IMG/VR virus record: IMGVR_UViG_3300012208_000004
Location: 1-64,000 of that record
Strand: one strand, 5' to 3'
Source of the DNA: a virus
DNA: 64,000 nt
Part shown: piece by piece, positions 1-64,000 of the stretch
Numbering within the stretch: the first letter of the stretch is position 1
Layout of the letters: every line of letters starts with the position of its first letter
Notes under the pieces: model-generated
What the model was told of the DNA's origin: nothing
Seen by the model: only the letters and a program-made list of their open reading frames with translations
The model's database searches: none
Program-made: the position numbers and the translations under genes

Positions 1-1
1 T

Positions 2-124
2 ATTTTTATCAATCACTGCTTTGCCAATATTCATCGTCTCATTGGGCAAGGCTTCTATTCCTATGCCTTTTTCTCACAAATAACTCCATGGGCAAACTGT
101 CAACTCGATTTGACGCTTGCCTAA
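2..124 (+). CDS. 3' end of an unidentified gene (cut by window edge)
   Basis: An open frame enters from the left edge and stops at TAA 122-124. That stop abuts the AAGGAGG ribosome site of the next gene, a normal intergenic arrangement for this operon. Only about 40 residues are visible (ending ...NCQLDLTLA) and I recognise no domain. A second frame is also open from position 1 through 312 but overlaps the next gene, so I prefer this one. Identity unknown. Confidence 0.35.
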   Translation: MFINHCFANIHRLIGQGFYSYAFFSQITPWANCQLDLTLA

Positions 125-134
125 GGAGGAAATC

Positions 135-341
135 ATGGGCATGCTTTTATACGTTTGTCCTGATTGCCATAGGTGGCAAGACGCTAGCGCTATGGAGTAC
201 TTGGGTAGCCTGTTTACTAATTTGGGAAATACTCTCCAGGGCAAGCAAGTTCCCGAGCAACAACAAAAAGAACCGCTTACCGTTCCTTGTCCTAAAGGTT
301 GTGGACTTATGACACAAGTGAAAGTCGAGCAAGCGCCATGA
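135..341 (+). CDS. Small zinc-ribbon protein
   Basis: A 68-residue protein. ATG 135 is chosen over the upstream in-frame TTG at 117 because AAGGAGGA lies at 122-129. Two cysteine pairs, CPDC near residue 9 and CPKGC near residue 57, suggest one structural zinc site. Its stop overlaps the next ATG (ATGA), so the two genes are translationally coupled. The role is unknown; such ribbons are common next to phage terminase genes. Confidence 0.7.
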   Translation: MGMLLYVCPDCHRWQDASAMEYLGSLFTNLGNTLQGKQVPEQQQKEPLTVPCPKGCGLMTQVKVEQAP

Positions 342-532
342 AATGTCAGTACGTGGGCGACGGTGGCAAACAATGTGATTGTGAAGCTACCAGGGATATC
401 AGAGTGAAGTCAGCAAAGATTGGCTGGCGTTTCTTCCTGTGTGATGACCATGTGGAAGAGGTAACGAAACAACTGAGAACCTACATTGACAAGGTTGCAC
501 GTGAGCAAGTAGAGCAAGAGCAGAAAGGATAG
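338..532 (+). CDS. Small Cys/His-containing hypothetical protein
   Basis: A 64-residue protein. Start ATG 338 overlaps the stop of the preceding gene. Cysteines at the N-terminus (CQYVGDGGKQCDC) and a later CDDHVEEV segment could form a zinc site, and the C-terminal third is charged and helical. It lies in the small-gene cluster upstream of terminase. No family recognised. Confidence 0.65.
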   Translation: MKCQYVGDGGKQCDCEATRDIRVKSAKIGWRFFLCDDHVEEVTKQLRTYIDKVAREQVEQEQKG

Positions 533-536
533 ATCG

Positions 537-638
537 ATGATAACCATTCTCATAATCTTGGGCGTGGTCACTGGCATAATTGTTGCACTGTTTGCAATTT
601 GGTATTGGTGGATGGTTGGACATAGAATGCCATGGTAA
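537..638 (+). CDS. 33-residue single-pass membrane micro-protein
   Basis: ATG 537 follows AAAGGAT at 525-531 and runs to TAA 636-638. Residues 2-27 are almost uniformly hydrophobic (ILIILGVVTG...) and end in a Trp-rich boundary, so it should be one transmembrane helix with a very short tail. It sits in the small-gene cluster just upstream of the terminase promoter. Function unknown. Confidence 0.55.
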   Translation: MITILIILGVVTGIIVALFAIWYWWMVGHRMPW

Positions 639-657
639 CCCCCCCCCTTGCATGGGG
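639..657 (+). repeat. Palindromic repeat, CCCCTTGCATGGGG variant
   Basis: A C-run followed by CTTGCATGGGG, one of about 29 copies of the family described at 36069-36083. This copy is intergenic and starts directly after a stop codon. Confidence 0.7.
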
Positions 658-663
658 AATACT

Positions 664-694
664 GGAGCTTGGGTTTTGCAATCCGGCTCCTTTT
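664..694 (+). terminator. Probable Rho-independent terminator
   Basis: GGAGC at 664-668 can pair with GCTCC, and the stem is followed by a run of T residues. It would separate the upstream small-gene operon from the terminase promoter. The stem is short, so this is moderate support only. Confidence 0.45.
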
Positions 695-728
695 TTGTGT
701 TCAGATTTGGTGAGTATTTTCATAAATA

Positions 729-757
729 TTGCATACTGCTCGAAAGTGATGTATATT
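729..757 (+). promoter_or_regulatory. Promoter giving a leaderless terminase mRNA
   Basis: TTGCAT at 729-734 and TATATT at 752-757 are separated by 17 bp. A start point 7 nt after the -10 box falls on the A of ATG 764, and no SD sequence precedes that ATG. The predicted transcript is therefore leaderless. The -10/-35 match is good but the start point is inferred. Confidence 0.5.
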
Positions 758-763
758 TTGTCT

Positions 764-1429
764 ATGGACGCTGAATATAACACAAATGAAAAGCCATGGG
801 ATCAGCAGGATGGAGAGCCCTCACTTTGGTATGGTCGTTTTAGGTCATATTTGGAGATGGGCTTTAAGCGCAATGTTAATGCTGTGTATGCAGAAGAAGC
901 GAAAAATAGCGAAAATCAGCGAAATTTAGATGCTGGTGGTGAGTGGTATAGAATAGAAAAAGTGTGGAATTGGAAAGAACGTGCAAAATTATATGATGAT
1001 AATTGGATAAAAGAGCAAGATAAATTAATTGCACGAGAAAAAGAAATAGTTTTGAGAACAGGTTATGCGTTAATGCATAATCGAATTAAATTATTGAATA
1101 AATTTGTAGAGAAGATGGAGCAATGGGCGGATGAGGATGATAAGATATGGTTAGTGAAGACACAAGATGTTACAAGTGAAAATTTTAGTAAACATACTGA
1201 AGAGATGATATTTAATGCTCCAATGATGAGTGCGATATCTAAATATTTAGATGATATTGCTAAAGAAAAAGGCGAACGTGTGAAGAAGCAGGAAATAGAT
1301 GTAACAAATATAAATGATCAGGATATGCAGGATTTTTATAAAGCGATTGAGGAAGCATTGGATCAGCATCCAGGGGCAAAGATTGCCCTTGCTGAGAAGT
1401 TGGCAGAAATAGATGGGCAATCTCGCTAG
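764..1429 (+). CDS. terS: Terminase small subunit
   Basis: A 221-residue protein. It would recognise phage DNA and load the packaging motor. The N-terminus has the arrangement seen in small terminases of many siphophages: EPSLWYGRF near residue 15, then a segment ending WNWKERAKLYDDNW around residue 65. The body is helical with a charged C-terminus. It overlaps the large-subunit ATPase gene by 17 nt. An in-frame start at 749 is possible, but ATG 764 sits where the promoter predicts transcription to begin. Assignment rests on motif layout and position. Confidence 0.75.
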   Translation: MDAEYNTNEKPWDQQDGEPSLWYGRFRSYLEMGFKRNVNAVYAEEAKNSENQRNLDAGGEWYRIEKVWNWKERAKLYDDNWIKEQDKLIAREKEIVLRTGYALMHNRIKLLNKFVEKMEQWADEDDKIWLVKTQDVTSENFSKHTEEMIFNAPMMSAISKYLDDIAKEKGERVKKQEIDVTNINDQDMQDFYKAIEEALDQHPGAKIALAEKLAEIDGQSR

Positions 1430-2240
1430 TCTTGCATACCGTCTTGATCCGGCTCAAATGGCACGTGGCGCAGGTATTGAGCTTGATCCTTGGCAATCAA
1501 AACTGGTACGAAGTCATTCGAGCCGGATCTTGATCAATTGTTCTCGGCAATCTGGCAAGTCAACAACCGTCTCGGTCATTGCTGACCATACAGCATTTTA
1601 CCAGGATGACTCGCTGATACTGCTGCTTTCACCATCGCTTAGACAGAGCGGTGAATTGTTCCGCAAATGCTTAGATGTGTACCGTGATTTGGGGAAACCT
1701 ATCCCAGCTGACTCAGAAAACAAGTTGAGTCTCGAACTTGAGAATGGTTCTCGCATTATATCGTTACCAGGGACAGAGGGCACGACACGCGGTTTCTCTG
1801 GAGTAAAGCTACTCATTATCGACGAGGCTAGCAAAGTCCCTGACGAGCTGTACATGTCAGTACGGCCAATGCTAGCAGTGTCGGGCGGTCGGTTGATCGT
1901 TCTTAGCTCGCCATATGGAGCGCGTGGATTTTTTTATGAAGCATATAAGAGAATCCAAGAGGATAAAAAAGCAATGAGATTAATAGATAATAATGATACA
2001 TTTTATGATCTTGTAAATAATAAAAATAAAAGTGAATCTAACTGGGAATATTATGAAGTACCTGCTACAGAATGCCCTAGAATTACACCTGAATTCCTAG
2101 CAGAAGAACAGGAAGACATGGGAGATTGGTGGTTTCAGCAGGAGTATATGTGTAAGTTCAATGATATGCAAACAGCAGCATTTAGAAGTGAAGATATTGA
2201 GCAAATAGTAAAACCCGGTCTTGAGGTTTGGGATATATGA
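1413..2240 (+). CDS. terL: Terminase large subunit, ATPase part
   Basis: A 275-residue protein carrying only the packaging ATPase domain. Walker A (SRQSGKST) lies near residues 44-51, Walker B plus catalytic Glu (LLIIDEAS) near 133-140, and a coupling-type SSPYG near 165. Normal large terminases continue into a nuclease domain of about 200 residues. Here the frame stops at TGA 2238-2240, which overlaps the ATG of the next gene (ATGA). The nuclease is encoded there, so the two products probably act together as the motor at the portal. The last third is markedly more AT-rich than the first. Confidence 0.85.
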   Translation: MGNLASLAYRLDPAQMARGAGIELDPWQSKLVRSHSSRILINCSRQSGKSTTVSVIADHTAFYQDDSLILLLSPSLRQSGELFRKCLDVYRDLGKPIPADSENKLSLELENGSRIISLPGTEGTTRGFSGVKLLIIDEASKVPDELYMSVRPMLAVSGGRLIVLSSPYGARGFFYEAYKRIQEDKKAMRLIDNNDTFYDLVNNKNKSESNWEYYEVPATECPRITPEFLAEEQEDMGDWWFQQEYMCKFNDMQTAAFRSEDIEQIVKPGLEVWDI

Positions 2241-3016
2241 TAGTTACACAAGAGGCAAAAACTGAAGAATTGCTTCCAATAAATATTGGTGTAGACGTTG
2301 GCCAGATAAGGGACAATACAGCCGTGTGTGTAACCGAAGTTGCACAAGTGGATACGGGCAAGGTTCGCTACACAGGTCCTCAAACCATTGGCTATCATGA
2401 CGAATACGGCGCTTGGGTACCTCCTACTGGCCGAGAGCCCGTGATGAGATCTGAATACACAGTGAAGCAGATTAGACGTTTACCACTCAACACGAGCTAT
2501 CCAGATGTGGCAATCCACCTTGCAGACATGCTAGGTAAGGATGTATTTAAGAATAGAAAAGTACGATTATTAATTGACGTGACTGGAGTTGGCAGACCTG
2601 TATATGACGCATTAAAACTTGAAATGTTTTTACGTTTAAATAATGCAGAAATCAAACACCAATTAAGTGGTGGAATTGAATTTAAAATGTCGGAAAGGCA
2701 CGTCTTGCAACTTAAACCGATTAGTTTTGTGCATGGTGAGATATATAATCGCTCTAAAGGCACGCTCGGGAAAGCTTTTCTGGTGTCGAGATTGCAGACG
2801 TTATTTCAATGGAAACGCTTTCATGCACCTAATACAAAAGAAGTGAAAGCTATGATTGATGAGCTGTTAGTATATGAGATTAAGGTGGATGATAAAGGAA
2901 AAGATACGTATGGAGCATCTACCGGAAAACATGACGATCTTGCAACTGCTGCTGGTCTTTCGTGTTTAGAAGATCCATACAACGAAAAAGTAACATATAG
3001 TGAAAGAGTGTACTAG
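2237..3016 (+). CDS. Terminase large subunit, nuclease part
   Basis: A 259-residue protein with an RNase H-like fold expected for the headful or cos nuclease. An acidic strand (NIGVDVG) lies near residues 16-22, a second acidic segment (LLIDVTGVG) lies mid-protein, and GKHDDLATA near the C-terminus supplies the late acidic pair. ATG 2237 overlaps the ATPase stop. It has no ATPase motifs. Either the large terminase is naturally split, or a rare frameshift at the overlap joins the two parts. Both reading frames look intact. Confidence 0.8.
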   Translation: MIVTQEAKTEELLPINIGVDVGQIRDNTAVCVTEVAQVDTGKVRYTGPQTIGYHDEYGAWVPPTGREPVMRSEYTVKQIRRLPLNTSYPDVAIHLADMLGKDVFKNRKVRLLIDVTGVGRPVYDALKLEMFLRLNNAEIKHQLSGGIEFKMSERHVLQLKPISFVHGEIYNRSKGTLGKAFLVSRLQTLFQWKRFHAPNTKEVKAMIDELLVYEIKVDDKGKDTYGASTGKHDDLATAAGLSCLEDPYNEKVTYSERVY

Positions 3017-3310
3017 ATGGCAAAGAAGAGAAAAGTATTTAAGGGGTATATGACCGTAGAAGGTTTACATGTTGAACTTCAAGGTATTAATCTTGAAACT
3101 GGAGAGTCTAGCGATTTAGTGTCTTTATCATTTCCTCCTGAGTACATGGATGATTTTGTAAAGAGATGGCAGGAATGTAGAGATGGAACAAATGAACAAC
3201 ACTGTTTGATGTATAGGACTTATTTTGATGATCATCCTGATATGGATTGGCAAAAGTATCTTTCTATGGAATTTAAGAGGTTAGAAGAGAAGAAAAAGGA
3301 TCAAGAATAA
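3017..3310 (+). CDS. Hypothetical protein in packaging operon
   Basis: A 97-residue protein that begins immediately after the terminase nuclease stop. It starts MAKKRKVFKGYMTVEG and ends in a Lys/Glu-rich helix. No cysteine cluster, signal peptide or membrane segment. Its operon position between terminase and portal suggests an accessory head or regulatory role. No family recognised. Confidence 0.6.
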   Translation: MAKKRKVFKGYMTVEGLHVELQGINLETGESSDLVSLSFPPEYMDDFVKRWQECRDGTNEQHCLMYRTYFDDHPDMDWQKYLSMEFKRLEEKKKDQE

Positions 3311-3553
3311 ATGGACGTTACCCAAGACTCGACTATCATGCTCCCGTCAGGTGATTTTGAAAAATTGGACAAGCGTGAGAAGGAATCATTTCACGCATTG
3401 CAAGAGGAAATGATTGCAATGCTCGTAAACAAAAGCAACCATTTCAAGCTTCAATATCCAGGCTTACGTATTGAATGGCGTTTTCAAGCAGAAGTGTATC
3501 AAAGCGTTGTGAATGCGCCTAGTAGCGTGAAATATAGTGATAGGATTTATTGA
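3311..3553 (+). CDS. Hypothetical protein in packaging operon
   Basis: An 80-residue protein starting directly after the preceding stop. A long amphipathic helix (residues about 15-45, LDKREKESFHALQEEMIA...) is followed by a short beta-rich end. No recognisable family. Gene spacing and strand argue that it is real. Confidence 0.55.
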   Translation: MDVTQDSTIMLPSGDFEKLDKREKESFHALQEEMIAMLVNKSNHFKLQYPGLRIEWRFQAEVYQSVVNAPSSVKYSDRIY

Positions 3554-3555
3554 GT

Positions 3556-3810
3556 ATGAGAGTAAATGGTTATCAATGTGATGCATGTTGCACTGTGAAA
3601 AGTGGGGAGAATTCTTTAAAAGATTGGTTTGCTGTATATGATTTTAGAAAAGGTGTTGAAAGTGATGAACAGCATTTCTGCTCGCTGCATTGTTTGCATG
3701 AGTGGGTAGAGAAGCAAATCCCAGTAGTTGGTCAAGTTTTCCCTTCATTCCGTAATTCTAAAACAGAAGAGGAAAAGCAAGAAGATCGTGAGTACTGGAG
3801 GGATAATTAA
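3556..3810 (+). CDS. Small zinc-finger-like protein
   Basis: An 84-residue protein. CDACC near the N-terminus and CSLHCLHEW in the middle would make a four-ligand zinc site. ATG 3556 is preferred to TTG 3550 because the AGGA at 3542 is better spaced for it. The stop shares its last base with the portal start at 3810. Role unknown. Confidence 0.6.
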   Translation: MRVNGYQCDACCTVKSGENSLKDWFAVYDFRKGVESDEQHFCSLHCLHEWVEKQIPVVGQVFPSFRNSKTEEEKQEDREYWRDN

Positions 3811-5036
3811 TGAACACACTCCAATCTCCACCTGAGACACAGCCAAAGTATAAAATCACCGATGATGATAGGGCACGCGCTACACGTATCCAAGATGCAT
3901 GGGATGCTTATGAGGATAATTTTGTAAATCATTTTAAAAAGATGCCCGATGAGCCTGACATGAATGTTTTAAGCAATAGAGTTATTGAAATAGTGAATGC
4001 AAGCAATGACTTTTTGTTTGCTAAAGAGTTACAAATAACTGTTCCTGAAGGGAGTCCCAAGGAAGCGCAAGCTTTCTTGGATGATACATTTGGAAGGAAA
4101 GAAACCCGCATTCCATTTCTACTCCGTCTAGGGCTCAACGGGTCTATGGCAGGGAGTGCGTTTATTCGTATTGTTCCAGGTCGCAAAAAAGGCAAGTTCA
4201 GACTTATTGAAGTCGATCCAAGTACTATCAACGTTAAAACAGCTCCACAGGACTGTCAGACGGTCCTCCTGTACTGCATTGAGTATTGTGAGGATGAAGA
4301 GGACGCAAGCGGTAAGCCGCAACGTGTGTACTATCGTGAAGAGATTTCGCGCATTGATCCAACTGGCAACCAGCCATTTACTTACGAAGACATGGATGCA
4401 GACGGCATAGATTCCGATGTTATATGGAGCATTCAGCATTGGACACAAATAGCGCAAGCTGGCATGGCACCGAAGAATGGAAACTGGGTACCAGCTGGGG
4501 AGCCTTATGATTGGCCCTATCCATTCAGTCCGATATTTTCGTGTCAAAATCTTCCAAGACCCAACAGTTTTTGGGGATACCCTGACGTGACCAAAGGGCT
4601 CATAGGGTTAAACGACTCACTGAACCTTGTGCAATCAGGTATCAATGTGGAACGTAAGATTAAACGAATGCTGTATGCACCTGGTACAGGTGAGGGTACG
4701 TTGCGCATGCAGTCGGGCACGATTATGCAGTTGCCTAATGCTGACCAGAAAATTGAAGCTGTACAAGTGGCAAGCGAAACTGCAAGTGACCTCACCTTTG
4801 CCGCTAACCTCCGAAGTGACATGGATGAACAGTCAAGCGTTCCAGGAGTCGCAACCGGGCGTATCGATATTCTCCCTCGTGGTATTACTGGAATTGCAGT
4901 GGAGCTTTTGTATGGGCCACTCCTCAAGAAGACAGACAAGAAACGTTGTACCTATGGTGAAATGATTATAGAAGTTTCAAAGGCGTTGTTAGTATTGAAT
5001 AACATGAAAAGCAGTGTGAGTGAGGATGCAGCATGA
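3810..5036 (+). CDS. Portal protein (main body)
   Basis: A 408-residue protein forming the dodecameric DNA channel at one capsid vertex. Family-like features are an N-terminal helical region with VLSNRVIEIVNASNDFL, a beta-rich clip/wing with FRLIEVDPSTI, and the late segment SFWGYPDVTKGLIGLNDSLN followed by SSVPGVATGRI. Most relatives continue with a helical tail. Here the frame stops and the tail-like sequence is in a separate gene at 5510-5848. It overlaps the next gene by 4 nt. Confidence 0.85.
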   Translation: MNTLQSPPETQPKYKITDDDRARATRIQDAWDAYEDNFVNHFKKMPDEPDMNVLSNRVIEIVNASNDFLFAKELQITVPEGSPKEAQAFLDDTFGRKETRIPFLLRLGLNGSMAGSAFIRIVPGRKKGKFRLIEVDPSTINVKTAPQDCQTVLLYCIEYCEDEEDASGKPQRVYYREEISRIDPTGNQPFTYEDMDADGIDSDVIWSIQHWTQIAQAGMAPKNGNWVPAGEPYDWPYPFSPIFSCQNLPRPNSFWGYPDVTKGLIGLNDSLNLVQSGINVERKIKRMLYAPGTGEGTLRMQSGTIMQLPNADQKIEAVQVASETASDLTFAANLRSDMDEQSSVPGVATGRIDILPRGITGIAVELLYGPLLKKTDKKRCTYGEMIIEVSKALLVLNNMKSSVSEDAA

Positions 5037-5290
5037 GTACACGTGATACAAAGTTTCAATGCTTTGCTAATTCGTTGTGGGAAGAGCTTTGCAGGAATTT
5101 TGGCAGTTGGTATGAATTTGATAATGACAATACTCACAACGAGTCGAGGGATATAATAGCGCGTCGGGCTTATGATTTATTGGAACATGCAATAGGAGAG
5201 ATTGACACAAGAGATTTAGACAGTCTTGATATGCATGAATTCATAGCGCGTATTCCTGATATGACTGAATTGCCCAAGGAGACACCATGA
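5033..5290 (+). CDS. Hypothetical protein inserted within the portal region
   Basis: An 85-residue acidic helical protein. ATG 5033 overlaps the portal stop and its own stop overlaps the next ATG at 5287. It lies between the portal body and the portal tail-like gene, so it looks like an accessory gene that split the portal. No motif recognised. Confidence 0.6.
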   Translation: MSTRDTKFQCFANSLWEELCRNFGSWYEFDNDNTHNESRDIIARRAYDLLEHAIGEIDTRDLDSLDMHEFIARIPDMTELPKETP

Positions 5291-5508
5291 GCAAGAATCG
5301 CTATCTTTATGAAGATTTACAGGATCTACGATATGCATATGATCAGTTAGGGCACGCATTAATCGATGCATTGAAGCCGTTGATTATTGCACTTATTTGG
5401 TTTTTAGATAGATTAACGACACAAAAATGTGCTCGGGTATGTTTGTTGATATCGTTTTCTTCTCTTTTGATTGTCTTAATGATTTTAGCGTTAATGCAGG
5501 GAGTGTAG
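5287..5508 (+). CDS. Small membrane protein
   Basis: A 73-residue protein with two hydrophobic stretches: residues about 25-40 (ALIDALKPLIIALIWFL) and the C-terminal 20 residues (CLLISFSSLLIVLMILAL). It probably makes two membrane passes. With its upstream partner it interrupts the portal coding region. Function unknown; a membrane role is odd among head genes. Confidence 0.55.
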   Translation: MSKNRYLYEDLQDLRYAYDQLGHALIDALKPLIIALIWFLDRLTTQKCARVCLLISFSSLLIVLMILALMQGV

Positions 5509-5509
5509 T

Positions 5510-5848
5510 ATGAGCACCGACATTGATATAACACTAGAGTGGCAAAGCCCACTTCCTGTAGATGACTTACAAACAGTACAGGCATATGTGTTGTTGAAAA
5601 GTCTTGGGATATCTAACACTTCGATAATGAGGAAACTCGGCTATGATCCAGATGAGGAAGCAGCATTGTCAGCGGCGGAAGATGCGCAAGCCCTTGCTAA
5701 CAATCCACTCATGCAACAACAGGACGTGTTGCCAGATTCCATTCCAGGAGTAGCGCCACTACCAGGTCAACCACCAGCAGTCGCACCTGGTGCGCAACCA
5801 TCCCCATTGCAAGGTGGAAGTCCACAAGGAGTACAGCAGAATGGATAA
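5510..5848 (+). CDS. Portal C-terminal tail encoded separately
   Basis: A 112-residue protein. Residues 1-50 (EWQSPLPVDDLQTVQAY, then SLGISNTSIMRKLGYDPDEE) resemble the extreme C-terminal helices of single-chain portals, where a similar segment precedes a disordered end. The remainder is Pro/Gln/Ala-rich and includes one palindromic repeat read as SPLQGG (5802-5816). It starts 1 nt after the upstream gene. I infer it assembles with the portal body. A separate capsid-interior protein is the alternative. Confidence 0.6.
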   Translation: MSTDIDITLEWQSPLPVDDLQTVQAYVLLKSLGISNTSIMRKLGYDPDEEAALSAAEDAQALANNPLMQQQDVLPDSIPGVAPLPGQPPAVAPGAQPSPLQGGSPQGVQQNG

Positions 5849-6137
5849 AGAATATAAAGGTGAAATACATATAAATGGTAAAATATTGCCTATAACAAGT
5901 TTTATCTTTGCCTTTAGTCCTCCTCCTGAACCACATCTTATGTACAACAGGCAATTTTTACCAGCTAATCAAGTTCCAGAGTGTGAAACGTCATTATGTG
6001 AAGAAAAAGCAACGCAGGATTGTGTTTTGTGTCTTACTCCTATTTGCAATGGACATGCAAGTATGGCGGTGAAAGAGCATATATGTCATGCGTGTAGACT
6101 TGCGACCTGGATATATGTGAATAGAGCGAAAGGATAG
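5841..6137 (+). CDS. Cys/His-rich B-box-like zinc protein
   Basis: A 98-residue protein. ATG 5841 overlaps the upstream stop. The C-terminal half holds a regular series of metal ligands (CETSLC, CVLC, CNGH, then H and CHAC), spaced like a B-box type zinc finger that would bind two ions. The N-terminal 50 residues are beta-like. Probably a protein-interaction module. No phage role known to me. Confidence 0.6.
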   Translation: MDKEYKGEIHINGKILPITSFIFAFSPPPEPHLMYNRQFLPANQVPECETSLCEEKATQDCVLCLTPICNGHASMAVKEHICHACRLATWIYVNRAKG

Positions 6138-6140
6138 AGT

Positions 6141-6425
6141 ATGAGCAGTGAGCCAATTTCACAAACAGCGTTTGACACGCTTCCTAAAGCTATTCGTAAC
6201 TGGATAGCTGGAATTGGATGGAAGCGAGAGGACATAACAAGTTGCCATATCCGTTGTTGTAGACCTTTGATTTTTACTTTTACCAAAGGGCAAGAGAAAC
6301 GTTTTGTGCGATTGAATGTGCTAGAAAATGGAGAATATGCTAAAAATGTCATTGAAGAAGATCAAGAAGCATTAGTTCAACATGTTACACAAGTAAATAT
6401 TGATACAGCTAAGCATGGATTGTGA
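6141..6425 (+). CDS. Hypothetical protein
   Basis: A 94-residue protein starting MSSEPISQTAFDTLPKA. It has a Cys-Cys pair mid-protein (HIRCCRP) and a helical acidic end. It follows the previous gene by 3 nt in the same operon. No family recognised. Confidence 0.55.
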   Translation: MSSEPISQTAFDTLPKAIRNWIAGIGWKREDITSCHIRCCRPLIFTFTKGQEKRFVRLNVLENGEYAKNVIEEDQEALVQHVTQVNIDTAKHGL

Positions 6426-6434
6426 AAGGAAAAT

Positions 6435-6803
6435 ATGTTTACAATTGGGCTACATGCCACATCGATTTTAGCGTGGGGAATAGCCGTTCACCTGTTTTGT
6501 GATTGGTTACTTCAAAATGACTATATGGCTAAATATAAGGTTTCGCTCTTGCATCCAGCCGCTTGGATACATAGCGGAATCCACCTGCTAGGCTTGCTGT
6601 TTATCTTCCCCTGGTGGGCGGCTTTGCTCATCGCTATTATTCATCTTTTGATCGATACACGCGTGCCTCTTGTGTGGTGGAGGAAGTTCTACAGGCAAAC
6701 AACCGAGGGACCTGTAGCCATAGATGTTGCAATATGGGGTGATCAAGTTGCCCATATTACAGTACTTGCAATATTTGCATTAATTATTGGAGGAGTATCA
6801 TAA
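6435..6803 (+). CDS. DUF3307-family membrane protein
   Basis: A 122-residue protein with three to four membrane helices. Family traits visible are an early H-x(3)-DW-L-Q (HLFCDWLLQND), then MAKYK, a central His-containing helix (HPAAWIHSGIH), IHLLIDTRVP, and a late WGDQVAHIT. DUF3307 proteins occur in phages and bacteria and their activity is not established. SD AAAGGAA precedes ATG 6435. Confidence 0.7.
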   Translation: MFTIGLHATSILAWGIAVHLFCDWLLQNDYMAKYKVSLLHPAAWIHSGIHLLGLLFIFPWWAALLIAIIHLLIDTRVPLVWWRKFYRQTTEGPVAIDVAIWGDQVAHITVLAIFALIIGGVS

Positions 6804-7079
6804 ATGGCAATAGTTCCAGATTTTGCAAATCAACCGACATCATTTCAACCATCAATGAACGCTGAAGTACAACCTAATAGCGTGCATTTCAAACTTCAAA
6901 AAGATCCATTTACAGCCGATACACTAATTGTTCCTGATGGTCTCATGATACAAGTGGTAACGTTGTGGTTACAAGCGCATCCACAAGAATCAATTGAAAT
7001 TATGCGTGCACTTAAAAATAAGCAACGTAACGAACTTGATATTATTCGTACGGTTAATAGTACGAAGAATAGGAGTTGA
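6804..7079 (+). CDS. Hypothetical protein
   Basis: A 91-residue protein directly abutting the DUF3307 gene. The N-terminal third is polar and possibly disordered (FANQPTSFQPSMNAE), followed by a compact alpha/beta region and a basic helix at the end. No family recognised. Confidence 0.55.
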   Translation: MAIVPDFANQPTSFQPSMNAEVQPNSVHFKLQKDPFTADTLIVPDGLMIQVVTLWLQAHPQESIEIMRALKNKQRNELDIIRTVNSTKNRS

Positions 7080-7080
7080 C

Positions 7081-7215
7081 ATGGCAAAGAAACAAAAGTA
7101 TGTGATGACGTACAAGATGAAAGATGGTAGCACAGCTCCGTCAGGAGGTGTTGTTAAGACAGATAGCAAGGGCAAACCCATAAAGCGTGATGATGCTAAA
7201 AAGAAAGGAAAGTGA
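7081..7215 (+). CDS. Very basic 44-residue protein
   Basis: ATG 7081 lies 7 nt after AGGAG, and longer in-frame starts lack an SD. The product is Lys-rich (MAKKQKYVMTYKMKDGS... ending DDAKKKGK), consistent with nucleic-acid contact. It forms a pair with the next basic gene. Confidence 0.55.
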   Translation: MAKKQKYVMTYKMKDGSTAPSGGVVKTDSKGKPIKRDDAKKKGK

Positions 7216-7216
7216 C

Positions 7217-7396
7217 ATGGCAGGTAGCAAGCACCCGGGGTTCAAGAAAGCGGCATCATCGATTGCAGCAAAGCAAGGAATCTCAAAAGGAGCGGCCAGT
7301 GCTATTCTTGCCTCTAGCACGCGAAAAGCTAGTCCAGCAGCTAAGCGGAAAAATCCTAATTTGAAGAATGTACCATCCAAAAAGAAAGGGAAATAA
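7217..7396 (+). CDS. Small basic phage protein
   Basis: A 59-residue protein with the pattern HPGFKKAASSIAAKQGIS, then AASAILASST and a Lys-rich tail. Short proteins of this pattern recur in dsDNA phages near structural genes; I know no assigned function. SD GGAAAG precedes ATG 7217. Confidence 0.65.
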   Translation: MAGSKHPGFKKAASSIAAKQGISKGAASAILASSTRKASPAAKRKNPNLKNVPSKKKGK

Positions 7397-7397
7397 C

Positions 7398-7649
7398 ATG
7401 ACAAAAAATACAAGTAGTGATACTGATCCTCAGTTGCAAGCGGTGAAACCCGATGATATAAAGCCTGAAACTGATCCTGTAGCAGTTCCAAGCTTTGCTG
7501 ATAAGGTTGAAGATCTCATGAACCATGCTATCGAGCAATCCATTCCTGCTCCAAATCAACCTGCTACCGAGCATCATCAAAAGTTTGCAGCATGGGCAAA
7601 TGCGCTAGGCGATTTGTTACGTGAGGTAAAGCAGCATGCTAAATCCTGA
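7398..7649 (+). CDS. Hypothetical protein
   Basis: An 83-residue protein. The N-terminal half is acidic and Pro-rich, the C-terminal half helical (FAAWANALGDLLREVKQ). ATG 7398 follows AAAGGGAAA. It overlaps the next gene by 14 nt. No family recognised. Confidence 0.55.
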   Translation: MTKNTSSDTDPQLQAVKPDDIKPETDPVAVPSFADKVEDLMNHAIEQSIPAPNQPATEHHQKFAAWANALGDLLREVKQHAKS

Positions 7650-7881
7650 GCAGTTACAATCTCATGAAACAAGTCCATTCCCCGTATCTGGCATATGGTT
7701 GCGTCGTATAGGTGACGAAGTGCATGTGCTTTTTGAACATGATGGGCACTGGTATATGGGCATTAATGAATTTGTGGAAGGGAACTTTAGTCACATTATG
7801 GAACCTTTAGGCATGAGGGCACGGGTTGAAAGAAAACAATTTGATCCGGTAACAGAAAAAGAGGTTGTAAATGCCCAATGA
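7636..7881 (+). CDS. Hypothetical protein
   Basis: An 81-residue beta-rich protein (PVSGIWLRRIGDEVHVLFEHD) that could form a small barrel. It overlaps both neighbours in the same operon. No family recognised. Confidence 0.5.
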   Translation: MLNPEQLQSHETSPFPVSGIWLRRIGDEVHVLFEHDGHWYMGINEFVEGNFSHIMEPLGMRARVERKQFDPVTEKEVVNAQ

Positions 7882-8098
7882 TGAACTTAAACCAAACAAA
7901 GTAGAGCGGCCTGACTGTCATCACATGCAAACGATCATGGCTCGTCCCTCTCTCAATCTTTCAGACTATAGCCAGCGGCTTGTTCCTGAACTGCAAGAGG
8001 CAATCAAAGAGCCATGCGCGGAGTGCGCAAAGGAAAAAGCCGAATTTGCCAAGCAAAAGCTTGTGCAAGAAATGGATGAAAAAGCAGGAAAGAAATGA
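7871..8098 (+). CDS. Small protein with Cys pair
   Basis: A 75-residue protein with a CAEC pair at about residue 49 and a single upstream Cys/His group (CHHM), so a metal site is possible. The C-terminus is a Lys/Glu helix. It overlaps the next start by 4 nt (ATGA). Confidence 0.5.
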   Translation: MPNDELKPNKVERPDCHHMQTIMARPSLNLSDYSQRLVPELQEAIKEPCAECAKEKAEFAKQKLVQEMDEKAGKK

Positions 8099-8427
8099 GT
8101 GAGCAAAAAAGCCGCGCTAGGTTGCTTGTAGACCATCAAATGATGGATTATGCTCCATCTAAAATTGAGATGCCAAAGTATGGTCAAATTGTTTGGCATG
8201 TGATGGAAGTGCAGGGACTTTTTGACTTATTCAAATCGTTTCTTTTACTTCCTGCCCAATACGAGATTATTGGAGTGTATTTTGATGTAGCGCATGCAAT
8301 GTGGACACTTCTTCTTGAAAGTGAGGATATTCCCTTGCCTGAAAAAGGAATGGAGCTTCCTCTTGCTGTATCAACATATTATTATGAAGATGGCAAGATA
8401 AGCATTCATGAACTGAAGTTTGTGTAA
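8095..8427 (+). CDS. Hypothetical protein
   Basis: A 110-residue mixed alpha/beta protein, mildly hydrophobic in the centre (LFKSFLLLPAQYEIIGVYF) but without a clear membrane segment. It is coupled to the upstream gene by ATGA. No family recognised. Confidence 0.55.
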   Translation: MSEQKSRARLLVDHQMMDYAPSKIEMPKYGQIVWHVMEVQGLFDLFKSFLLLPAQYEIIGVYFDVAHAMWTLLLESEDIPLPEKGMELPLAVSTYYYEDGKISIHELKFV

Positions 8428-8437
8428 AGGAGAAACC

Positions 8438-8767
8438 ATGACAAAAGATGAATTGATTGAGAAGTTGGCAGAAAAAGAGCATGCATCATGGGCACGGTGG
8501 ATGGCCTATCTCTTCTCGAAGTGTGAGGATAATCCAGATGGCTCACTTACTATCCCGTCTGCTTACGTAACATCGCTACAATCACAGATAGATGCATCAT
8601 ATGCAGATCTATCAGAGCAGGAAAAGCAGTATGACAAGGATGAGGTAGCTCATATCTTGCCCATCATTGAAAAGTACACAGATGAAAAGCTGCAAAATGC
8701 AGTTGTGAAAACAATAAGCCGCGGAGGATTAGTCAATCCTATTGGCAACCCCTTGCACGGTGATTAG
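8438..8767 (+). CDS. Conserved phage protein of the EH-x-SWARWM type
   Basis: A 109-residue protein. ATG 8438 follows AAAGGAG. It begins with a helix around AEKEHASWARWMAYLFSK and continues with YADLSEQEKQYDKDE. I recognise this arrangement from short phage and plasmid proteins of unknown function. The last codons (NPLHG) are formed by a copy of the palindromic repeat at 8749-8762. Confidence 0.6.
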   Translation: MTKDELIEKLAEKEHASWARWMAYLFSKCEDNPDGSLTIPSAYVTSLQSQIDASYADLSEQEKQYDKDEVAHILPIIEKYTDEKLQNAVVKTISRGGLVNPIGNPLHGD

Positions 8768-8774
8768 TATTGTG

Positions 8775-8788
8775 CATTTTGCAAAATG
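8775..8788 (+). promoter_or_regulatory. Perfect palindrome CATTTTGCAAAATG, candidate operator
   Basis: A 14-bp perfect palindrome in the 54-bp gap before the scaffold gene. The identical 14-mer occurs once more, at 60594-60607 near the second integrase. It lies just upstream of a TTGACT (8791-8796), so a protein binding here could control late head genes. Confidence 0.45.
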
Positions 8789-8821
8789 TCTTGACTTTTT
8801 GAGAAAGAAGGATTTATACTA

Positions 8822-9523
8822 ATGTCAGAACAAGAAACTCCACCAGCTCCCGCGACGGGAACTCCTGGAACATTACCCGCGACGGGTACTCCGACTTCAC
8901 AAGGTGCGACACCTGCGAAGCCAAGCGTTGAAGAGTTACAAGTACGTATTGCAGAACTTGAAAGACATTCAACGAATAAAACTGAAGAAGCTTCACGCCA
9001 TGGTAAAAATCTCTCTGAAGCTCAAAAGAAGCTTGCAGAATACGAAGAAAAAGAGAGATTAGCGCAAGAGGCAAATCTTTCTGAGATTGAAAAGTCAAAG
9101 AAAGTCGTTGAAGCAGAAAAAGCAGCAAGAGCACAGGCAGAGCAGCAAATTCAGCAATTAAAACAAGAACTTATATCGAAGATGGTGCAACTCATGGCGA
9201 AAGAAAAAGGCATTATTGATACAGAGCTTGCATCATTGGCTATTGCTGGAAAGCTTGAATTAGGGGACGATGGCATGCCAACTAATGTAGACAAAGCGCT
9301 TGACGATCTCATCAAGAATAAGCCATACCTTGCGCCTAAACCTGCTGAAACGACACAAGAACAGCAAACAACACCTGCTCAAACTGCAAATAATCAAAGA
9401 CCACCTGCAACACCTGCAATGAATCCAGGTCGGTCAAGTATCACCCAACAAACAACATTGCAACCAGGGAAAAAAGTGACATTTAACGAGGCATATGGCC
9501 CTCGTCCTGGCAGAACTTCATAA
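8822..9523 (+). CDS. Capsid scaffold protein
   Basis: A 233-residue protein immediately upstream of the major capsid gene. It has the usual scaffold layout: a Pro/Thr-rich disordered N-terminus (residues 1-35), a long coiled coil (about 38-130, Glu/Lys/Ala heptads), a short conserved globular part (GIIDTELASLAIAGKLELG) and a basic C-terminal tail that would dock on the capsid shell. SD AAGGAT precedes ATG 8822. The N-terminal ATGTP repeats contain two copies of a CCCGCGACGGG motif. Confidence 0.85.
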   Translation: MSEQETPPAPATGTPGTLPATGTPTSQGATPAKPSVEELQVRIAELERHSTNKTEEASRHGKNLSEAQKKLAEYEEKERLAQEANLSEIEKSKKVVEAEKAARAQAEQQIQQLKQELISKMVQLMAKEKGIIDTELASLAIAGKLELGDDGMPTNVDKALDDLIKNKPYLAPKPAETTQEQQTTPAQTANNQRPPATPAMNPGRSSITQQTTLQPGKKVTFNEAYGPRPGRTS

Positions 9524-9539
9524 ATTTTTTCATGAATAC

Positions 9540-9577
9540 CTGCGATGGGTATAAGTGAAAGCCTGCGATAGGCACTC
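9540..9577 (+). repeat. CCTGCGATGGG-type short repeats
   Basis: Two spaced copies (9540-9550 CCTGCGATGGG, and CCTGCGATAGG at about 9562) match two in-gene copies CCCGCGACGGG at about 8853 and 8878. They form a second small family of GC-rich near-palindromes, confined to this 700-bp area. Confidence 0.45.
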
Positions 9578-9597
9578 ATTAACTTCAGGTAGCGCGA

Positions 9598-9644
9598 TGC
9601 TCCCAGAAGCATACACCACTTGAAAATAATGGGAGCCTTTTTCT
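9598..9644 (+). promoter_or_regulatory. Hairpin over the capsid gene ribosome site
   Basis: GCTCCCA (9599-9605) pairs with TGGGAGC (9630-9636), followed by a T-rich stretch up to ATG 9645. The 3' arm holds the only SD-like GGGAG for the capsid gene. It may work as a weak terminator, or as a structure that tunes capsid translation relative to scaffold. Confidence 0.45.
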
Positions 9645-10664
9645 ATGGCAATTGACTCCAATGCGTATAGTCTAGCAGACTACGCATTAAACTCTAATAA
9701 TCCCATGGTGAGGGCAATATCATATTCCCTCATTGAAGCTGATAATATTCTCCAGGATATACCAATTCTGACGCAAGCAACTATGATTGCTAATGGTGTC
9801 AGGTTTGAAGGCAATCTTCCAACCGTCAATTGGTCCCCTCTGAATGCTGAAGGCGTGACGACAAAAGGTACACCTACTCCATATGCAGAGCAAGTTTTCG
9901 TTGTTCGTAACTACATAGATGTTGATCAGCTCTATGTAGAGGATGTAAACAGCATTGTTGATCCACGTGCAGCTCAAACAGAAGCATGGATGAAAGCGTT
10001 TTCCTATGACATGAATGATCGTTTTTTCAACAATGATCACATCACAGGAAATGCAAATGCTCCGGTTGGTTTGAAGTACAGAATTAATAATGGTAGTCAG
10101 TTTGGGGTAAGACCCGAAAACATCATCAACAGTGGCGGATTAGATCTCACACAAGCAACCCTCATTACTCCAGCTACTCAGCAAAATGGTAACAAGCTTC
10201 TCGAATTCCTTGACCAACTCTTGTGGTCTGTGAACTCTCCAACGGGCGCGGGCGTCGTGCTTTACATGAATGAGGTAGCCCGTCGTCGTGTTGCATTTGC
10301 CATCAGAGCATTAGGCACTGGTGGTGGTTTTGATGTCTCAAAAGACCAATTTGATCGCACAATTGAGATGTATAAAAATGCAGTGGTTAGAGATCCGGGT
10401 TATAAAGCGGATCAAACCACGAGGATTATCCCTGTTACTGAAGCCTCAGATGGAACCGCAGGACCTTCTACTTACACCTCAATTTACGCTGTGAACTATA
10501 GTGCAGATCACATGCACGCATGGCAATTTAAGGAAATGCAAGCACGTGACCTTGGTCTTTTGAACAATGATGTAATTTATCGAACGAGCATCAATTGGGC
10601 GGTGGGCGTGATGAATAATAGTACGCGTAGTTTGGCTAGATTGTTCGGACTGAAGATGTCCTAA
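9645..10664 (+). CDS. Major capsid protein (HK97-type)
   Basis: A 339-residue protein. It follows the scaffold gene and precedes the connector genes, the canonical order. The N-terminus has an E-loop-like and helical region (ALNSNNPMVRAISYSLIEAD), the middle has DRFFNNDHITGNANAPVGL, where the axial domain begins, and the C-terminal part resembles P-domain strands (QFKEMQARDLGLLNNDVIYRT cut to its start). No cleavable prohead protease gene is seen nearby. Assignment by order, length and motif pattern. Confidence 0.85.
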   Translation: MAIDSNAYSLADYALNSNNPMVRAISYSLIEADNILQDIPILTQATMIANGVRFEGNLPTVNWSPLNAEGVTTKGTPTPYAEQVFVVRNYIDVDQLYVEDVNSIVDPRAAQTEAWMKAFSYDMNDRFFNNDHITGNANAPVGLKYRINNGSQFGVRPENIINSGGLDLTQATLITPATQQNGNKLLEFLDQLLWSVNSPTGAGVVLYMNEVARRRVAFAIRALGTGGGFDVSKDQFDRTIEMYKNAVVRDPGYKADQTTRIIPVTEASDGTAGPSTYTSIYAVNYSADHMHAWQFKEMQARDLGLLNNDVIYRTSINWAVGVMNNSTRSLARLFGLKMS

Positions 10665-10684
10665 TTGCCTGAAAGGAGAAAACA

Positions 10685-11080
10685 ATGCCATCAGATGCAA
10701 ATGTTGCCTTACAGGCATCAGTAACAAAAACTGCAACCTTCAACGGTGCTGCATTAATACTTCCAGGTGGTACACCTCGTAGAGGGTTGAATGCCCGTAT
10801 CATCTATTCCGCTGCTCAACAAGCATCTGGATCAGGAGTGTGGACTTTTTCCATTGACGTTTGTTACGACGGTGTACCTACTACGTGGAATGTCGATTTT
10901 GTTGCTCCACCTATCACGCTTACTGCTTCTGCTCAGTCAGGAGAAATCTTTATACCATTCTCAATCAGTCCTACCAGTGTGGCAAATGGAACGCAAATCA
11001 GATTGACGGCTACGCTCTCTGGTAGTCCAACTACTCCAACTATCACGTATCGTGGGGATTTGGTAGCAGGACGACCATAG
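10685..11080 (+). CDS. Probable capsid decoration or head accessory protein
   Basis: A 131-residue beta-rich protein with no Lys-rich or membrane segments and many Thr/Ser/Gly, consistent with an Ig-like or jelly-roll sandwich on the capsid surface. It has a strong SD (AAAGGAG) and lies directly downstream of the capsid gene. The role is inferred from position and fold character only. Confidence 0.5.
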   Translation: MPSDANVALQASVTKTATFNGAALILPGGTPRRGLNARIIYSAAQQASGSGVWTFSIDVCYDGVPTTWNVDFVAPPITLTASAQSGEIFIPFSISPTSVANGTQIRLTATLSGSPTTPTITYRGDLVAGRP

Positions 11081-11093
11081 GAGCATAAATAAT

Positions 11094-11714
11094 ATGGCAG
11101 CAAGATCAACGATGTTACCGCTAATAGCAAGTGTTCGCGTGCTCATTAATGACTTGTTGCCATCGGGAAATGGGCAGATTTTTACCGATCAACAAATTCA
11201 GGATGTATTGGATGAGGGAAGAGAAGACATAACAAATAGGGCATTAACTCCACGTCCAACATATGTAGGCAGTGGATTGCAATACTTGGACTACTACAGT
11301 GATCTAGGTGGATGGGAGGATGGGATGGTACTCAAGCAGTATCTAACAGTTGTAGTTACTCCAAGCGCAATTGAACCTATTGCTGGTCATTTTCAATTTT
11401 CTGCAAATGTATATCCCCCGGTGTACATAACTGGACTTTTGCACGACCGTTACAGAGCAGCATCAGACCTATTGGAGCGGCTAGCAGCTCAATGGGTTTT
11501 GTCCTACAGCATGACCGTTGACGGTCAGAGCTTACAGCGTGGGCAACCTGTACGCGCCTTGCTGTTACTAGCAAAAGAGTACAAGAGAAAGCAGAGACCT
11601 CGCGCAATCACAATGAAACGCGGTGACTTTGCGGGATCAGGTGGAGAGGATGATGCTTTGTCACTTGCTCCAAGAAACATTGATTATTACAGTTCAGGAT
11701 CAAAACAAGGATAA
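11094..11714 (+). CDS. Head-tail connector (adaptor) protein
   Basis: A 206-residue protein. The N-terminal helices (DQQIQDVLDEGREDITN) and the LLERLAAQWVLSYS segment near residue 130 match the helical adaptor that binds under the portal in siphophages (gp6/gp15-like). Position right after the capsid genes supports this. Confidence 0.65.
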   Translation: MAARSTMLPLIASVRVLINDLLPSGNGQIFTDQQIQDVLDEGREDITNRALTPRPTYVGSGLQYLDYYSDLGGWEDGMVLKQYLTVVVTPSAIEPIAGHFQFSANVYPPVYITGLLHDRYRAASDLLERLAAQWVLSYSMTVDGQSLQRGQPVRALLLLAKEYKRKQRPRAITMKRGDFAGSGGEDDALSLAPRNIDYYSSGSKQG

Positions 11715-11723
11715 AGGATAACA

Positions 11724-11948
11724 ATGAGTATTAGCGATAAGCAGAAACAAGACATTGAAAATAGGTTTTCCTATCACGCGCCCAAAGGTGATCAAACAGA
11801 ACGGTATGCCAAAATCACTGAAGCGTACAAGCAGTTTGCCTTGACCATTGCAGACTTGACTCCTGAGTCAAGAGAGCAGTCGATTGCCCTTACTCATTTG
11901 TGGGAATCTCGTATGGCGGCTAACGGTTCCATTGCGGTAAATGAATAG
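11724..11948 (+). CDS. Acb2/Tad1-like hairpin protein, candidate anti-CBASS sponge
   Basis: A 74-residue all-helical protein. It matches the pattern I know from short phage proteins annotated with the Acb2/Tad1 hairpin domain: DIENRFSYHAPKGDQ near residue 11, ERYAKI, then LTPESREQSIALTHL and a C-terminal ANGSIAVNE. Acb2 and Tad1 bind cyclic nucleotide signals and block CBASS or Thoeris defence. The location among connector genes is typical for this family. Binding activity is inferred. Confidence 0.6.
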   Translation: MSISDKQKQDIENRFSYHAPKGDQTERYAKITEAYKQFALTIADLTPESREQSIALTHLWESRMAANGSIAVNE

Positions 11949-11960
11949 GAGCTTGGCATT

Positions 11961-12287
11961 ATGGCAATTGTAAATAATCAAGAGACAAAAGAAGGTGATA
12001 GCGTTTTTTACGTAGATGATGACAAGCAAATATATGACGCGATTGTCAAGAGCATCTATGAAAAAGACGGCAATCACTATGCAGAATTGAAGGTTGACAG
12101 AGATGGTCAGCACTCAAATGTAGAAGACGTGCCTCACAACACTAGTCCTGAGAAGCATTCCTGGAATCATCCACGCTCTAAAGAAGAAGTTGCATTGCAT
12201 TATGCTCCTGATATGTATGGAGAACTTTCGCGTGAAATGCCACATCTTGAAAAAGGTGATGAATCTGAAGATGTGGAAGAAGAATGA
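11961..12287 (+). CDS. Hypothetical protein, head region
   Basis: A 108-residue protein with an N-terminal small-barrel look (GDSVFYVDDDKQIYDAIVK) and a strongly acidic end (EDVEEE). Small proteins of this shape occur among connector genes in siphophages. It overlaps the next start (ATGA). Confidence 0.55.
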   Translation: MAIVNNQETKEGDSVFYVDDDKQIYDAIVKSIYEKDGNHYAELKVDRDGQHSNVEDVPHNTSPEKHSWNHPRSKEEVALHYAPDMYGELSREMPHLEKGDESEDVEEE

Positions 12288-12658
12288 ATCTGATATCGCC
12301 TCTTGAGCTTGCAAAAATTAGAGCAGATGCCTATAGGGATGTTTTTGACAAGACATGCACTATTAGGCAAGAAGATCAAGCATTCGACTCTAAAGGTGGC
12401 AGTCCTGATAACCTTATTGATATTGCGGACAATATCCCTTGTGCCATGGTTGGACTGTCAATGCCGACTCAGCAAATGTTAGCGGGGCAAGATGTGGGGA
12501 TTAGCTCTAGGACGCTTCTCACGCCGTTCGGAACGGACATTAAAACGGACGACATGATCACGATTGATGGCATTGACTACAAGGTCCTGAGCCCTTCTGG
12601 AGAGAAGACCATTCAAATTTTTACCAGTGTGGTGATACTTCGAAAAACACCACTATAA
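12284..12658 (+). CDS. Head closure (stopper) protein
   Basis: A 124-residue beta-rich protein. The late pattern DIKTDDMITIDGIDYKV, with C-terminal strands, is that of SPP1 gp16-type stoppers, which seal the connector after packaging. Gene order (adaptor, stopper, gp10-like, tail terminator) supports it. Confidence 0.65.
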   Translation: MNLISPLELAKIRADAYRDVFDKTCTIRQEDQAFDSKGGSPDNLIDIADNIPCAMVGLSMPTQQMLAGQDVGISSRTLLTPFGTDIKTDDMITIDGIDYKVLSPSGEKTIQIFTSVVILRKTPL

Positions 12659-12673
12659 CCCCCTTGCAAGGTG
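12659..12673 (+). repeat. Palindromic repeat acting as ribosome site
   Basis: CCCCCTTGCAAGGTG lies in the 19-bp gap. Its right arm (AAGGTGAGAT) is the only SD-like sequence for ATG 12678, so this copy also works as the ribosome site of the next gene. Confidence 0.65.
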
Positions 12674-12677
12674 AGAT

Positions 12678-13028
12678 ATGGCAGATGGTATCACAATCCG
12701 CATCACTGGCCCTGATTTGGGCGTCAAGGTTGAACAACTAAATGCTGAAATCCAAGCTCAAATTGAGGAGGAACTTGACCGCGTTGCAGACCAAACACAA
12801 AGCGATGCTAAGGATAACTGTCCTGTGGATACAGGCGCTTTGCAGGATGATATCAAAGTGTACGCTACTCCATTTAAGAGGCAAATAGGCAATTTAAATA
12901 CACCATATGCAATTTATGTGCATAATGGCACGTGGAAAATGAAGGCTCGTCCATATTTGTTTAATGCTGCTGAAACAAATAAGCAAAGTTTTATTGATCA
13001 TATGCAAGATATAAAGTTGAGTATATAA
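12678..13028 (+). CDS. HK97 gp10-like tail/neck protein
   Basis: A 116-residue protein with the family hallmarks: helical N-terminus, NCPVDTGALQDDI near residue 53, PYAIYVHNGT near 90 and KARPYLFNA. It acts at the head-tail junction, and its position before the tail terminator is standard. Confidence 0.8.
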   Translation: MADGITIRITGPDLGVKVEQLNAEIQAQIEEELDRVADQTQSDAKDNCPVDTGALQDDIKVYATPFKRQIGNLNTPYAIYVHNGTWKMKARPYLFNAAETNKQSFIDHMQDIKLSI

Positions 13029-13029
13029 G

Positions 13030-13485
13030 ATGTCAACCTCTGAGTCTGAAGTGTGGGATGCAATCTATGCAGCATTGCGTAACGACGCGGGAATGATTGC
13101 ACTTTTACCTTACTCAGATGGAAAGGCATCAGTATTTGATGGAAATAATATCCCTAATGGTCTTACACCTCCATATATAGAACTTGGTGAAACAGTATCA
13201 ACTCCTGCTAATGTGTTTGGGAAGAAAGGTCAAGATGTTGTTGCGACAATACATGGATGGAGTGAATTTAAAGGAAAGGATGAAATATTAAAAATGCGTG
13301 ATGCGGTATTTAATGCGTTAGATGATGGTTTAGGTGATAATCCACCTAAACTGACACTTTTAGGAGGTGTATTTCGATCAATTGATTGCTCATATGATAA
13401 TGGTCAAATTATTCAGGACAGTACGACAAATATTAACAAATGGCATATGACTGATCGTTACAGAGTCCTAACGGAGGCAATTTAA
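13030..13485 (+). CDS. Tail terminator (DUF3168-like)
   Basis: A 151-residue protein. DAIYAALRNDAGMIALL at the start, PPYIELGE around residue 52 and a middle WSEFKGKDEILKMRDAV match DUF3168 proteins. These cap the tail tube and set tail completion. Confidence 0.75.
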   Translation: MSTSESEVWDAIYAALRNDAGMIALLPYSDGKASVFDGNNIPNGLTPPYIELGETVSTPANVFGKKGQDVVATIHGWSEFKGKDEILKMRDAVFNALDDGLGDNPPKLTLLGGVFRSIDCSYDNGQIIQDSTTNINKWHMTDRYRVLTEAI

Positions 13486-13878
13486 ATGCCAGCTTTACAC
13501 GGTAAAGGCGGGAATGTCCTAGTCGTTGCTGCAACAGTTGCAGAAATTGATGAATGGCAATTGGACATTGACCGCAAGACCCATGCTACAACCAAGTTTG
13601 GCGCGGGGAGTCTTCCTTGGGAAACGTTTGCAGTCGGTCTTGTGGGTGCAAAAGTGAAATTTCAAGGGCGTCTTGACATGACCGATACGAACGGTCAAGT
13701 TGTCCTGTTCAATTCACTCACAACTGATACTGCAATTGCAATAGTACTGAACTTGAGCGCAACGCATAACTTTGGTTTTAATGCGTTTGTTGAGAAGTTT
13801 GGAGCAAAATCACCATTGAAAGATATGGAAACCGTATCATGGGACATGATCGTAACGGGCGCGGTTACCTATACATGA
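13486..13878 (+). CDS. Tail tube protein 1
   Basis: A 130-residue beta-rich protein. Its core (EWQLDIDRKTHATTKFG, then PWETFAVGLVGA) aligns by eye with the second half of the next gene product, so the two are paralogues. Position between tail terminator and tail chaperones marks it as a tube protein. It has no extra domain, unlike its neighbour. Confidence 0.7.
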   Translation: MPALHGKGGNVLVVAATVAEIDEWQLDIDRKTHATTKFGAGSLPWETFAVGLVGAKVKFQGRLDMTDTNGQVVLFNSLTTDTAIAIVLNLSATHNFGFNAFVEKFGAKSPLKDMETVSWDMIVTGAVTYT

Positions 13879-13893
13879 TCGGAGCTTAAATTT

Positions 13894-14862
13894 ATGACAG
13901 CTACTCATGGAAATAGAGCTCAACTGCTCCTGACATCAACGCCCAATGTCGCCTTGACCAATCAGGCGTTGACCGATCCTGGTGATCACCAGAACTTTAA
14001 TAGCTCGGCCATTCCAACGAAACGCTATTGGGATAGGACGGCATCTTGGACTGTCCAAGCTGAATATGATGAAGTGCAGACGCTTACGATCACGGGAAGT
14101 CCTACCGGAGGGACGTATACTCTCACCTTTGGAGGTCAAACCACATCGGCGATTAACTGGAATGATCCTGCTAGCACCGTTCAGACACGTCTACAAGCTC
14201 TCTCAAGCATCGGAGCAGGTAAGGCTTTAGTGACAGGTGGTCCTGGTCCTGGAACGCCTTACACAGTTGAATTTGTATCTACACTTGGTTTTGCTTCACA
14301 GGCTTTGATCACACGTACCACAAACAGCTTGACAGGCGGTTCAAGTCCTGATGCGGTTATCACACGGGCGCAAGGTGGGAATACTTGGACTACACAAGTT
14401 GCTACCACTTACACAATCCAGTATGTGGGCGGGAAAGTCATCTTCAGTGCTCCATTCCTCGGAACATCGGTAGGTTGTCGTGTGACAGGCGCGTACTTCA
14501 ATTTCACAGCCATAGGCGATGTGTTGGAATGGGCTCCAGACATCTCACGAAAAACGCATCCGACAACCTGTATGACCACAAACAACGTTCCGACACGATG
14601 GGAAACATTCTTGCCTGGTCTTGCTGGAGGAACAATCAAGATTAACCGTTTCTTGGTAGATAACACGTATGTTGGCTTATTCACAGTTTTTACTGATGAT
14701 ACGTTGATTTTGTCGCTCGTGATGGATGCCACAACCGGACTACCGCGCTTAGAGTCATACGGGAAATTAACCAAGGATGGAATGAAGGTTCCTCTGAAAG
14801 ACTTGGAAATGGAGGACTTAGACTTTGTGATTGATGGTCAAATGGTCCTTACAACGAGCTAA
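13894..14862 (+). CDS. Tail tube protein 2 with inserted Ig-like domain
   Basis: A 322-residue paralogue of the preceding tube protein. The shared core (EWAPDISRKTHPTT, RWETFLPGLAGGTI) lies after residue about 205. Residues about 60-160 hold an added domain (GTYTLTFGGQTTSAINW, later GGPGPGTPYTVEF) of a kind often decorating phage structural proteins. Probably a surface-exposed tube variant made in a different ratio. Confidence 0.7.
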   Translation: MTATHGNRAQLLLTSTPNVALTNQALTDPGDHQNFNSSAIPTKRYWDRTASWTVQAEYDEVQTLTITGSPTGGTYTLTFGGQTTSAINWNDPASTVQTRLQALSSIGAGKALVTGGPGPGTPYTVEFVSTLGFASQALITRTTNSLTGGSSPDAVITRAQGGNTWTTQVATTYTIQYVGGKVIFSAPFLGTSVGCRVTGAYFNFTAIGDVLEWAPDISRKTHPTTCMTTNNVPTRWETFLPGLAGGTIKINRFLVDNTYVGLFTVFTDDTLILSLVMDATTGLPRLESYGKLTKDGMKVPLKDLEMEDLDFVIDGQMVLTTS

Positions 14863-15422
14863 TGATGTTTTACGCATTCATAACAGTTATATTAACTGTA
14901 TTTGTTACTTTAGTAGTTAGAAAGTTCATAGAGATGTACGAAGATTTTGAAGATTATCGGCAATTAGCATTAGAAACCCCATTAGAACATCGAGCATTTT
15001 GGGTAGAAAAATGGAACAGATGGGTAACTATCAGGGAGTTGACAGGAGAGGAAAGAGGCGATTTGCTTGATAAATGCACGGAGATGGTAGGCAAAAAGGC
15101 CAAAGTAAATATTAAACGCTTGTATCCTATGATGGTGATTTTGTCAGTTCGCTATCCAGATGCTAATTTCCTTCCTCCGGTAGATGATCCTCATTTTTAT
15201 GAATTCCCAGGGGCAAATGGGAAACCTGTACATCCCAAAGCAGGACAGCCAATTTTTACCATGCGTGATATTGGACTTCTTAATCAGAAATCTGGTGGGA
15301 TATTAGAACTTCTGAATAAGCCAGCGGCGGAAATGTCAGGACTTAGAGAGGAAGATTTAGAGGAAAAAAAAGATACTTCAGATCCGAACATAGTGGAGAG
15401 CGAAAGTTATACCATAGAATAG
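14862..15422 (+). CDS. Tail assembly chaperone, short form (GpG-like)
   Basis: A 186-residue protein. Residues about 48-110 (WNRWVTIRELTGEERGDL, then IKRLYPMMVILSVRYPD) match tail-assembly chaperones that bind the tape measure. The first 25 residues are unusually hydrophobic (FITVILTVFVTLVV) and may be a membrane or packing segment. It ends after a -1 slippery site at 15365-15372, through which a longer fusion is predicted. Confidence 0.7.
   Translation: MMFYAFITVILTVFVTLVVRKFIEMYEDFEDYRQLALETPLEHRAFWVEKWNRWVTIRELTGEERGDLLDKCTEMVGKKAKVNIKRLYPMMVILSVRYPDANFLPPVDDPHFYEFPGANGKPVHPKAGQPIFTMRDIGLLNQKSGGILELLNKPAAEMSGLREEDLEEKKDTSDPNIVESESYTIE
15365..15372 (+). promoter_or_regulatory. -1 programmed frameshift site (A AAA AAA G)
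   Basis: An eight-A run (15364-15371) is placed so that the zero-frame codons AAA AAA lie at 15366-15371, preceded by A and followed by G. A -1 slip enters the downstream frame without meeting a stop until 15637. This is the usual place and direction for tail-chaperone frameshifts. Confidence 0.75.
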
Positions 15423-15637
15423 CACGTGAAATAGGCGCTCCTTGGGGAGTGAGAGTTATGCTTAGAAGGATAGGCAGTTCAGAGATAACCGACTGGGCTG
15501 CTATTTTTTCGATAGAAGACGAGGAAATAGATAAACAAAACAATAAGATAAAAAATGGTCAAGAAGATGATGATGAAGATATAACAGATGAATTGATTGC
15601 AGCAATTGAAGCTGATAAAGCAGAACAGGGGAATTAG
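15371..15637 (+). CDS. Tail assembly chaperone frameshift extension (GpT-like)
   Basis: The -1 frame read after slippage at 15365-15372. The product continues with YHRIAREIGAPWGVRVML around 15410 and SSEITDWAAIFSIEDEE, the typical end of GpG-T fusion chaperones. A GTG at 15449 could also start it independently, but sequence similar to known fusions begins well before that codon. The C-terminus is very acidic. It would keep the tape measure soluble during tail assembly. Confidence 0.7.
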   Translation, partial: RYFRSEHSGERKLYHRIAREIGAPWGVRVMLRRIGSSEITDWAAIFSIEDEEIDKQNNKIKNGQEDDDEDITDELIAAIEADKAEQGN

Positions 15638-18148
15638 TTGCTTCTAGCCCAAATGGTTGTCGAATACATTGCAGATACGAGCAAGCTCGTTAGTAGCGTG
15701 GCAAATGTCAAGAACGCTGCTAATGAGGGGGCGGAATCTTTGCGCAATATGGCAACGGCGGGCGCGGCTGTAGCAACGGCGGCTCTCATTGGGGTAGGTG
15801 TAGCCTCAACCAAGATGGCAGCCGACTTTCAACAAGGCATGACCAGACTTGTAACGGGCGCGGGTGATGTTACTGACAATATGGCAATGATGAGTAAGAG
15901 CGTTTTAGCAACATCTGTTGCAACTGGTGTTTTGGCTACTGGTACAGATGGCTTGGTTGCTGCTATGTATCCTATCATTTCATCGGGTCAACGCGGAGCT
16001 GAAGCCCTTGACACTCTCTCAGTGGCCGCAAAAGGTGCTCAGATTGAACAAGCAGGTGTGGTAGAAGTAGCAAATACGCTATCTGGCGTTATGACGAACT
16101 ATGGGACAAAAAATTTTACTGCTACACAATACATGAATGGGCTAATTGCTGCTGTAAAACAAGGTAAAATCACTCTTCAAGACCTTGCGATCGCGATGGG
16201 TCCTGTTGATCCAATTGCTCAACAATTAGGTATTTCTTTCAATGATATGGCAGCTGCCATGACAACGCAAACCAACGCTATGATACCTGCTGATCGAGCA
16301 GCTACGGGTTTGCGCTTTATGATGATGGCACTTGAAAATCCTACAAGTAAAGCTAAAGATGCCATGAAGTCAATGGGACTGAGCAGTATTGATGTTGCCA
16401 ATGAGATGAAAATCAGCCTGCCAGGCGCATTGAATATGATTTATGATGCTGCAAAAAACGCAGGTCCAGAGGGCAGTGTACCGTTTAGTCGGGCGGTTGC
16501 TGATATGGTAGGGGGAATACGGTCCCTGTCAACATTTTCAGCATTGACAGGAGAACACATGAAAGATTTTACTAAAAACTCAGCAGGTGTTCTTACTGCC
16601 ATGCAGCAAAATAAAAATGCCGTGGTTGGTTGGGATGTAGTACAGGGTAATTTTAATATCAAAATGGATCAAGCAAAAGCTACTCTTGCATCTCTTGCTA
16701 TTTCAATTGGAACCGCTCTTTTGCCCGTCCTTGGCAAGGCTGTTGATGCATTCAATTCACCTGCTTTCCAGCAATTTGCAACAACAGTAGCCGGTGTTTT
16801 GACATCTGCCTTGCTTGGCTTAATCAATGGGATATCAACCGTTGTGGGATGGGTCACTCAGCTTGTGACCTACTTCCAACATAACCAAGCGGCGGCTATG
16901 GCTCTTGCGGTGGGCGCGGCAATCCTAGCAGGTGCTATCGGAGGTGCTTTAGTTGTAGCGTTTGCTATGGCCACGGCGGCGGCGGCAACTACTGCCATAG
17001 CATTTCTGTCAGTTGCATGGCCTGTGATTGCAATTGTAGCGGCTATAGCAGGGTTGGTGGTAGGTATTATTCTGCTCTATCAGCATTTTCAACCTGTACG
17101 AACAGTAGTAGATGCGGTAGGAAAAGTATTTCAACAGGTATGGAGTGTTCTTGTTGCAAATTTTATGCCAGCTTGGGCAAAGTTAGTAGCAGCATTTCAA
17201 GAGGCGATGCCTGCTATTCAATTAATTGGTGAAATATTGCTAGGAGTGCTTGTTGTGGCAATCGGCATTGTTATAGCGGTAGTCGTGGCGTTAGCAATGG
17301 GAATAGCAGGTGCTATAGGTGGAATTGTTCAAATATTTACTGGTTTTGTGCAGATTGTAACAGGGGTATTTAATGTTATCGGCGGATTGGTAATGTTTTT
17401 TGTGGATTTGTTCACAGGGCATTTTGACAAGCTTGGAAGTGATTTAGGCAGAATATGGCAAGGCATTATTCAAATATTTCAAGGTGCGTGGAATGTGATA
17501 GCAGGTGTATTTAATGCAGCAGTTGGTCTTGTAGGTGGTATAGTTGTTGGGTTTATACAAGGTATTATTGGATTTTTCACAGGATTGTGGGATGCACTTG
17601 TAGGTCATTCTATCATTCCTGATATGGTAAATGGGATTGTGACATGGTTTGAGCAGCTTCCAGGTAGAGCTGGCGCGGCTATTCAGTCAATGATCACAAA
17701 TGTTCTAAATCTCTTAAACGGGCTTGTGACAAGCGCTATGAATGCAGGTTCAAATATCGTCAAGGGTATAGCCACAGGTATAACAAATGCAATAGGAGCA
17801 GTAGGCAACGCGATAAGTACAGTTACCAGCTTTATTTCTGCCCACCTCCCTCATTCACCTGCTAAGATGGGTCCTCTGATGGATTTAGAAAACCAAGGCA
17901 TGGAGATATCCAACCAGATATCTAAGGGCATGATAAACGGCGTACCACTCATCTCATCTGCCATGAATAACCTAGCCAAGCCTGTAACGGTAGGATTGAA
18001 GGGAGTCGCAAGTGCTAGTGGCGTATCCCCCTTGCAAGGTGGTACTCAGGACAATAGCATACATGTCTACATTGATGGCAAAGAAGTTACTGGGACAGTT
18101 ATGAAGCGTGTACAGCGTGAATTGAGAGGGCATGGTCTAAAGAAATGA
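15638..18148 (+). CDS. Tail tape measure protein
   Basis: An 836-residue protein that sets tail length. TTG 15638 is used because GGGGA lies 8 nt upstream; ATG 15653 has no SD. An N-terminal helical region with TP901-like core (MTRLVTGAGD, ISSGQRGAEALDTLSVAAKG) is followed by long hydrophobic helices (about 380-700) and a C-terminal segment with PHSPAKMGPL. One palindromic repeat is read as SPLQGG near the C-terminus (18027-18042). It overlaps the next gene by 4 nt. Confidence 0.85.
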   Translation: MLLAQMVVEYIADTSKLVSSVANVKNAANEGAESLRNMATAGAAVATAALIGVGVASTKMAADFQQGMTRLVTGAGDVTDNMAMMSKSVLATSVATGVLATGTDGLVAAMYPIISSGQRGAEALDTLSVAAKGAQIEQAGVVEVANTLSGVMTNYGTKNFTATQYMNGLIAAVKQGKITLQDLAIAMGPVDPIAQQLGISFNDMAAAMTTQTNAMIPADRAATGLRFMMMALENPTSKAKDAMKSMGLSSIDVANEMKISLPGALNMIYDAAKNAGPEGSVPFSRAVADMVGGIRSLSTFSALTGEHMKDFTKNSAGVLTAMQQNKNAVVGWDVVQGNFNIKMDQAKATLASLAISIGTALLPVLGKAVDAFNSPAFQQFATTVAGVLTSALLGLINGISTVVGWVTQLVTYFQHNQAAAMALAVGAAILAGAIGGALVVAFAMATAAAATTAIAFLSVAWPVIAIVAAIAGLVVGIILLYQHFQPVRTVVDAVGKVFQQVWSVLVANFMPAWAKLVAAFQEAMPAIQLIGEILLGVLVVAIGIVIAVVVALAMGIAGAIGGIVQIFTGFVQIVTGVFNVIGGLVMFFVDLFTGHFDKLGSDLGRIWQGIIQIFQGAWNVIAGVFNAAVGLVGGIVVGFIQGIIGFFTGLWDALVGHSIIPDMVNGIVTWFEQLPGRAGAAIQSMITNVLNLLNGLVTSAMNAGSNIVKGIATGITNAIGAVGNAISTVTSFISAHLPHSPAKMGPLMDLENQGMEISNQISKGMINGVPLISSAMNNLAKPVTVGLKGVASASGVSPLQGGTQDNSIHVYIDGKEVTGTVMKRVQRELRGHGLKK

Positions 18149-21100
18149 CATTACCTCTCACATTTACAATTCAGATAGCTGGTACCACCTACGACACTAA
18201 AGAAGGTTCATTTGATTTTAATCCACAAATCGAGCAAAGATCGAAGCTTACATTTACGGTATTAGATCCAAATAATGCGTTTAATTTTGTCAAAGGACAG
18301 CAAATAACTCTCACTGATTCAGCTTCAACAATTCAGTTCACAGGGACAGTACACACTTCTGTCAAGTACCGCGTAGGGGATGGGAATTATCGTCAGCACG
18401 ATATTGATTGTAACGACTTGCATCAGGTGGCAGACGAACGCTCTACAAATCGGATCTATACGGGCCAGTATGCAGGGGTGATTTTCGCAGGAATGACCAA
18501 TGATGTGTTGTCAGGTGATGGAATCACCGCCAATTATGCAATCAGAGAGGACAATACACAAGCCGAATTTGCGCAAGGTACGCTGGCAGGAACGGTTTCA
18601 ACCTCCAATCTTGGAGGGGATCTTGAGCTTTCCTTAGCAGGTAACGCTGTCACTATCACAGAAAATATCACTTCGGATTTCAGCGCGGGTACCCTCACGA
18701 ATATGACAGCGGCTAATAATGCAGTTGGCCCGTCTGCTACCAGCGCGATGAAAATTCAAGCGACACAAAGCGTAGCCGCTGTTACAAACTCCTACACGTA
18801 TATGCAGTTCTGGACAGGCTCTATCACCGTTGTTTCAGGCAGATACTTTACCTATGACATCTGGATATCTTCAAGTTCTCCAGAGGCAAAAATAGCCGTT
18901 GACTTGATCTTTACTGATGGCTCATCTGTTCGTGATAATGCCATTTCTAACAATGGGCAGTATTTTGATAGTCAAAATAAAGGGCCTCATCCAGGTGTTG
19001 ATCTCTCGGGTTTAGCAGTTGATCAGTGGTACCATCGTAGTTTTCTTATGGATACATTTGTAGGCAAAACTATTGCCTACGCGATGATTGCGATTGAGGG
19101 CGATAAATTTGGAGAATATACAGGATATGTCAAAAACGTAGTGTGGCTTGACTCAGGCGGTGGCAATCACGGGACATTCTTCTCAGGATCACTGGGCGTT
19201 AATCCACCCAAGCCAATGCTTCGACAAGGGTATGGCACAACGTCAGTAACGGTTGTGGGCACGTATGATTGCAGCACTGCCCAACGTGTATCACCTGCCT
19301 ACAATATTGATCCAGTAAAGATCATGAAAAGTTCTTTCTTAAATTTCAATACAACACTACCAACTGGATACACTTTTTCTACTTCCTATAGCATTGACGG
19401 CGGGAATAGCTATACTTCTTGTGTAAATAATGCTGTACTACTTGGTCTATTAGCAGGTTTATCTGTCTCTGGAAAGACTATTCAGTTTCTTCAGAGCTTC
19501 GATCAAGGCGCGGGCGCTTCACCAGAACAACAACCTACACTTAATTCTGTACAGTTAATTCTCCAGCCAAGTTACAGCGCTACAAAATCAGATGTGAACG
19601 CGGAATTCACAACTAATGGGCAGTGGAACACGTCCGGTACATCATTTACCGGATGTCAAGCGCCTTCTAACATCTTAGAGCCATTCGGTGCTGTACGAGG
19701 GTGGGATGATGGCGTGATCACTAATCAAACGTTGTATGGCGGCGGCGCACTTGGTCCAAATCAACCAAATTCCTGCTTCCAATACGTTGATTCCAAACAA
19801 TTCCGAATGGAAGTTCATCAGTCAACCGAGGGCAAGTCTCGGATGGATTTTGCAGGTACATGGCAAAACTTCCAAATGGAATTTGATGTCAGTGTAGACA
19901 ATACATTTATGAAGGTTGGATGTTTTTATCTAACAACTGGATTATCACACTATGACGGCACGTATGCCTATGCGGTAGAAGTTATTGGTACAAGCATTAA
20001 GCTATTTAGAGGTTCAAACAATGCAGGTGCTACTTCTAACTTTGGTCCAACTCAGGTAGGGCCAACTGCAACTGTTGCTCTTACGTCACAATCAATGCAT
20101 CGCATTAAAATTGTTAAAAACGGATCAACACATAATATTTACTTTGACGATACATTGGCTATTTCAACTACAGACTCAACATATTCGGCGGCTGGCTATG
20201 TTGGATTTAGAATAAGCAATACTTCTACAACAGACGGTTATATCGGAACATTCGACAATTTTGGAATATCCCCAACCAGTATTGCATCTGGCAATACTTG
20301 GACAAGTCAATCTGTAAGCTTGACGGGCGCGTCAACCTATCTCAACAGTATTGTCCAGTGGCTGGATGTGAGTACTGATCCAAGTCAAGTTGCGAACACA
20401 GTTCAAAGTTCAATTAACGGTGGCTCCACTTGGCAGTTGTGTACCAATGGCGGTCCTATTCCAAACTTGACACAAGGTCAATCACTATCTGGAATTAGCG
20501 TTTTATTCCAAGTCAATTTCAGTGCCAATTCCTCAACAGTTTTACCTATGATCCAATATTTGACGGCCTATGTGTTGGGCGGGTTTTCAAGCTCCGGCAC
20601 ACGTATCTCGCCCGCGCTATCCCTTGCCAATGCCCTTATTGCTGGCAACACGGTAACAAACTGGAGTGCGATAACCCCACCTGGTACAAGCGTAACTGTA
20701 GCCACAAGTCCAACGGGTACAGGATCTTGGACTAATGTCAATAATGGATCTGCAATCGCCGGAATCACCGGACAACCTTTGCCTTTGCTCGACACATTTG
20801 ACGCGGATGACCATCTCAACTATGTTCATCTCCAGAGGACAGGTGGGGTTGCGGGTACTTGGACGTGGGATACTGCCAGCTCAAGAGTTACTGCTAGCGG
20901 CGGGACCAATGACATGCAACTCTCAAGTCCCGTGTGGTTCTCGACAGGCTATGGATATAAAAAGAAATTGACAATTGACCATACTCAGGTTGTGGGCGGA
21001 TCTGACTTATCAAGTTTTCCAGTTCTTGTTCACATCATAGATCCAAACTTGGCAAATGTGGCCAATCGTGGGCTTGTCAATAATATCAATGGCTTTGACA

Positions 21101-23427
21101 TTATTTTTGTAAATAGTGCAGAGTCAGGATCACTCTCTTTTGAGATAGAAAGTTACGATCCTGTCTTAGGCGAGATTGTGATGTGGGTAAACATCGCAAC
21201 GGTATCTCACACGGTTGACACTGTATTTTACATGTACTTTGGGAATGCATCAATAAGCACATCGCAAGAAGCTGTTACAAGCGTATGGGATAGCAATTTC
21301 AAGCTTGTCATGCATGCCTATGACAATGCAGCAAGCACACTTGTCAACGATAGCACTTCTAATGCAAATGATGGGGCGTCGCAACAAAACACCAATGCTT
21401 TAACTGTGAGTGGGCAGATTGGGCGCTCTCTTTCCTATAATGGGACTTCGGATTATGTGAATGTGCCCAACGCGGCCTCACTTGATACGGTGACCACACT
21501 TACCTATAGTTTCTGGATTAATCCCTCGGCCTTTAACCAAGCGTCGTTTGCTAGTGCCTTTGGTAGCTATGGAGCTACTATCATCGACCGCAATGAAGAC
21601 GGAGGAATGAACGGCTATATCATAGGTATAGACACCACAGGTCGGTTATGGTGGTGGCCTGCGGGATCACAAGACAAGTTTTCAACTGCAACGATACCGC
21701 TTAACCAGTGGACCCACGTTGCCGTAACCTATAGCTCGAGCACTGTTATCATGTACATCAACGGCGTGCAGGACTCCTCGCAAAGTAGCGTCACACCACA
21801 GGCCGTAACGAATCCACTCAGGATAGGTGGGAAAGCTTGGATAACCGGATTCTTTCAAGGGGATATCGATGAGGTGCATTATTCTAATATTGTTCGCACT
21901 CCTGGATGGTTGGGAACTGAGTACAACAATCAATCAAATCCGAATAGCTTCTACTCTGTAGGACCATTGATAGCCCAACCCATTAACTCCAATAAAGATA
22001 TCGATCTCATTGTGGACACGGACCAGCTTGATCGCGGCGGTCTTGTTTGGAGACAACAGGACGCTTCTAATTTCTATGGACTGGACATTTATGATAGCTC
22101 GAGCAACGCTGGTTTAACGAATGTCATTCAGCTTTACAAAGTCGTCGCGAATGTCAAAACACAGATCGGTTCGAATGTTGCAATCTCATTTATAAGAGGA
22201 ACGCTTCATAGATTTCATGTGCTGATGGTGGGGACAAGCATAAAAGTGTACATGGATGACAATATCAATACCTTGATCAATACGACTGATAGCAGCTTAG
22301 CTGGACCAGGAAAAGCAGGGCTCATTGAAGCGTCCGGTACTGCCCATTTCTACAACATCCGCATTCAACCGCAAGGGCAAAGTTTGTCAGGAGTCAACGC
22401 TTTTACACGAATAACTCTCAATTCAATTGACCCAATATCAACTCCGCAAGTAACAAATCTGACGCTCGCGGCACTGCATCCAAATATTGGACTAGGCGCA
22501 TATATTCCAACTGCTGACTACAGACGGACGCTTTTCTCTTCTAATGCAGATGATTTGAGCAAGAAATCGGACTACTATTGGCAAATTGACCCAAACAAAA
22601 AAGCGCTCTTCGGGGCGCGTGTAGCACAACCCGCCCCTTGGATACTTACATCGAATGACATTCTTTTTACTGACGATGCAAGCCCTAGCACGCTTTCAGT
22701 CGAGAATTCAGGGGATTTATACCGTAACCGGATGATACTCAAAGGGGTGATCAACACCCAACTCGTCCAGGAGAAGCATCCTGGTGACGGAAGTTCTACC
22801 TCCTGGTCCCTTGAATTCCCTGTTGCAAGCGGTATCCCAACTATCACGGTCAATAACCAACCAAGAACTATTGGGCAAAAGGGCATTGATAGCGGAAAGG
22901 ACTTCTACTTTGCTTATGGCTCAACATCTCTTGCACAAGACGCATCAGGGACACTTTTACAGCCATTCGTGGACAGCTTCACAATTGGCTATGTGGGCCA
23001 AGGGACTACTGAGGTCGTTCGCAACAATACGGGCGGTTTTCCAGGGACCACCACACAGGCGGGGTACGCGGCACTCACCGGAGGCGCGGGCATTGTGGAG
23101 GTTGTGGAGGACGTGTCATCTCAAAATCTTACTGTAGCGGCGGCGCAATCTTATGGGGATGGCTTGCTCCAAAGATTTGGAGTGATAGGCCGAACGTTCC
23201 TCTGCATGACCAATCGAACCGGATTATCAGTCGGCCAATACATTCCTGTTTTTGTCCCTGAACTGGGAATCAATGATGCATCCATGCTCATCACTGCAAT
23301 GGATTTAAAGCCTGAAATAACCCTTGTAGGAAATCAAGTGTCTATGCTCTACTATTGGTCTTTAACACTTTTAGAAGGGCCATCGCTCGGAAGTTGGCAA
23401 AAGACACTTTTACAATCATTCAGTTAA
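18145..23427 (+). CDS. Large tail-tip protein with DUF2341 and LamG-like domains
   Basis: A 1760-residue protein immediately after the tape measure. The N-terminal 130 residues look like a distal-tail or baseplate-hub domain. The middle holds repeated beta-sandwich carbohydrate-binding-like modules. About residues 935-1040 match DUF2341 (YKKKLTIDHTQV, FYMYFGN). About 1090-1270 form a concanavalin/LamG fold (LSYNGTSDYVNVP, WTHVAVTYSS, DEVHYSN). The C-terminal 250 residues resemble the hub region of tail tip proteins. Likely host-surface glycan recognition. Confidence 0.75.
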   Translation: MTLPLTFTIQIAGTTYDTKEGSFDFNPQIEQRSKLTFTVLDPNNAFNFVKGQQITLTDSASTIQFTGTVHTSVKYRVGDGNYRQHDIDCNDLHQVADERSTNRIYTGQYAGVIFAGMTNDVLSGDGITANYAIREDNTQAEFAQGTLAGTVSTSNLGGDLELSLAGNAVTITENITSDFSAGTLTNMTAANNAVGPSATSAMKIQATQSVAAVTNSYTYMQFWTGSITVVSGRYFTYDIWISSSSPEAKIAVDLIFTDGSSVRDNAISNNGQYFDSQNKGPHPGVDLSGLAVDQWYHRSFLMDTFVGKTIAYAMIAIEGDKFGEYTGYVKNVVWLDSGGGNHGTFFSGSLGVNPPKPMLRQGYGTTSVTVVGTYDCSTAQRVSPAYNIDPVKIMKSSFLNFNTTLPTGYTFSTSYSIDGGNSYTSCVNNAVLLGLLAGLSVSGKTIQFLQSFDQGAGASPEQQPTLNSVQLILQPSYSATKSDVNAEFTTNGQWNTSGTSFTGCQAPSNILEPFGAVRGWDDGVITNQTLYGGGALGPNQPNSCFQYVDSKQFRMEVHQSTEGKSRMDFAGTWQNFQMEFDVSVDNTFMKVGCFYLTTGLSHYDGTYAYAVEVIGTSIKLFRGSNNAGATSNFGPTQVGPTATVALTSQSMHRIKIVKNGSTHNIYFDDTLAISTTDSTYSAAGYVGFRISNTSTTDGYIGTFDNFGISPTSIASGNTWTSQSVSLTGASTYLNSIVQWLDVSTDPSQVANTVQSSINGGSTWQLCTNGGPIPNLTQGQSLSGISVLFQVNFSANSSTVLPMIQYLTAYVLGGFSSSGTRISPALSLANALIAGNTVTNWSAITPPGTSVTVATSPTGTGSWTNVNNGSAIAGITGQPLPLLDTFDADDHLNYVHLQRTGGVAGTWTWDTASSRVTASGGTNDMQLSSPVWFSTGYGYKKKLTIDHTQVVGGSDLSSFPVLVHIIDPNLANVANRGLVNNINGFDIIFVNSAESGSLSFEIESYDPVLGEIVMWVNIATVSHTVDTVFYMYFGNASISTSQEAVTSVWDSNFKLVMHAYDNAASTLVNDSTSNANDGASQQNTNALTVSGQIGRSLSYNGTSDYVNVPNAASLDTVTTLTYSFWINPSAFNQASFASAFGSYGATIIDRNEDGGMNGYIIGIDTTGRLWWWPAGSQDKFSTATIPLNQWTHVAVTYSSSTVIMYINGVQDSSQSSVTPQAVTNPLRIGGKAWITGFFQGDIDEVHYSNIVRTPGWLGTEYNNQSNPNSFYSVGPLIAQPINSNKDIDLIVDTDQLDRGGLVWRQQDASNFYGLDIYDSSSNAGLTNVIQLYKVVANVKTQIGSNVAISFIRGTLHRFHVLMVGTSIKVYMDDNINTLINTTDSSLAGPGKAGLIEASGTAHFYNIRIQPQGQSLSGVNAFTRITLNSIDPISTPQVTNLTLAALHPNIGLGAYIPTADYRRTLFSSNADDLSKKSDYYWQIDPNKKALFGARVAQPAPWILTSNDILFTDDASPSTLSVENSGDLYRNRMILKGVINTQLVQEKHPGDGSSTSWSLEFPVASGIPTITVNNQPRTIGQKGIDSGKDFYFAYGSTSLAQDASGTLLQPFVDSFTIGYVGQGTTEVVRNNTGGFPGTTTQAGYAALTGGAGIVEVVEDVSSQNLTVAAAQSYGDGLLQRFGVIGRTFLCMTNRTGLSVGQYIPVFVPELGINDASMLITAMDLKPEITLVGNQVSMLYYWSLTLLEGPSLGSWQKTLLQSFS

Positions 23428-23429
23428 TT

Positions 23430-23444
23430 CCCCCTTGCAAGGGG
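23430..23444 (+). repeat. Palindromic repeat CCCCCTTGCAAGGGG
   Basis: Intergenic copy placed 3 bp after the tail-tip stop. The purine-rich right arm runs into GGGGAGAAAGAAGA upstream of the next ATG. Confidence 0.75.
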
Positions 23445-23460
23445 AGAAAGAAGACATTCA

Positions 23461-24336
23461 ATGGCAAATATCATTTTACCTAGTGAGATCGCTGACGATA
23501 GGCGGAAATTAGAAGAGTGGAAGGCGAAAACGCTTCGAGCAGGGCGTCATCTTCCAGAGTACAAATATATCGCGGTCCCAGGATATTGGCGCAACAAAAG
23601 GAAGCCCATAACACTTGATGAAGTCATCTATCGTGCTGCTCCACACCAGTGTATCTGGCAACTTGAGAACTGGGACGCGAACACAGGCGAACTTTACGAG
23701 CGTTCATGTCATCACAACGTTATAACAGACAACGGCGGCATATCGATGCTCAAGAACCTGTGGAATAGTGCAGGTTCAGCTATTGCCATCATGAGTCACA
23801 TTGTCGTTTCACCCAATGGATTCGCGGCGAAACTTTCCGTTGCATCAGGTACGTCTGCTACCACATCACTCTCTGTCCAAGCGCTTGTCAATGGGCTTGC
23901 AAATGGTAGCACGATGACATTGGGTTACAACGGCGCTAATCCAACAACGATAACACTGAATGCAACAGCTAGTGCAGGAAATACAACCTTGACGGTTGTG
24001 AGCTTTACCCCCGCTGTTAACTTCCCAATTGGGACTGACATTTGCGCTATTCCCAGTGTCACTGACAACCCCTCCTCGGTTTCTGGTACGGTTGACTCCG
24101 GGGCATTATCAGCAGGTGCTTTCACCTACAATGCCACAACTGGATTAGGCAATAGAAATGTAGTAATTGTAGGCACGATAACGGGCACATCGGGCAATGC
24201 AGGTACATACACAGAAGCGTACACATCAAATAACGCAACAATCGGTACAGGTACAACCGCATCGCATATAGTTATACCTGGATTTGTCTTGAATTCGAGC
24301 ACAAATGAAACTTTGACGCTTACAGAGAAATCTTAG
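23461..24336 (+). CDS. Tail fibre-region protein
   Basis: A 291-residue protein. The first 105 residues are charged and Trp/Tyr-rich (PGYWRNKRKP, QLENWDANTGELYE), resembling an attachment domain to the tail tip. The rest is Gly/Thr/Ala/Asn-rich beta structure, likely a receptor-facing repeat region. No enzyme motif. SD AAAGAAGA is weak. Confidence 0.6.
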   Translation: MANIILPSEIADDRRKLEEWKAKTLRAGRHLPEYKYIAVPGYWRNKRKPITLDEVIYRAAPHQCIWQLENWDANTGELYERSCHHNVITDNGGISMLKNLWNSAGSAIAIMSHIVVSPNGFAAKLSVASGTSATTSLSVQALVNGLANGSTMTLGYNGANPTTITLNATASAGNTTLTVVSFTPAVNFPIGTDICAIPSVTDNPSSVSGTVDSGALSAGAFTYNATTGLGNRNVVIVGTITGTSGNAGTYTEAYTSNNATIGTGTTASHIVIPGFVLNSSTNETLTLTEKS

Positions 24337-24366
24337 TACTTTAGTACTATACAGGAGAAATAAAAG

Positions 24367-24651
24367 ATGGCATTTATTCCAATTGATCAAACACATTTGA
24401 CTGTTTCGCTTCAGAATGATTTACAGCAGTGGAGGACAACCATTGCGTGGGCGAAACAGAGGTATCAAGCCTATAACCAGCAGCTCACGCCCGCTGTGAT
24501 GACAGGCCTCGGGATCACAGCGGCAGACCAGACAGCTATCACCGCTTTTGTAAACGACCTTGGGAGGTTTAGCCAACTATCAGGCGGAACTCTTCCGGCT
24601 AATGCTACTGACATGATCACAAACATTCAAAATGTGCTTGGAGTGATGTAG
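24367..24651 (+). CDS. Hypothetical protein, fibre cluster
   Basis: A 94-residue helical protein (LQQWRTTIAWAKQRYQAY) between two fibre-type genes, with SD CAGGAG. It may be a fibre chaperone or attachment protein. No family recognised. Confidence 0.55.
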   Translation: MAFIPIDQTHLTVSLQNDLQQWRTTIAWAKQRYQAYNQQLTPAVMTGLGITAADQTAITAFVNDLGRFSQLSGGTLPANATDMITNIQNVLGVM

Positions 24652-24652
24652 C

Positions 24653-26800
24653 TTGACTGTTTATTATGGGAGTTCCGTCGCCAATGGTACAATCTCTACC
24701 GCCTGTACAATGTCGTCAGCCACAGGCGGTACTGAAACCAGCAAAACAACGACACCGACAGGGACAAATGCCTTTAATGAGATCTTGTCACAAGGTGGCA
24801 CTATCGCAACAGTTACGGCAATCCCTGCAACTCCTAGTAGTAAAGGTTGGGTTACATCGGCTCCTGGGAGTGGTTCGTTTGCAACTGGCAACTGGTCAGC
24901 CAGTGTCACATTCACAGGTGACAATACGTCAACACTTACCATACGTTTTTTTCGCTATTCAAGTGGAACCTATACATCTATCGGGACTATAAACGCTAGT
25001 GTTACAAGTAATTCTAAAACAACGTATAGTTTTGCTTCTACATCTATGGCAACAATTACATTTGCATCATCTGATTTATTATATGTTGATCTATGGCTAA
25101 ATGATACCGTTCAAGCTATATTGCCTATCATTTTTGAGTCGAATAGCGCAACAGCAGGTGTTGCCAGTGACATGCAGGTTACCACATCAACGTTTACCGC
25201 TGGTGTGACCAATACATTTACCGCTCCTTCTGAGTCAGTGTCACTTTCAGAAGTATTTTCAATCGTCAATCTGTGGTCAGGGAATGAGTCAAGTTCTCTT
25301 TCAGAGGTGACAACGTCAATGGTAGGTAAGCCATCAACGATTGACTCTGTATCAGTACTTGATCTAAGTTCATTGGTAGGAAAAGCGACAATAGCATCTG
25401 AGAATGTGAGCTTGGGAGAGTTAACATTGCCATCAGGCTTACCCATGTCTACCGATAACGTGTCGGTATCCGAGGTGCTCAATTCAATGCTAGGAGCTTT
25501 CCAGAATACCGATAGCGTGAGCTTGATTGACCAAACAAGTTTGTTAGGGATAACTACCATAGCATCTGAAAGTGCTCAACCTGGAGAGAATACACCTGCA
25601 CTTACAGGCAAGCCATCGTCTACTGATAGTGTATCTCTAACAGATCTAAATGCGCTGTCCGGCGCGACGACGATAGCATCTGAGAATGTGTCGCTGGGGG
25701 AAAGTACACCTACATTCATAGGGCAATCGTCGTCCGTTGATAGCGTTTCGGTAATCGAACAATACACCTTGCAAGGGGGTAGCACACAAGCTCCGGAGTC
25801 TGCAAGTTTGGGCGAGTCAACACTTATCACGGGTAAGCCATCGATTATAGACGCGACGGTACAACCAGGAGAAAATGTTACTGCAGTTTTGGGCAGTTTG
25901 TCATCCACCGATCTTGCCCAAATCTCAGATCAAACAAACCTGTTAGGAATCACTTCAGTAGCATCTGAAAATGCCCTTCCATCCGATCAAGCCACCTTGC
26001 AAGGGGGAATGCAGAGCATTGATAGCGCGTCTATTTCCGATCTTATAAAACTTGCGGGCACAACTCAAATAGCATCTGAGAATGTTTTACCAGGAGATAC
26101 TAATTCTCAGACGGGCCAACCTGCCAATGTTGAGAGCGTTCAAATAAGTGAGAATGATTCTCATATTGGACAAGTCAAAAGCTCCGACTCCGTATCGCTA
26201 GGAGAGACGGTTTCTTATCTTACTGCTACCGTTTTCATTGCGCCACCTGATAGCGTGTCGCTATCTGAACAATACGCCGTGTCTGGATCAACACAATCAA
26301 CAGAGAGCACCCAACTCTCTGACCTATCCACCTTGCAAGGGGGAATGGTGATTGTAGCCGATCAAGTATCGCTTTCTGAACTTCTCCAGTTAGTCGGCGC
26401 GGTTCAATCGCAAGATCTTGCCCAACTCTTCGAACAATCATCCTTGCAAGGAAGATTGCAAGCGACTGATAGCGTGTTGCTCTCCGAACTTGTACAGCTT
26501 GAAGCGGGTGGAGCGCACATTTTTATTGCACCTCCTGATAGCGTGCTCTTGTCGGAGTCGGTCTCGCTAGTTGGGTCAACTAAGATCACTGAAAGCGTTC
26601 AGCTCGCGGACATCGGTACAGTATCAGTCTTTCCCTCCACAAATATTGTGCTGTATGCGCGAGGTGGGAATGTGGAAGTCTTTACCAGGCAAGGCAACAC
26701 GAACGTGTTCACACGTTCAGGCAATGTTGAAGTAAACACAAGAGAAGGAAATGTAGAAATATTTACACGTTCAGGCAATATAACACTACATGAGGAGTAA
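24653..26800 (+). CDS. Repeat-rich fibre protein
   Basis: A 715-residue protein starting at TTG 24653, 9 nt after GGAG. A beta-rich N-terminal domain (1-195) is followed by about two dozen loose repeats of about 19-25 residues with the core D-S-V-S-L-x-E...L-x-G (195-650). The last 45 residues are five tandem 9-residue units (GNVEVFTRQ-like). Such regular short repeats suggest a beta-helical or spiral shaft. Four palindromic repeats are read in the same register, three as TLQGG and one as SLQGR. Confidence 0.65.
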   Translation: MTVYYGSSVANGTISTACTMSSATGGTETSKTTTPTGTNAFNEILSQGGTIATVTAIPATPSSKGWVTSAPGSGSFATGNWSASVTFTGDNTSTLTIRFFRYSSGTYTSIGTINASVTSNSKTTYSFASTSMATITFASSDLLYVDLWLNDTVQAILPIIFESNSATAGVASDMQVTTSTFTAGVTNTFTAPSESVSLSEVFSIVNLWSGNESSSLSEVTTSMVGKPSTIDSVSVLDLSSLVGKATIASENVSLGELTLPSGLPMSTDNVSVSEVLNSMLGAFQNTDSVSLIDQTSLLGITTIASESAQPGENTPALTGKPSSTDSVSLTDLNALSGATTIASENVSLGESTPTFIGQSSSVDSVSVIEQYTLQGGSTQAPESASLGESTLITGKPSIIDATVQPGENVTAVLGSLSSTDLAQISDQTNLLGITSVASENALPSDQATLQGGMQSIDSASISDLIKLAGTTQIASENVLPGDTNSQTGQPANVESVQISENDSHIGQVKSSDSVSLGETVSYLTATVFIAPPDSVSLSEQYAVSGSTQSTESTQLSDLSTLQGGMVIVADQVSLSELLQLVGAVQSQDLAQLFEQSSLQGRLQATDSVLLSELVQLEAGGAHIFIAPPDSVLLSESVSLVGSTKITESVQLADIGTVSVFPSTNIVLYARGGNVEVFTRQGNTNVFTRSGNVEVNTREGNVEIFTRSGNITLHEE
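25766..26454 (+). repeat. Four palindromic repeats inside the fibre gene
   Basis: Copies at 25766-25779, 25994-26007, 26329-26343 and 26440-26454 are all read in the same codon phase (T/S-L-Q-G). They fall at the L-x-G position of the protein repeat. This is the densest group in the window. Confidence 0.7.
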
Positions 26801-26805
26801 ATAAA

Positions 26806-27162
26806 ATGGCAACAGTGATACCTGTAGACGATTTTAGCCCTATTTTTGTGGGTGATACTGGAAATCCTTTTAGTATCTATGTTGCGCATAAAAATGGATT
26901 TATGCAGATACTAGGCGCTACTATCACTATGAAATTGTTTAATGCTGTTACCAATACCATAAAGACATGTAACGGCGCTTGGATAATAGACTCTAACAAT
27001 AACGGAAAAGCTTCTTATGCATTCCAATCTGGAGATGTGGATACGGCGGGCTCGTGGGAAATTTGGATCACAATAACAAAAAATGGGTTACCAGTGCATG
27101 TAGACGACTCTACTGGCAACCCGAAGGTTCTGGTTATCCTACCTTTACCTGCTGGAGTTTAA
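26806..27162 (+). CDS. BppU-like baseplate/fibre N-terminal domain protein
   Basis: A 118-residue beta-sandwich protein. GDTGNPFSIYV near residue 16, then ATITMKLFN and a late AGSWEIWITI resemble the BppU N-terminal domain (DUF2479 type) that joins receptor-binding proteins to the baseplate. Here the domain stands alone. SD is weak (GAGGAG at 26792-26797). Confidence 0.55.
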   Translation: MATVIPVDDFSPIFVGDTGNPFSIYVAHKNGFMQILGATITMKLFNAVTNTIKTCNGAWIIDSNNNGKASYAFQSGDVDTAGSWEIWITITKNGLPVHVDDSTGNPKVLVILPLPAGV

Positions 27163-27175
27163 TGTATGATGAACT

Positions 27176-27871
27176 TTAGAGAAGCCTACCGCTTTCAGCC
27201 CATTCATGTACAAGCTTGGCACCTTTTTTTAAATTGCATGAAGGGCACGCTATCACAATATTATCAATGGAGTTATTCCCGCATTTTGAAAGAGGTACAA
27301 TATGATCTGCGTGCCATGATCCTTTGCCCTTCATTAACTTTTTGCGACACCAATAACATCTTGACTTTTGACGTTTTAGCTGATCTTGAAGCTGTTGAGC
27401 AGTATAAAAACCTCCAACAGCTTTCTTTTGTGACCTCCGTCTATGTTGATGAGCTTTGTCTACTATCCTACCCTTCTCAGTTTGGAAATATGCTCTATTC
27501 CGTTTGTTTACTCTTTCCTTGTTCTGGCTATAGTATTCTTTATCATATTCACTTTTTTCATTCTTATGTTCTTCTGTATATCCTTTTCTTTGCTTTCTTA
27601 TTTGTTCTTTTTTTTCTTTTTGCCACTTTTTTTTATACTCAGTTATTTGTTTTTTGTGATCTTGATAGTATTGACTTCTCTCATTTGCGCGGGCGGCATT
27701 GGATATTTTTGCATCTGCTCTTGTGCATACTTTGCATGCTGGCCGAAGCCCATCTTTCGCTCTGCTCTGCCTGGAAAAATATTCAGTGGTGGCAGGATAG
27801 GAATTTGGGCATTGGGAACACTTTTTTAAGATGGGGTTGTTGTCTTGAGGAAAAGGTGGTAAGGTATTCAC
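27176..27871 (-). CDS. HNH endonuclease, probably a homing nuclease
   Basis: A 231-residue protein on the strand opposite to the whole late operon. An N-terminal zinc-knuckle pair (CSQC near residue 18, CKVC near 48) is followed by a very basic coiled region. The C-terminal HNH domain has CYWC, HADHIVPLSKCG and CPSCNLKKG, all expected metal and catalytic ligands. GTG 27871 is preferred because AGGAGA lies 8 nt upstream; the ATG at 27898 has its GGAGG only 1 nt away. Likely a free-standing mobile gene between fibre and lysis genes. Confidence 0.75.
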   Translation of the reverse strand: MNTLPPFPQDNNPILKKCSQCPNSYPATTEYFSRQSRAKDGLRPACKVCTRADAKISNAARANERSQYYQDHKKQITEYKKKWQKEKKEQIRKQRKGYTEEHKNEKSEYDKEYYSQNKERVNKRNRAYFQTEKGRIVDKAHQHRRRSQKKAVGGFYTAQQLQDQLKRQKSRCYWCRKKLMKGKGSWHADHIVPLSKCGNNSIDNIVIACPSCNLKKGAKLVHEWAESGRLL

Positions 27872-27984
27872 GGTACATCTCCTATAAGGTGTATCCATGC
27901 CTCCGGTTGTTTCAGCAACGCGGGGGCAAAACCATGTTTAGGAGCTTATTGTACCATACTATCGTGTATTTTGCAACATATCGG

Positions 27985-28062
27985 ATACTATTCACCAAGA
28001 TATTTTGCCCTTACCATCGGGCGTGTGAGTATTTACAAAAATAGGCTATACTATTCACCAAG
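27985..28062 (+). repeat. 15-bp direct repeat in HNH-lysin gap
   Basis: ATACTATTCACCAAG occurs at 27985-27999 and again at 28048-28062, 63 bp apart. The second copy leads into the SD (AAGGAGGTG) of the next gene. It may be a duplication scar from insertion of the HNH gene, or a repeated regulator site. Confidence 0.5.
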
Positions 28063-28074
28063 GAGGTGAAAGCG

Positions 28075-28398
28075 ATGATAGAGAAAGAATTAATGATTGC
28101 TTACAGAGAGTCTCGTATCGATTTCGAGAATGCCAAGAATGTGTTGCAAAAATCTTGTGATAGTATGAGGCTAACAAAATTGCCTCTTATGCAAGCATTG
28201 CTTGACGAATGTTATCCTGATCTTCATTTAAAAATCGAAGATACATCATCATCAGAGTTTTCAATGGATTGCGTGATTTGTATCCCGATTGAAAATTCAA
28301 TGAGCAAAAAGAAGGAAATGGCCCTTCATGAGAAGATTTATGAAAAGATAATGGAAAGTTTAGCCTACATTGAAAATATGGAGGAAAACGAATTATGA
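28075..28398 (+). CDS. Hypothetical helical protein upstream of endolysin
   Basis: A 107-residue protein. ATG 28075 is chosen because AAGGAGGTG ends 7 nt before it. Helical, with a central Cys pair (SMDCVICIP), and overlapping the lysin start (ATGA). No family recognised. Confidence 0.6.
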   Translation: MIEKELMIAYRESRIDFENAKNVLQKSCDSMRLTKLPLMQALLDECYPDLHLKIEDTSSSEFSMDCVICIPIENSMSKKKEMALHEKIYEKIMESLAYIENMEENEL

Positions 28399-29537
28399 CA
28401 ACACCGCAATTTGTCGACATATCGGTCTATCAAGGCAACATCGATTTTATTGCTTATGTCAATTGGGCAAGGCAATGGGATGGAATTGCAAGGGTTGCAA
28501 TAAAGTCGAGTGAAGGAACTGGGTTTACCGATCCTCTCTTTCACACGAATCGAGCGAAGGCTTTAGCGGCAGGTATCAATGAAATTTACTACTATCACTT
28601 TGGTCGGCCTGACCTTGGCAATAGTGCCGATGCTGAAGCCAACTGGCAACGGAGTGTTGTGGGCAACGTTCGACCCAATGATCGGATCATACTTGATCTT
28701 GAAGTAAACGCTGTCCAAGCAACAGGAGCCTGGGCCTACGCGTGGCTTGCTCAGCAAGAAAGCAATTATAGCGGTAATCTTCCAGGGATCTATGCAAGTA
28801 GCGCCTACATTCTTGCGAGATTACAGGATACACGACTCAAGAAATATCGGCTATGGGTAGCAAACTGGCAATTTACACCAGATGAACGTCCGCCAGTTCC
28901 GGCTCCCTGGTCGCAATATGATTTCGTGCAGTACACCGATAAGGCTAGCATTCCTGGGATACCAGGGGTAGTTGACGCAAACATTTTTTTAGGAAAAGAA
29001 CCATCACCGGAGGAAACTATCGTGACAATTGATTTAACTAATGGCACTGTTGCCAGTCACTTCGAAGGTTCAGATACCATTTGGAAATGCAAAGGTAACG
29101 GATTCCTCGTTGGGTTTGCCATCCTCAACTTCTACCGGAGCTTTGGGGGGCGAGGCCTGTGTGGGTTAGAATTCTTGGGCTTGCCCACATCAAATGAAAC
29201 ATCAGTCCCAAATCGTCCTGGTGTTGTCTATCAACGGTTCGAGCGCGGAGTTGTCTGCTACGATCCCAATCTTCCCCACACGATTGACAATCCACCTGGC
29301 GCGGAGAAAGATAATGTGTACTTGCTCCACATTGACGAGGGGCTTGGGATGGACATTCGAGTTGCTCAGTTGGCAGTTGAAAACGCTGGGCTTACAAACC
29401 AGATATCCACCTTGCAAGGGGAGATAACAGCCTTAAAAGCTCTCCTAGCATCTTCAAATCTAGGGAAGATTGGAGCATTAACAAAGCAAATCCAAGACGA
29501 TGTTGACTTGATTATGAAATTAGTTCAAGTTCAATAA
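28395..29537 (+). CDS. Endolysin: GH25 lysozyme with LGFP-like repeat
   Basis: A 380-residue cell-wall hydrolase. The GH25 barrel spans about residues 1-195, with FVDISVYQGNIDF at the start and the catalytic acidic strand IILDLEVN near 97. A linker leads to an LGFP-like wall-binding segment (GLEFLGLPTSNET, YQRFERGVVCY; about 220-285). A C-terminal coiled coil contains one palindromic repeat read as STLQGE (29408-29421). No signal peptide, so export would need the holins next to it. Confidence 0.85.
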   Translation: MTTPQFVDISVYQGNIDFIAYVNWARQWDGIARVAIKSSEGTGFTDPLFHTNRAKALAAGINEIYYYHFGRPDLGNSADAEANWQRSVVGNVRPNDRIILDLEVNAVQATGAWAYAWLAQQESNYSGNLPGIYASSAYILARLQDTRLKKYRLWVANWQFTPDERPPVPAPWSQYDFVQYTDKASIPGIPGVVDANIFLGKEPSPEETIVTIDLTNGTVASHFEGSDTIWKCKGNGFLVGFAILNFYRSFGGRGLCGLEFLGLPTSNETSVPNRPGVVYQRFERGVVCYDPNLPHTIDNPPGAEKDNVYLLHIDEGLGMDIRVAQLAVENAGLTNQISTLQGEITALKALLASSNLGKIGALTKQIQDDVDLIMKLVQVQ

Positions 29538-29547
29538 GGAGATTGAA

Positions 29548-29733
29548 ATGAGCTTACCGCATGGATTTGGAATTGCCTTAATTGATTTTGCATTTTTTGT
29601 GATATTCGCCATCTATAGCGATAGCACATTTCGTCCATCTAATGCTTATAGATGGCTTTTCTTTGTGCTTTGTGTCATTATTGCCTTGTTTTTCTTTTTT
29701 GCATGGCTTATTGACTTAGGAGCAAGAATATGA
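29548..29733 (+). CDS. Small two-helix membrane protein, holin candidate
   Basis: A 61-residue protein with hydrophobic segments at about residues 8-24 and 35-57 (FFVLCVIIALFFFFAWLI). It follows the endolysin with SD AAGGAG, and its stop overlaps the next start. A holin role is inferred from size, topology and position. Confidence 0.55.
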   Translation: MSLPHGFGIALIDFAFFVIFAIYSDSTFRPSNAYRWLFFVLCVIIALFFFFAWLIDLGARI

Positions 29734-30032
29734 ATTGGGCACAAACCATCATGCAATTTGTTACTACAGTTGTGTTTGTAGGGGGAATGTGGCTCATATT
29801 CGATAGGAAGCGGATACAGAAGATCCCTGAGAATCCGGCGGATAGGCTTGAAACATCTGCAAGGATAGCGGTGCGAGCTGCGGAAAAACGCTACAAAGAT
29901 AACCCTGGGAAACGGGACCTCGCTGTAAATCACGTTGTTGACCTATACAAAGAATGGCATTTAGCAGTTCCTTCAAAAGAGTCAATAGAGTTGGCAGTTG
30001 ACTCATGTTTGTTGCCAACTCAAAGTGAGTAG
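29730..30032 (+). CDS. LLH-family holin candidate 1
   Basis: A 100-residue protein: one N-terminal membrane helix (FVTTVVFVGGMWLIF), then a cytoplasmic part with AVRAAEKRYK, KRDLAVNHVVDLYKE and a late ELAVDSCL. That order (one membrane helix, A-V-x-A-x-E, then I-E-x-A-V) is typical of LLH-type phage holins. Confidence 0.6.
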   Translation: MNWAQTIMQFVTTVVFVGGMWLIFDRKRIQKIPENPADRLETSARIAVRAAEKRYKDNPGKRDLAVNHVVDLYKEWHLAVPSKESIELAVDSCLLPTQSE

Positions 30033-30034
30033 TC

Positions 30035-30397
30035 ATGGATATATTCAAGGACCTTCCAGGAATATCAGGATGGCCCGGGACAATCCTTACTTTATTCGGT
30101 ATCATTGCTTACGGTTGGTACATCACAAGAAGTGCAAAAGGAAAAGCGGAGAAAATAGCGAGCCAAGCCAAGGATGACGCTATTGATGCCATGAATACCT
30201 ATTTAGATGTTCTTAAAGAAAGGATAAAGGATACAGAAGAAGAAAACACAAAAATGAAACACATAGTCGAAACGATATATAACGCTCTTAAAGCAAGAGG
30301 TATATATATCACGATAGACGGAGATATGATCCATATCTCTGAAGGAAAGAATAGTACAACAGCACGCATTCATCACAAGAAAGAAGAAACATCATGA
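30035..30397 (+). CDS. Membrane-anchored coiled-coil protein
   Basis: A 120-residue protein. One membrane helix at about residues 14-31 (GTILTLFGIIAYGWYI) is followed by a long coiled coil and a basic tail. It lies in the lysis cassette and could be a spanin-like or holin-modulating protein. No family recognised. Confidence 0.55.
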   Translation: MDIFKDLPGISGWPGTILTLFGIIAYGWYITRSAKGKAEKIASQAKDDAIDAMNTYLDVLKERIKDTEEENTKMKHIVETIYNALKARGIYITIDGDMIHISEGKNSTTARIHHKKEETS

Positions 30398-30792
30398 ATA
30401 CCGCTATTATCGTTGCCCTAATCCCATACCTTGTACCAGAGATTATTGTTGTTCTTGTGTACGTTTATCACATTGTCGCTGTCCATATTCCTGCTCAACA
30501 ACGCACATACGTCGAACGTTGGGCGACAGTTGCCGTTGCCTATGTAGAACAAAAATCAGCAGGAATATCAGATGAGGAAAAGAAGCAGTTAGCTATGGTC
30601 AAAATAAAGGGCTTTTTCAAAGCTTTTAATCTTCCTATCCCTCCTGATGATGTCCTTAGCTCGTTTATTGAAGCTGCTGTACAGGCGCTCGACAAAGCCA
30701 CGCCCGTTACTGTTGTGCGTCAGTCCGCCTTGCAAGGGGGAAGCATCGATCCTGGATTTACTAAAGATCCATTCAGAGGACAATCCAAATGA
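30394..30792 (+). CDS. LLH-family holin candidate 2
   Basis: A 132-residue protein. N-terminal membrane segment (VALIPYLVPEIIVVLVYVY) is followed by VAYVEQKSAG, KKQLAMVKIKGFFKAF and a late SSFIEAAVQAL, the same layout as the gene at 29730. The two look like diverged paralogues. One palindromic repeat is read as SALQGG near the C-terminus (30727-30740). Confidence 0.6.
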   Translation: MNTAIIVALIPYLVPEIIVVLVYVYHIVAVHIPAQQRTYVERWATVAVAYVEQKSAGISDEEKKQLAMVKIKGFFKAFNLPIPPDDVLSSFIEAAVQALDKATPVTVVRQSALQGGSIDPGFTKDPFRGQSK

Positions 30793-31136
30793 GCTTACAG
30801 CAAGATCAACAGGACATAGCCGACGCGGAAGCCGCGCTAGCAACGCTCGGCCTTTCGCCTGCTAACTTTGGGGCAGCTCTCCAACAACTGGTGAAACGTC
30901 GCAATGCCCAACAGGATATTCAAAAAATCCAGCAAAATCAGTTTGCGCCGGATGGGTTTAATCTCATCAATCAAGTGCAAAATGCTAACGCTCAAACTGA
31001 CAAGGTTGTAGTCATCTCGCAATTTTTACGAGCGTTTGCAGAGTACATTGCAACACAGACACAAGCACTTGAGGCAACACATTCAACAGTAAAAAGTATT
31101 GTAGACGCTATTGCGCCTATGGGAGGTTCAAATTGA
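30789..31136 (+). CDS. Helical hypothetical protein, lysis cassette
   Basis: A 115-residue Gln-rich helical protein without cysteine or membrane segment. It is coupled to both neighbours by overlapping start/stop codons. No family recognised. Confidence 0.55.
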   Translation: MSLQQDQQDIADAEAALATLGLSPANFGAALQQLVKRRNAQQDIQKIQQNQFAPDGFNLINQVQNANAQTDKVVVISQFLRAFAEYIATQTQALEATHSTVKSIVDAIAPMGGSN

Positions 31137-31882
31137 CTAAACACGGATATGGATACAATCCTGACTTACGCGATCAGAGAGATCATAGATTTAAACTTCT
31201 TGAGGGAATTGTCCTACCCTCATCGGTAGACTTGCGCCCGCAAGACTCTCCAATAGAGGACCAGGGAGAACTGGGATCATGTACCTCATTTGCTAGTGGA
31301 GCTGCTTTCCGCTTTGATCTGAGAAAGCAAGGGCTATCAGACTTTGTGATTAGTCACTTGTTTGAATACTTCAATAGCAGATCAAAAAATCAAAAGCTTG
31401 TTGACAGTGGAGCAACGATCCGCGATGCAATCAAAGCTATCAACACGTATGGCCTATGTCCAGAGTCGGAATGGCCCTATGATCTTAGCAAATTCACGGT
31501 GAGGCCCTCAGTTAAAGCCTACAAGGATGCTCTAAAGGATAGGGCACTTACCTACCAACGTGTAAGTCAAAACTTGACTCAAATGAAAAACTGCTTAGCA
31601 CAGGGACTTCCATTCGTTATAGGAATATCAGTATATCAAAGCTTCGAAAGTCAAGAGGTAGCCAGTACTGGAATTGTACCTATGCCATCTCAGAATGAAC
31701 AGTTGTTAGGTGGACACGCGTTATTAGTCGTTGGCTACGATGATAGCACACAACGGTTCACAGTGAGGAATTCATGGGGAAGTGGTTTCGGTGACAAAGG
31801 ATATGTCTATCTGCCCTATCAATACCTCGAGGATAGTAATCTCGCTTCTGACTTTTGGGTAGTGCAGACTGTAGGGAAATAG
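31133..31882 (+). CDS. Papain-like (C1A) cysteine protease
   Basis: A 249-residue protein starting at TTG 31133, 6 nt after GGGAGG. Residues visible are an oxyanion Gln and catalytic Cys (DQGELGSCTSFASGAA, about residue 50), catalytic His (GGHALLVVGYDD, about 197) and Asn (RNSWGSGFGDKGY, about 213). A short N-terminal stretch (PSSVDLRPQDSPIEDQG) matches the mature-enzyme start, with no long inhibitory propeptide and no signal peptide. In a lysis cassette it could cut peptide stems or surface proteins, or act after release with virions. An unusual late gene. Confidence 0.8.
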   Translation: MTKHGYGYNPDLRDQRDHRFKLLEGIVLPSSVDLRPQDSPIEDQGELGSCTSFASGAAFRFDLRKQGLSDFVISHLFEYFNSRSKNQKLVDSGATIRDAIKAINTYGLCPESEWPYDLSKFTVRPSVKAYKDALKDRALTYQRVSQNLTQMKNCLAQGLPFVIGISVYQSFESQEVASTGIVPMPSQNEQLLGGHALLVVGYDDSTQRFTVRNSWGSGFGDKGYVYLPYQYLEDSNLASDFWVVQTVGK

Positions 31883-31918
31883 TCCATTCTTGTGTAACTA
31901 ATTGAACATTTGTACCCC

Positions 31919-31934
31919 ACCCCTTGCAAGGGGG
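31919..31934 (+). repeat. Palindromic repeat after the lysis cassette
   Basis: CCCCTTGCAAGGGGGA in the 126-bp gap between the protease and the first recombinase. It has no T tract, so it is not an ordinary terminator. Confidence 0.75.
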
Positions 31935-31936
31935 AT

Positions 31937-32002
31937 ATCCTTTCTGGTATATTGAATGCAGAATAAGACGAATTATCTTGCGTTCAAGACATCAGAAAGG
32001 AT
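31937..32002 (+). promoter_or_regulatory. Leader hairpin hiding the recombinase ribosome site
   Basis: ATCCTTTCTG (31937-31946) is the exact reverse complement of CAGAAAGGAT (31993-32002), which contains the SD of ATG 32009. Inside, TTGAATGCA (about 31952) nearly pairs with TTGCGTTCAA (31979-31988), extending the stem. Translation of the recombinase would need this 66-nt structure opened or prevented. Confidence 0.6.
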
Positions 32003-32008
32003 AGGTTT

Positions 32009-32905
32009 ATGCAGTTGGTTATCAGCTATCATGAGGTTAGACTCATGCAAGAAACAGGTGAAACACTTGTTATTCACATACCGTACGATGCAGATTTTAT
32101 AAAGTTATGGTTGCATGGAAAGAGCGATAATACTCAAACGGCATATCTATTAGATATCCATAGATTATATGATTTAATTGGTAAATCTTTGCGTGAATTA
32201 ACGCTTGACGATTTCCAAGGTTTTACTGATAATCTTTATCATTTAAAGCGCTCTTCGCGTGCTCGTATTATGGCTAGTGTTAAAAGTGCTTTATCATTTG
32301 GCCTAAAGATAGGATATCTACAAGTAAATGTAGGATCTGCTGTAGAACTGCCCAAACTGGAAAACAAACTAGCTGAACGGATACTTAGTGAGCAACAGAT
32401 AGCAAAAATGTTTGCGCTGGAGAATAACCCGCGTAACCATGCTATTTTGATACTGCTCTATCGGGCAGGATTAAGAGTATCAGAATTGTGTGATCTGACA
32501 TGGCGTAATCTGCAAGAACGAGATGAAGCTGGTCAAATAGCCGTGTTTGGGAAGGGCAAGAAAACAAGGCATGTGTTACTTGATCCTGCTACTTGGCAAG
32601 AGGTTACAAATCTGAAGACTGAGAAAGCTGGTCCTGATGATTATGTGTTTCAGTCTAGAAAGGGCAAGTCTCGACTAGATGAGAGCGCTATCCATCGGAT
32701 TGTAGCTAGTGCTGCAAAGCGGGCGGGAATTAATGATAAGGTTTCGCCTCACTGGATGAGGCATGCCCACGCTACCCATGCCCTAGAAAGGGGCGCTCCA
32801 ATAACCCTAGTACAGGACACGCTAGGGCACAAATCCATGGAGACAACAGCTAAATACACTCACGTCCGACCTAATGCCAGTAGCTCTCAATATTTGGGAA
32901 TTTAG
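32009..32905 (+). CDS. Tyrosine recombinase 1 (XerC/D-like)
   Basis: A 298-residue protein. N-terminal SAM-like DNA-binding helices (about 30-110) are followed by the catalytic domain with Arg I in AGLRVSEL (about 151), Lys in GKGKKTRHV (about 184), HxxR in PHWMRHAHAT (about 249), the late His in LGHKSMETT (about 272) and nucleophile Tyr in AKYTHV (about 281). All catalytic residues are present. No attachment-like tRNA is beside it, so it may resolve genome multimers or act on another site. Expression may be limited by the leader hairpin. Confidence 0.8.
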   Translation: MQLVISYHEVRLMQETGETLVIHIPYDADFIKLWLHGKSDNTQTAYLLDIHRLYDLIGKSLRELTLDDFQGFTDNLYHLKRSSRARIMASVKSALSFGLKIGYLQVNVGSAVELPKLENKLAERILSEQQIAKMFALENNPRNHAILILLYRAGLRVSELCDLTWRNLQERDEAGQIAVFGKGKKTRHVLLDPATWQEVTNLKTEKAGPDDYVFQSRKGKSRLDESAIHRIVASAAKRAGINDKVSPHWMRHAHATHALERGAPITLVQDTLGHKSMETTAKYTHVRPNASSSQYLGI

Positions 32906-32906
32906 A

Positions 32907-32936
32907 CAAAAAGAAAGGGCAGTTGTGGAACTGCCC
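32907..32936 (-). terminator. Rho-independent terminator for the minus operon
   Basis: GGGCAGTT (32917-32924) pairs with AACTGCCC (32929-32936) around a 4-nt loop. On the minus strand it is followed by TTTCTTTTTG. It ends the operon 33799-32944 and faces the recombinase gene. Confidence 0.75.
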
Positions 32937-32943
32937 TAGATAC

Positions 32944-33225
32944 TTATTGGTTTCGTTCTTCCAATTTTGCAATGGTTTCTTTGCGAATTGCCTCAAGATC
33001 TCCCGGATACACATTTCCATCTGCCATTTCACACCATTCCACTAAGAGATCTTCAAGAACTTTTATGCGGTCATTCTCTGCTATCCCCATTGCGAGGATA
33101 TCGTTTACAAACTTGCTTCTTTCCCCGTCAGGAAGATTTTTGATGTACTCAGCAACATTCCGACTCAAGGAAAAGGAAAGCCACACCTTGTCTTGAGATG
33201 GGCGTCCCTTTTTCTTTGGTTCCAT
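32944..33225 (-). CDS. Small protein with RHH-like centre
   Basis: A 93-residue protein starting MEPKKKGRPSQDKVWLSFSL. The basic start plus a beta strand and helix (ERSKFVNDILAMG) resemble ribbon-helix-helix DNA-binding proteins. The C-terminal half is an acidic helix. Last gene of a three-gene minus operon. Confidence 0.55.
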   Translation of the reverse strand: MEPKKKGRPSQDKVWLSFSLSRNVAEYIKNLPDGERSKFVNDILAMGIAENDRIKVLEDLLVEWCEMADGNVYPGDLEAIRKETIAKLEERNQ

Positions 33226-33226
33226 G

Positions 33227-33433
33227 CTAGGACTCCTTTTCTAAGATTGCTATAACCTCACGCATATTTTCAACTTTCCCTACAATCCGCTCTGTTTCCT
33301 TTTTAAGCTTACCTAAGTTATCGAGCATCTCTAAATCTAGAAGCTCATCAGGAACTTCATGAAATCTCTGCCACTGCTTTAGCAATCTTTCAAGCGTCTT
33401 AATGCGATCATCCTTGTTTTCCATTGTTTCCAT
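33227..33433 (-). CDS. Coiled-coil hypothetical protein
   Basis: A 68-residue almost wholly helical protein with Leu/Ile heptads (IKTLERLLKQWQRF, later IVGKVENMREVIAIL). It ends 1 nt before the next start. Its N-terminal helix resembles the middle of the neighbouring gene product (RIKVLEDLLVEW), so the two may interact or be related. Confidence 0.55.
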   Translation of the reverse strand: METMENKDDRIKTLERLLKQWQRFHEVPDELLDLEMLDNLGKLKKETERIVGKVENMREVIAILEKES

Positions 33434-33443
33434 CCTTTCGACT

Positions 33444-33465
33444 AGGGGAGGGATATCCCTCCCCT
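33444..33465. promoter_or_regulatory. 22-bp perfect palindrome between minus genes
   Basis: AGGGGAGGGAT followed by ATCCCTCCCCT makes a perfect inverted repeat between the stop at 33473 and the start at 33433. No T tract follows on either strand. It may be an RNA-processing or attenuation hairpin. Confidence 0.5.
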
Positions 33466-33472
33466 TTACTAA

Positions 33473-33799
33473 CTACACTAAATAATCAGATCCGTGAAGC
33501 TTTCCACCACAGCTACAATCGCAATTGTCACCCTTTGCGCTAGAGCAACGCTTGTTGCATTTATGCCCTGCATTATAAGTCCCATGAACTTTAGTGCCAT
33601 TTGGGAGAGTGCAGGTACACTTTGGGCAACGAAGTTCATTCATGTGATCACTGGAGAGATAGCGCTTTGAACCGTCTTCAAGAATACGATACTCATCATT
33701 TCTGCTATCAAGCTGATAATCATATGCCCATACATGCTTGCATTTTGTATATCTGCATTTCCAAATAACCCGTACTGTTTTCTCTGTAGTAGTTTCCAT
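33473..33799 (-). CDS. Cysteine-rich zinc-binding protein
   Basis: A 108-residue protein with an N-terminal CRYTKCKHVW, a central CPKCTC, and a C-terminal cluster CNKRCSSAKGDNCDCSCGG. Two to three zinc sites are likely. First gene of a minus operon driven by the strong promoter at 33841-33869. Function unknown; a nucleic-acid or regulator role is possible. Confidence 0.65.
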   Translation of the reverse strand: METTTEKTVRVIWKCRYTKCKHVWAYDYQLDSRNDEYRILEDGSKRYLSSDHMNELRCPKCTCTLPNGTKVHGTYNAGHKCNKRCSSAKGDNCDCSCGGKLHGSDYLV

Positions 33800-33840
33800 T
33801 TCCTTTTTCCCTTTCGGCTAACGTTTTCTCATCTACAAGT

Positions 33841-33869
33841 ATCATAACATTTACTGACATTAATGTCAA
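33841..33869 (-). promoter_or_regulatory. Strong minus promoter with palindromic operator
   Basis: On the minus strand TTGACA (33869-33864), 17 bp, TATGAT (33846-33841). The perfect palindrome TGACATTAATGTCA (33855-33868) covers the -35 box, so a dimeric repressor could block it directly. It drives the operon 33799-32944. Confidence 0.65.
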
Positions 33870-34200
33870 GGAGTTATTGAGGCAATTTATGTCCAATTTC
33901 AAAACTGATAAATATTGCACACTCAATTTCCAATTTGCCCAATACTTTCCACCGTTACAAGCTATTTCTGTCGCTCTGAGAAGGCCGAGAACGGCCCTTG
34001 ATAGGAAAAGACATAGGATTTTACCTCTCTCTAAAAAATTGGAGAAATGCCTCTATTTGCGACTCAGAAGCAAATTTAAAAATGGACATAAAAAATCCTA
34101 ACAACTGTGGCTTGCAAGCGTGTCCTCCATGCTCACATATGGATAATTGCCACAGTCACCAGGACTTCTTGTAGAAAAATGGTAAGAAAAGTATAACACA
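33870..34200. other. Non-coding stretch with small hairpins
   Basis: No convincing gene in about 330 bp. GGCCG AGAA CGGCC (33983-33996) and ACTGTGGC/GCCACAGT (34104-34111 and 34149-34156) form short stems. A 74-codon plus frame (33877-34101) lacks an SD, has an odd composition and is not accepted. Confidence 0.4.
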
Positions 34201-34201
34201 A

Positions 34202-34236
34202 TAAAAAAGAGGGCAGTCGTTGATGTGACTGCCCTC
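34202..34236 (-). terminator. Rho-independent terminator of the csrA operon
   Basis: GAGGGCAGTC (34209-34218) pairs perfectly with GACTGCCCTC (34227-34236). The minus strand continues with TTTTTTATT. It closes the operon 34915-34257. Confidence 0.75.
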
Positions 34237-34241
34237 AAGTA

Positions 34242-34256
34242 TCCCCTTGCGAGGGG
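34242..34256 (+). repeat. Palindromic repeat, CCCCTTGCGAGGGG variant
   Basis: A copy with a one-base change in the centre (TTGCGA). It lies between the terminator and the stop of the minus gene at 34257. Confidence 0.6.
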
Positions 34257-34451
34257 TTATTCCTTTGCTTTTAGTGTTTCGGGAATACATGCTTCTAGTG
34301 TTCTCTTGAATGCTTCTACCACATCTAACCGATATCCTTCGCCTCTATACAGATTATAGAGTGCAAGTGCTGACTCTGGATAACCTTCCAACCACTTCAT
34401 AGCATCTTCATCTGTTTGGGAACTTGGATCACCAATCTCATATGAGTACAT
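34257..34451 (-). CDS. Small acidic hypothetical protein
   Basis: A 64-residue helical protein (DAMKWLEGYPESALALYNLY) coupled to the upstream gene by a 14-nt overlap. Third gene of the csrA operon. No family recognised. Confidence 0.5.
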   Translation of the reverse strand: MYSYEIGDPSSQTDEDAMKWLEGYPESALALYNLYRGEGYRLDVVEAFKRTLEACIPETLKAKE

Positions 34452-34749
34452 TCTTTTGTTCCCTCCGTTCGGTGATGAGATGCTTCCATTCCTGTGTCAA
34501 CTCTGGATAATTCCGCCCATCCTCAGTTGCAAATCCATATGCAATTGATGTATCAATAACCTCATCGGTACGATCCTCAAGTAAATCCATCAATGCCCAT
34601 AGATACGATTTATCAGGACAAGCTTGACCTACAATACAATTGCATGTATCACTCAAATCAAGCTTTTCAAGATCTTGTCTTTCCAACCATACAGGACCAA
34701 TTTTATCTTCTAGCAGTTTTGCACCTGCTTCAATTTGATCTTTAAACAT
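34438..34749 (-). CDS. Hypothetical protein downstream of csrA
   Basis: A 103-residue protein. CNCIVGQACPDKSYLWALMD suggests a possible metal or disulphide pair, the rest is helical and acidic. It overlaps the csrA stop by 8 nt, so the two are translationally coupled. No family recognised. Confidence 0.55.
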   Translation of the reverse strand: MFKDQIEAGAKLLEDKIGPVWLERQDLEKLDLSDTCNCIVGQACPDKSYLWALMDLLEDRTDEVIDTSIAYGFATEDGRNYPELTQEWKHLITERREQKNVLI

Positions 34750-34915
34750 TGACTTCCTCCTGATACTGATCTGCTATCTCCTCACGAACAATATGCACAT
34801 CATCAGGTGCTTCAATCCCAAGCTTAACTCTCCCATCAATGATTGCAAAGATGGTAACTTTGATGTCACCATCGATGATAAAAGCCTCACCAACTTTGCG
34901 TTTTAAGATTAACAT
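34742..34915 (-). CDS. csrA: CsrA/RsmA-family carbon storage regulator
   Basis: A 57-residue protein, easily missed by length filters. It matches CsrA along its length: MLILKRKVGEAFIIDGDIKV at the start, then VKLGIEAPDDVHIVREEI. Key RNA-binding residues Leu4, Arg6 and Arg44 are conserved. CsrA dimers bind GGA motifs in mRNA leaders and change translation or stability of host transcripts. Its SD AAAGGAA precedes ATG 34915 on the minus strand. A phage copy could redirect host metabolism or regulate phage mRNAs. I am confident of the family; the target RNAs are unknown. Confidence 0.85.
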   Translation of the reverse strand: MLILKRKVGEAFIIDGDIKVTIFAIIDGRVKLGIEAPDDVHIVREEIADQYQEEVNV

Positions 34916-34931
34916 TGTGATTCCTTTCCTG

Positions 34932-34961
34932 TTGTCACTACTTTATATAGTGGTGTATACT
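34932..34961 (+). promoter_or_regulatory. Promoter for the plus membrane gene, divergent from csrA
   Basis: TTGTCA (34932-34937), 18 bp, TATACT (34956-34961). The spacer contains CACTA...TAGTG, a short dyad, and TATATAA in the other orientation that may serve csrA. Confidence 0.5.
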
Positions 34962-34988
34962 AGCCATAAATGCCCACCGGAGCAAGCT

Positions 34989-35294
34989 ATGGCACTACAA
35001 ATTAAAAGCGCTCTACCATTCGATAAACAAACCGTATCCACCGCCTTGTCTAAGATGGACACTGAAGTTGTTCCAATTGTCACATTGCCATCTGTGCCGG
35101 AAGCTCCACAGCCTACCCCCTTGCAAGGGATGAGGCTACCGCGATTGAATGTACACTCTTCATGGATGCCACTTCTGATATCCATGTCTGCACTTTGTAT
35201 CATTATCGTCGGATCCATGGCGTTTTATACCTTTATGATCATTTCCATACTGCTTGGGAGTCTGCTAGGGCATGTTGGGCAGATCCTACGGTAG
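34989..35294 (+). CDS. Membrane protein with soluble N-terminus
   Basis: A 101-residue protein. ATG 34989 has GGAG 8 nt upstream; the longer frame running back to 34839 covers csrA on the other strand and is rejected. Residues 1-58 are polar, with one palindromic repeat read as TPLQGM (35116-35130). Residues 60-95 form one or two membrane helices (LLISMSALCIIIVGSMAFY). Isolated plus gene in a minus region. Function unknown. Confidence 0.55.
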   Translation: MALQIKSALPFDKQTVSTALSKMDTEVVPIVTLPSVPEAPQPTPLQGMRLPRLNVHSSWMPLLISMSALCIIIVGSMAFYTFMIISILLGSLLGHVGQILR

Positions 35295-35393
35295 CCTGTC
35301 CTGCATCCATACTCCAATAGCAGCCAACAAAACGACAACAATACACAGTCCAACTATCACAATGTACACGTTACTGGCATTTACAATATCCAT
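35286..35393 (-). CDS. 35-residue membrane micro-protein
   Basis: ATG 35393 follows GGAGGAGG by 7 nt. Residues 9-28 are a single hydrophobic helix (VYIVIVGLCIVVVLLAA), with a short MQDRLP end. It overlaps the preceding minus gene by 13 nt. Function unknown. Confidence 0.6.
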   Translation of the reverse strand: MDIVNASNVYIVIVGLCIVVVLLAAIGVWMQDRLP

Positions 35394-35881
35394 GACACAC
35401 CTCCTCCTAATCCCTTACACAACACATCATAGTCAACGTGATGTGTTGTGTCATACTGATAAGGAATGCGTATTCCGCTCTTGTGATAGTAGTGACTCAA
35501 ACGTGATTCAGGCACTCTGAAGGGAGAGAGCACAATATCCACAGGATAGGCCTGTGTATGTTGGTAGAACAACTCCACAGCCTCTTCTATAAGATCTGCG
35601 GTTGAGGCGTAGATGTCTGAGATCTTCAAACACATCCGCCCGTTCTCGTCCTTCCAGAAGAAAGGCGGGGACTTCTCAATTGGATCAGGCTTTACAATCG
35701 GAATCAAGGTAGTCCTTTGATTGCTCAGATTGATTTTCCGTTGTTCTCTTCTTTTCATTTCCTCCTCACGTTTAATGTCACTCAATAACAAGCTCCCTGT
35801 ATTTACTCTGTGCATGTACATCAAAAACTGGTGAGGATTCCAACCTTGCTGAACGGCGTGGTAGAGATCTTGAGGGTTCAT
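35381..35881 (-). CDS. Hypothetical protein
   Basis: A 166-residue protein starting MNPQDLYHAVQQGWNPHQF. It has a basic helical segment (about 35-55) and a beta-rich C-terminus (PVDIVLSPFRVPES). Overlaps neighbours in the long minus operon. No family recognised. Confidence 0.55.
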   Translation of the reverse strand: MNPQDLYHAVQQGWNPHQFLMYMHRVNTGSLLLSDIKREEEMKRREQRKINLSNQRTTLIPIVKPDPIEKSPPFFWKDENGRMCLKISDIYASTADLIEEAVELFYQHTQAYPVDIVLSPFRVPESRLSHYYHKSGIRIPYQYDTTHHVDYDVLCKGLGGGVSWIL

Positions 35882-36321
35882 GGTTGGGACTCCTCTCCTA
35901 AAAGTTGGGCGGTTTGCTCTTGAAGACCCTGAAATTCATTTTCACCAACAGTTGTTAACCACTCCCTCACCAGATTTTGAAGTGCTTCAATGCGCTTATT
36001 TTGTGCTTCAATGATATCTAAAACGCGTTTAGCAGAAGCTTTGGCAATCGCGTTAATTCTCTCCTCCTCCCCTTGCAAGGGGGACTCTGTAGCAGGTTCG
36101 AGCGTGCCCGTCTCTGCAAAAGCTTGCAAGTAGGGCAGAAGAGATTTCATGTCTTCTTGCAAGAGTTTAAAGTAGTCGCTATCAGTATCAAGGTATAAAA
36201 GTTTTATACCCTTTCCTAGTACTGAATGATCTTCTACCCATAAACGTAAATCACTTCTTGTCTGATCAGAAAATTTAAGAAGTGGTGTTTCACCAGGTGC
36301 TTCATGTTTTTCAATCTCCAT
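35878..36321 (-). CDS. Hypothetical helical protein
   Basis: A 147-residue protein, acidic, with a long C-terminal coiled segment (VLDIIEAQNKRIEALQNLV). One palindromic repeat is read as SPLQGE in the middle (36069-36083). Coupled to both neighbours. No family recognised. Confidence 0.55.
   Translation of the reverse strand: MEIEKHEAPGETPLLKFSDQTRSDLRLWVEDHSVLGKGIKLLYLDTDSDYFKLLQEDMKSLLPYLQAFAETGTLEPATESPLQGEEERINAIAKASAKRVLDIIEAQNKRIEALQNLVREWLTTVGENEFQGLQEQTAQLLGEESQP
36069..36083. repeat. Family reference: palindromic repeat CCCCCTTGCAAGGGGG
   Basis: Consensus of about 29 copies in the window. Other starts: 5802, 8749, 12659, 18027, 23430, 25766, 25994, 26329, 26440, 29408, 30727, 31919, 34242, 35116, 39095, 42184, 42945, 46251, 46957, 52788, 55897, 58723, 59547, 60309, 60498, 60862, 62288 and 639. 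About 17 lie inside genes and keep the frame (P/T/A-L-Q-G or L-A-R). The core TTGCAA is the most constant part; arms vary. It is not a terminator because T tracts are lacking. Mobile or selected nature is inferred. Confidence 0.75.
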
Positions 36322-36752
36322 TATTCCTTCTCTCCTGCTTGCTTCAAAACGTCTACCTGTTCTGGTAAAAGTGGAATACGAGCTAGTGTTGGCATGCCCT
36401 CTTCAATAGTAAAGCAAACCGCTTTAAATGTTGTTCCAAGTGGCATGAGATGACATTCAACATGAGACTCGGGATCACCAATCACCACAAACGTGTGTGT
36501 GATTTCTCTGAGCTTTAAGTCACTTGGAAGCTTAAAACCTTCAAATTCACCAGGAATATACTCACGGATAAACGCACATGTACTCTTTTCAATAATTGAA
36601 CGTAAATCCTCTATAAGGATAGAATAACCCTTGTGTTGATGATCAGAAACAATCAAACGTCCGTTGTCCAACGTTGGCATATCATTATCCTGCTTCACTA
36701 TCGCTTTAATCTCCAGTTTTCCACCTTTGCGTACAAATGATCTTCTAGGCAT
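36321..36752 (-). CDS. Hypothetical protein
   Basis: A 143-residue mixed alpha/beta protein with a basic start (MPRRSFVRKGGK). The last base of its stop is shared with the next start. Isolated Cys residues but no cluster. Operon context is replication-related. No family recognised. Confidence 0.55.
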   Translation of the reverse strand: MPRRSFVRKGGKLEIKAIVKQDNDMPTLDNGRLIVSDHQHKGYSILIEDLRSIIEKSTCAFIREYIPGEFEGFKLPSDLKLREITHTFVVIGDPESHVECHLMPLGTTFKAVCFTIEEGMPTLARIPLLPEQVDVLKQAGEKE

Positions 36753-36767
36753 TGTGTTCTATCCTTT

Positions 36768-37079
36768 CTATTGATGCTTCTGAAGTACTTCCAAGATATC
36801 TTTATACAACTCAGATTCAACAATCAAGTGAGTATTAACTCTAACGCCTTTTGCCTCTGTTTCGCCATCTGGAAGATCCAAGAAAGCAATCTGCTCATCA
36901 GGTTCAAAATCACGACGTTCCAATGTTTGAAGGGCACTTCTGTTAATAATTTTCCCAGCTTGTACGCTAGCAAGCCGCCCTCCTTTACGATCTCCCTTGG
37001 CATACAAAGCTTTTGCCCATGTTGTACATGCTTCAATTGAAGCGTAATCCTCTTCAGAGAAATGAATACCGTCTAGCAT
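36768..37079 (-). CDS. Hypothetical protein
   Basis: A 103-residue protein with a helical N-terminus (DYASIEACTTWAKALYA) and beta strands later (GVRVNTHLIVES). SD AGAAAGGA. Between the nuclease gene and other small genes of the operon. No family recognised. Confidence 0.55.
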   Translation of the reverse strand: MLDGIHFSEEDYASIEACTTWAKALYAKGDRKGGRLASVQAGKIINRSALQTLERRDFEPDEQIAFLDLPDGETEAKGVRVNTHLIVESELYKDILEVLQKHQ

Positions 37080-37085
37080 CTCGTT

Positions 37086-37832
37086 CTATCCTTTCTTACT
37101 AAAGCAACATTGACAACTCAGGCATTTTTCAGCATTTCTATCTCGCTCTGTCTTACATATCCGCTTAGGCAATTCTTGCTTTGTCTCCAGTTTGTGGAGC
37201 GCTACGCGAAACTGTCTAATCCTATCCAGATAGGGCTGTACAAGCTCTTTATCATACTCCACACACCATACCTTAATCTTCTGGTTATCCTTGTTTTCTA
37301 CCAGGATCAAGCCGTGCTTCAATCCCAATAAATGCATGTACAAGTTGACTTGGTTGTGTGCATCTGAAGGAGCTTCATCAGCTTCATTAAAAGCTGCAAA
37401 AGTTGAGTCTTTGTAGCCCTTTATCTCGACTACCATCTGCTCACCGCAGACCTCGAGGATTGCGTCCGGTGAAAACCAAAGAAGTCTCGTTTCGTCAAAA
37501 TGAGAGTAATCTAATTCAGGAGTGTCATGGTTATTGTTGAAATACACGACTTTCCCGTACTTTAAAAAAAGATCCTGGTACTTTTCGTGGAGTACCCATC
37601 CGTGCTTAAAACGGGCATTAACTTCTGTATCCCAGTTCTTGGTAGCTGGCCGCGTCATTTCATCAGGGTAGTGAGCGGCAAGGACCAATTGCCTCATGCA
37701 AAAACTGTGATCCGGGGCTAGAATGTTCGATGCGTGAGGAAAACCAGTGCGGAGCGGCTTGTCCTCATTCCATCGGTTGAACATTTGGAGAACATCCTCT
37801 TTGAAAAGCGCGGCGACAGTGCGTAGATTCAT
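37086..37832 (-). CDS. PD-(D/E)XK nuclease, Cas4/RecB-like
   Basis: A 248-residue protein. Core nuclease motifs are visible: ARFKHGWVLHEKYQ near residue 90, SPDAILEV near 125, VVEIKGYKD (E-x-K) near 138, and a helix with NQVNLYMHLLGL. A C-terminal Cys group (CKTERDRNAEKC, CQCC) could carry an Fe-S cluster as in Cas4. Probably an exonuclease for replication or recombination, since no CRISPR is nearby. Confidence 0.7.
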   Translation of the reverse strand: MNLRTVAALFKEDVLQMFNRWNEDKPLRTGFPHASNILAPDHSFCMRQLVLAAHYPDEMTRPATKNWDTEVNARFKHGWVLHEKYQDLFLKYGKVVYFNNNHDTPELDYSHFDETRLLWFSPDAILEVCGEQMVVEIKGYKDSTFAAFNEADEAPSDAHNQVNLYMHLLGLKHGLILVENKDNQKIKVWCVEYDKELVQPYLDRIRQFRVALHKLETKQELPKRICKTERDRNAEKCLSCQCCFSKKG

Positions 37833-37981
37833 GAGTTCTCCTTTTTCTTTTTCAGAAGCTCTTTCTTTCTCTCAATTAATTCATCTCGAGATCGATAGGA
37901 GAATTTTTTCTCCGTACTCCAACTTGATTCTCTATTCGTTCTTGATGCACCGCCAACTTTTGACGTTTTAAATTTTGCCAT
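37829..37981 (-). CDS. Very basic 50-residue protein
   Basis: ATG 37981 to TGA overlapping the next ATG (ATGA). Lys/Arg/Ser-rich, ending in a Lys helix (ERKKELLKKKKENS). SD AAGGGATAG. Probably nucleic-acid binding or a nuclease partner. Confidence 0.5.
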   Translation of the reverse strand: MAKFKTSKVGGASRTNRESSWSTEKKFSYRSRDELIERKKELLKKKKENS

Positions 37982-37995
37982 GATCTATCCCTTCT

Positions 37996-38034
37996 TAAAA
38001 AGAAAGGGCAAGAAGTTATTCTCTCTTCTTGCCC
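37996..38034 (-). terminator. Terminator after the ssDNA-binding gene
   Basis: GGGCAAGAAG (38006-38015) pairs with CTTCTTGCCC (38025-38034). The minus strand continues TTTCTTTTT. Partial readthrough would feed the genes downstream. Confidence 0.7.
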
Positions 38035-38046
38035 AAACTACAAAAA

Positions 38047-38856
38047 CTACCACGTTTCGATTGTGTCGTCATCTTCTACTACTTGTCCGTTTTCCACACC
38101 TTGCACAACAGCCGCTATAGCTGGATCAGTCTTCTTTGGGGTATCTCCAAACGGATCTGAATTATCTTCAGCAACTTTGGGAGGGCAAAATGCAACGATC
38201 CGATTGAACATTTCCTCTTCAGTCACCTGAGTAGCTATAGCCTTGATCCGATCATGCATAGGCTTAGGGTTTTTATGCATGGTTATGAATTTTTTACCCT
38301 GTCCCTCTCCAACCTGTTCTATGGAGAAGTCGCATTCATTGATTTGGCAATTGTCAGGATCAAGTGGAAATTTCCAGAAGTACTGTAACACATCACCGAT
38401 AATCCCAAATGCAGATAACTCTAGAAGTCGCACGGTATTCTTGACTTCTTTTATTATCTTGGATTTATCCTCCTGAGTCTCTTCATACGTAACAATTTTT
38501 CCATCCTCATCAGTGATCTGATAGACAAACACAGGCAAGTAAATTGTCGCGTTAGGTTTGAGCTTCTTGTCCTCTTTTGCCATTTCGCAATAAAGGCAAG
38601 GCTTGTTGATCTCAGATGCGCAAATGGCATTGATGTTTAAATCTCTGTCCTTATTCCACTTGGAATGCCTAGACAAAGTAATTGTGTTTTGCATCTGATA
38701 GAGTGGCCGGATTAACGCTTTGTGTCCTGGTTTGAGCCACAGGAACAAAGGTTTCTTGTTGCCACCTTCCTTTGCTTTCTTAGCATTTTCAGCGGCTTCT
38801 TTTGCCCGTCTCATTTCACTTGCGATAACATCCATTGAATTAGCAGTTCGTAACAT
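38047..38856 (-). CDS. Phage single-stranded DNA-binding protein
   Basis: A 269-residue protein. ATG 38856 is preferred to 38886 because AGAGGA precedes it. The layout is that of gp32-type proteins: a Lys/Ala-rich helical start (about 10-40), a central OB-like domain beginning FLWLKPGHKALIRPL with CLYCEM that may bind zinc, and an acidic tail ending EDDDTIETW for partner binding. First gene after the strong promoter at 38973-39001. Confidence 0.65.
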   Translation of the reverse strand: MLRTANSMDVIASEMRRAKEAAENAKKAKEGGNKKPLFLWLKPGHKALIRPLYQMQNTITLSRHSKWNKDRDLNINAICASEINKPCLYCEMAKEDKKLKPNATIYLPVFVYQITDEDGKIVTYEETQEDKSKIIKEVKNTVRLLELSAFGIIGDVLQYFWKFPLDPDNCQINECDFSIEQVGEGQGKKFITMHKNPKPMHDRIKAIATQVTEEEMFNRIVAFCPPKVAEDNSDPFGDTPKKTDPAIAAVVQGVENGQVVEDDDTIETW

Positions 38857-38909
38857 GTAAAAATCCTCTTTCTTTTGCCTAGACATGGCTAGGTCTTTTA
38901 AATTAGTGG

Positions 38910-38955
38910 GTGCGAGGGAGAAGGAACACTATGCGCTTTCAAAAATCCCCCGCAC
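38910..38955 (-). promoter_or_regulatory. Leader hairpin in the replication operon mRNA
   Basis: GTGCGAGGGA (38910-38919) is nearly complementary to TCCCCCGCAC (38946-38955), one G-T pair, with a 26-nt loop. It lies in the leader between promoter and the ssDNA-binding gene and may stabilise or regulate the mRNA. Confidence 0.45.
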
Positions 38956-38972
38956 AACCTTCACTGGTGGAT

Positions 38973-39001
38973 AGTATAGATCATTGTGGAAAGCTTGTCA
39001 A
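38973..39001 (-). promoter_or_regulatory. Consensus minus promoter of the replication operon
   Basis: Minus strand: TTGACA (39001-38996), 17 bp, TATACT (38978-38973). It drives the genes from 38856 downward and is back to back with the plus promoter at 39037. Confidence 0.7.
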
Positions 39002-39036
39002 GAGTATTGGACATGTTTGAAAATATTGGTAAATTA

Positions 39037-39065
39037 TTGACTATTCATAATAAGTATGGTACAGT
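39037..39065 (+). promoter_or_regulatory. Plus promoter with shared operator sequence
   Basis: TTGACT (39037-39042), 17 bp, TACAGT (39060-39065). From 39034 to about 39075 it closely matches the promoter at 47690-47718, including AGTATGGTACAGTATTG. That sequence holds two AGTAT copies 10 bp apart, so one regulator probably controls both genes. Confidence 0.6.
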
Positions 39066-39132
39066 ATTGGAAGTGGTGACCATGTATGCCCTATCCCCCT
39101 TGCAAGGTGGTATGGGCGAAAGGAGAGAGAAC

Positions 39133-39351
39133 TTGAATACTACTGTAGAAGATAAATTGACAGTGAAACAGATGAGAGAGCAACTCGGATATAAGAATGA
39201 TATATCCGTACTCCGTTTGATTAGGAACGGAGAAATAAGTGCCTCATTTATTAAAAACAGATACACCGTAGAAAATAGCGAATTTGATCGGTTCCTCGAA
39301 TCGAGAAAAGGAGCAAAAGCAAACGACGTAAGACAAAAAAGAAAAAACTAA
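39133..39351 (+). CDS. Excisionase-type HTH DNA-binding protein
   Basis: A 72-residue protein. TTG 39133 lies 6 nt after AAAGGAGAG; longer starts at 39082 or 39112 are possible but would include the palindromic repeat at 39095. KLTVKQMREQLGYKNDISV followed by RLIRNGEISASFIKNRYTV is the usual excisionase/HTH_17 pattern: helix, turn, recognition helix, then a wing. Probably a regulator of the helicase operon or a directionality factor. Confidence 0.65.
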   Translation: MNTTVEDKLTVKQMREQLGYKNDISVLRLIRNGEISASFIKNRYTVENSEFDRFLESRKGAKANDVRQKRKN

Positions 39352-39400
39352 GCAGAGGCAGATCTTGATACTTTCTCCCTTCTGCTATAAGGAGATTTAA

Positions 39401-41059
39401 ATGATAGAGTTAAGACCTTATCAAGAAGAGTGCGTGAGGCTCGTTCTTGAAGCATTTGAGAAAGATAGAAGCGGATTTGAATTTCTTGTCTTAGCTACGG
39501 GCGCGGGTAAGACAATAATATTCAGTCATATCGGGCACAAGTTAAATAAGAAATATGGGATGAATATCCTGATCGTAGCTCACAGAGACGAGTTATTATC
39601 GCAAGCTGCGGACAAGTATCACATGATAGATCCAACTGCCATCATTGGAAAGGTTGGGAGTGGAGTACATGAATATGGCGGACAGGTTACAGTAGCTAGT
39701 GTTGCTACCATCTGTAGACCTGAGCATCTCAAAAAGTTGCAAGAGATCGGCTATGGGCTTGTTGTTATAGACGAAGCGCATCATATGGCGAGTCGATCTT
39801 ATCAAGAAGTTTTAAAAGTCCTTCCTAATGCTTTCAAGTTGGGCGTAACGGCGACTCCTGATAGGCTCGACAAGAAAGATATCACCAACGGGAAAAAGCC
39901 GCTCTATCAGGCCGGAATCATTGATCTTGTGGAGCAAGGTTATCTCTGCAATTTTAAAGCCGTTGCCATTCAAACCCACATCAGTCTCGACAACGTAAAA
40001 TCTTCGATGGGAGATTTTAACGAGGGAGAATTGAACGATGCGGTTAACACTCCGGCCCGTAACAATCTTATCGTTCAGAAATATCAGGAGCATGTTGACG
40101 GGAAAAGGGCAGTTGCTTTTTGTGTGACTGTTGCCCACGCTGAAGCGCTTGCCCAAACGTTCAATGAGGCTGAAATACCAGCTGCCATTATTGAAGGGAA
40201 CACGCCGCTCGACAAACGAAAACAAATCTACCATGACTTTGAAACTGGGAAGATAAAAATCCTCACAAACGTCATGGTGCTCACAGAAGGATGGGATAGT
40301 CCAAGATGTGAAGTAGCAATCATGGCCCGACCTACACAGTCAAGAAGTCTGTATGTTCAGCAGTTTGGGCGCATCTTGCGCAAGTCACCAGGGAAGCAGC
40401 ACGCCACATTGATAGACGTGACTGACAACTGCCTCAATCACAGATTATCCCCTCAAAACTTGCGCAAGGCCATTGTCAAGCACATCAATGATCAAGAGAC
40501 ACTGCTAGAAGCTCTCGAACGTGAGAAGCTCGAATCTGAAGAGAGAGAAATCCAAGTCAGGAAATTAAAGGAGAAAAGATTAAAAGATATTCACATTGAT
40601 CTTTTTGAGAAGCTGGAGTGGAAGGAACTTCCAAACGGTGTCTATCTTCTGGAGATAGGGCCAGAGAAACATAAGATAGCCCTTACACCTTCTACTAACC
40701 AACCCGATAGCTATTATGTCCAGCTCAAACGAGCGCCTTACAATGGTCCTCACGACAAAGCGCAGAAGCTTATTGATAGTCCACTCCCAATCGACTGGGC
40801 ACAGCAAGAGGCAGAGAAAGCCGCGCGTAAAATAATGTCTGAACCTCGAGGTATTTCCCTAGTCGATCCCTCGTCGCCTTGGAGAAATAAACCCATTTCT
40901 GAAAGTCAAATAAAGATGATGAAACGGAAGAAAATTACCTTCAATTTAGAGATGAAACGAGGGGAAGCTTCAGATTTAATCGACAAGCACAAAGCTGAAA
41001 TAGAAAAGAGAAAAGCCGCTAAGCAAGCCCGCAAAGACGCTAAGGCAATTGAGGCATAG
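39401..41059 (+). CDS. SF2 DEAD/DEAH-box helicase
   Basis: A 552-residue protein. Q-like start LRPYQEECVRLVLEAF, Walker A LATGAGKTI (about 31), DEAH in VVIDEAHHMAS (about 125), motif III in LGVTATPDR, and motif VI in QFGRILRKSPGKQ (about 322). This is the SSL2/RAD25-like group, common in phages as replication or repair helicases. The C-terminal 150 residues are charged and end in a Lys-rich helix. SD AAGGAG precedes ATG 39401. Confidence 0.85.
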   Translation: MIELRPYQEECVRLVLEAFEKDRSGFEFLVLATGAGKTIIFSHIGHKLNKKYGMNILIVAHRDELLSQAADKYHMIDPTAIIGKVGSGVHEYGGQVTVASVATICRPEHLKKLQEIGYGLVVIDEAHHMASRSYQEVLKVLPNAFKLGVTATPDRLDKKDITNGKKPLYQAGIIDLVEQGYLCNFKAVAIQTHISLDNVKSSMGDFNEGELNDAVNTPARNNLIVQKYQEHVDGKRAVAFCVTVAHAEALAQTFNEAEIPAAIIEGNTPLDKRKQIYHDFETGKIKILTNVMVLTEGWDSPRCEVAIMARPTQSRSLYVQQFGRILRKSPGKQHATLIDVTDNCLNHRLSPQNLRKAIVKHINDQETLLEALEREKLESEEREIQVRKLKEKRLKDIHIDLFEKLEWKELPNGVYLLEIGPEKHKIALTPSTNQPDSYYVQLKRAPYNGPHDKAQKLIDSPLPIDWAQQEAEKAARKIMSEPRGISLVDPSSPWRNKPISESQIKMMKRKKITFNLEMKRGEASDLIDKHKAEIEKRKAAKQARKDAKAIEA

Positions 41060-41067
41060 ATCAATGC

Positions 41068-41125
41068 ACAAACAAAACATGTCTTTGTGTATACACATTG
41101 TGAAACATTGACATGTTTTGTTTGT
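41068..41125. repeat. 15-bp perfect inverted repeat over a promoter
   Basis: ACAAACAAAACATGT (41068-41082) and ACATGTTTTGTTTGT (41111-41125), loop 28 nt. The right arm overlaps the -35 region of the next promoter. It could end the helicase transcript, bind a regulator, or both. Confidence 0.6.
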
Positions 41126-41137
41126 ACAAAGTATACT
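41108..41137 (+). promoter_or_regulatory. Promoter of the 72-residue gene
   Basis: TTGACA (41108-41113), 18 bp, TATACT (41132-41137). Confidence 0.6.
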
Positions 41138-41227
41138 TTCGGCATACTTCAATTACTACTATTTATTCATAGTAAATGGCTATTTACACAAACAAAAGTC
41201 ATTTACATTACAGATCGGAGCGTTACT

Positions 41228-41446
41228 ATGACATCTCCTCAATTTGTAACAAATGGTACCGAGAAAACATTTGTCTACGAGAAAGACGGCTTGCGAACCA
41301 ACCTATCCGACCTTGTAAGCGCTGGCAATAATGACCCAGCTTGTATTTGTTATGCACAATACAAAGATGGGCAAGATGCCCCTGTTGTAGAAATAAAATT
41401 TAATGAAGAGGAGCAAGAAATGCTCCGAAAATTACTCACCCGCTAA
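41228..41446 (+). CDS. Hypothetical protein
   Basis: A 72-residue acidic protein. ATG 41228 follows GGAGCG; the longer frame from 41087 covers the promoter. It starts MTSPQFVTNGTEKTFVYE and has a possible two-strand/helix layout. It has its own promoter and terminator, so it is expressed alone. No family recognised. Confidence 0.6.
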   Translation: MTSPQFVTNGTEKTFVYEKDGLRTNLSDLVSAGNNDPACICYAQYKDGQDAPVVEIKFNEEEQEMLRKLLTR

Positions 41447-41452
41447 TTGAAA

Positions 41453-41480
41453 AACCCTCCCAATTGGGAGGGTTCATTTT
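41453..41480. terminator. Bidirectional terminator
   Basis: AACCCTCCCAA followed by TTGGGAGGGTT is a perfect 22-bp palindrome (41453-41474). T tracts follow on both strands (TTCATTTTTTATT on plus, TTTTTCAATT on minus). It separates two convergent genes. Confidence 0.85.
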
Positions 41481-41780
41481 TTATTCTTCCGAATTAACTT
41501 CAGCAATCACGCGTTTTAACTCATCTTCCCACTCCCGTTCTTGCCCTATCCTAACAGACTTCCTAAAGATATCTAGTACTCTTTTATCGTGATATACATT
41601 TAGTTGATTTATAGGCAACTTGATAAGCGGAATAGCTATTCCGCTTTCTGCTTTCAGCTTTTTTACCCTTCTTCTAAATCCAGTATCAGTCATACCAACG
41701 TACTTTGCGCCGTTGGTCCAGTTGTAGTACTCCCTTCCATTATGAAGAGCGTACTCAATACCTCTTTCGTCTTCTGGCAT
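41481..41780 (-). CDS. Winged-helix-like DNA-binding protein
   Basis: A 99-residue protein. GAKYVGMTDTGFRRRVKKLK followed by a hydrophobic PLIKLPINQLNVYHDKRVLD resembles excisionase or plasmid regulator HTH domains with a wing. It has its own operator-bearing promoter. Function inferred. Confidence 0.55.
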   Translation of the reverse strand: MPEDERGIEYALHNGREYYNWTNGAKYVGMTDTGFRRRVKKLKAESGIAIPLIKLPINQLNVYHDKRVLDIFRKSVRIGQEREWEDELKRVIAEVNSEE

Positions 41781-41849
41781 GAAATTTTTCCTTTCGAACT
41801 TGTCTCAAACTGCACCAAAATAATCCAAACAATACCACTACTCTCTTGT

Positions 41850-41874
41850 ATTATACAGCACTTTGATAAGTGCT
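41850..41874 (-). promoter_or_regulatory. Minus promoter with dyad operator
   Basis: On the minus strand a consensus TATAAT (41855-41850) is preceded directly by AGCACTT ATC AAAGTGCT, an inverted repeat (41857-41874) in the spacer. A repressor here would block transcription of the wHTH gene, possibly autoregulation. Confidence 0.55.
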
Positions 41875-41938
41875 CACTAGTCGGAAAGAGGGACAAATAG
41901 TATTGTTCAGTTATGAATACGATTGAGTAATATGAAAT

Positions 41939-41969
41939 ATCACGGACAAAGTACTATATTGCCCGTGAT
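41939..41969. terminator. Hairpin after the primase gene
   Basis: ATCACGG (41939-41945) pairs with CCGTGAT (41963-41969). The following T tract is weak on both strands, so termination is only probable. Confidence 0.4.
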
Positions 41970-42006
41970 TTTCATCTTGTATTATTTTGTTCCACAGGAA
42001 CATCTT

Positions 42007-43299
42007 TTATCTAAATCGTCCACATCCACATGGACATTTTGAATTGAGAAAAGCCATAGGCGTAAAACTGTTGTGAAGCTGCTCTTTTATCGTGAGAGCA
42101 TTCAGATCAACATCCGGCCCGTGCCATTGTGTTCTAGAGAGGTCAATTTCAACGCCGCGCCCATACTTTTGCACTGGCTCGTTACCCCTTGCAAGGGGGA
42201 TAGGAGGTTCAGGCGTGGGCACGTCAATTTTCCTCATAGACATCAGTCCAGCTTCAATCCATTCCCTCAGTGTATGCGGTCCCCTATCTGGGAAGAACTT
42301 TTGCATAAGGATATCATTGGGATCTTTTGCGATAAGCGGGCTCCAACGTTGGCATTTTTCCTCGAGATGTTCGAGCCAATATTCCGCGCCGGAGTCGCCC
42401 GAGTCGTCCTCATCGAACGATTGCAGGATGCAAGAGGCTAGGTTCAACTCTGATACCCAACGCGCTAACCGCCCGCGAGTCGTGCTTCCTGTGGCCACAC
42501 AGGCTATCAGGTCTCCTGCCTCTTGCTCCACAGACAAACAGCAGATCTCACCTTCAACAATCATGACAGGAAATTCATACTGGACTGTGTTGACGTTGTA
42601 AAGTCCTTCACCGGAGCCAAGTACTTGCCCATAGGATTGTTCTTTACCAGGACGTTTGATGGCCAATCTCCAAAGTTCACTACCGTAAAACCAGGGGATG
42701 AGAATGCCATCGGGAATACGCACTTTATCCTTACTCGAATTTCCAGGGTCAAGTCCCCAATCTTTCAATTCAGATTCGAAGTAGCTTCCATTGGATAGCT
42801 TCGGAACATATCCCAGCTTCTTTTTCTTGATAATTTCATCACCTAAACCACGCCCGTGCAAGTAGTCAAGCATATCCTTTCCTGCAGGACTCCAGAGAAC
42901 GCTAGCAGCACGTTCGACTAAATCCTTTCCAATGTCCTGCCACGCCTTGCAAGGGGGTTGTTCCTTGCCACTGGGAATGTTTTGAGATGGTTTAGAAGGA
43001 ACATAGTCACCGTTAACCTCAAGTCCTAAGACATCGCAAGCTTCACTATGACTCATGTTGCAATAGTCACGTAAAAAATCCTTACAATCGCCATGCCATC
43101 CACATCCAGACGCGCGGGTAGCACAGGTAAACTGCCCTGTTTCTGGTCTTGTTATGAAGCGGTCATGCCCTCCACATCGTGGGCAGTTGCTATGGTACTC
43201 AAGCACGCCGTGTACAGTCGCAGGACGTCCAACAACGTCAATGAGAGCGTAATGCTCTATGAGAGATTTTATATCGTAAAGCGGGCTTAGTGTCGGCAT
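42007..43299 (-). CDS. DNA primase with zinc-binding and Toprim domains
   Basis: A 430-residue protein. ATG 43299 lies 4 nt after the methyltransferase stop; the upstream ATG 43332 would overlap it. N-terminal zinc domain (CPRCGGHDRF, CATRASGCGWHGD, about 40-75). Middle region with LGYVPKL. Toprim core FPVMIVEGEICC (about 245) and SFDEDDSGDSGAE (about 300). No helicase domain is attached. Two palindromic repeats are inside, read as PPCKAW and IPLARG. Makes primers for phage replication. Confidence 0.8.
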   Translation of the reverse strand: MPTLSPLYDIKSLIEHYALIDVVGRPATVHGVLEYHSNCPRCGGHDRFITRPETGQFTCATRASGCGWHGDCKDFLRDYCNMSHSEACDVLGLEVNGDYVPSKPSQNIPSGKEQPPCKAWQDIGKDLVERAASVLWSPAGKDMLDYLHGRGLGDEIIKKKKLGYVPKLSNGSYFESELKDWGLDPGNSSKDKVRIPDGILIPWFYGSELWRLAIKRPGKEQSYGQVLGSGEGLYNVNTVQYEFPVMIVEGEICCLSVEQEAGDLIACVATGSTTRGRLARWVSELNLASCILQSFDEDDSGDSGAEYWLEHLEEKCQRWSPLIAKDPNDILMQKFFPDRGPHTLREWIEAGLMSMRKIDVPTPEPPIPLARGNEPVQKYGRGVEIDLSRTQWHGPDVDLNALTIKEQLHNSFTPMAFLNSKCPCGCGRFR

Positions 43300-43303
43300 G
43301 ATG

Positions 43304-43999
43304 TCAAGATATCCTTTCCATTTCAAGTACATTAATCAACTGCAAGCCTATCCAATGGGTATAAGATGGAGGAATAGCCTGACTCAACTCTTTCAAATTC
43401 ATCCAAGGAATACCCATAGCCTTTTGCCCTATAACAAGTTTGTAATTCCCCTCACGACGCTGTATCTGCCCATTTGAACATTGATACAAGGTATCGCTTG
43501 CAAAATCCCCATATCCAAAGACCTTACCTCCAACGGGATTATAAAAACCACTAGAGTGTCGACATGCACATGGAGCAAACAGGAAGTGAGAACAGGAAAA
43601 CCAACGATGGCGTCTAACCTCTAAACCAAACATCGAACCGCAAAGAATAAGAGCATCTGGCATTTCCTTACTTCTTGCCACGTTTTCGATAACCCAAGGA
43701 AGTCCCGATGCTTCCAATCGTTCCCTCACTGGTAAGATCAATTTGGGCGACGGATCAAGGTTTGCATTTTTAAAATGCTGAGTAGCGCTATAGCTCTGAC
43801 ATGGCGGTGAAGCATGGATTGCTGAAAATTGAGATAGGTCTACAGAGTCAAGGTACTCCAGTGCGTCGGCCTGGTGAAATTCATAGGGATAATGTGGTTG
43901 TGGAGCAATATCCACTCCGACTATCTCAAATCCAGCATCAGCATACCCACGAGCACATCCTCCGGCCCCTGAGAAGAGATCAAGTAATTTGGGCATCAT
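43304..43999 (-). CDS. DNA (cytosine-5) methyltransferase
   Basis: A 231-residue protein. Motif I LLDLFSGAGGCARGY, motif IV ASPPCQSYS with catalytic Cys (about 85), motif VI VIENVARS (about 108), and motif VIII-like RRHRWFSCS. The target-recognition region is very short, as in other small phage C5 enzymes. It starts inside the stop of the upstream helicase-methyltransferase gene (ATGA). It may protect phage DNA from host restriction. Confidence 0.8.
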   Translation of the reverse strand: MMPKLLDLFSGAGGCARGYADAGFEIVGVDIAPQPHYPYEFHQADALEYLDSVDLSQFSAIHASPPCQSYSATQHFKNANLDPSPKLILPVRERLEASGLPWVIENVARSKEMPDALILCGSMFGLEVRRHRWFSCSHFLFAPCACRHSSGFYNPVGGKVFGYGDFASDTLYQCSNGQIQRREGNYKLVIGQKAMGIPWMNLKELSQAIPPSYTHWIGLQLINVLEMERIS

Positions 44000-46227
44000 C
44001 CCACCTCGGCAAAGTCGAATAAGGTACCTTGTGATCTTACTTTTATCATGTCGTCAAGGTTATTTTGAGCCGTCTTAAAGTAGCTGGGCTTTAATTCTAT
44101 ACCATAATACTTTCTGTAAAACTCTAACGCTTTAACACCAGTTGAGCCAATTCCATTGAATGGGTCTAAAATTGTTTCTCCTGAATTGCTATACAGCTTG
44201 ATAAGCCTTTCAATTAACCCAAGCTGCAAAGGGCATACATGCCTTTCGTCTTTTGCCTCTCTTGCTTCCTTAACGTTTAAAGTGTCCCATTGATCGATAT
44301 CATACCAGATAGCGCTTGCCCATAATATCCATTCCTCACGGGTAAGCTGCTGCTTGACGGGAATTGCATTCTTTCCTGGTTTTTTGAAGACAAGAACATA
44401 ATCCGCAAAGGTAGAACGCATTTCAGATGTATCTTTCTCCAATTGCTGAAATGCTAGCCCCTTTGCATGGGAACGAATAGAAGCTGTCTGTGGATTTTTA
44501 TCTATCGTAATATCGGAATGATATATCCATCCCCTTTCCACAAATGCCCAAATCACATCACCACGAAAATCATGAATACCAATCACTCCATCATTAACAA
44601 GTGTCAAGGGAATTTGGGAAACGTGTACACAAATGTTTCTTCCGGGTTTCACTACTCTCATCAACTCATCAATGATGTACCTGAAATGCTGAAAAAATTC
44701 CTGCCTATTTCTGTTATTTCCTAAATCACGCTCTGTAGGTGAATAAGTGTACAGACTAGCAAAAGGAGGTGAAAAGATTGACAAGTCAACAGAATTGCTT
44801 GCAAACTCTTTCAACCGTTCACAAGAGTCCCCAAGAATAAGCGTATAATCATCAGTTTGAATTATATCTTCTCCATACTCAAACTTTTCTTCTTGCTTGT
44901 GTTCAATCTCAGCTCTTTCAAATGATTGAACATTCTTGATTAATTCGTCTGACATCTTTTTTGCCTCTTCTTCCTTTCGTAGGACATTCTGAAAAATCTC
45001 TTCTTCAATGTCACTCAACACGATGTACACGTATACAGGGGATTGTTGCCCAAATCGCAATGACCGTCTGACTCCCTGGTAGTAAATCTCGAATGAGTCA
45101 TTTAGTCCCAGCCATATCTGGTTATGGCAGTTCTGAAGGTTAATGCCCATGCCAGCGATCTTGGCTTTTGTCACGAGAACGCGGATTTTTCCTGACTGGA
45201 AATCTTCAATGGTTTGAATTTTCTTATCCGGTGAGTCCTTCCCTGCAAGCTCAACTGCTCCTGGAATGGACTTCGTACAAACTGACGACTCATCATTCAA
45301 TCCACACCACACAATCCATTGCTCATCTTTTTTGCTCTGAACAAGCTTCACAGCCTCAACTAATCGATCTTCAATTGTCCCCTTCCTCACCTTGGCACGG
45401 TCTGACACACCCTTTAATCCAGAGAAAAAGAGTTGTCCTTCTGGGACGTAGTTGCACGTGACTATGGCCCTCTCAACATATAATGGAGGAAGATTATAAC
45501 CCTCATCAGAAAAGTTGGGACTGAGATCCGATGGCTTTTTAACCGACATAGACCAGGACGCAAGCCACTGATAAAAAGCGTTGGTAGCGTGCCCTTTGAG
45601 TCTCCATCCACCATGTGCTGACGTATTTGAGTCATGCGTCATGAACATAGCTTTCATTTCCTGAGTTGTCATAATCCCCAAGAATTCCGCGTGATTGCCT
45701 AGCTCTACATGGTCATTTGGCGCTGGCGTCGCCGTACATGCCAACCGATAAGGAACATTTCTAGCTTTCTCAATAAGCTTTTGACAAGTCGCACCTGTCA
45801 AGTTCTTGAGGATTGAACTTTCATCCAAGACAATGCATCCAAAGTCATCAAAATTAAAATGGTCAATCATCTCATAGTTAGTGATGTTTATCCCGTCAAC
45901 AATATCTGAACCAGAACGAGTATAGTGAACTTCTACATCAATTTTCTTTGCTTCGTTTACCGTCTGACGGGCTACTGACAACGGAGCAATGATTAATGTA
46001 CGCATTTTTGTCAAACGAGCATACTCTACAGACATAAACGTCTTTCCCATACCCGTGTCGACAAATAAAGCAGCTCTACCCTTGCGCAATGCCCACTGGA
46101 CAAGTATTTTCTGGAATGGGAACAATTGAGGATGGATAGCATCCAAAGGAATATCTATTCCTGATGTTTGGGCAACCGTTCGCTTACTTGCGAGAAACGA
46201 TGCATAGTCCTGCATTGTTTCAATCAT
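43996..46227 (-). CDS. Fused SNF2-like helicase and N4/N6 DNA methyltransferase
   Basis: A 743-residue protein with two enzymes. The N-terminal 430 residues form an SF2/SNF2-type motor: FVDTGMGKTFMS (about 56), VLDESSILKN (about 133), LACTATPAPND, and SLRFGQQSPVYVYIV (about 405). The C-terminal 280 residues form an amino-methyltransferase with SPPFASLYTYS (catalytic SPPF, about 495) and LDPFNGIGSTG (SAM-binding, about 688), a beta-class order. A linked motor and methylase could modify DNA while moving along it. Related fusions are known in phages. Confidence 0.8.
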   Translation of the reverse strand: MIETMQDYASFLASKRTVAQTSGIDIPLDAIHPQLFPFQKILVQWALRKGRAALFVDTGMGKTFMSVEYARLTKMRTLIIAPLSVARQTVNEAKKIDVEVHYTRSGSDIVDGINITNYEMIDHFNFDDFGCIVLDESSILKNLTGATCQKLIEKARNVPYRLACTATPAPNDHVELGNHAEFLGIMTTQEMKAMFMTHDSNTSAHGGWRLKGHATNAFYQWLASWSMSVKKPSDLSPNFSDEGYNLPPLYVERAIVTCNYVPEGQLFFSGLKGVSDRAKVRKGTIEDRLVEAVKLVQSKKDEQWIVWCGLNDESSVCTKSIPGAVELAGKDSPDKKIQTIEDFQSGKIRVLVTKAKIAGMGINLQNCHNQIWLGLNDSFEIYYQGVRRSLRFGQQSPVYVYIVLSDIEEEIFQNVLRKEEEAKKMSDELIKNVQSFERAEIEHKQEEKFEYGEDIIQTDDYTLILGDSCERLKEFASNSVDLSIFSPPFASLYTYSPTERDLGNNRNRQEFFQHFRYIIDELMRVVKPGRNICVHVSQIPLTLVNDGVIGIHDFRGDVIWAFVERGWIYHSDITIDKNPQTASIRSHAKGLAFQQLEKDTSEMRSTFADYVLVFKKPGKNAIPVKQQLTREEWILWASAIWYDIDQWDTLNVKEAREAKDERHVCPLQLGLIERLIKLYSNSGETILDPFNGIGSTGVKALEFYRKYYGIELKPSYFKTAQNNLDDMIKVRSQGTLFDFAEVG

Positions 46228-46481
46228 TTCTTTCTCCTAGTGTCGTATCTGCCCCTTGCAAGGGGCATAACAGGAACAGGATGTACAGGTCTCATATCCT
46301 CCTGCTGATATTTATTTGTTGTAGTTTTCTTCTCATCAATGCGATAACTAAATCTACCAGGATGAAATTTTTCACTATTTTTCACATACTCCTCACACTC
46401 TTTACGTGTATCAAACTCCACTATCGAAGCATCACTCGTAACAAAATCATACATGGATATGTTCCCAATAATAACTCTCAT
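46224..46481 (-). CDS. Hypothetical protein
   Basis: An 85-residue protein. ATG 46481 has AAAGGAT about 10 nt upstream. A compact alpha/beta start (MRVIIGNISMYDFV) with EFDTRKECEEYVKN suggests a small nucleic-acid protein, and the C-terminus is basic. The palindromic repeat at 46251 is read as MPLARG. Overlaps the helicase-methylase start. Confidence 0.5.
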   Translation of the reverse strand: MRVIIGNISMYDFVTSDASIVEFDTRKECEEYVKNSEKFHPGRFSYRIDEKKTTTNKYQQEDMRPVHPVPVMPLARGRYDTRRKK

Positions 46482-46486
46482 AGTTG

Positions 46487-46999
46487 TCATATCCTTTCTA
46501 TGCACACACTTAACGAGATCTCGCAACGTGGGTTTTCTGCATCTGCCCATTTTCGTGTTCGCTTATCGACTATGGTATTGTCATTGATGGGGACACCGCC
46601 TAACTTCAAGAACTTCCCAAGGGAGTCTGTTATGTGCTTCTCGCATCCATCTAAGTCTCGTAACCACAATGTGCGGAAATAAAACTTGATGTCTGCCACA
46701 AGAGGAACCTTATCCTTGCCCGTGCTAATCTCACTAATGATCTTGATCCAATCCCAATCCGCTATTACTATCCCCTGATTTAAGTCCAAGTATTGAGCAA
46801 CATTTTCTTTAAATTCTCTTGCTTCATCAGAATCCATAAGCGTGTGTGCCCATTTCCCCTTCTTGGTTTTCATCTTGCGAATAGTGTATGAATGGTTGAT
46901 TCCAGGGGGAAGAAAGGGCACAACAATCTTGCAGAATGGATCTAGGGGCCATGCTACCCCTTGCAAGGGGGATGGTTTGGGTTTAGCTCGTGTGGGCAT
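46487..46999 (-). CDS. rusA: RusA-like Holliday junction resolvase
   Basis: A 170-residue protein. Family signatures: PFLPPGINHSY near residue 30, then DLDGCEKHITDSLGK near 120 and GVPINDNTIVDKRTRKW near 135, carrying the acidic cluster that binds metal. Expected to cut four-way junctions in replicated concatemers before packaging. One palindromic repeat encodes SPLQGV near the N-terminus (46957-46972). Confidence 0.75.
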   Translation of the reverse strand: MPTRAKPKPSPLQGVAWPLDPFCKIVVPFLPPGINHSYTIRKMKTKKGKWAHTLMDSDEAREFKENVAQYLDLNQGIVIADWDWIKIISEISTGKDKVPLVADIKFYFRTLWLRDLDGCEKHITDSLGKFLKLGGVPINDNTIVDKRTRKWADAENPRCEISLSVCIERI

Positions 47000-47327
47000 G
47001 GGTTTCCTCCTTTTTCTTTTCTGGAGGAAAGAGAAATTTTTCCTCTAATTCCTTGCCAATTTTTAATGCTGATATTACTCTTGGATCAATCTTAATCTGT
47101 TTAACCGAACAATTCCAATCCATCATATCAGAAGCAGCATTAAACCATTCTTCTGCCATCTTAGCGGTCATACTCCATATTTTCAGTGTCCAACCACTTT
47201 GGACATGAATAAGAGCGTACAAATCTTTATTGCACTTCTGAAGAGCTAAACCATCCTTGCATAACACAGGATCTATTTCTCGCAATAATTCACTTCCATC
47301 CTTTTCAAAACAAAGAACTTTTATCAT
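46983..47327 (-). CDS. Hypothetical protein
   Basis: A 114-residue mixed alpha/beta protein (MIKVLCFEKDGSELLREIDP). It has several single Cys residues and a Lys/Glu-rich end, overlaps the RusA-like gene by 17 nt, and has SD AGGAGG. No family recognised. Confidence 0.55.
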   Translation of the reverse strand: MIKVLCFEKDGSELLREIDPVLCKDGLALQKCNKDLYALIHVQSGWTLKIWSMTAKMAEEWFNAASDMMDWNCSVKQIKIDPRVISALKIGKELEEKFLFPPEKKKEETHAHTS

Positions 47328-47337
47328 ATTTCACCTC

Positions 47338-47511
47338 CTAAGAAATACATCTCGAACAAATTGCTAGCCCGTTTCTCATTGGAGCAAGCTGATTGCAGAA
47401 GAAACAGCGTCCTGGTTTCTGTTTCTGGTTATTGAGCTGAAAGTTTTCTTCCAATTGCTCAGCTAGTTTTGAGTGCGTACAAATACGACTAACACAAGAA
47501 CTACATTTCAT
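47338..47511 (-). CDS. Double zinc-knuckle small protein
   Basis: A 57-residue protein. ATG 47511 follows AGAGGG; a longer frame from TTG 47580 is possible. CSSC near residue 3, CFFC near 35 and CSRC near 54 suggest zinc binding. First clear gene of the operon that leads to RusA and the methylases. Confidence 0.55.
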   Translation of the reverse strand: MKCSSCVSRICTHSKLAEQLEENFQLNNQKQKPGRCFFCNQLAPMRNGLAICSRCIS

Positions 47512-47567
47512 GTACCCTCTGAATTGTTCTACTACAAATATGTTGCTTGTATGCAGTTCCCACCGGA

Positions 47568-47621
47568 TCACGACTCCCAAGTCGTGTCTTTTGTGCTCGG
47601 TAGATGGTTGGATTGGATCAT
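47568..47621 (-). CDS. Possible 17-codon leader ORF
   Basis: ATG 47621 has a strong SD (AAAAGGAGAGAGC) and ends at TGA 47568-47570. It lies between the minus promoter at 47656 and the zinc-knuckle gene. It may be a leader peptide for coupling; an independent function is unlikely. Confidence 0.3.
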   Translation of the reverse strand: MIQSNHLPSTKDTTWES

Positions 47622-47655
47622 TTGCTCTCTCCTTTTTGTTTGACCTTGTGTGAAT

Positions 47656-47684
47656 AGTATAGACTATTTACGATATTTAGTCAA
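47656..47684 (-). promoter_or_regulatory. Minus promoter of the RusA/methylase operon
   Basis: Minus strand: TTGACT (47684-47679), 17 bp, TATACT (47661-47656). It is 5 bp from the divergent plus promoter. Confidence 0.65.
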
Positions 47685-47689
47685 TAGTA

Positions 47690-47718
47690 TTGTATATTCT
47701 TAATCAGTATGGTACAGT
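47690..47718 (+). promoter_or_regulatory. Plus promoter, second copy of the shared operator
   Basis: TTGTAT (47690-47695), 17 bp, TACAGT (47713-47718), including AGTATGGTACAGTATTG. It matches 39034-39075 at most positions, so the two genes are probably co-regulated. Confidence 0.6.
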
Positions 47719-47757
47719 ATTGAAAGTGATAGTAGTTTTTAATGAAAGGATAAATTC

Positions 47758-47949
47758 ATGCCACAAAGAAAAGGACTAGCCATGGTCAGCATTGAAAGAA
47801 GAAAAGAAATTAGTCGAGCAGGTGGAAAAGCCGCGCACGCACTCGGCACTGCCCACAAATGGGATAGTGAAGAGGCTAGTAAAGCTGGAAAAATCGGCGG
47901 GACCATTAGTAGAAGAGGACCATCAAGAAAGAAAGAGGTTTCAGAATGA
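47758..47949 (+). CDS. KGG-type small protein
   Basis: A 63-residue hydrophilic protein with two G-rich repeats (ISRAGGKAAHALGTAHKW, ASKAGKIGG), like KGG motif stress proteins. AAAGGAT precedes ATG 47758. Preceded by the shared regulated promoter. Function unknown; perhaps DNA-condensing or stress related. Confidence 0.6.
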   Translation: MPQRKGLAMVSIERRKEISRAGGKAAHALGTAHKWDSEEASKAGKIGGTISRRGPSRKKEVSE

Positions 47950-48392
47950 TTTACCAACAAAAATTGATCATACTGCCCACTCGTGCCTATGGAGAAGATA
48001 TCACCATCAATATCACCGCACACGAAGCTGAGGGACTTGCCTATCACGGCGTAGGAGGTGATGAAAGAGAAGGGTGGGTGATAACTCACTTGGCAAGCAA
48101 GAAAGCCCTTTGCTCACCAATTGGAACGGAGCATGAAGTTAAATTGCTTATGGAAAGGGTAGCAGAAATTACTGATTGGAATCAATCTGGAGAGGAACTT
48201 ATCAAGCAACCAAAGATTGCAACCGAATTCAAGAAATACCAAACAAGTGTAAGGCAAGGACTCAACATGGAGCTTGAAGCGGCCATGAAGCAATCAAATA
48301 TACCAGAGCACCTGGTAGAGACAGTGATGTACAGTTTAGAGGACGATATTCTCAGGAGTGCACTCCTGTATGCTTTCAAAATTGTTCATTGA
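47946..48392 (+). CDS. Hypothetical protein
   Basis: A 148-residue protein: beta-rich first half (KLIILPTRAYGEDITINI), helical second half. It overlaps the KGG gene by 4 nt. No family recognised. Confidence 0.55.
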   Translation: MIYQQKLIILPTRAYGEDITINITAHEAEGLAYHGVGGDEREGWVITHLASKKALCSPIGTEHEVKLLMERVAEITDWNQSGEELIKQPKIATEFKKYQTSVRQGLNMELEAAMKQSNIPEHLVETVMYSLEDDILRSALLYAFKIVH

Positions 48393-48452
48393 CAGTTGAA
48401 CACTTGTCTTGTATAGTTTCACCAGTATCAAGATCTGCTCAGAAGAAAAGAA

Positions 48453-48490
48453 GAAACCTATCCGATTCGCCCTCGGGTAGATTTCTTTAT
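48453..48490 (+). terminator. Rho-independent terminator
   Basis: GAAACCTATCCGA (48453-48465) pairs with TCGGGTAGATTTC (48473-48485), one mismatch and one wobble pair, loop 7 nt, followed by TTTATT. Ends the two-gene plus operon. Confidence 0.65.
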
Positions 48491-48582
48491 TGGTTGGAAG
48501 TATGATATACTTTAGAGACTACACAATAATTATCACACTATGAGATTACCACGCATCTATCCTTTCGGAATACTGCACGAAC

Positions 48583-48619
48583 GAAAATAGACCTGGATGA
48601 AATGGGCATCCAGGTCTAT
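48583..48619 (-). terminator. Rho-independent terminator for the minus operon
   Basis: ATAGACCTGGATG (48587-48599) and CATCCAGGTCTAT (48607-48619) are perfectly complementary with a 7-nt loop. The minus strand continues with TTTTCG. It ends the operon whose last gene stops at 48633. Confidence 0.7.
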
Positions 48620-48632
48620 TGCTATTCTAACG

Positions 48633-48866
48633 CTATTCAGGAGGATTGTCTATCTTCTCCATTGCTTCTACAACCAATCTGCCCGCCGCGTCTTCTCCTA
48701 TCAGAGGAGCAAGCTGTCCTTGTATCTCTCCCATTCGTTCCATTCGAGCAGTAATGAACTGGTGTTTAGAAACGTTCGATGCAAGCCCAGTGAGCGCCCA
48801 CTCTGCGGATTGCCTTTCAGCTTCGAACTGGGCCATAAGAAAAGCTACTTCAGATTTATTATCCAT
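48633..48866 (-). CDS. Helical hypothetical protein
   Basis: A 77-residue, mostly helical protein (VAFLMAQFEAERQSAEWAL), no Cys or membrane segment. It overlaps the transglycosylase gene by 8 nt. No family recognised. Confidence 0.55.
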   Translation of the reverse strand: MDNKSEVAFLMAQFEAERQSAEWALTGLASNVSKHQFITARMERMGEIQGQLAPLIGEDAAGRLVVEAMEKIDNPPE

Positions 48867-49374
48867 GATGAGCTCCTGTGATGATGTCTATGTACGTCCG
48901 TGTCTGTTGAGGTAGGCAATAATAATAGTTGGTACAATTTTGCTCTGCCCATACAAGTGTTGAACAGCCAGCATTATAGCAAGCTAACGCCTTATTAAAG
49001 CTCCCATACTTGTTTTGATACCAAGCCATGGCCTTAGAAGCAGCTTGCAAGCTAGCAACCGGATCATGTGGGTCAACACCCCAACCATGTGCAGTTGAAG
49101 GAAGGATTTGCGCAATACCAATTGCGCCCGCGCTACTCACAGCGTTAGGGTTGAATCCTGACTCCTCATTAATTTGTCTTTCAAAGTAGTCAGGATTGAT
49201 ACCTGCATTCGTTGCGTCTTGTCTGGCTATGCATCGGTAGTCTTGAGACGTGCAAGTGGAAACCTGCACGGGATGATTGCCAAATGGGTTACCACCTTGC
49301 GACTCAATGTACACACAGGCCCCCACCAGGAGGACAAGCGCAATGGCGAAAAAGCTTCCTGCTTCTCTAAACAT
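48859..49374 (-). CDS. Membrane-anchored lytic transglycosylase (SLT)
   Basis: A 171-residue protein. ATG 49374 has AAGGAA upstream. An N-terminal membrane anchor or uncleaved signal (SFFAIALVLLVGACVYI) is followed by the SLT domain: catalytic Glu in NEESGFNPNAVSSAGAIG, then IAQILPSTAHGW and LACYNAG. It cleaves peptidoglycan glycan chains outside the membrane. Not in the late lysis cassette; possibly a wall-penetration, superinfection or release enzyme. Confidence 0.8.
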   Translation of the reverse strand: MFREAGSFFAIALVLLVGACVYIESQGGNPFGNHPVQVSTCTSQDYRCIARQDATNAGINPDYFERQINEESGFNPNAVSSAGAIGIAQILPSTAHGWGVDPHDPVASLQAASKAMAWYQNKYGSFNKALACYNAGCSTLVWAEQNCTNYYYCLPQQTRTYIDIITGAHHG

Positions 49375-49387
49375 GTTGGTTCCTTCC

Positions 49388-49570
49388 TTAACGCGTAAAG
49401 CTAACGCCTGTACCACTCATAAGCGACCACAGGATGGCTATCCCAACGATCAAAATGAAAAACCATCCCCAAAAGCTGAGATGAATTTTGCTTTCTCTTG
49501 CGCCGGCTTGCGTGGCGAATATAATGAATCCAACGACGACAATAATCACGAATAGGGCTCCACTAGACAT
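49388..49570 (-). CDS. Two-helix membrane protein, holin-like
   Basis: A 60-residue protein with helices at about residues 4-22 (ALFVIIVVVGFIIFA) and 33-51 (WGWFFILIVGIAILW) joined by a short basic loop. SD AGGAG is at -7. Next to a wall-degrading enzyme it may be a holin or its helper. Confidence 0.55.
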   Translation of the reverse strand: MSSGALFVIIVVVGFIIFATQAGARESKIHLSFWGWFFILIVGIAILWSLMSGTGVSFTR

Positions 49571-49582
49571 GGGTTACTCCTC

Positions 49583-49636
49583 ATAAAAGAAGCCCGAAGA
49601 GTATGCTATACTGATATCAGATAGTCCCCTTCGGGC
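49583..49636 (-). terminator. Terminator-like hairpin
   Basis: GCCCGAAG (49592-49599) pairs with CTTCGGGC (49629-49636), loop 29 nt. The minus strand continues TTCTTTTAT. It lies between the Cys-rich micro-gene and the holin-like gene. A further GGGCATC/GATGCCC pair is found at about 49655-49690. Confidence 0.5.
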
Positions 49637-49701
49637 GGATGTTTTCAAAGGTGATGGGCATCAAAGTGTCTGGGGAGACGGGAGATGCCCTCCACTGACA
49701 A

Positions 49702-49836
49702 CTACTTTAACTTGCATACTATTTCAAATGCACGACAATTAGGATTATGGCAACAACTACAGTAACTACATTCGTAGTATCCACATCTTCCACATTGACT
49801 AGAAAGCTTGTTCACAAGCCATCTCCAAAGGTTCAT
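49702..49836 (-). CDS. 44-residue cysteine-rich micro-protein
   Basis: ATG 49836 follows AGGAGG by about 6 nt. The protein has eight Cys within its centre (CGRCGYYECSYCSCCHNPNC) plus a basic/hydrophobic start (MNLWRWLVNKL). Could be a zinc cluster or a disulphide-rich exported peptide. Function unknown. Confidence 0.6.
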   Translation of the reverse strand: MNLWRWLVNKLSSQCGRCGYYECSYCSCCHNPNCRAFEIVCKLK

Positions 49837-49851
49837 GAAAACCTCCTAAAA

Positions 49852-49944
49852 TTAGTCATCAGCGGTCATCATTGCCCAGATAAACCAAATGATGAAGATA
49901 ACAACTAAATCAATAGCAATAGCGACTGCATAATCGCCTATCAT
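49852..49944 (-). CDS. 30-residue membrane micro-protein
   Basis: ATG 49944 with GGAGGG upstream, ends TAA 49852-49854. Residues 5-26 form a single hydrophobic helix (VAIAIDLVVIFIIWFIWAM). Just upstream of the Cys-rich gene. Function unknown. Confidence 0.55.
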   Translation of the reverse strand: MIGDYAVAIAIDLVVIFIIWFIWAMMTADD

Positions 49945-49954
49945 ACATTCCCTC

Positions 49955-50137
49955 CTAACAACTATGTGTTCTTGACTCACGATAAGGGAACCATTTTCTA
50001 CATTTAGGACAACACCAGTACTTCTCATGTGATGAACCGCAGTGATGACTATTCCACTGCTCCACAGGTATCATTTTCTTGCAAGGAGTGCACCAAACAG
50101 CTACAATAGCTGAACGATCTGACAATCTCCTAGGCAT
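49955..50137 (-). CDS. Double zinc-finger small protein
   Basis: A 60-residue protein. Two copies of a C-x2-C...H-x-C unit: CTPCKKMIPVEQWNSHHC and CPKCRKWFPYRESRTHSC. They look like an internal duplication of one finger. The N-terminus is basic (MPRRLSDR). Probably nucleic-acid binding. Confidence 0.65.
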   Translation of the reverse strand: MPRRLSDRSAIVAVWCTPCKKMIPVEQWNSHHCGSSHEKYWCCPKCRKWFPYRESRTHSC

Positions 50138-50372
50138 TTTTACCTCCTAAAATTTTCATCACTTCTGGATCATTCAAATGCTGCTTCAAGACTTCTAGCT
50201 CTTCTAGCGATAATGCTACCTCTTCCACGTGTACTTCATCCTCATTGACAACTGCAATGACTAACACTTTGTCTTTGCGAAATGCGCAAATATCTAACCT
50301 CATATCGTTTTCACGTGTGATTGTACGAGAATACTCCTCATGATTATTGATTAATTTAACGGTACTACTCAT
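50130..50372 (-). CDS. Hypothetical protein
   Basis: An 80-residue protein: beta strands (LDICAFRKDKVLVIAVVN) then a helix (LSLEELEVLKQHLND). Overlaps neighbours by 8 and 4 nt. No family recognised. Confidence 0.55.
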   Translation of the reverse strand: MSSTVKLINNHEEYSRTITRENDMRLDICAFRKDKVLVIAVVNEDEVHVEEVALSLEELEVLKQHLNDPEVMKILGGKNA

Positions 50373-50566
50373 CTAGACTTCCTTTCCTTGTACTGTTCAA
50401 ACTGTTCTTTTTCGCTGATGTAAGACGGTACATCCTTAAAATGTCGTGCATCAGATTGGTCTTGCAACTGTTGAGCATGCTCAGGACAAATTCCGTGCGA
50501 TTGTCCCTCCTGTGGTGTCTCTTCTGAAAGAGGACACCATGCGCACGGATTTTTCAATCCAAACAT
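50369..50566 (-). CDS. Small protein with one zinc site
   Basis: A 65-residue protein. CAWC near residue 8 and CPEH near 27 would bind one metal ion. Charged helical end. No family recognised. Confidence 0.55.
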   Translation of the reverse strand: MFGLKNPCAWCPLSEETPQEGQSHGICPEHAQQLQDQSDARHFKDVPSYISEKEQFEQYKERKSR

Positions 50567-50570
50567 TTAC

Positions 50571-50792
50571 CTACCTCACAACCCACTTCTTGGTATCATC
50601 ATCCCAAAGAAGATTATCTTCTCCAATCAATTCTTGAGCCAAACCAATGTCACGATACTGACCTTCACGCCACTGAGCATATGGACTAGCTGGATCAAGT
50701 TTATGTCCTGGTGACGCCTGACCTTCCAAGGGAGGATCACTAGACCAATGCTCATTCATATGGTCAATCATACGCTGCTTTAAATCACTCAT
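50571..50792 (-). CDS. Hypothetical protein
   Basis: A 73-residue Trp- and Asp-rich protein with a helical start (SDLKQRMIDHMNEHW). The PPLEGQ segment corresponds to a degenerate form of the palindromic repeat. No family recognised. Confidence 0.5.
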   Translation of the reverse strand: MSDLKQRMIDHMNEHWSSDPPLEGQASPGHKLDPASPYAQWREGQYRDIGLAQELIGEDNLLWDDDTKKWVVR

Positions 50793-50960
50793 TTACCGAA
50801 ACCTCTCAGGTAACCTGTATTTATGCTTGGGTTGAATACCAAGCGACATTTCCATGAAACTACACTCCTTACACAATTTACGTGTTCTGCCATTTACAAG
50901 GTACTGGCGCGTATCACTACGATACTGCTTACAACGATGGCAAAGTTCACGTGTGCTAAT
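50793..50960 (-). CDS. Zinc-ribbon protein with probable ATT start codon
   Basis: A 55-residue frame ending at TAA 50793-50795. CHRC near residue 7 and CKEC near 30 form a zinc ribbon, and the rest is basic. No ATG, TTG or well-placed GTG exists. ATT 50960-50958 lies 8 nt after a perfect AGGAGG; GTG is in frame but overlaps the SD. Use of ATT is inferred from spacing. Confidence 0.5.
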   Translation of the reverse strand: MSTRELCHRCKQYRSDTRQYLVNGRTRKLCKECSFMEMSLGIQPKHKYRLPERFR

Positions 50961-50972
50961 TGATATCACCTC

Positions 50973-51173
50973 CTATTTGAAATCTTCCCAAACGGAATTC
51001 CATCCCTTGACGAAAAGATCTCGAGACTTAACAGAACGCGCATCAATTTGTGCTGTATGGGCACCATGTCGTTCGTAGTTCTCTTTTGAGAGAGGATTAT
51101 TGCGACCTCGCTGTATACGCTGATATGATTGCCCGCTAGCACGTCCTACCATCTCTGCATTCTTCTGGTTCAT
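50973..51173 (-). CDS. Small basic hypothetical protein
   Basis: A 66-residue protein. ATG 51173 lies just after the stop of the lipoprotein gene. Central Arg-rich segment (YQRIQRGRNNPLSKENYERH) suggests nucleic-acid contact. No family recognised. Confidence 0.5.
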   Translation of the reverse strand: MNQKNAEMVGRASGQSYQRIQRGRNNPLSKENYERHGAHTAQIDARSVKSRDLFVKGWNSVWEDFK

Positions 51174-51178
51174 ATTCC

Positions 51179-51400
51179 CTAATCCTTTGACCACTCATCA
51201 CAATGGGACTCATACCCATGATTGAGAAGTGGAACGTTTACAGCACACGCACCATTAGGGTGATAACTCACACAATGACTTGTGTAGTACGTATATGGCA
51301 CGTCGTGTGCATGTATGCACTGCTGACAACCTGTTAAGGTTAACAAACTAAGAGATAGCGATACAGTGACAATAAGAAATGCTAGAAATCTTTTCAGCAT
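51179..51400 (-). CDS. Small lipoprotein
   Basis: A 73-residue protein. ATG 51400 follows AAAGGG. Signal: MLKRFLAFLIVTVSLSLSLL then lipobox LTGC at about residue 25. The mature part has four further Cys and many His/Tyr. It would be anchored outside the membrane, a location typical of superinfection-exclusion proteins. Function inferred. Confidence 0.6.
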   Translation of the reverse strand: MLKRFLAFLIVTVSLSLSLLTLTGCQQCIHAHDVPYTYYTSHCVSYHPNGACAVNVPLLNHGYESHCDEWSKD

Positions 51401-51442
51401 ATAGCCCTTTCTAGGGGCTACTAAGAGCCCCACTACTACACA

Positions 51443-51616
51443 TTAATTCAAGATAGCGTCTACATCCGATTGACGTACACGATGAGCAACACGCTTGCCC
51501 TTGTGAGGTAACGCAACGGCTGTAAGTATTCCCGCTTTAATCCAGCGGCGTACCGTTGTGTCATCTACGCGTAAACGCTTTGCTACCTCATGAACGGGTA
51601 ATAATGTTTCATCCAT
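51443..51616 (-). CDS. Excisionase-like HTH protein
   Basis: A 57-residue protein, too short for ordinary gene calling. ATG 51616 has GAGGAGGAC about 8 nt upstream. LLPVHEVAKRLRVDDTTVRR then WIKAGILTAVALPHKGKRVA is the HTH_17 pattern with wing residues and a final SDVDAIL helix. Candidate recombination directionality factor or regulator. Confidence 0.75.
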   Translation of the reverse strand: MDETLLPVHEVAKRLRVDDTTVRRWIKAGILTAVALPHKGKRVAHRVRQSDVDAILN

Positions 51617-51638
51617 AAAAAATGTCCTCCTCTACCCG

Positions 51639-52127
51639 CTAAGCTGCGGGTTTCTTTTGTCTTGATGGCAATCCTTCAAAAAATGTCAGTGTACGAGCAC
51701 TCTGTCCATCCATACGCTTTACAAGCTTGTTGCCACGCTTCATAAGAACTGGAGCAACCGGAGTCGAGACAACTGGAATAGCTACAATTTGGTCTGCAAT
51801 TTCGGCTATGGCGTACCGCTCTTCCTGTGCATCTGCAATGTCCATCGCTTGCTCAAGAGCTTTCTCAGAAGCTTTGATGATGTTTGTACGGTACATTTTG
51901 GACCAATAATCCTGGACAATTGTACAATGTTTGCAATGCCCGTGATATCGAAAACCCTTGCAGTTACAGGAGCTAACAATTGGGCAAACACCAGACTCAT
52001 CAACCTGCACTATGTAACTCTCTCCATTGCTTTCGCTAGGAACTTGACAATAAAGACCGTTTTCGTTCATGTCGATTGCCATGAAAGTTGTTACGTAGGA
52101 TGCATAAAAGCTGTTTACATTAGTCAT
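51639..52127 (-). CDS. SWIM zinc-finger protein
   Basis: A 162-residue protein. ATG 52127 follows AAGGAAGGG. CNCKGFRYHGHCKHC in the middle is a SWIM zinc finger (CxC...CxH) used for DNA or protein binding. A helical region and a basic C-terminus follow. First gene downstream of the operator-controlled minus promoter at 52184. Confidence 0.7.
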   Translation of the reverse strand: MTNVNSFYASYVTTFMAIDMNENGLYCQVPSESNGESYIVQVDESGVCPIVSSCNCKGFRYHGHCKHCTIVQDYWSKMYRTNIIKASEKALEQAMDIADAQEERYAIAEIADQIVAIPVVSTPVAPVLMKRGNKLVKRMDGQSARTLTFFEGLPSRQKKPAA

Positions 52128-52183
52128 GGTGTTTGCCCTTCCTTGATTTAAGTGTTTCCCCCGCTCACTCAGGGGACAATAGT

Positions 52184-52212
52184 ATCTTAACACGCTAGTG
52201 TAACAATGTCAA
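52184..52212 (-). promoter_or_regulatory. Minus promoter at the divergent switch
   Basis: Minus strand: TTGACA (52212-52207), 17 bp, TAAGAT (52189-52184). ACACGCTAGTGT (52190-52201), a near-copy of the operator at 52233, sits in the spacer, so repressor binding would shut it off. Confidence 0.65.
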
Positions 52213-52232
52213 TATGTTTACGTACCAATTTC

Positions 52233-52244
52233 TACGCTAGCGTA
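52233..52244. promoter_or_regulatory. Operator palindrome TACGCTAGCGTA
   Basis: A perfect 12-bp palindrome between the divergent promoters. A related ACACGCTAGTGT lies at 52190-52201 and a looser TTTACGTACC is between them. The adjacent XRE gene is the natural candidate to bind these. Confidence 0.6.
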
Positions 52245-52258
52245 AATATTCGTTTATG

Positions 52259-52287
52259 TTGACACCACTATAGCTATATGGTATTAT
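52259..52287 (+). promoter_or_regulatory. Plus promoter of the XRE repressor gene
   Basis: TTGACA (52259-52264), 17 bp, TATTAT (52282-52287). It starts transcription toward the repressor, away from the minus promoter. Confidence 0.65.
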
Positions 52288-52328
52288 TGTTCTAGGAAAG
52301 ATAACCAACATAGGAGGATAAAAAGTAC

Positions 52329-52658
52329 GTGGCGAAATTAATAGTTAAACACGTTGCAACTGCAAAAGGGATCAAACAATCCCATTTGCAAATATCAGCA
52401 GCAGTTACCCCGCCACTGTTGTATAGGTATTGGCACAACAAATCCAACACAGTAGATTTAACAGAACTTGAAAAAATTGCAGAAGCTTTAGGGGTAAGCC
52501 CTGGGGAATTAATAATTCCTGATGGGGAATTAGCACGCTTTGACCGAAATCTGGAAAAGGCTGAAAAAGTTGAAAATCACATTGGACCTTGGATAGCTCT
52601 ATTTGATGAAGAAAAATCAGAGTCAGCAAAGGAGTCTACAGAAGACCCTGCTGCTTAG
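52329..52658 (+). CDS. XRE-family repressor or Cro-like protein
   Basis: A 109-residue protein starting at GTG 52329 after GGAGGA. An HTH of the Cro/C1 type at residues about 8-62 (KGIKQSHLQISAAVTPPLLY, ELEKIAEALGVSPGEL). The C-terminal 45 residues are acidic and possibly oligomerising. Position at the divergent operator region makes it the best lysogeny repressor candidate. No protease/LexA-like domain is present. Confidence 0.7.
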   Translation: MAKLIVKHVATAKGIKQSHLQISAAVTPPLLYRYWHNKSNTVDLTELEKIAEALGVSPGELIIPDGELARFDRNLEKAEKVENHIGPWIALFDEEKSESAKESTEDPAA

Positions 52659-52661
52659 GCG

Positions 52662-52816
52662 GCGGGCAGTGAACAGCCTGAGAAACTAAACCCACTGCCC
52701 GCAAACAACCCTACTCAAATTCTAACTCGAATAGACAGAATGATCAATCATTTTGAGATTGACGTCCCATTAACGTGCCAATACTCACCTTGCAAGGGGG
52801 GATGGGCAGTTTTTTT
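52662..52816 (+). promoter_or_regulatory. Possible attenuator downstream of the repressor gene
   Basis: GCGGGCAGTG (52662-52671) can pair with CACTGCCCGC (52693-52702). The latter could instead pair with GGGCAGT (52804-52810), which is followed by seven T. This 1:2 versus 2:3 arrangement is typical of attenuators. The loop of 2:3 is about 100 nt, which weakens the case. Confidence 0.35.
52788..52802 (+). repeat. Palindromic repeat in repressor downstream region
   Basis: CACCTTGCAAGGGGGG lies immediately before GGGCAGTTTTTTT, so this copy overlaps the possible terminator arm. Confidence 0.65.
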
Positions 52817-52856
52817 ACCTTGTTCCGGTGAATAATATAGGGCATTTATGAAAGTA

Positions 52857-52885
52857 TTGACAAATGTTCTATATTAAATTATAAT
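52857..52885 (+). promoter_or_regulatory. Consensus plus promoter
   Basis: TTGACA (52857-52862), 17 bp, TATAAT (52880-52885), the best match in the window. It drives the RHH and antirepressor genes. Confidence 0.75.
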
Positions 52886-52910
52886 AGTTCTGTTCATAAG
52901 GAGGTGCGTT

Positions 52911-53108
52911 ATGAGAAAAGGCAGTGGAGCAGACTACTACCAAATCTCTATTCGCTTTTCACCTGATGAAAGCCAACTCATACAACAGTTGGCAGAAAAA
53001 AATGGAAGATCCTTCAATAAAGAAGTCCTCCATTTAGTCAAAGCTCAATTGAGCCTTGAACAAACAACAAAAAAAGAGCCGTTGCAATCGGCTCTTCCAG
53101 AAAGGTAA
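52911..53108 (+). CDS. Ribbon-helix-helix (Arc-like) regulator
   Basis: A 65-residue protein. Beta strand YYQISIRFSPDESQLIQQLA and helices with NGRSFNKEVLHLVKAQL match Arc-type RHH proteins. A strong SD (AAGGAGGTG) precedes ATG 52911. Likely controls this operon, as in the Arc/Ant pair of phage P22, since an antirepressor follows. Confidence 0.7.
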   Translation: MRKGSGADYYQISIRFSPDESQLIQQLAEKNGRSFNKEVLHLVKAQLSLEQTTKKEPLQSALPER

Positions 53109-53110
53109 AA

Positions 53111-53800
53111 ATGGTAAACAACAATCAAGAACAGTCTAACACAGGATTGCAACTTTTTAGCTTTGAAGGACAAGATGTCCGCGCTATATGGATCAATGCA
53201 GAAGCGTGGTACGTTCTTACTGACGTTTGCAAGATTTTAGGATTAGGCAATCCTGCCCAAGTTGCTACCCGATTAAAGAAAGAGGGTTGTATCACGCGAA
53301 ATGATATAACCGACGCATTGGGCAGACCAAGAGAGACTCTTTGCGTTAACCTTCCCAACTACCTACGAGCTATTATGCGATCCGACAAACCAGACGCATT
53401 AAGATTTCAAGATTGGGTTTGCGAGGAAGTCGTTCCCACTATCCTCAAAACTGGAAGCTATTCAATGGATAACAGAAGTCCTAAAGAACAGCTTCAAGAC
53501 CAGCTTGGAATGCTTCAATTTGTACACAAGATTGTGAGAGGCGTTTTTAGATCACTCTCGCAACGCTGGATTGTAGAAAATAAACAATTTGCACTTTATG
53601 GAAAAGTTGCTTTTGATTACTTTCGATTAGAGGTAATGCGTGCAAATAGAGAATATTCAGCAGTAGTAAAATACTTTCACGGCGACAATGTTTTTGATGG
53701 ATTAAACCTCAAAGGTGACATTGTCAAGATGCGGTCTGAAATAAGGAATGGAGAGATATCAGTACAGTTACAATTCCCATTCATAGAAGACGCAAGATAA
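53111..53800 (+). CDS. BRO-N family antirepressor
   Basis: A 229-residue protein. The BRO-N domain (residues about 14-118) shows LFSFEGQDVRAIWINAEAWY, VLTDVCKILGL, and a late FQDWVCEEVVPTILKTGSY. A helical C-terminal region follows. BRO/Ant proteins counter repressors or bind DNA to trigger induction. It starts 2 nt after the RHH gene. Confidence 0.8.
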   Translation: MVNNNQEQSNTGLQLFSFEGQDVRAIWINAEAWYVLTDVCKILGLGNPAQVATRLKKEGCITRNDITDALGRPRETLCVNLPNYLRAIMRSDKPDALRFQDWVCEEVVPTILKTGSYSMDNRSPKEQLQDQLGMLQFVHKIVRGVFRSLSQRWIVENKQFALYGKVAFDYFRLEVMRANREYSAVVKYFHGDNVFDGLNLKGDIVKMRSEIRNGEISVQLQFPFIEDAR

Positions 53801-53821
53801 CATCGTCAATTGTAGTTAGTC

Positions 53822-53851
53822 AGGGACCTAGAAACGGGTCCCTTTTCTTTT
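53822..53851 (+). terminator. Rho-independent terminator
   Basis: GGGACC TAGAAAC GGGTCCC followed by TTTTCTTTT. Ends the antirepressor operon. Confidence 0.75.
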
Positions 53852-53929
53852 GCCCAAATATTGACATCGCGAGTTATACTTTATGCAGTAAAAAGTGCAA
53901 TCGTTATTTTGAAAGGATGTTACACAATC

Positions 53930-54361
53930 ATGAAGCGCAAACTTATTTTTCTCTTTGGAATCGTCATTCTCGCGGGTACAATGCTGGCATGTGGGGAAAG
54001 CACCACAAACAGTACGCCAACAAACAACAATACCCAACAACAGGCACCATCCAAACCACAAACCTGGACAACAACTCATACATATAATGGCACCGGAATC
54101 AAGAAAACTGAAACTATCACCGTGCCCAATGATTGGAAGATCCAATGGAGCTGTACGCCTAGCTCGTTTATGGGAAATTCCTACAATGTCATCATCGGTG
54201 TCTACAACTCAGACGGCACAATAGCCGATCCAGCTGCTATCAATGCTATGTGTAAAGATGGAAATACATCAGGAGAAACCGAAGAAAGAACCGCCGGCAA
54301 CGTCTACCTTGATGTCAACTCAGAAGGAGATTGGGCCATAAACGTTCAAGAATTGAAATAA
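53930..54361 (+). CDS. Lipoprotein of unknown function
   Basis: A 143-residue protein. ATG 53930 follows AAAGGAT (53911-53917). Signal peptide with lipobox (LFGIVILAGTMLAC, Cys at about 21), a Ser/Thr/Asn linker, then a beta-rich domain of about 95 residues with two Cys. Monocistronic with its own terminator. Such lysogen lipoproteins often block superinfection or change the cell surface; that role is inferred. Confidence 0.65.
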   Translation: MKRKLIFLFGIVILAGTMLACGESTTNSTPTNNNTQQQAPSKPQTWTTTHTYNGTGIKKTETITVPNDWKIQWSCTPSSFMGNSYNVIIGVYNSDGTIADPAAINAMCKDGNTSGETEERTAGNVYLDVNSEGDWAINVQELK

Positions 54362-54379
54362 GCCTTACACAAGAATTGA

Positions 54380-54407
54380 GCCCTTGTCTGAATTGACAAG
54401 GGCTTTT
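54380..54407 (+). terminator. Terminator overlapping the next promoter
   Basis: GCCCTTGTC (54380-54388) pairs with GACAAGGGC (54395-54403), followed by TTTTAT. Its DNA also contains the -35 and -10 boxes of the next gene. Confidence 0.75.
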
Positions 54408-54412
54408 ATAAT
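54384..54412 (+). promoter_or_regulatory. Promoter inside a terminator, leaderless transcript
   Basis: TTGTCT (54384-54389), 17 bp, TATAAT (54407-54412). Counting 7 nt on gives 54419, the A of the next ATG, and no SD is present. This repeats the arrangement at 729-764. Confidence 0.55.
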
Positions 54413-54418
54413 GCTCAC

Positions 54419-54901
54419 ATGGATGCAACAACACAACGCTATCACCTCATGCTACTAGCGCTTGAAACAGGTACCATAAAGACACTGGAGAAACTATTTA
54501 ACCAGCAGTCATACCCGCATCTTGCTCAAAAGAAAATCCACACGGCTCAGGTGCAAGCATCCATCATAGGATCACAGTTAGGCCATGCACAATTAGAAGA
54601 CATGACGACTGACGAACACCTCCCAACCATACAAGGCTACACCCACATTGCGCCAGTCGCCATAGCTGCAGGTATCACGCTAGGCATGCTCACGGTTACG
54701 GCCAGGACTGCCATCATTGACGCCTATCGGAAGTCGGCCATATCCGTGTACGCGGCCAACGATGCTACAGGCTGGATTTGGGATGTAGAGGGAGATGACC
54801 CATGTGACTGGTGTTTGAGCATGAATGGGACTGTGCATCCCCTTACAGAAAAATTTGAAAGTCACAATAATTGCAGATGTGGGGCAGTACCGATCATATG
54901 A
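54419..54901 (+). CDS. MuF-like C-terminal protein
   Basis: A 160-residue protein. Helical start, then DVEGDDPCDWCLSMNGTVHPL and SHNNCRCGAVPI, the ligand-rich end typical of the Mu F head-morphogenesis family. Full MuF proteins are made with portal genes and injected with DNA. Here the gene is over 40 kb from the head genes and is short. It may be an ejected minor head protein or a reused domain. Probably translated from a leaderless mRNA. Confidence 0.65.
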   Translation: MDATTQRYHLMLLALETGTIKTLEKLFNQQSYPHLAQKKIHTAQVQASIIGSQLGHAQLEDMTTDEHLPTIQGYTHIAPVAIAAGITLGMLTVTARTAIIDAYRKSAISVYAANDATGWIWDVEGDDPCDWCLSMNGTVHPLTEKFESHNNCRCGAVPII

Positions 54902-55365
54902 AAAACATTGCACTACTCCTACTCTTGCTCTCCTTTGCTGGATGCACCACATCATCATCCTTACAGGTAGCGGCACACTGTATGGCGTACAACGGACTAC
55001 CGGACAAACATTGTACGCCAGGAGCAGTATTCCCCAACGTGACAGCTACCCAAGTCTGCACTCCAGGATACGCTAACTCAGTTCGCAATGTGCCACAAAG
55101 CGAGAAAAACAAGGTGTATCAGGAGTACGGCATTGCACATCACAGCACGGGTCAGTATGAGATCGACCACTTGATATCGCTCGAGTTGGGAGGTTCAAAT
55201 GATCTCAAGAACCTCTGGCCCGAATCAGCACTGCCCAAACCAGGCTTTCACGAAAAAGACAAGATAGAAGACTACCTGCATAAACAAGTATGTAGCGGTA
55301 AAATGACACTCAAGCAGGCGCAAATTGAGATTGCAGATAATTGGGAGTTGGTCGTTATTCAATAA
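54898..55365 (+). CDS. Exported HNH nuclease lipoprotein
   Basis: A 155-residue protein. ATG 54898 overlaps the MuF-like stop. Signal MKNIALLLLLLSFAGC with lipobox Cys at about 16. The mature part has conserved Cys-containing VCTPGYANSVRNV and an HNH core YEIDHLISLELGGSNDLKNLW, with N-E-x-D-H and downstream Asn. As a surface-anchored nuclease it could cut incoming DNA or act in superinfection exclusion. That role is inferred. Confidence 0.7.
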   Translation: MKNIALLLLLLSFAGCTTSSSLQVAAHCMAYNGLPDKHCTPGAVFPNVTATQVCTPGYANSVRNVPQSEKNKVYQEYGIAHHSTGQYEIDHLISLELGGSNDLKNLWPESALPKPGFHEKDKIEDYLHKQVCSGKMTLKQAQIEIADNWELVVIQ

Positions 55366-55405
55366 AAAAAGAGAAGCCTAGACGCAAAAGAAAAGAGTCA
55401 TTTCT

Positions 55406-55564
55406 ATGGCTATGAAACGGAAGAAAACCATTGTCTATCAGGTAAAAGTGATAGGCAAACCAGGTCACGGACTCAGGACACCCATCTACGATGACGCACT
55501 CCGCGCCCAAAGAATACTTGAGAAGCTATACCCAAAGGTCAAAATTATCAAAAATTGGGTATAG
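55406..55564 (+). CDS. Small basic 52-residue protein
   Basis: ATG 55406 to TAG 55562-55564. Basic N-terminus (MAMKRKKTIVYQ) and helix (DDALRAQRILEKLY). SD is weak (AAAGAG). A terminator follows directly, which supports a real gene. Confidence 0.5.
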   Translation: MAMKRKKTIVYQVKVIGKPGHGLRTPIYDDALRAQRILEKLYPKVKIIKNWV

Positions 55565-55575
55565 TGCCCACACAC

Positions 55576-55622
55576 AAAAGAGCAGCTCCGGTTATCCTTG
55601 TCCGGTTGCTGCTCTTTTGTTT
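55576..55622 (+). terminator. Rho-independent terminator
   Basis: AAAAGAGCAGC (55576-55586) pairs with GCTGCTCTTTT (55608-55618), with an inner CCGG pair, followed by GTTTTTC. Confidence 0.8.
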
Positions 55623-55949
55623 TTCGGAGATTGTCAATACTAATGGCTTCAAGTACTCTCTAGAGATATGAGAAGTATAACACAAAAGAAAACCACCACT
55701 CCTCGGCTCGATAAAAAAGAGTGATGGCTTCCCTAGTTGATCTAAAACTATCACCAGTATATCACACTTTCATACTTGCTCCACAATGACCATATTTGCT
55801 CACCAGAACGTCAACACGTAGCTTTGCCCACAGACAATGAGTATTTGGATATCTCCCTTTTCAATCCTCACAAAAGCGATTGTAGCGACACGACTTCCCC
55901 ATGCAAGGGGTGACATCCCACTATAGAATGGTGACTTGTATACAGTAAT
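55623..55949. other. Non-coding gap
   Basis: No convincing gene. It contains a hairpin (55693-55701 with 55719-55727) whose T tract is only on the minus strand, and a palindromic repeat copy at 55897-55910 (CCCCATGCAAGGGG). Confidence 0.5.
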
Positions 55950-55978
55950 TTGCAAAGTGGTCAATACTGTGTTATATT
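55950..55978 (+). promoter_or_regulatory. Promoter of the RHH/DinG operon
   Basis: TTGCAA (55950-55955), 17 bp, TATATT (55973-55978). The spacer contains CAATACTGT, the reverse complement of the ACAGTATTG seen in the promoters at 39037 and 47690, and ACAGTA is just upstream (55942-55947), making an inverted pair. Confidence 0.6.
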
Positions 55979-56018
55979 GTGACTATCAGTGTTGCAAATA
56001 TTAGAAAGGATAGAGACA

Positions 56019-56204
56019 ATGGCTAGAACAAAAAATCCAGCTACAGAACAGACAGTAACACGATCCATCCGACTCCCTGTAAATCTTATTGTGCAAATAG
56101 AACAACTGGCATCAAATGATGATCGATCAGTTAATTGGAAAGTTGTCCACATGCTTCGAAATCAACTGGAGCAAGAAAAGAAAGTGCAAGTCAAGAAAGG
56201 ATAG
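56019..56204 (+). CDS. Ribbon-helix-helix regulator 2
   Basis: A 61-residue protein. ATG 56019 follows AAAGGATAGAG. TVTRSIRLPVNLIVQIEQLA and RSVNWKVVHMLRNQL are the RHH strand and helices. It precedes the helicase gene and may autoregulate via the ACAGTA/TACTGT pair. Confidence 0.7.
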   Translation: MARTKNPATEQTVTRSIRLPVNLIVQIEQLASNDDRSVNWKVVHMLRNQLEQEKKVQVKKG

Positions 56205-56211
56205 ATCCATC

Positions 56212-58248
56212 ATGAATTATGATGATAGTCAGGCAGTTCAAGATTTTAAAATGGGAGGGGTATTTTCCCGTCTCAAAATTGGATATCAAGAAAGACCTTC
56301 TCAAATTGATATGGTTAGAGTCGTAGTAGAATGCATTCGAGAGGGCAGAAGTGCAGTTATAGAAGCCCCAACAGGTACAGGCAAAAGTTTTGCATACCTT
56401 GATCCTATAGTACACGAAGCGTCAAAAGCAGAAAAAGTAACTGTTATCAGCACATCTAACAAAGCACTACAAGCACAGATATTCGATAAGGATATCCCAT
56501 TCATCCAGACAAACGTGCATGATTTTAAAGCGGCATTGCTCAAAGGGATGAATAACTTTCTGTGTCTGGAAAGACTAGAAGAATTCAAGCAAGAATGGCC
56601 TATGCTCATTGATGCAGACTTCCAACGGCTTGAAATAGAGCTTAGAAACAAGAGCGGCGATTTTGAAAAGCTCTCAAGACAACACGACGTTCAACTAAAG
56701 ATCAATGGGCATACAGATGAATGCATTGGGAAAGACTGCTCTCAATATGCAGACTGCTTCTACTACAAAATGAAAGAAGCAGCAAAAAATGCAAGTGTTA
56801 TTGTCACAAATCACACCATCCTCCTAATGGATATTGCCCTTGGAGGCAGACTACTGCCAGCATACGACGTTCTCGTCATTGACGAATCCCACAATCTCGA
56901 AAAGGAAGCGCAAGAAGTCTTTTCAGCAAAAATAACTGTAGGACGTTTTTTGTCACTGGCAAATAATCAGCTTGTAAAAGACGTAACAAATCCCAGTGAT
57001 CTTGATGAAGTAAAAGCAGAAACCTCTGAACTATTCGAGAATGTCAGTGATCTCTTCAGTCATTCCCCTAAAGACAAAATAACACTGAGTAACGCATTTC
57101 TTGAAAGTATCGAGGAAACAAGCTCAAATCTTGCAGGACTCATCAAAGGTCTTTCGTACGCATTCGATGAAGAAGTAAAAAACTTGACCGGACTCTTCAT
57201 AGACGATGAAGATTTTGAAAGCACACTCAAAAGTCTTGGGAAAGCAACAAGAGAAAAAGCAGCTAAATACAGAAAGCTCCATGATCGAGCTTTAAAATTA
57301 GCTCGTGACGTTCGTGATGTCTGCACAATTGAGTCAAACGAATACGCCTACTACGCATCCAGAAAGAAAAACAAACAAGGGAAAGATGTATTTGAACTTG
57401 CATGCACACCCCTAAATGTAAGTCAAATCCTTGGAGAACGTTTGTTTAATGGGGGAAAGATAATAATCTGCACATCAGCTACTATCACATCAGCCAACAG
57501 TAAAAGCATTGACACGTTCAATTCTTTCACCGATCGGGTAGGAATGGAACCGGACATCTCAAAAGCACTTCCATCTGTTTTTGACTACCAAAAAAATGCC
57601 CTTTTCTACTTTCCCACTGACATTGCCCAACCAATCTGGAACAAGGAAGAAAGCCAAATCCGCTATGAAAAAGAAATAGCGGCACGCATGCAACAACTTG
57701 TAGAATATTCAGGAGGACGCGCTTTTCTCTTGTTCACTAGCAACAAGATGATGAATGCAGTCCACCGTCAATTAAGAGTGCCATACCCAGTACTCAAACA
57801 AGGCGACTTGCCCAAATCTGAAATGATTAGACGGTTCAAACAAGAGCCAAGCGTACTGCTAGGTGTAGCATCGTTCTGGGAAGGCGTTGATATAGCTGGA
57901 GAAGCTCTTTCACTCCTGGTTATTGACAAGCTTCCCTTTGAACCCCCTGACGATCCTATCGGACAAGGAACAGTCAACCTTATCAAACAACGCATGGGAA
58001 ATGAGTGGGAAGAATATATTATCCCACGGGTAATCATCAAACTGAAGCAGGGAGTTGGAAGACTCATTCGTACCAATACAGATCGTGGTGTTGTAGCCAT
58101 ACTTGATGAAAGACTCTACAAAAAACGGTATGGCAAGCAAATACGAGCATCGCTACCTCCTGCTCCAATCACTAGTGATATAAATAATGTAGCAAACTTC
58201 TTTGGAATAGAAGTTGAGCAAGAATGGGATGAAGCTATTGGATGGTAA
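56212..58248 (+). CDS. dinG: DinG/XPD-like Fe-S helicase
   Basis: A 678-residue protein. Walker A IEAPTGTGKSFAYL (about 50), Fe-S region with Cys in NNFLCLER, CIGKDC and YADCFYY (about 110-185), DEAH-type VLVIDESHNLEKEA (about 220), and C-terminal motifs GVASFWEGVDIAG (about 550) and KQGVGRLIRTNTDRG (about 615). These enzymes unwind DNA 5' to 3' at damaged or R-loop structures. In a phage it probably aids replication restart. ATG 56212 with SD AAAGGATAGA. Confidence 0.85.
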   Translation: MNYDDSQAVQDFKMGGVFSRLKIGYQERPSQIDMVRVVVECIREGRSAVIEAPTGTGKSFAYLDPIVHEASKAEKVTVISTSNKALQAQIFDKDIPFIQTNVHDFKAALLKGMNNFLCLERLEEFKQEWPMLIDADFQRLEIELRNKSGDFEKLSRQHDVQLKINGHTDECIGKDCSQYADCFYYKMKEAAKNASVIVTNHTILLMDIALGGRLLPAYDVLVIDESHNLEKEAQEVFSAKITVGRFLSLANNQLVKDVTNPSDLDEVKAETSELFENVSDLFSHSPKDKITLSNAFLESIEETSSNLAGLIKGLSYAFDEEVKNLTGLFIDDEDFESTLKSLGKATREKAAKYRKLHDRALKLARDVRDVCTIESNEYAYYASRKKNKQGKDVFELACTPLNVSQILGERLFNGGKIIICTSATITSANSKSIDTFNSFTDRVGMEPDISKALPSVFDYQKNALFYFPTDIAQPIWNKEESQIRYEKEIAARMQQLVEYSGGRAFLLFTSNKMMNAVHRQLRVPYPVLKQGDLPKSEMIRRFKQEPSVLLGVASFWEGVDIAGEALSLLVIDKLPFEPPDDPIGQGTVNLIKQRMGNEWEEYIIPRVIIKLKQGVGRLIRTNTDRGVVAILDERLYKKRYGKQIRASLPPAPITSDINNVANFFGIEVEQEWDEAIGW

Positions 58249-58318
58249 AAATTTTTACCTGAGAACGGTGTGTATTATTGTGTAGTATGGATCATTTTTG
58301 AAAGTTGACAAAAAGAAG

Positions 58319-58361
58319 GGCTAGCGACAATCCTGTTAAAATTAGCGCTAGCCTCTTTTTA
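58319..58361 (+). terminator. Rho-independent terminator
   Basis: GGCTAGCG (58319-58326) pairs with CGCTAGCC (58346-58353), loop 19 nt, followed by TCTTTTT. Ends the DinG-like gene. Confidence 0.7.
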
Positions 58362-58472
58362 TTCTTAGTAGCATCAGTTAGAAGTAGTATAGCAAACAAT
58401 CACAACACTGTCAACAAGACGGGTATTTTGTCTCTTTTTGTATCACTTCTAACTGGAGTAGGAAATAGAGCG

Positions 58473-60182
58473 ATGGCAATAATGATAGAGCAGGAAACAA
58501 CAGTAGATTATGACTCGCTAGCAAAAACCTGTATCCTTGGACTGAGAAATGGAAAAATACCAGAATGGCCGGAAAGTGGATTTGGAGATTTCTGGGAACC
58601 AATCATCGCTGAAATTGAACGCTACTCACGCAAATGCAAAAGCAATACAGGGCTCGTCACTGGCAAAATTGAGAGCATGTATGATACCTATCCTGAGCTC
58701 AAAAAATTGCTTGCGCCTAGAATCCCCGTGCAAGGGGGAATGCCACAACAGGAGGAACTTCCAACGTGTCCGCCGTTACCTGATCATCTCCAGTATCCAC
58801 CAGAACTAGCTGCTAGTGCGTGCAAATGGCTAGATGACTACATTGCATTTTCCAAGAAATGGAGCCCAAGGGCACATGATAGCTATCATGAGTGTGTCGC
58901 CATGGCATTACTCTCAACGGTAGCTGGACGCCGTGTGTCACTCTCTTACGGCGATATGGAGTACACTCCACTTTTCATAGCGCTTGTTGGCCCCACCACA
59001 CTATTCGTGAAAAGTACCACACTCAAACTTTACAATGGATTACTTCATGCCGCCGGACTTGATTGGTTATTGGGCGCGAACATCATCACTCCGCAAAAGC
59101 TCCTCTCCAATATGTCAGGTCGGACACTGCCATCGAACTGGGAAGAATTAGACGAGGATCAACAAACACGCATTAAAAAGCGACTAGCCATGGCCGCGCA
59201 AGTGGGATGGTGCTATGACGAATTTGGTATGCAGCTCGATTCCATGGTCAAGGAAAATGGCATTATGGCCGAATTTAAAGGTTTGCTTCGACTCCTGCAC
59301 GACTGTAAACCAGTATTTGAATATGACACGCATAGACGCGGGCTCGAACGCATTGAAAAACCATACCTATCTCTCGTTGCCAGTTTAACACTAGCTGATA
59401 TTCGGCCATACGCGGAAAAGGGTAATAAGTTTTACCGAGATGGACTATTCGCTCGTTTCCTCTTTTCTTGTCCTCCCAAAGGGACCAAATCCAAACGGGA
59501 CCAGTTCCCAAAGGAAAAGCTTACCTACCCAACTGATCTCATTAGTCCCCTTGCAAGGTGGCATTATTGGCTAGGAGAACCTGAAGTCACCATTGATGAT
59601 GATTATGGGAAGGACAACAAAACAGTTATCAAGCGAACTATTCGCGTTCTCAAAGAACTGCCAGAACAAGAATGCATCCTACCCGATGAAATTAGAGACC
59701 ATATCATTGCCTATGAAAACGCTTTGAAAGATATGATGGAAGCTGAAAATAATCCCGTGCCGGAAGATCTCTTTGGAAGCTATGGACGCTTCCATATGCA
59801 GGCTATCCACATTTGCATGCTACTAGCAAGCTTCGATAACCAGGGACACATCGAATTAAGACACTGGGCACGCGCTAGGCAATTCATCGAAAGTCGGCGG
59901 GAAGAATTACACGGCATGTACATACAAACCAATACAGCCGATGATGACAAAGAATCCTATGAAGATAAAGAAGGAAAGCTGGAGGATTTCATCCTCCAAA
60001 AAATGACAGAACTTGCCGACAAAGGGAATGAATGGGTAACTGCTTCTGTTCTCTACGCTTACATGAAAAAATCCTCAAGAGAGAAAATAGAGGACAAACT
60101 AAAACGATTAACCAAACAAGGAATACTTGAAATAGAACAAACAAAACGAGCTGCAAAGTTTAAACTCTCATTTGAAGAGTAA
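58473..60182 (+). CDS. DUF3987-type replication ATPase
   Basis: A 569-residue protein. ATG 58473 has AGGAAA upstream; the longer frame from 58305 would include the terminator. The central ATPase (about 125-330) has a modified P-loop GPTTLFVKSTT, where the usual Gly before Lys is Val, and a Walker B-like VGWCYDEFG. A C-terminal helix-rich part ends with a winged-helix-like module (WVTASVLYAYMKKSSREKIE). DUF3987 proteins serve as replication initiators or helicase-like proteins in mobile elements. Next to the iteron array it is the best Rep candidate. Confidence 0.65.
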   Translation: MAIMIEQETTVDYDSLAKTCILGLRNGKIPEWPESGFGDFWEPIIAEIERYSRKCKSNTGLVTGKIESMYDTYPELKKLLAPRIPVQGGMPQQEELPTCPPLPDHLQYPPELAASACKWLDDYIAFSKKWSPRAHDSYHECVAMALLSTVAGRRVSLSYGDMEYTPLFIALVGPTTLFVKSTTLKLYNGLLHAAGLDWLLGANIITPQKLLSNMSGRTLPSNWEELDEDQQTRIKKRLAMAAQVGWCYDEFGMQLDSMVKENGIMAEFKGLLRLLHDCKPVFEYDTHRRGLERIEKPYLSLVASLTLADIRPYAEKGNKFYRDGLFARFLFSCPPKGTKSKRDQFPKEKLTYPTDLISPLARWHYWLGEPEVTIDDDYGKDNKTVIKRTIRVLKELPEQECILPDEIRDHIIAYENALKDMMEAENNPVPEDLFGSYGRFHMQAIHICMLLASFDNQGHIELRHWARARQFIESRREELHGMYIQTNTADDDKESYEDKEGKLEDFILQKMTELADKGNEWVTASVLYAYMKKSSREKIEDKLKRLTKQGILEIEQTKRAAKFKLSFEE

Positions 60183-60222
60183 AAGTAAACTTAGAAAACT
60201 TAGAAGAAGTATAGAAACATTC

Positions 60223-60255
60223 ATAGCCTCTGAAGCGGCTTCAGAGGCTATTTTA
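60223..60255 (+). terminator. Strong Rho-independent terminator
   Basis: ATAGCCTCTGAAG (60223-60235) and CTTCAGAGGCTAT (60239-60251), perfect 13-bp stem, 3-nt loop, then TTTAT. Ends the DUF3987 gene inside the iteron region. Confidence 0.85.
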
Positions 60256-60308
60256 TGAGTAACTTAGAAACTTAGAACTTAGAAAAAACCTTAGAGTTAC
60301 AAAATTTC

Positions 60309-60512
60309 ACCCTGCAAGGGGGGTATGAGATGGCTTGTGTCCTTGTTCTAAGACTTTCTAAGTTCTTTCTAAGATAGAGTGATCGTGTTGTCCTTACAAA
60401 TATAGCTATATAACAACTTAGAAATATTTGAGCTTAGTTTTAAAAAAATAAATATTTTCTAAGTTCTAAGTTTCTAAGTTACTATAGGGATACCCTACCC
60501 CCCTGCATGGGG
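60309..60512 (+). repeat. Two palindromic repeats in the origin region
   Basis: CCCTGCAAGGGGGG (about 60310-60323) and CCCCCCTGCATGGGG (about 60498-60512), both diverged in the centre, flank the inverted part of the iteron array. Confidence 0.6.
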
Positions 60513-60593
60513 TATGCATGCATTAGATACATTGACGATTTCTAAATTTTCTAAGTTATTCTAGGTTTTTTATTGTTTATGAATACTATCCGA

Positions 60594-60607
60594 CATTTTG
60601 CAAAATG
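60594..60607 (+). promoter_or_regulatory. Second copy of palindrome CATTTTGCAAAATG
   Basis: Identical to 8775-8788. It lies between the iteron array and the split tRNA. Confidence 0.45.
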
Positions 60608-60664
60608 CTCAATACAGGTAGAACAGTTGCAACATATTTATTGATGTGCTACGTTTTCACTATC

Positions 60665-60704
60665 GTTCCCGTAGCTCAGTGGATAGAGCACCGGTCTCCG
60701 GAAC
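60665..60704 (+). tRNA. 5' half of a tRNA-Arg(CCG) gene
   Basis: Acceptor strand GTTCCCG (60665-60671), complete D arm (GCTC...GAGC, 60674-60689), anticodon strand CCGGT (60691-60695) and loop CTCCGGA (60696-60702). After 60704 the match to a tRNA stops. The missing half is present 80 nt away on the other strand. As it stands it cannot give a tRNA. Confidence 0.8.
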
Positions 60705-60827
60705 TTCGGGCAACCTAATATGTGTGTCTGGCAAACAAATATCCAAGATTTAGGGCTTGTAAACACTGCTTTTGAGCTCAAGTGTTCCCGACTGGAATCG
60801 AACCAGCGCACCCGGTTCCGGAGACCG
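60692..60827. repeat. 13-bp inverted repeat spanning the anticodon loop
   Basis: CGGTCTCCGGAAC (60692-60704) and its exact reverse complement (60815-60827). The centre TCCGGA is itself a palindrome, so a recombinase using it as overlap could not tell orientation. Inverting the segment between the repeats would join the two tRNA halves into a full gene. The tyrosine recombinase gene is 79 bp away. Confidence 0.75.
60784..60827 (-). tRNA. 3' half of a tRNA-Arg(CCG) gene, inverted
   Basis: On the minus strand: anticodon loop CTCCGGA, stem ACCGG, short variable region, T arm (GCTGG TTCGATT CCAGT) and acceptor strand CGGGAAC ending at 60784, followed by A as discriminator. No CCA is encoded. It pairs perfectly with the 5' half at 60665-60704: acceptor 7/7 and anticodon stem 5/5. 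It also looks like a typical attP tRNA segment beside an integrase gene. Confidence 0.8.
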
Positions 60828-60861
60828 CGAAAATATTTGTACAGCTTCACAAGCTGATCTA

Positions 60862-60876
60862 CCCCCTTGCAAGGTG
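60862..60876 (+). repeat. Palindromic repeat before integrase 2
   Basis: CCCCCTTGCAAGGTG, followed at once by the left arm (60876-60889) of the inverted repeat that brackets the recombinase and HTH genes. Confidence 0.7.
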
Positions 60877-60905
60877 ACGCTCAAACAAATGAAAGGTGAC
60901 CATGG

Positions 60906-62006
60906 ATGGCAAAGAATGTCAGGAAGATAAAAAAGCGTGAGGAGTCAGATGGTTTCTTAGTCCAGGAGGTCATTCAAGAATATTTAGTATCTCCTCACGT
61001 CAAAAATCTTAGTTCTCGTACTCAGGATGAATATCAACAGGAGTTAGGCGTCTTTTCTGATTGGTGTAAATGCCGTCAGATTGTCAATGAGAAGGGCAAG
61101 AGAACGGCTGTATTTGGTGAAGGTCTTATGCTTCACCAGATTGATCAATATAGCATTCAGCTCTTCTGTGAGCATCTTCAGGCTACCCACAAGCCGACAA
61201 AGAAAAGCCGATCTGAGATATCCAGTTACACGCTGGCTGGGTATGTCCGTGTGATTAAATCTTTCCTCAACTGGTGTCTGCTTGATCCTCAATATGGAAA
61301 TTACACAAGCTCGGCTGTTATCCAGCGAATTGAAAATCCGAAAGTGATAGAGACTATCATCGAAACCTTCTCTCCTGAGCAGATCCAGGCTTTATTTAAA
61401 GCGTGCGAGAAAGAAGAAAGCGAACATCTCCAGCTACGCGATAAAGCTATCCTTGCTATCCTGCTCGATTGTGGATTACGCGCGACTGAATGTATCACGC
61501 TAACCATAGGAAATGTGTCATTAGATACAAAAGATGCATACGTTCGTGTTTTAGGCAAAGGCAATAAGTGGGGAGAAGTTGGACTTGGGGAGCAAGCACG
61601 TAAATATGTGCAGAAGTATATTCGCGTGTTTCGCATTCCAACAATAGAATACGCGGTACAACAAAAGCATAAAAACCTATCAGATCGTCAATGCAAACAA
61701 ATAAGCTTAGAGGTTGTACAGTCGTCTCTGGTGTTTGTGAATAGGTATGGAGAGCAGTTAACAAAATCAGGACTTTGGAGAATTATCACGCGTTTGTCAG
61801 ATTGGGCAAGGATTGAAGGTGTACGGTGCTCACCTCACACATTTCGTCATACGTACGCGAAAATGTTTATGCAGAATGGAGGTGATATTTACACGCTTTC
61901 AAAGCTCCTTAGACACAATTCAATTAAAACAACCGAAGACTATCTTAAATCTCTCCAGCAAAGTGAAGCAAGGAAAGGGGCCAAGTCAGTACTGGATAAT
62001 TTGTAG
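60906..62006 (+). CDS. int: Tyrosine recombinase 2 (integrase)
   Basis: A 366-residue protein. ATG 60906 has AAAGGTGA 6 nt upstream. A core-binding SAM-like domain (about 20-140) precedes the catalytic domain: Arg I in DCGLRATECI (about 192), Lys in GKGNKWGEV (about 221), HxxR in PHTFRHTYAKMF (about 312), RHNSIKTT and nucleophile Tyr in EDYLKSL (about 348). The His of the second basic pair is present. Location beside the split tRNA-Arg marks it as the enzyme acting at the attachment site. Confidence 0.85.
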   Translation: MAKNVRKIKKREESDGFLVQEVIQEYLVSPHVKNLSSRTQDEYQQELGVFSDWCKCRQIVNEKGKRTAVFGEGLMLHQIDQYSIQLFCEHLQATHKPTKKSRSEISSYTLAGYVRVIKSFLNWCLLDPQYGNYTSSAVIQRIENPKVIETIIETFSPEQIQALFKACEKEESEHLQLRDKAILAILLDCGLRATECITLTIGNVSLDTKDAYVRVLGKGNKWGEVGLGEQARKYVQKYIRVFRIPTIEYAVQQKHKNLSDRQCKQISLEVVQSSLVFVNRYGEQLTKSGLWRIITRLSDWARIEGVRCSPHTFRHTYAKMFMQNGGDIYTLSKLLRHNSIKTTEDYLKSLQQSEARKGAKSVLDNL

Positions 62007-62011
62007 CACTA

Positions 62012-62040
62012 TTGTGTATTTACCATAAAAGTGGTATACT
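62012..62040 (+). promoter_or_regulatory. Promoter of the HTH gene
   Basis: TTGTGT (62012-62017), 17 bp, TATACT (62035-62040). It gives the HTH gene expression independent of the integrase gene. Confidence 0.6.
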
Positions 62041-62071
62041 TTCAAAAGTATTCATAAGGATGGTGTTACGC

Positions 62072-62254
62072 ATGCCTGATGCATCTAATGTTTCGTGTTT
62101 CATGACAGTGAAGGAAGTATCTCAGCATTTACGGTTGACTGAGAGGACGATTTACACCATGCTTGAAAATGGTGTCATTCCAGGTGTTCAGATTGGGCGC
62201 GTGTGGCGTATTGATCGTGAGCAGTTGGATCAAAAGTTGAGAGGGCAAAAGTAG
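62072..62254 (+). CDS. Excisionase-like HTH protein next to integrase
   Basis: A 60-residue protein. ATG 62072 lies about 8 nt after AAGGATGG. CFMTVKEVSQHLRLTERTIY then MLENGVIPGVQIGRVWRIDR is the classic HTH_17 excisionase pattern. It follows integrase 2 with its own promoter, the usual arrangement for a directionality factor. Confidence 0.75.
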   Translation: MPDASNVSCFMTVKEVSQHLRLTERTIYTMLENGVIPGVQIGRVWRIDREQLDQKLRGQK

Positions 62255-62393
62255 TTTTGTTTGAGCGTCCCCCTACTAGGTCTCAAACACCTTGCAAGGG
62301 GACTGACCACGTACATGAGTGAGCATGCACGGGCTAAAGCTAATTGTAGCCTAGTTCCTGCATGTTTTCAAGTGAAAGGAATTAGGTTTTTTC
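62255..62393. other. Gap with palindromic repeat and short hairpin
   Basis: No gene. Contains the right inverted-repeat arm (62256-62269), a palindromic repeat (62288-62302, CACCTTGCAAGGGGA) and a small GGCTA/TAGCC hairpin at about 62332-62351. Confidence 0.5.
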
Positions 62394-63599
62394 ATGTCTA
62401 GTAAGTATCGATACAAACAAGATGATCTGGAGAAGGATGCACATGACATGCATGGTGCATTTGTGTGGATTATTATTCTCCTCGGAGTGGGTTTCAGTGA
62501 TGTGATCTACTTTATGATGGTTTCTACTATGTTTCCTGATGCTGGAATGATGCAGGGGATTGCATTTGCGGGCGCTATCACCACGGCTCTTAGTGTACTA
62601 CTTCTTTACCATGGTAAGAAAAAGATCTTCCGGCCAGGCAAACAAGTGTGGACCGCGTGGGCATTTACAGGGGTTGAGATATTGGTCATGATCTCAAATG
62701 ATATCCTGTACTTTGCAAAAATGAATGGCGGGAGTCTTGATGCTTTCATGTCTTTCTGGAGAGTCTTTTGTCCAGCGGCTCCTGTCATTTCAGTCCTCGG
62801 ATGGTTGCTTATTAGTTACTTTGATCCTTCAAGGACGCTTTTGCATGTGAAGATGTCAAAGGCTGATTCATTGGCTAGATCTGAAGTGACAATGCATGCA
62901 GAGATTGAGCAATCTGAGATTGACTTTAAATTGGCTATGCACCGCATGCGGATGGATGCAAAGTATGCAGCTGCTGATGATATGCAGAGACATCTGGCAA
63001 AATCTATCCAGTATGAGGTTCAGGAAGACTTGAGACTAGGCGCGGGTGATATGGGACGCGACATTGCTAGTTCACTTACCAATACTCCAATCTCGCAGCT
63101 CTCGCAGCCAAGAAAGCCAAAGGTCGTTGACGCTGATCCTCCTGTTGTGGCTCCTGCTATTGCAGCTCACAAAGTGCAACAGGTTGATCCTCACAAAGTA
63201 AAACCGGAAGTTGACTCTGAAAAGAAACCTTTGGAGGAAAAGAAGGGGTTAAGAGCATGGATAGATGAAAAGGTGTTCAAAGTTGAGGATGATGGCAGGA
63301 ATGGTGAATTAGTTTCACCAGTTAGTCAGCAGAAACGACCAAACAGTGATTTTTTTGAGGAAAAGGCAGGAATACCACCGCAAAAAGTTGTTAAGGAAGA
63401 AAAGCCAAAGCTTCCCATTAATCCAGCAAAGTGGAATAAAAATCATTGGAAGTTGGCACAAGAGATTTATCCCAAGGATGAATATGACGAATTGTTTGAT
63501 GAGTATCTCGGTGACAAACCTGATGAAGATCACGTAAGAGATTCTCACGAAGACGCAAAAAAAACACAGGCTCTACCGGACGACTGGTCCAACCTGTAG
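62394..63599 (+). CDS. Four-helix membrane protein with long acidic/Pro tail
   Basis: A 401-residue protein. Four membrane helices at about residues 22-43, 55-72, 84-106 and 122-143, then a coiled segment (about 155-215) and a long charged low-complexity tail. No enzyme motif. The zero frame ends at TAG 63597-63599, but an eight-A run at 63557-63564 allows a -1 slip into an open frame of the same composition. I read the full gene as continuing past the window. Function unknown; perhaps a conjugation- or membrane-anchored replication protein. Confidence 0.6.
   Translation: MSSKYRYKQDDLEKDAHDMHGAFVWIIILLGVGFSDVIYFMMVSTMFPDAGMMQGIAFAGAITTALSVLLLYHGKKKIFRPGKQVWTAWAFTGVEILVMISNDILYFAKMNGGSLDAFMSFWRVFCPAAPVISVLGWLLISYFDPSRTLLHVKMSKADSLARSEVTMHAEIEQSEIDFKLAMHRMRMDAKYAAADDMQRHLAKSIQYEVQEDLRLGAGDMGRDIASSLTNTPISQLSQPRKPKVVDADPPVVAPAIAAHKVQQVDPHKVKPEVDSEKKPLEEKKGLRAWIDEKVFKVEDDGRNGELVSPVSQQKRPNSDFFEEKAGIPPQKVVKEEKPKLPINPAKWNKNHWKLAQEIYPKDEYDELFDEYLGDKPDEDHVRDSHEDAKKTQALPDDWSNL
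63557..63565 (+). promoter_or_regulatory. Candidate -1 frameshift site (A AAA AAA C)
   Basis: Zero-frame codons AAA AAA (63558-63563) preceded by A and followed by ACA. A -1 slip continues as N-T-G-S-T-G-R-L-V-Q-P... with no stop to the window end. Programmed slippage, slipped-strand variation or a one-base sequencing error would all give this picture. Confidence 0.5.
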
Positions 63600-64000
63600 A
63601 GCAAGAAGTGGATGCGCAAGAGATGATTGACACTCAACCGTCTCTTCGTTTGGTCGATACGCAGCCATCTATCCGAATGGATAAGATCAAGCCAAATACA
63701 GACCAAGTGAAATTAGGACCTGAAGTAGATCCCCCAATGCATTTAAACAGTGTGTTGGGGGATTCGGAAGAAGATCCGAACACATTCCGAACACATTCCG
63801 AACACATTCCATCAGAGAATGTCTTTACGGGTGTTGAGTCGGTTCTCCAAGCGGATGTAGTGCCATTTGATAATGATGAAGATACAAATAAGAGCAAAAA
63901 GCATTTGGCACGCTTGAGAAGGTATGAGGAAGTGGGTCTTCAGGGAGATATACCAGTACGTGACGTTGTACGCTTTCGATATGTTTATAATCGTCATATT
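63563..64000 (+). CDS. Downstream part of the membrane protein gene (partial)
   Basis: Open frame from the slip site to the right edge. An independent start at ATG 63623 lacks an SD. The N-terminal part repeats IDTQPSLRLVDTQPSIRM, the middle is acidic, and the end (KHLARLRRYEEVGLQGDIPV) is basic and helical and could be a DNA-binding region. The gene is cut by the window end. No family recognised. Confidence 0.45.
63776..63808 (+). repeat. Three tandem 11-bp repeats in coding sequence
   Basis: CCGAACACATT is repeated exactly three times. As 11 is not a multiple of three, loss or gain of one unit would shift the reading frame. Confidence 0.65.

Follow-up and report, generated by a model that had tools for sequence, protein, structure and literature searches.

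Why would a phage carry both halves of one tRNA gene, in opposite orientations, beside its integrase? The 64,000-nucleotide stretch analysed here (the window) belongs to a 64,555-base virus record, is a tailed-phage genome and encodes a terminase, portal, major head protein, scaffold, tape measure, endolysin and helicase. Within it, the two halves of a tRNA-Arg(CCG) gene oppose each other across a spacer, the 5′ half on the plus strand and the 3′ half on the minus strand, with the following features in and around them.

60627-60655, plus: sigma70-like promoter, TTGCAA - 17 bp - TACGTT with TG at the extended -10, upstream of the tRNA 5′ half
60665-60704, plus: tRNA-Arg(CCG) 5′ half (acceptor 5′ strand, D arm, anticodon 5′ stem and loop)
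60692-60704, plus: left arm of a 13-bp inverted repeat, an exact match to 60815-60827
60696-60702, plus: site A, loop/overlap CTCCGGA, 7/7 identical to site B; loop boundary inferred from prophage junctions
60709-60720, plus: direct repeat GGCAACCTAATA, with a 21-bp spacing conserved in several relatives
60730-60741, plus: direct repeat GGCAAACAAATA, 21 bp from GGCAACCTAATA
60784-60827, minus: tRNA-Arg(CCG) 3′ half, the functional attP core plus tRNA remainder, a role taken from prophage junctions of relatives
60815-60827, minus: right arm of the 13-bp inverted repeat, an exact match to 60692-60704
60817-60823, minus: site B, loop/overlap CTCCGGA on the minus strand, the putative strand-exchange region
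60865-60874, no strand assigned: palindrome CCTTGCAAGG between attP and int, one of 21 copies in the window
60880-60891, plus: int-side copy of the repeat, CTCAAACAAATG, seen in the sequence and aligned among relatives
60906-62006, plus: int, a tyrosine recombinase (integrase) of 366 aa, Xer/IntI-like (Pfam Phage_integrase, 2.4e-29; PHROG integrase)
62012-62254, plus: HTH_17/excisionase-like protein

An earlier, sequence-only reading of this DNA had placed the halves at these coordinates, with an exact 13-bp inverted repeat, and both were reproduced here. Its claim that together they form one tRNA also held: joined in silico at the loop, the halves scored as tRNA-Arg(CCG) in ARAGORN, and the joined 72-mer agreed at 72/72 positions with the tRNA-Arg(CCG) genes present in Dictyobacter kobayashii and D. 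aurantiacus. ARAGORN detected no intact tRNA over the whole window, and an Rfam search of 60400-61000 returned no match. The tyrosine recombinase gene, correctly reported as lying close by, begins at 60906, 78 bp past the 3′ half.

Recurrence of the split tRNA among viruses and bacterial genomes

Homologous integrases are accompanied by split inverted halves in 12 virus contigs, counting the window, and in four bacterial prophages or islands. All 12 contigs share the order promoter region, tRNA 5′ half (plus), spacer, 3′ half (minus) and int (plus), and a thirteenth, L004, begins at its own 3′ half. Seven tRNAs are represented over the 16 members (Arg CCG, TCT, TCG and GCG, Thr TGT, Gly TCC and Leu TAA), with the contigs distributed as follows.

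Arg-CCG: window, L003, L005, L006, L007
Arg-TCT: L002
Arg-TCG: L021
Arg-GCG: L022, L023, L024
Gly-TCC: L150
Leu-TAA: L158

To either side of the site, the gene order in L021 is that of the window (helicase-DUF3987-att-int-HTH), which identifies the site as the phage form rather than a prophage end. Two tRNA fragments could also have been fused by an artefact, either of assembly, an alternative listed in the sequence-only reading, or of amplification. Short inverted repeats are able to generate such chimeric junctions, but 12 independent contigs that differ in their tRNAs repeat the layout, as do the finished genomes of D. kobayashii and brp13 (complete), a recurrence that excludes a chimera with near certainty.

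In a set of 400 Chloroflexota genomes, integrases of the closest class (E below 1e-150) were confined to the four with integrated copies, and isolated phages and plasmids yielded only distant Xer-like matches of 23-30% identity. A pattern search for split inverted halves across 2.9 million viral contigs gave 74 matches, 67 of which had at least one half within an intact tRNA; among the remaining seven, the genuine cases were family members only (L024, L081, which equals L002, and L093, which equals L022). Halves were absent from L156, L157 and L025.

Both halves derive from the same tRNA

Across the 16 members (12 contigs and four integrated copies), acceptor and anticodon-stem pairing was kept between a member's own halves at 183/192 pairs, against a mean of 131 and a maximum of 161 when halves were re-paired between members (20,000 permutations; p = 5e-5). 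ARAGORN likewise accepted 16/16 own pairs as tRNAs versus 52/182 swaps between different tRNAs. Both halves always come from the same tRNA in all 16 members, and this layout with cognate halves in 15 members besides the window excludes chance.

The halves also change together. The tree places L002 as sister to the window (97/92 support), and L003 branches next to this pair; the L002 integrase is 79% identical to that of the window, and L002 carries Arg-TCT in both halves. Alignment of the three contigs showed the promoter region, spacer repeats and int-side region to be homologous whilst the tRNA halves differ, meaning that both halves were replaced together inside existing flanks. This joint replacement, seen between L002 and the window and L003, bears on how integrases switch their target tRNA. 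We also considered a cassette swap of the entire block from 5′ half through spacer to 3′ half in L002, which was rejected because the L002 spacer is homologous to that of the window.

Integrated relatives and the working attachment site

Att junctions were located in the integrated relatives of D. kobayashii, brp13, G033 and G044, at the following positions.

D. kobayashii, 1433134-1433205, minus: intact tRNA
D. kobayashii, 1432958-1433001, plus: inverted 5′ half
D. kobayashii, 1394291-1394333: displaced 3′ half, adjoined by int
brp13, 6886876-6886947: intact tRNA
brp13, 6887062-6887093: inverted 5′ half
brp13, 6938749-6938794: displaced 3′ half, int near
G033 (Arg), ~1456419: tRNA-Arg; int at 1394118
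G044: tRNA-Thr(TGT), the two element ends lying on separate contigs

In all four, the tRNA consists of the host 5′ half and the phage 3′ half, and junction identity starts at the anticodon loop, which makes the 3′ half the working attP core. The restored tRNA lies at one end of the element and the displaced host 3′ half beside int at the other, whilst the phage's inverted 5′ half remains within the element, ~110-165 bp downstream of the restored tRNA. As read from these genomes, the junctions show that integrases of this family use site B to insert the element into a host tRNA gene at its anticodon loop. They agree with the earlier suggestion of an attachment site for the adjacent tyrosine recombinase with an anticodon-loop crossover, and the arrangement present is in essence its alternative, an attP that holds an additional tRNA 5′ half. 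For the window itself, the comparison makes it probable that a temperate siphovirus of Ktedonobacteria (soil bacteria) uses this site as its attP module.

A search of 47 Ktedonobacteria genomes for a tRNA followed by an inverted 5′ half recovered brp13, G033, G044 and one chance tRNA-Ser match, the gap of 162 in D. kobayashii being beyond the range of this search. The brp13 element includes a terminase. TIR/NB-ARC/TPR, NADAR and AAA/STAND-like genes lie in the D. kobayashii element (L009, L046), possibly a defence island and not a phage; a tandem second element with its own integrase (L009 / G001:C1 1384272-1394333) uses the same tRNA-Arg, and a further displaced 3′ half marks it. The geometry is reversed in a distant relative from D. 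aurantiacus (L011 / G003:C1 ~2461250-2477729), where int adjoins an Arg(CCT) 5′ half and the intact tRNA lies at the far end.

An invertible tRNA switch is improbable

The central proposal of the sequence-only reading was that the integrase may invert the segment between the repeats and so turn a tRNA on or off; as weighed here, Int/Xis would flip 60705-60814 and thereby toggle a phage tRNA-Arg. In the window, the overlap is 7/7 identical and palindromic and an excisionase-like gene follows int; as had been claimed, the gene would be restored if the segment flanked by the repeats were inverted, giving an ARAGORN-valid tRNA with a promoter. All 12 phage-form contigs and all four integrated copies, however, lacked an inverted state with an intact phage tRNA (0/16), the loops are mismatched in 6/16 members, and the acceptor or D stem is lost in at least three, leaving the 5′ half non-functional in several. 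The self-complementary core TCCGGA on which the proposal drew is indeed palindromic in the window, but is peculiar to Arg-CCG/TCG anticodons and does not occur in members with Thr, Gly, Leu or Arg-TCT tRNAs. The missing inverted state and the mismatched loops make a general tRNA switch unlikely, and we regard it as a very improbable account of the site; occasional inversion in the window itself is chemically plausible.

The two cores pair over 13 bp in the window and not at all in G033. A folded single-strand attP of the CTXphi or integron kind was rejected as a general mechanism because the cores pair well only in some members.

Conservation and decay of the inverted 5′ half

Between the window and D. 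kobayashii, the 5′ half is identical at 31/31 positions and the 3′ half at 40/40, whilst identity falls to 46% upstream, 34% in the spacer and 31% on the int side; on this alignment, the 5′ half is held to the tRNA sequence as its flanks diverge. Other members depart from this, the 5′ half having lost its acceptor strand in L003 and carrying a broken D stem in L006 and L007.

The 5′ half terminates at or inside the anticodon loop, and the site A loop agrees with site B to varying degrees. Agreement is full in the window, L021, L023 and L024 and reaches 5-6/7 in L002, L003, L007, L150 and G044, whilst six of the 16 members (L005, L006, L022, D. kobayashii, brp13 and G033) are mismatched and the L158 loop could not be scored with confidence. 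Most of the six mismatched members have a perfect 5′ half all the same, a combination that fits neither recombination at site A nor simple decay.

A sigma70-like promoter usually precedes the 5′ half, positioned as for a tRNA gene and directed at int. It is significant in L005, L006, L150, brp13, G033 and G044 and weak in the window (shuffle p 0.14), and no good promoter was found ahead of the 5′ half in L007 or L024. In L007, L024 and L158, the spacer contains a TATGGTATACTT-like extended -10 after rather than before the 5′ half, as if the int promoter had shifted to its other side. In the brp13 phage, the leader agrees with the leader and -10 of the tRNA in its own host. The spacers of the window, L002, L003, L005, L006, L024 and brp13 contain direct repeats at a 21-bp spacing, and the window pair (GGCAACCTAATA and GGCAAACAAATA) is a probable accessory-protein site, whilst five members have an intrinsic-terminator-like hairpin after the 3′ half.

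Proposed origin and role of the 5′ half

The explanation that we favour overall, with a probability of about 0.6, is an attP that acts through site B and has in addition captured a promoter for int together with a tRNA 5′ half. The arrangement would have originated in a phage that once carried the whole tRNA unit, through intramolecular attB × attP recombination, leaving an attL-like site (promoter-5′ half-core-repeats) facing an attR-like site (3′ half-core-int). As the integrated relatives show, strand exchange on integration takes place at site B, in the anticodon loop of the host tRNA gene; the host promoter and host 5′ half rebuild the tRNA with the phage 3′ half, and the inverted 5′ half stays in the element. 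It is an even call whether, in the circular phage, the captured tRNA promoter transcribes through the 5′ half and attP into int, a connection that integration at site B would sever.

Why the 5′ half stays cognate admits two tentative answers, to which we give equal and limited weight. It may serve as a back-up that renders recombination at site A harmless, with a tRNA formed from the phage 5′ half and the host 3′ half, or it may be homogenised with the host 5′ half, which it opposes as an inverted repeat in the lysogen. Template switching homogenises the arms of inverted repeats in other systems (PMC8604942, PMC7202029), but the spacer to be crossed here, ~150-200 bp, is longer than is usual for that process. 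Against the favoured explanation as a whole stand the weak window promoter and the want of a good one in L007 and L024, the A-loop mismatches and the decay of the 5′ half in L003, L006 and L007. Site A was used in 0/4 integrated copies.

If the 5′ half were instead a passive relic, cognate solely through gene conversion or template switching with the host 5′ half, only its promoter would be under selection, for int. The host-like leader of the brp13 phage fits this, as does the pair L005/L006, in which the 5′ half drifts at the rate of its flanks (84% vs 78-82% identity) whilst the 3′ half is 100% identical, and the process has the precedents cited above. However, D. kobayashii, G033 and G044 have leaders unlike those of their hosts, yet their 5′ halves are perfect, and the spacer is again long for template switching; we consider the relic a possibility of roughly one in three.

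Integration in both directions appears less probable still. Here, the Xer-like recombinase would use either core, B supplying a 3′ half and A a promoter and 5′ half, and since either orientation would leave a working tRNA, both halves would have to match the target. Consistent with this, promoter, 5′ half and core form a unit cognate in 16/16 members, the 5′ half was re-matched after the target switch in L002, and the distant D. aurantiacus relative does use the 5′-half side. The window integrase, with its first predicted helix at residue 19 and a SAM-like match from residue 31, appears to have little space for an N-terminal arm-binding domain of the kind that would impose direction and that marks lambda-type heterobivalent integrases, although its AlphaFold model is weak (mean pLDDT 63). 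The four integrated close relatives nevertheless all used B (4/4), the A overlap is mismatched in 6/16 members, and the 5′ halves of L003, L006 and L007 are decayed. We are similarly doubtful of a portable pre-split tRNA transcription unit, composed of a promoter and 5′ half facing the 3′ half and, in some members, a terminator, with which exchange at either facing core, in either orientation, would always leave the host with a working tRNA, the two halves being retuned together on each new tRNA.

Relation to known integration systems

The site resembles the tyrosine-integrase attP of Islander-type islands (PMC4383910) in its anticodon-loop crossover, in an attP that brings the 3′ half, and in element ends marked by an intact tRNA and a displaced fragment. 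The recombinase gene is adjacent and the 3′ tDNA fragment starts in the anticodon loop, as expected of an anticodon-loop attP, but where such sites hold a single tRNA fragment, this one also holds an inverted 5′ half. In the Islander catalogue, 3760 islands have 3′ tDNA fragments and 159 have 5′ fragments (159/3919), and its filters discard inverted fragments and 5′ fragments downstream of a tRNA (PMC4383910), so the signature of a split-tRNA attP would be missed. Like the islands with 5′ tDNA fragments, the present phages supply a promoter and 5′ half, and the D. aurantiacus relative (L011/G003) works in this way; unlike them, they carry both halves at once, and it was the 3′ half that served in the four close relatives seen integrated.

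Two further systems offer partial parallels. In tRNA-dependent lysogeny, the mycobacteriophages Fionnbharth and Gaia carry a complete phage tRNA gene and an attP core of ~10 bp (PMC10865867); there, as here, the phage bears the information, promoter included, for the tRNA that integration disrupts, whereas in the present family this information is divided over two halves, and the tRNA is reassembled where phage and host DNA join. A complete cognate phage tRNA was found neither in the window nor in the loci of its integrase relatives, L022 having only a tRNA-Met. In KplE1-type modules, the int promoter lies within the att region and stays next to int in the prophage (PMC2951348); att sequences are likewise intertwined with the int promoter here, but integration would take the promoter away from int.

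Our literature search, in which most subscription papers were beyond reach, found no description of an attP with both inverted tRNA halves, and its novelty is provisional. What emerges is a conserved attP design bearing both halves, of a kind removed by the filters of standard island finders. With a functional 5′ half, these phages would own a fail-safe integration module; if the 5′ half is not functional, it constitutes a natural record of host-to-phage sequence conversion.

Other repeats and related sequences

The 3′ half of a tRNA-Arg(CCG) in L008, a viral contig from an isolate genome that was not among the integrase relatives found, has a 21-nt junction in common with that of the window. 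The 21 window copies of the palindrome CCTTGCAAGG, against ~0.1 expected, include those at 12662, 18030, 23433, 60865 and 62290. They often lie immediately 5′ of genes and also occur in relatives, including between attP and int, and in this distribution the palindrome looks like a dispersed operator or 'stoperator'. An iteron-like array of TTCTAAGTT on both strands occupies 60260-60560, with the DUF3987 replication gene on one side and the att module on the other, and at the same position other contigs have repeats of GTATCCT (L002), TTTACAC (L021), GTAACGC (L022) and CTTTAGT (L023), a placement that suggests a replication origin.
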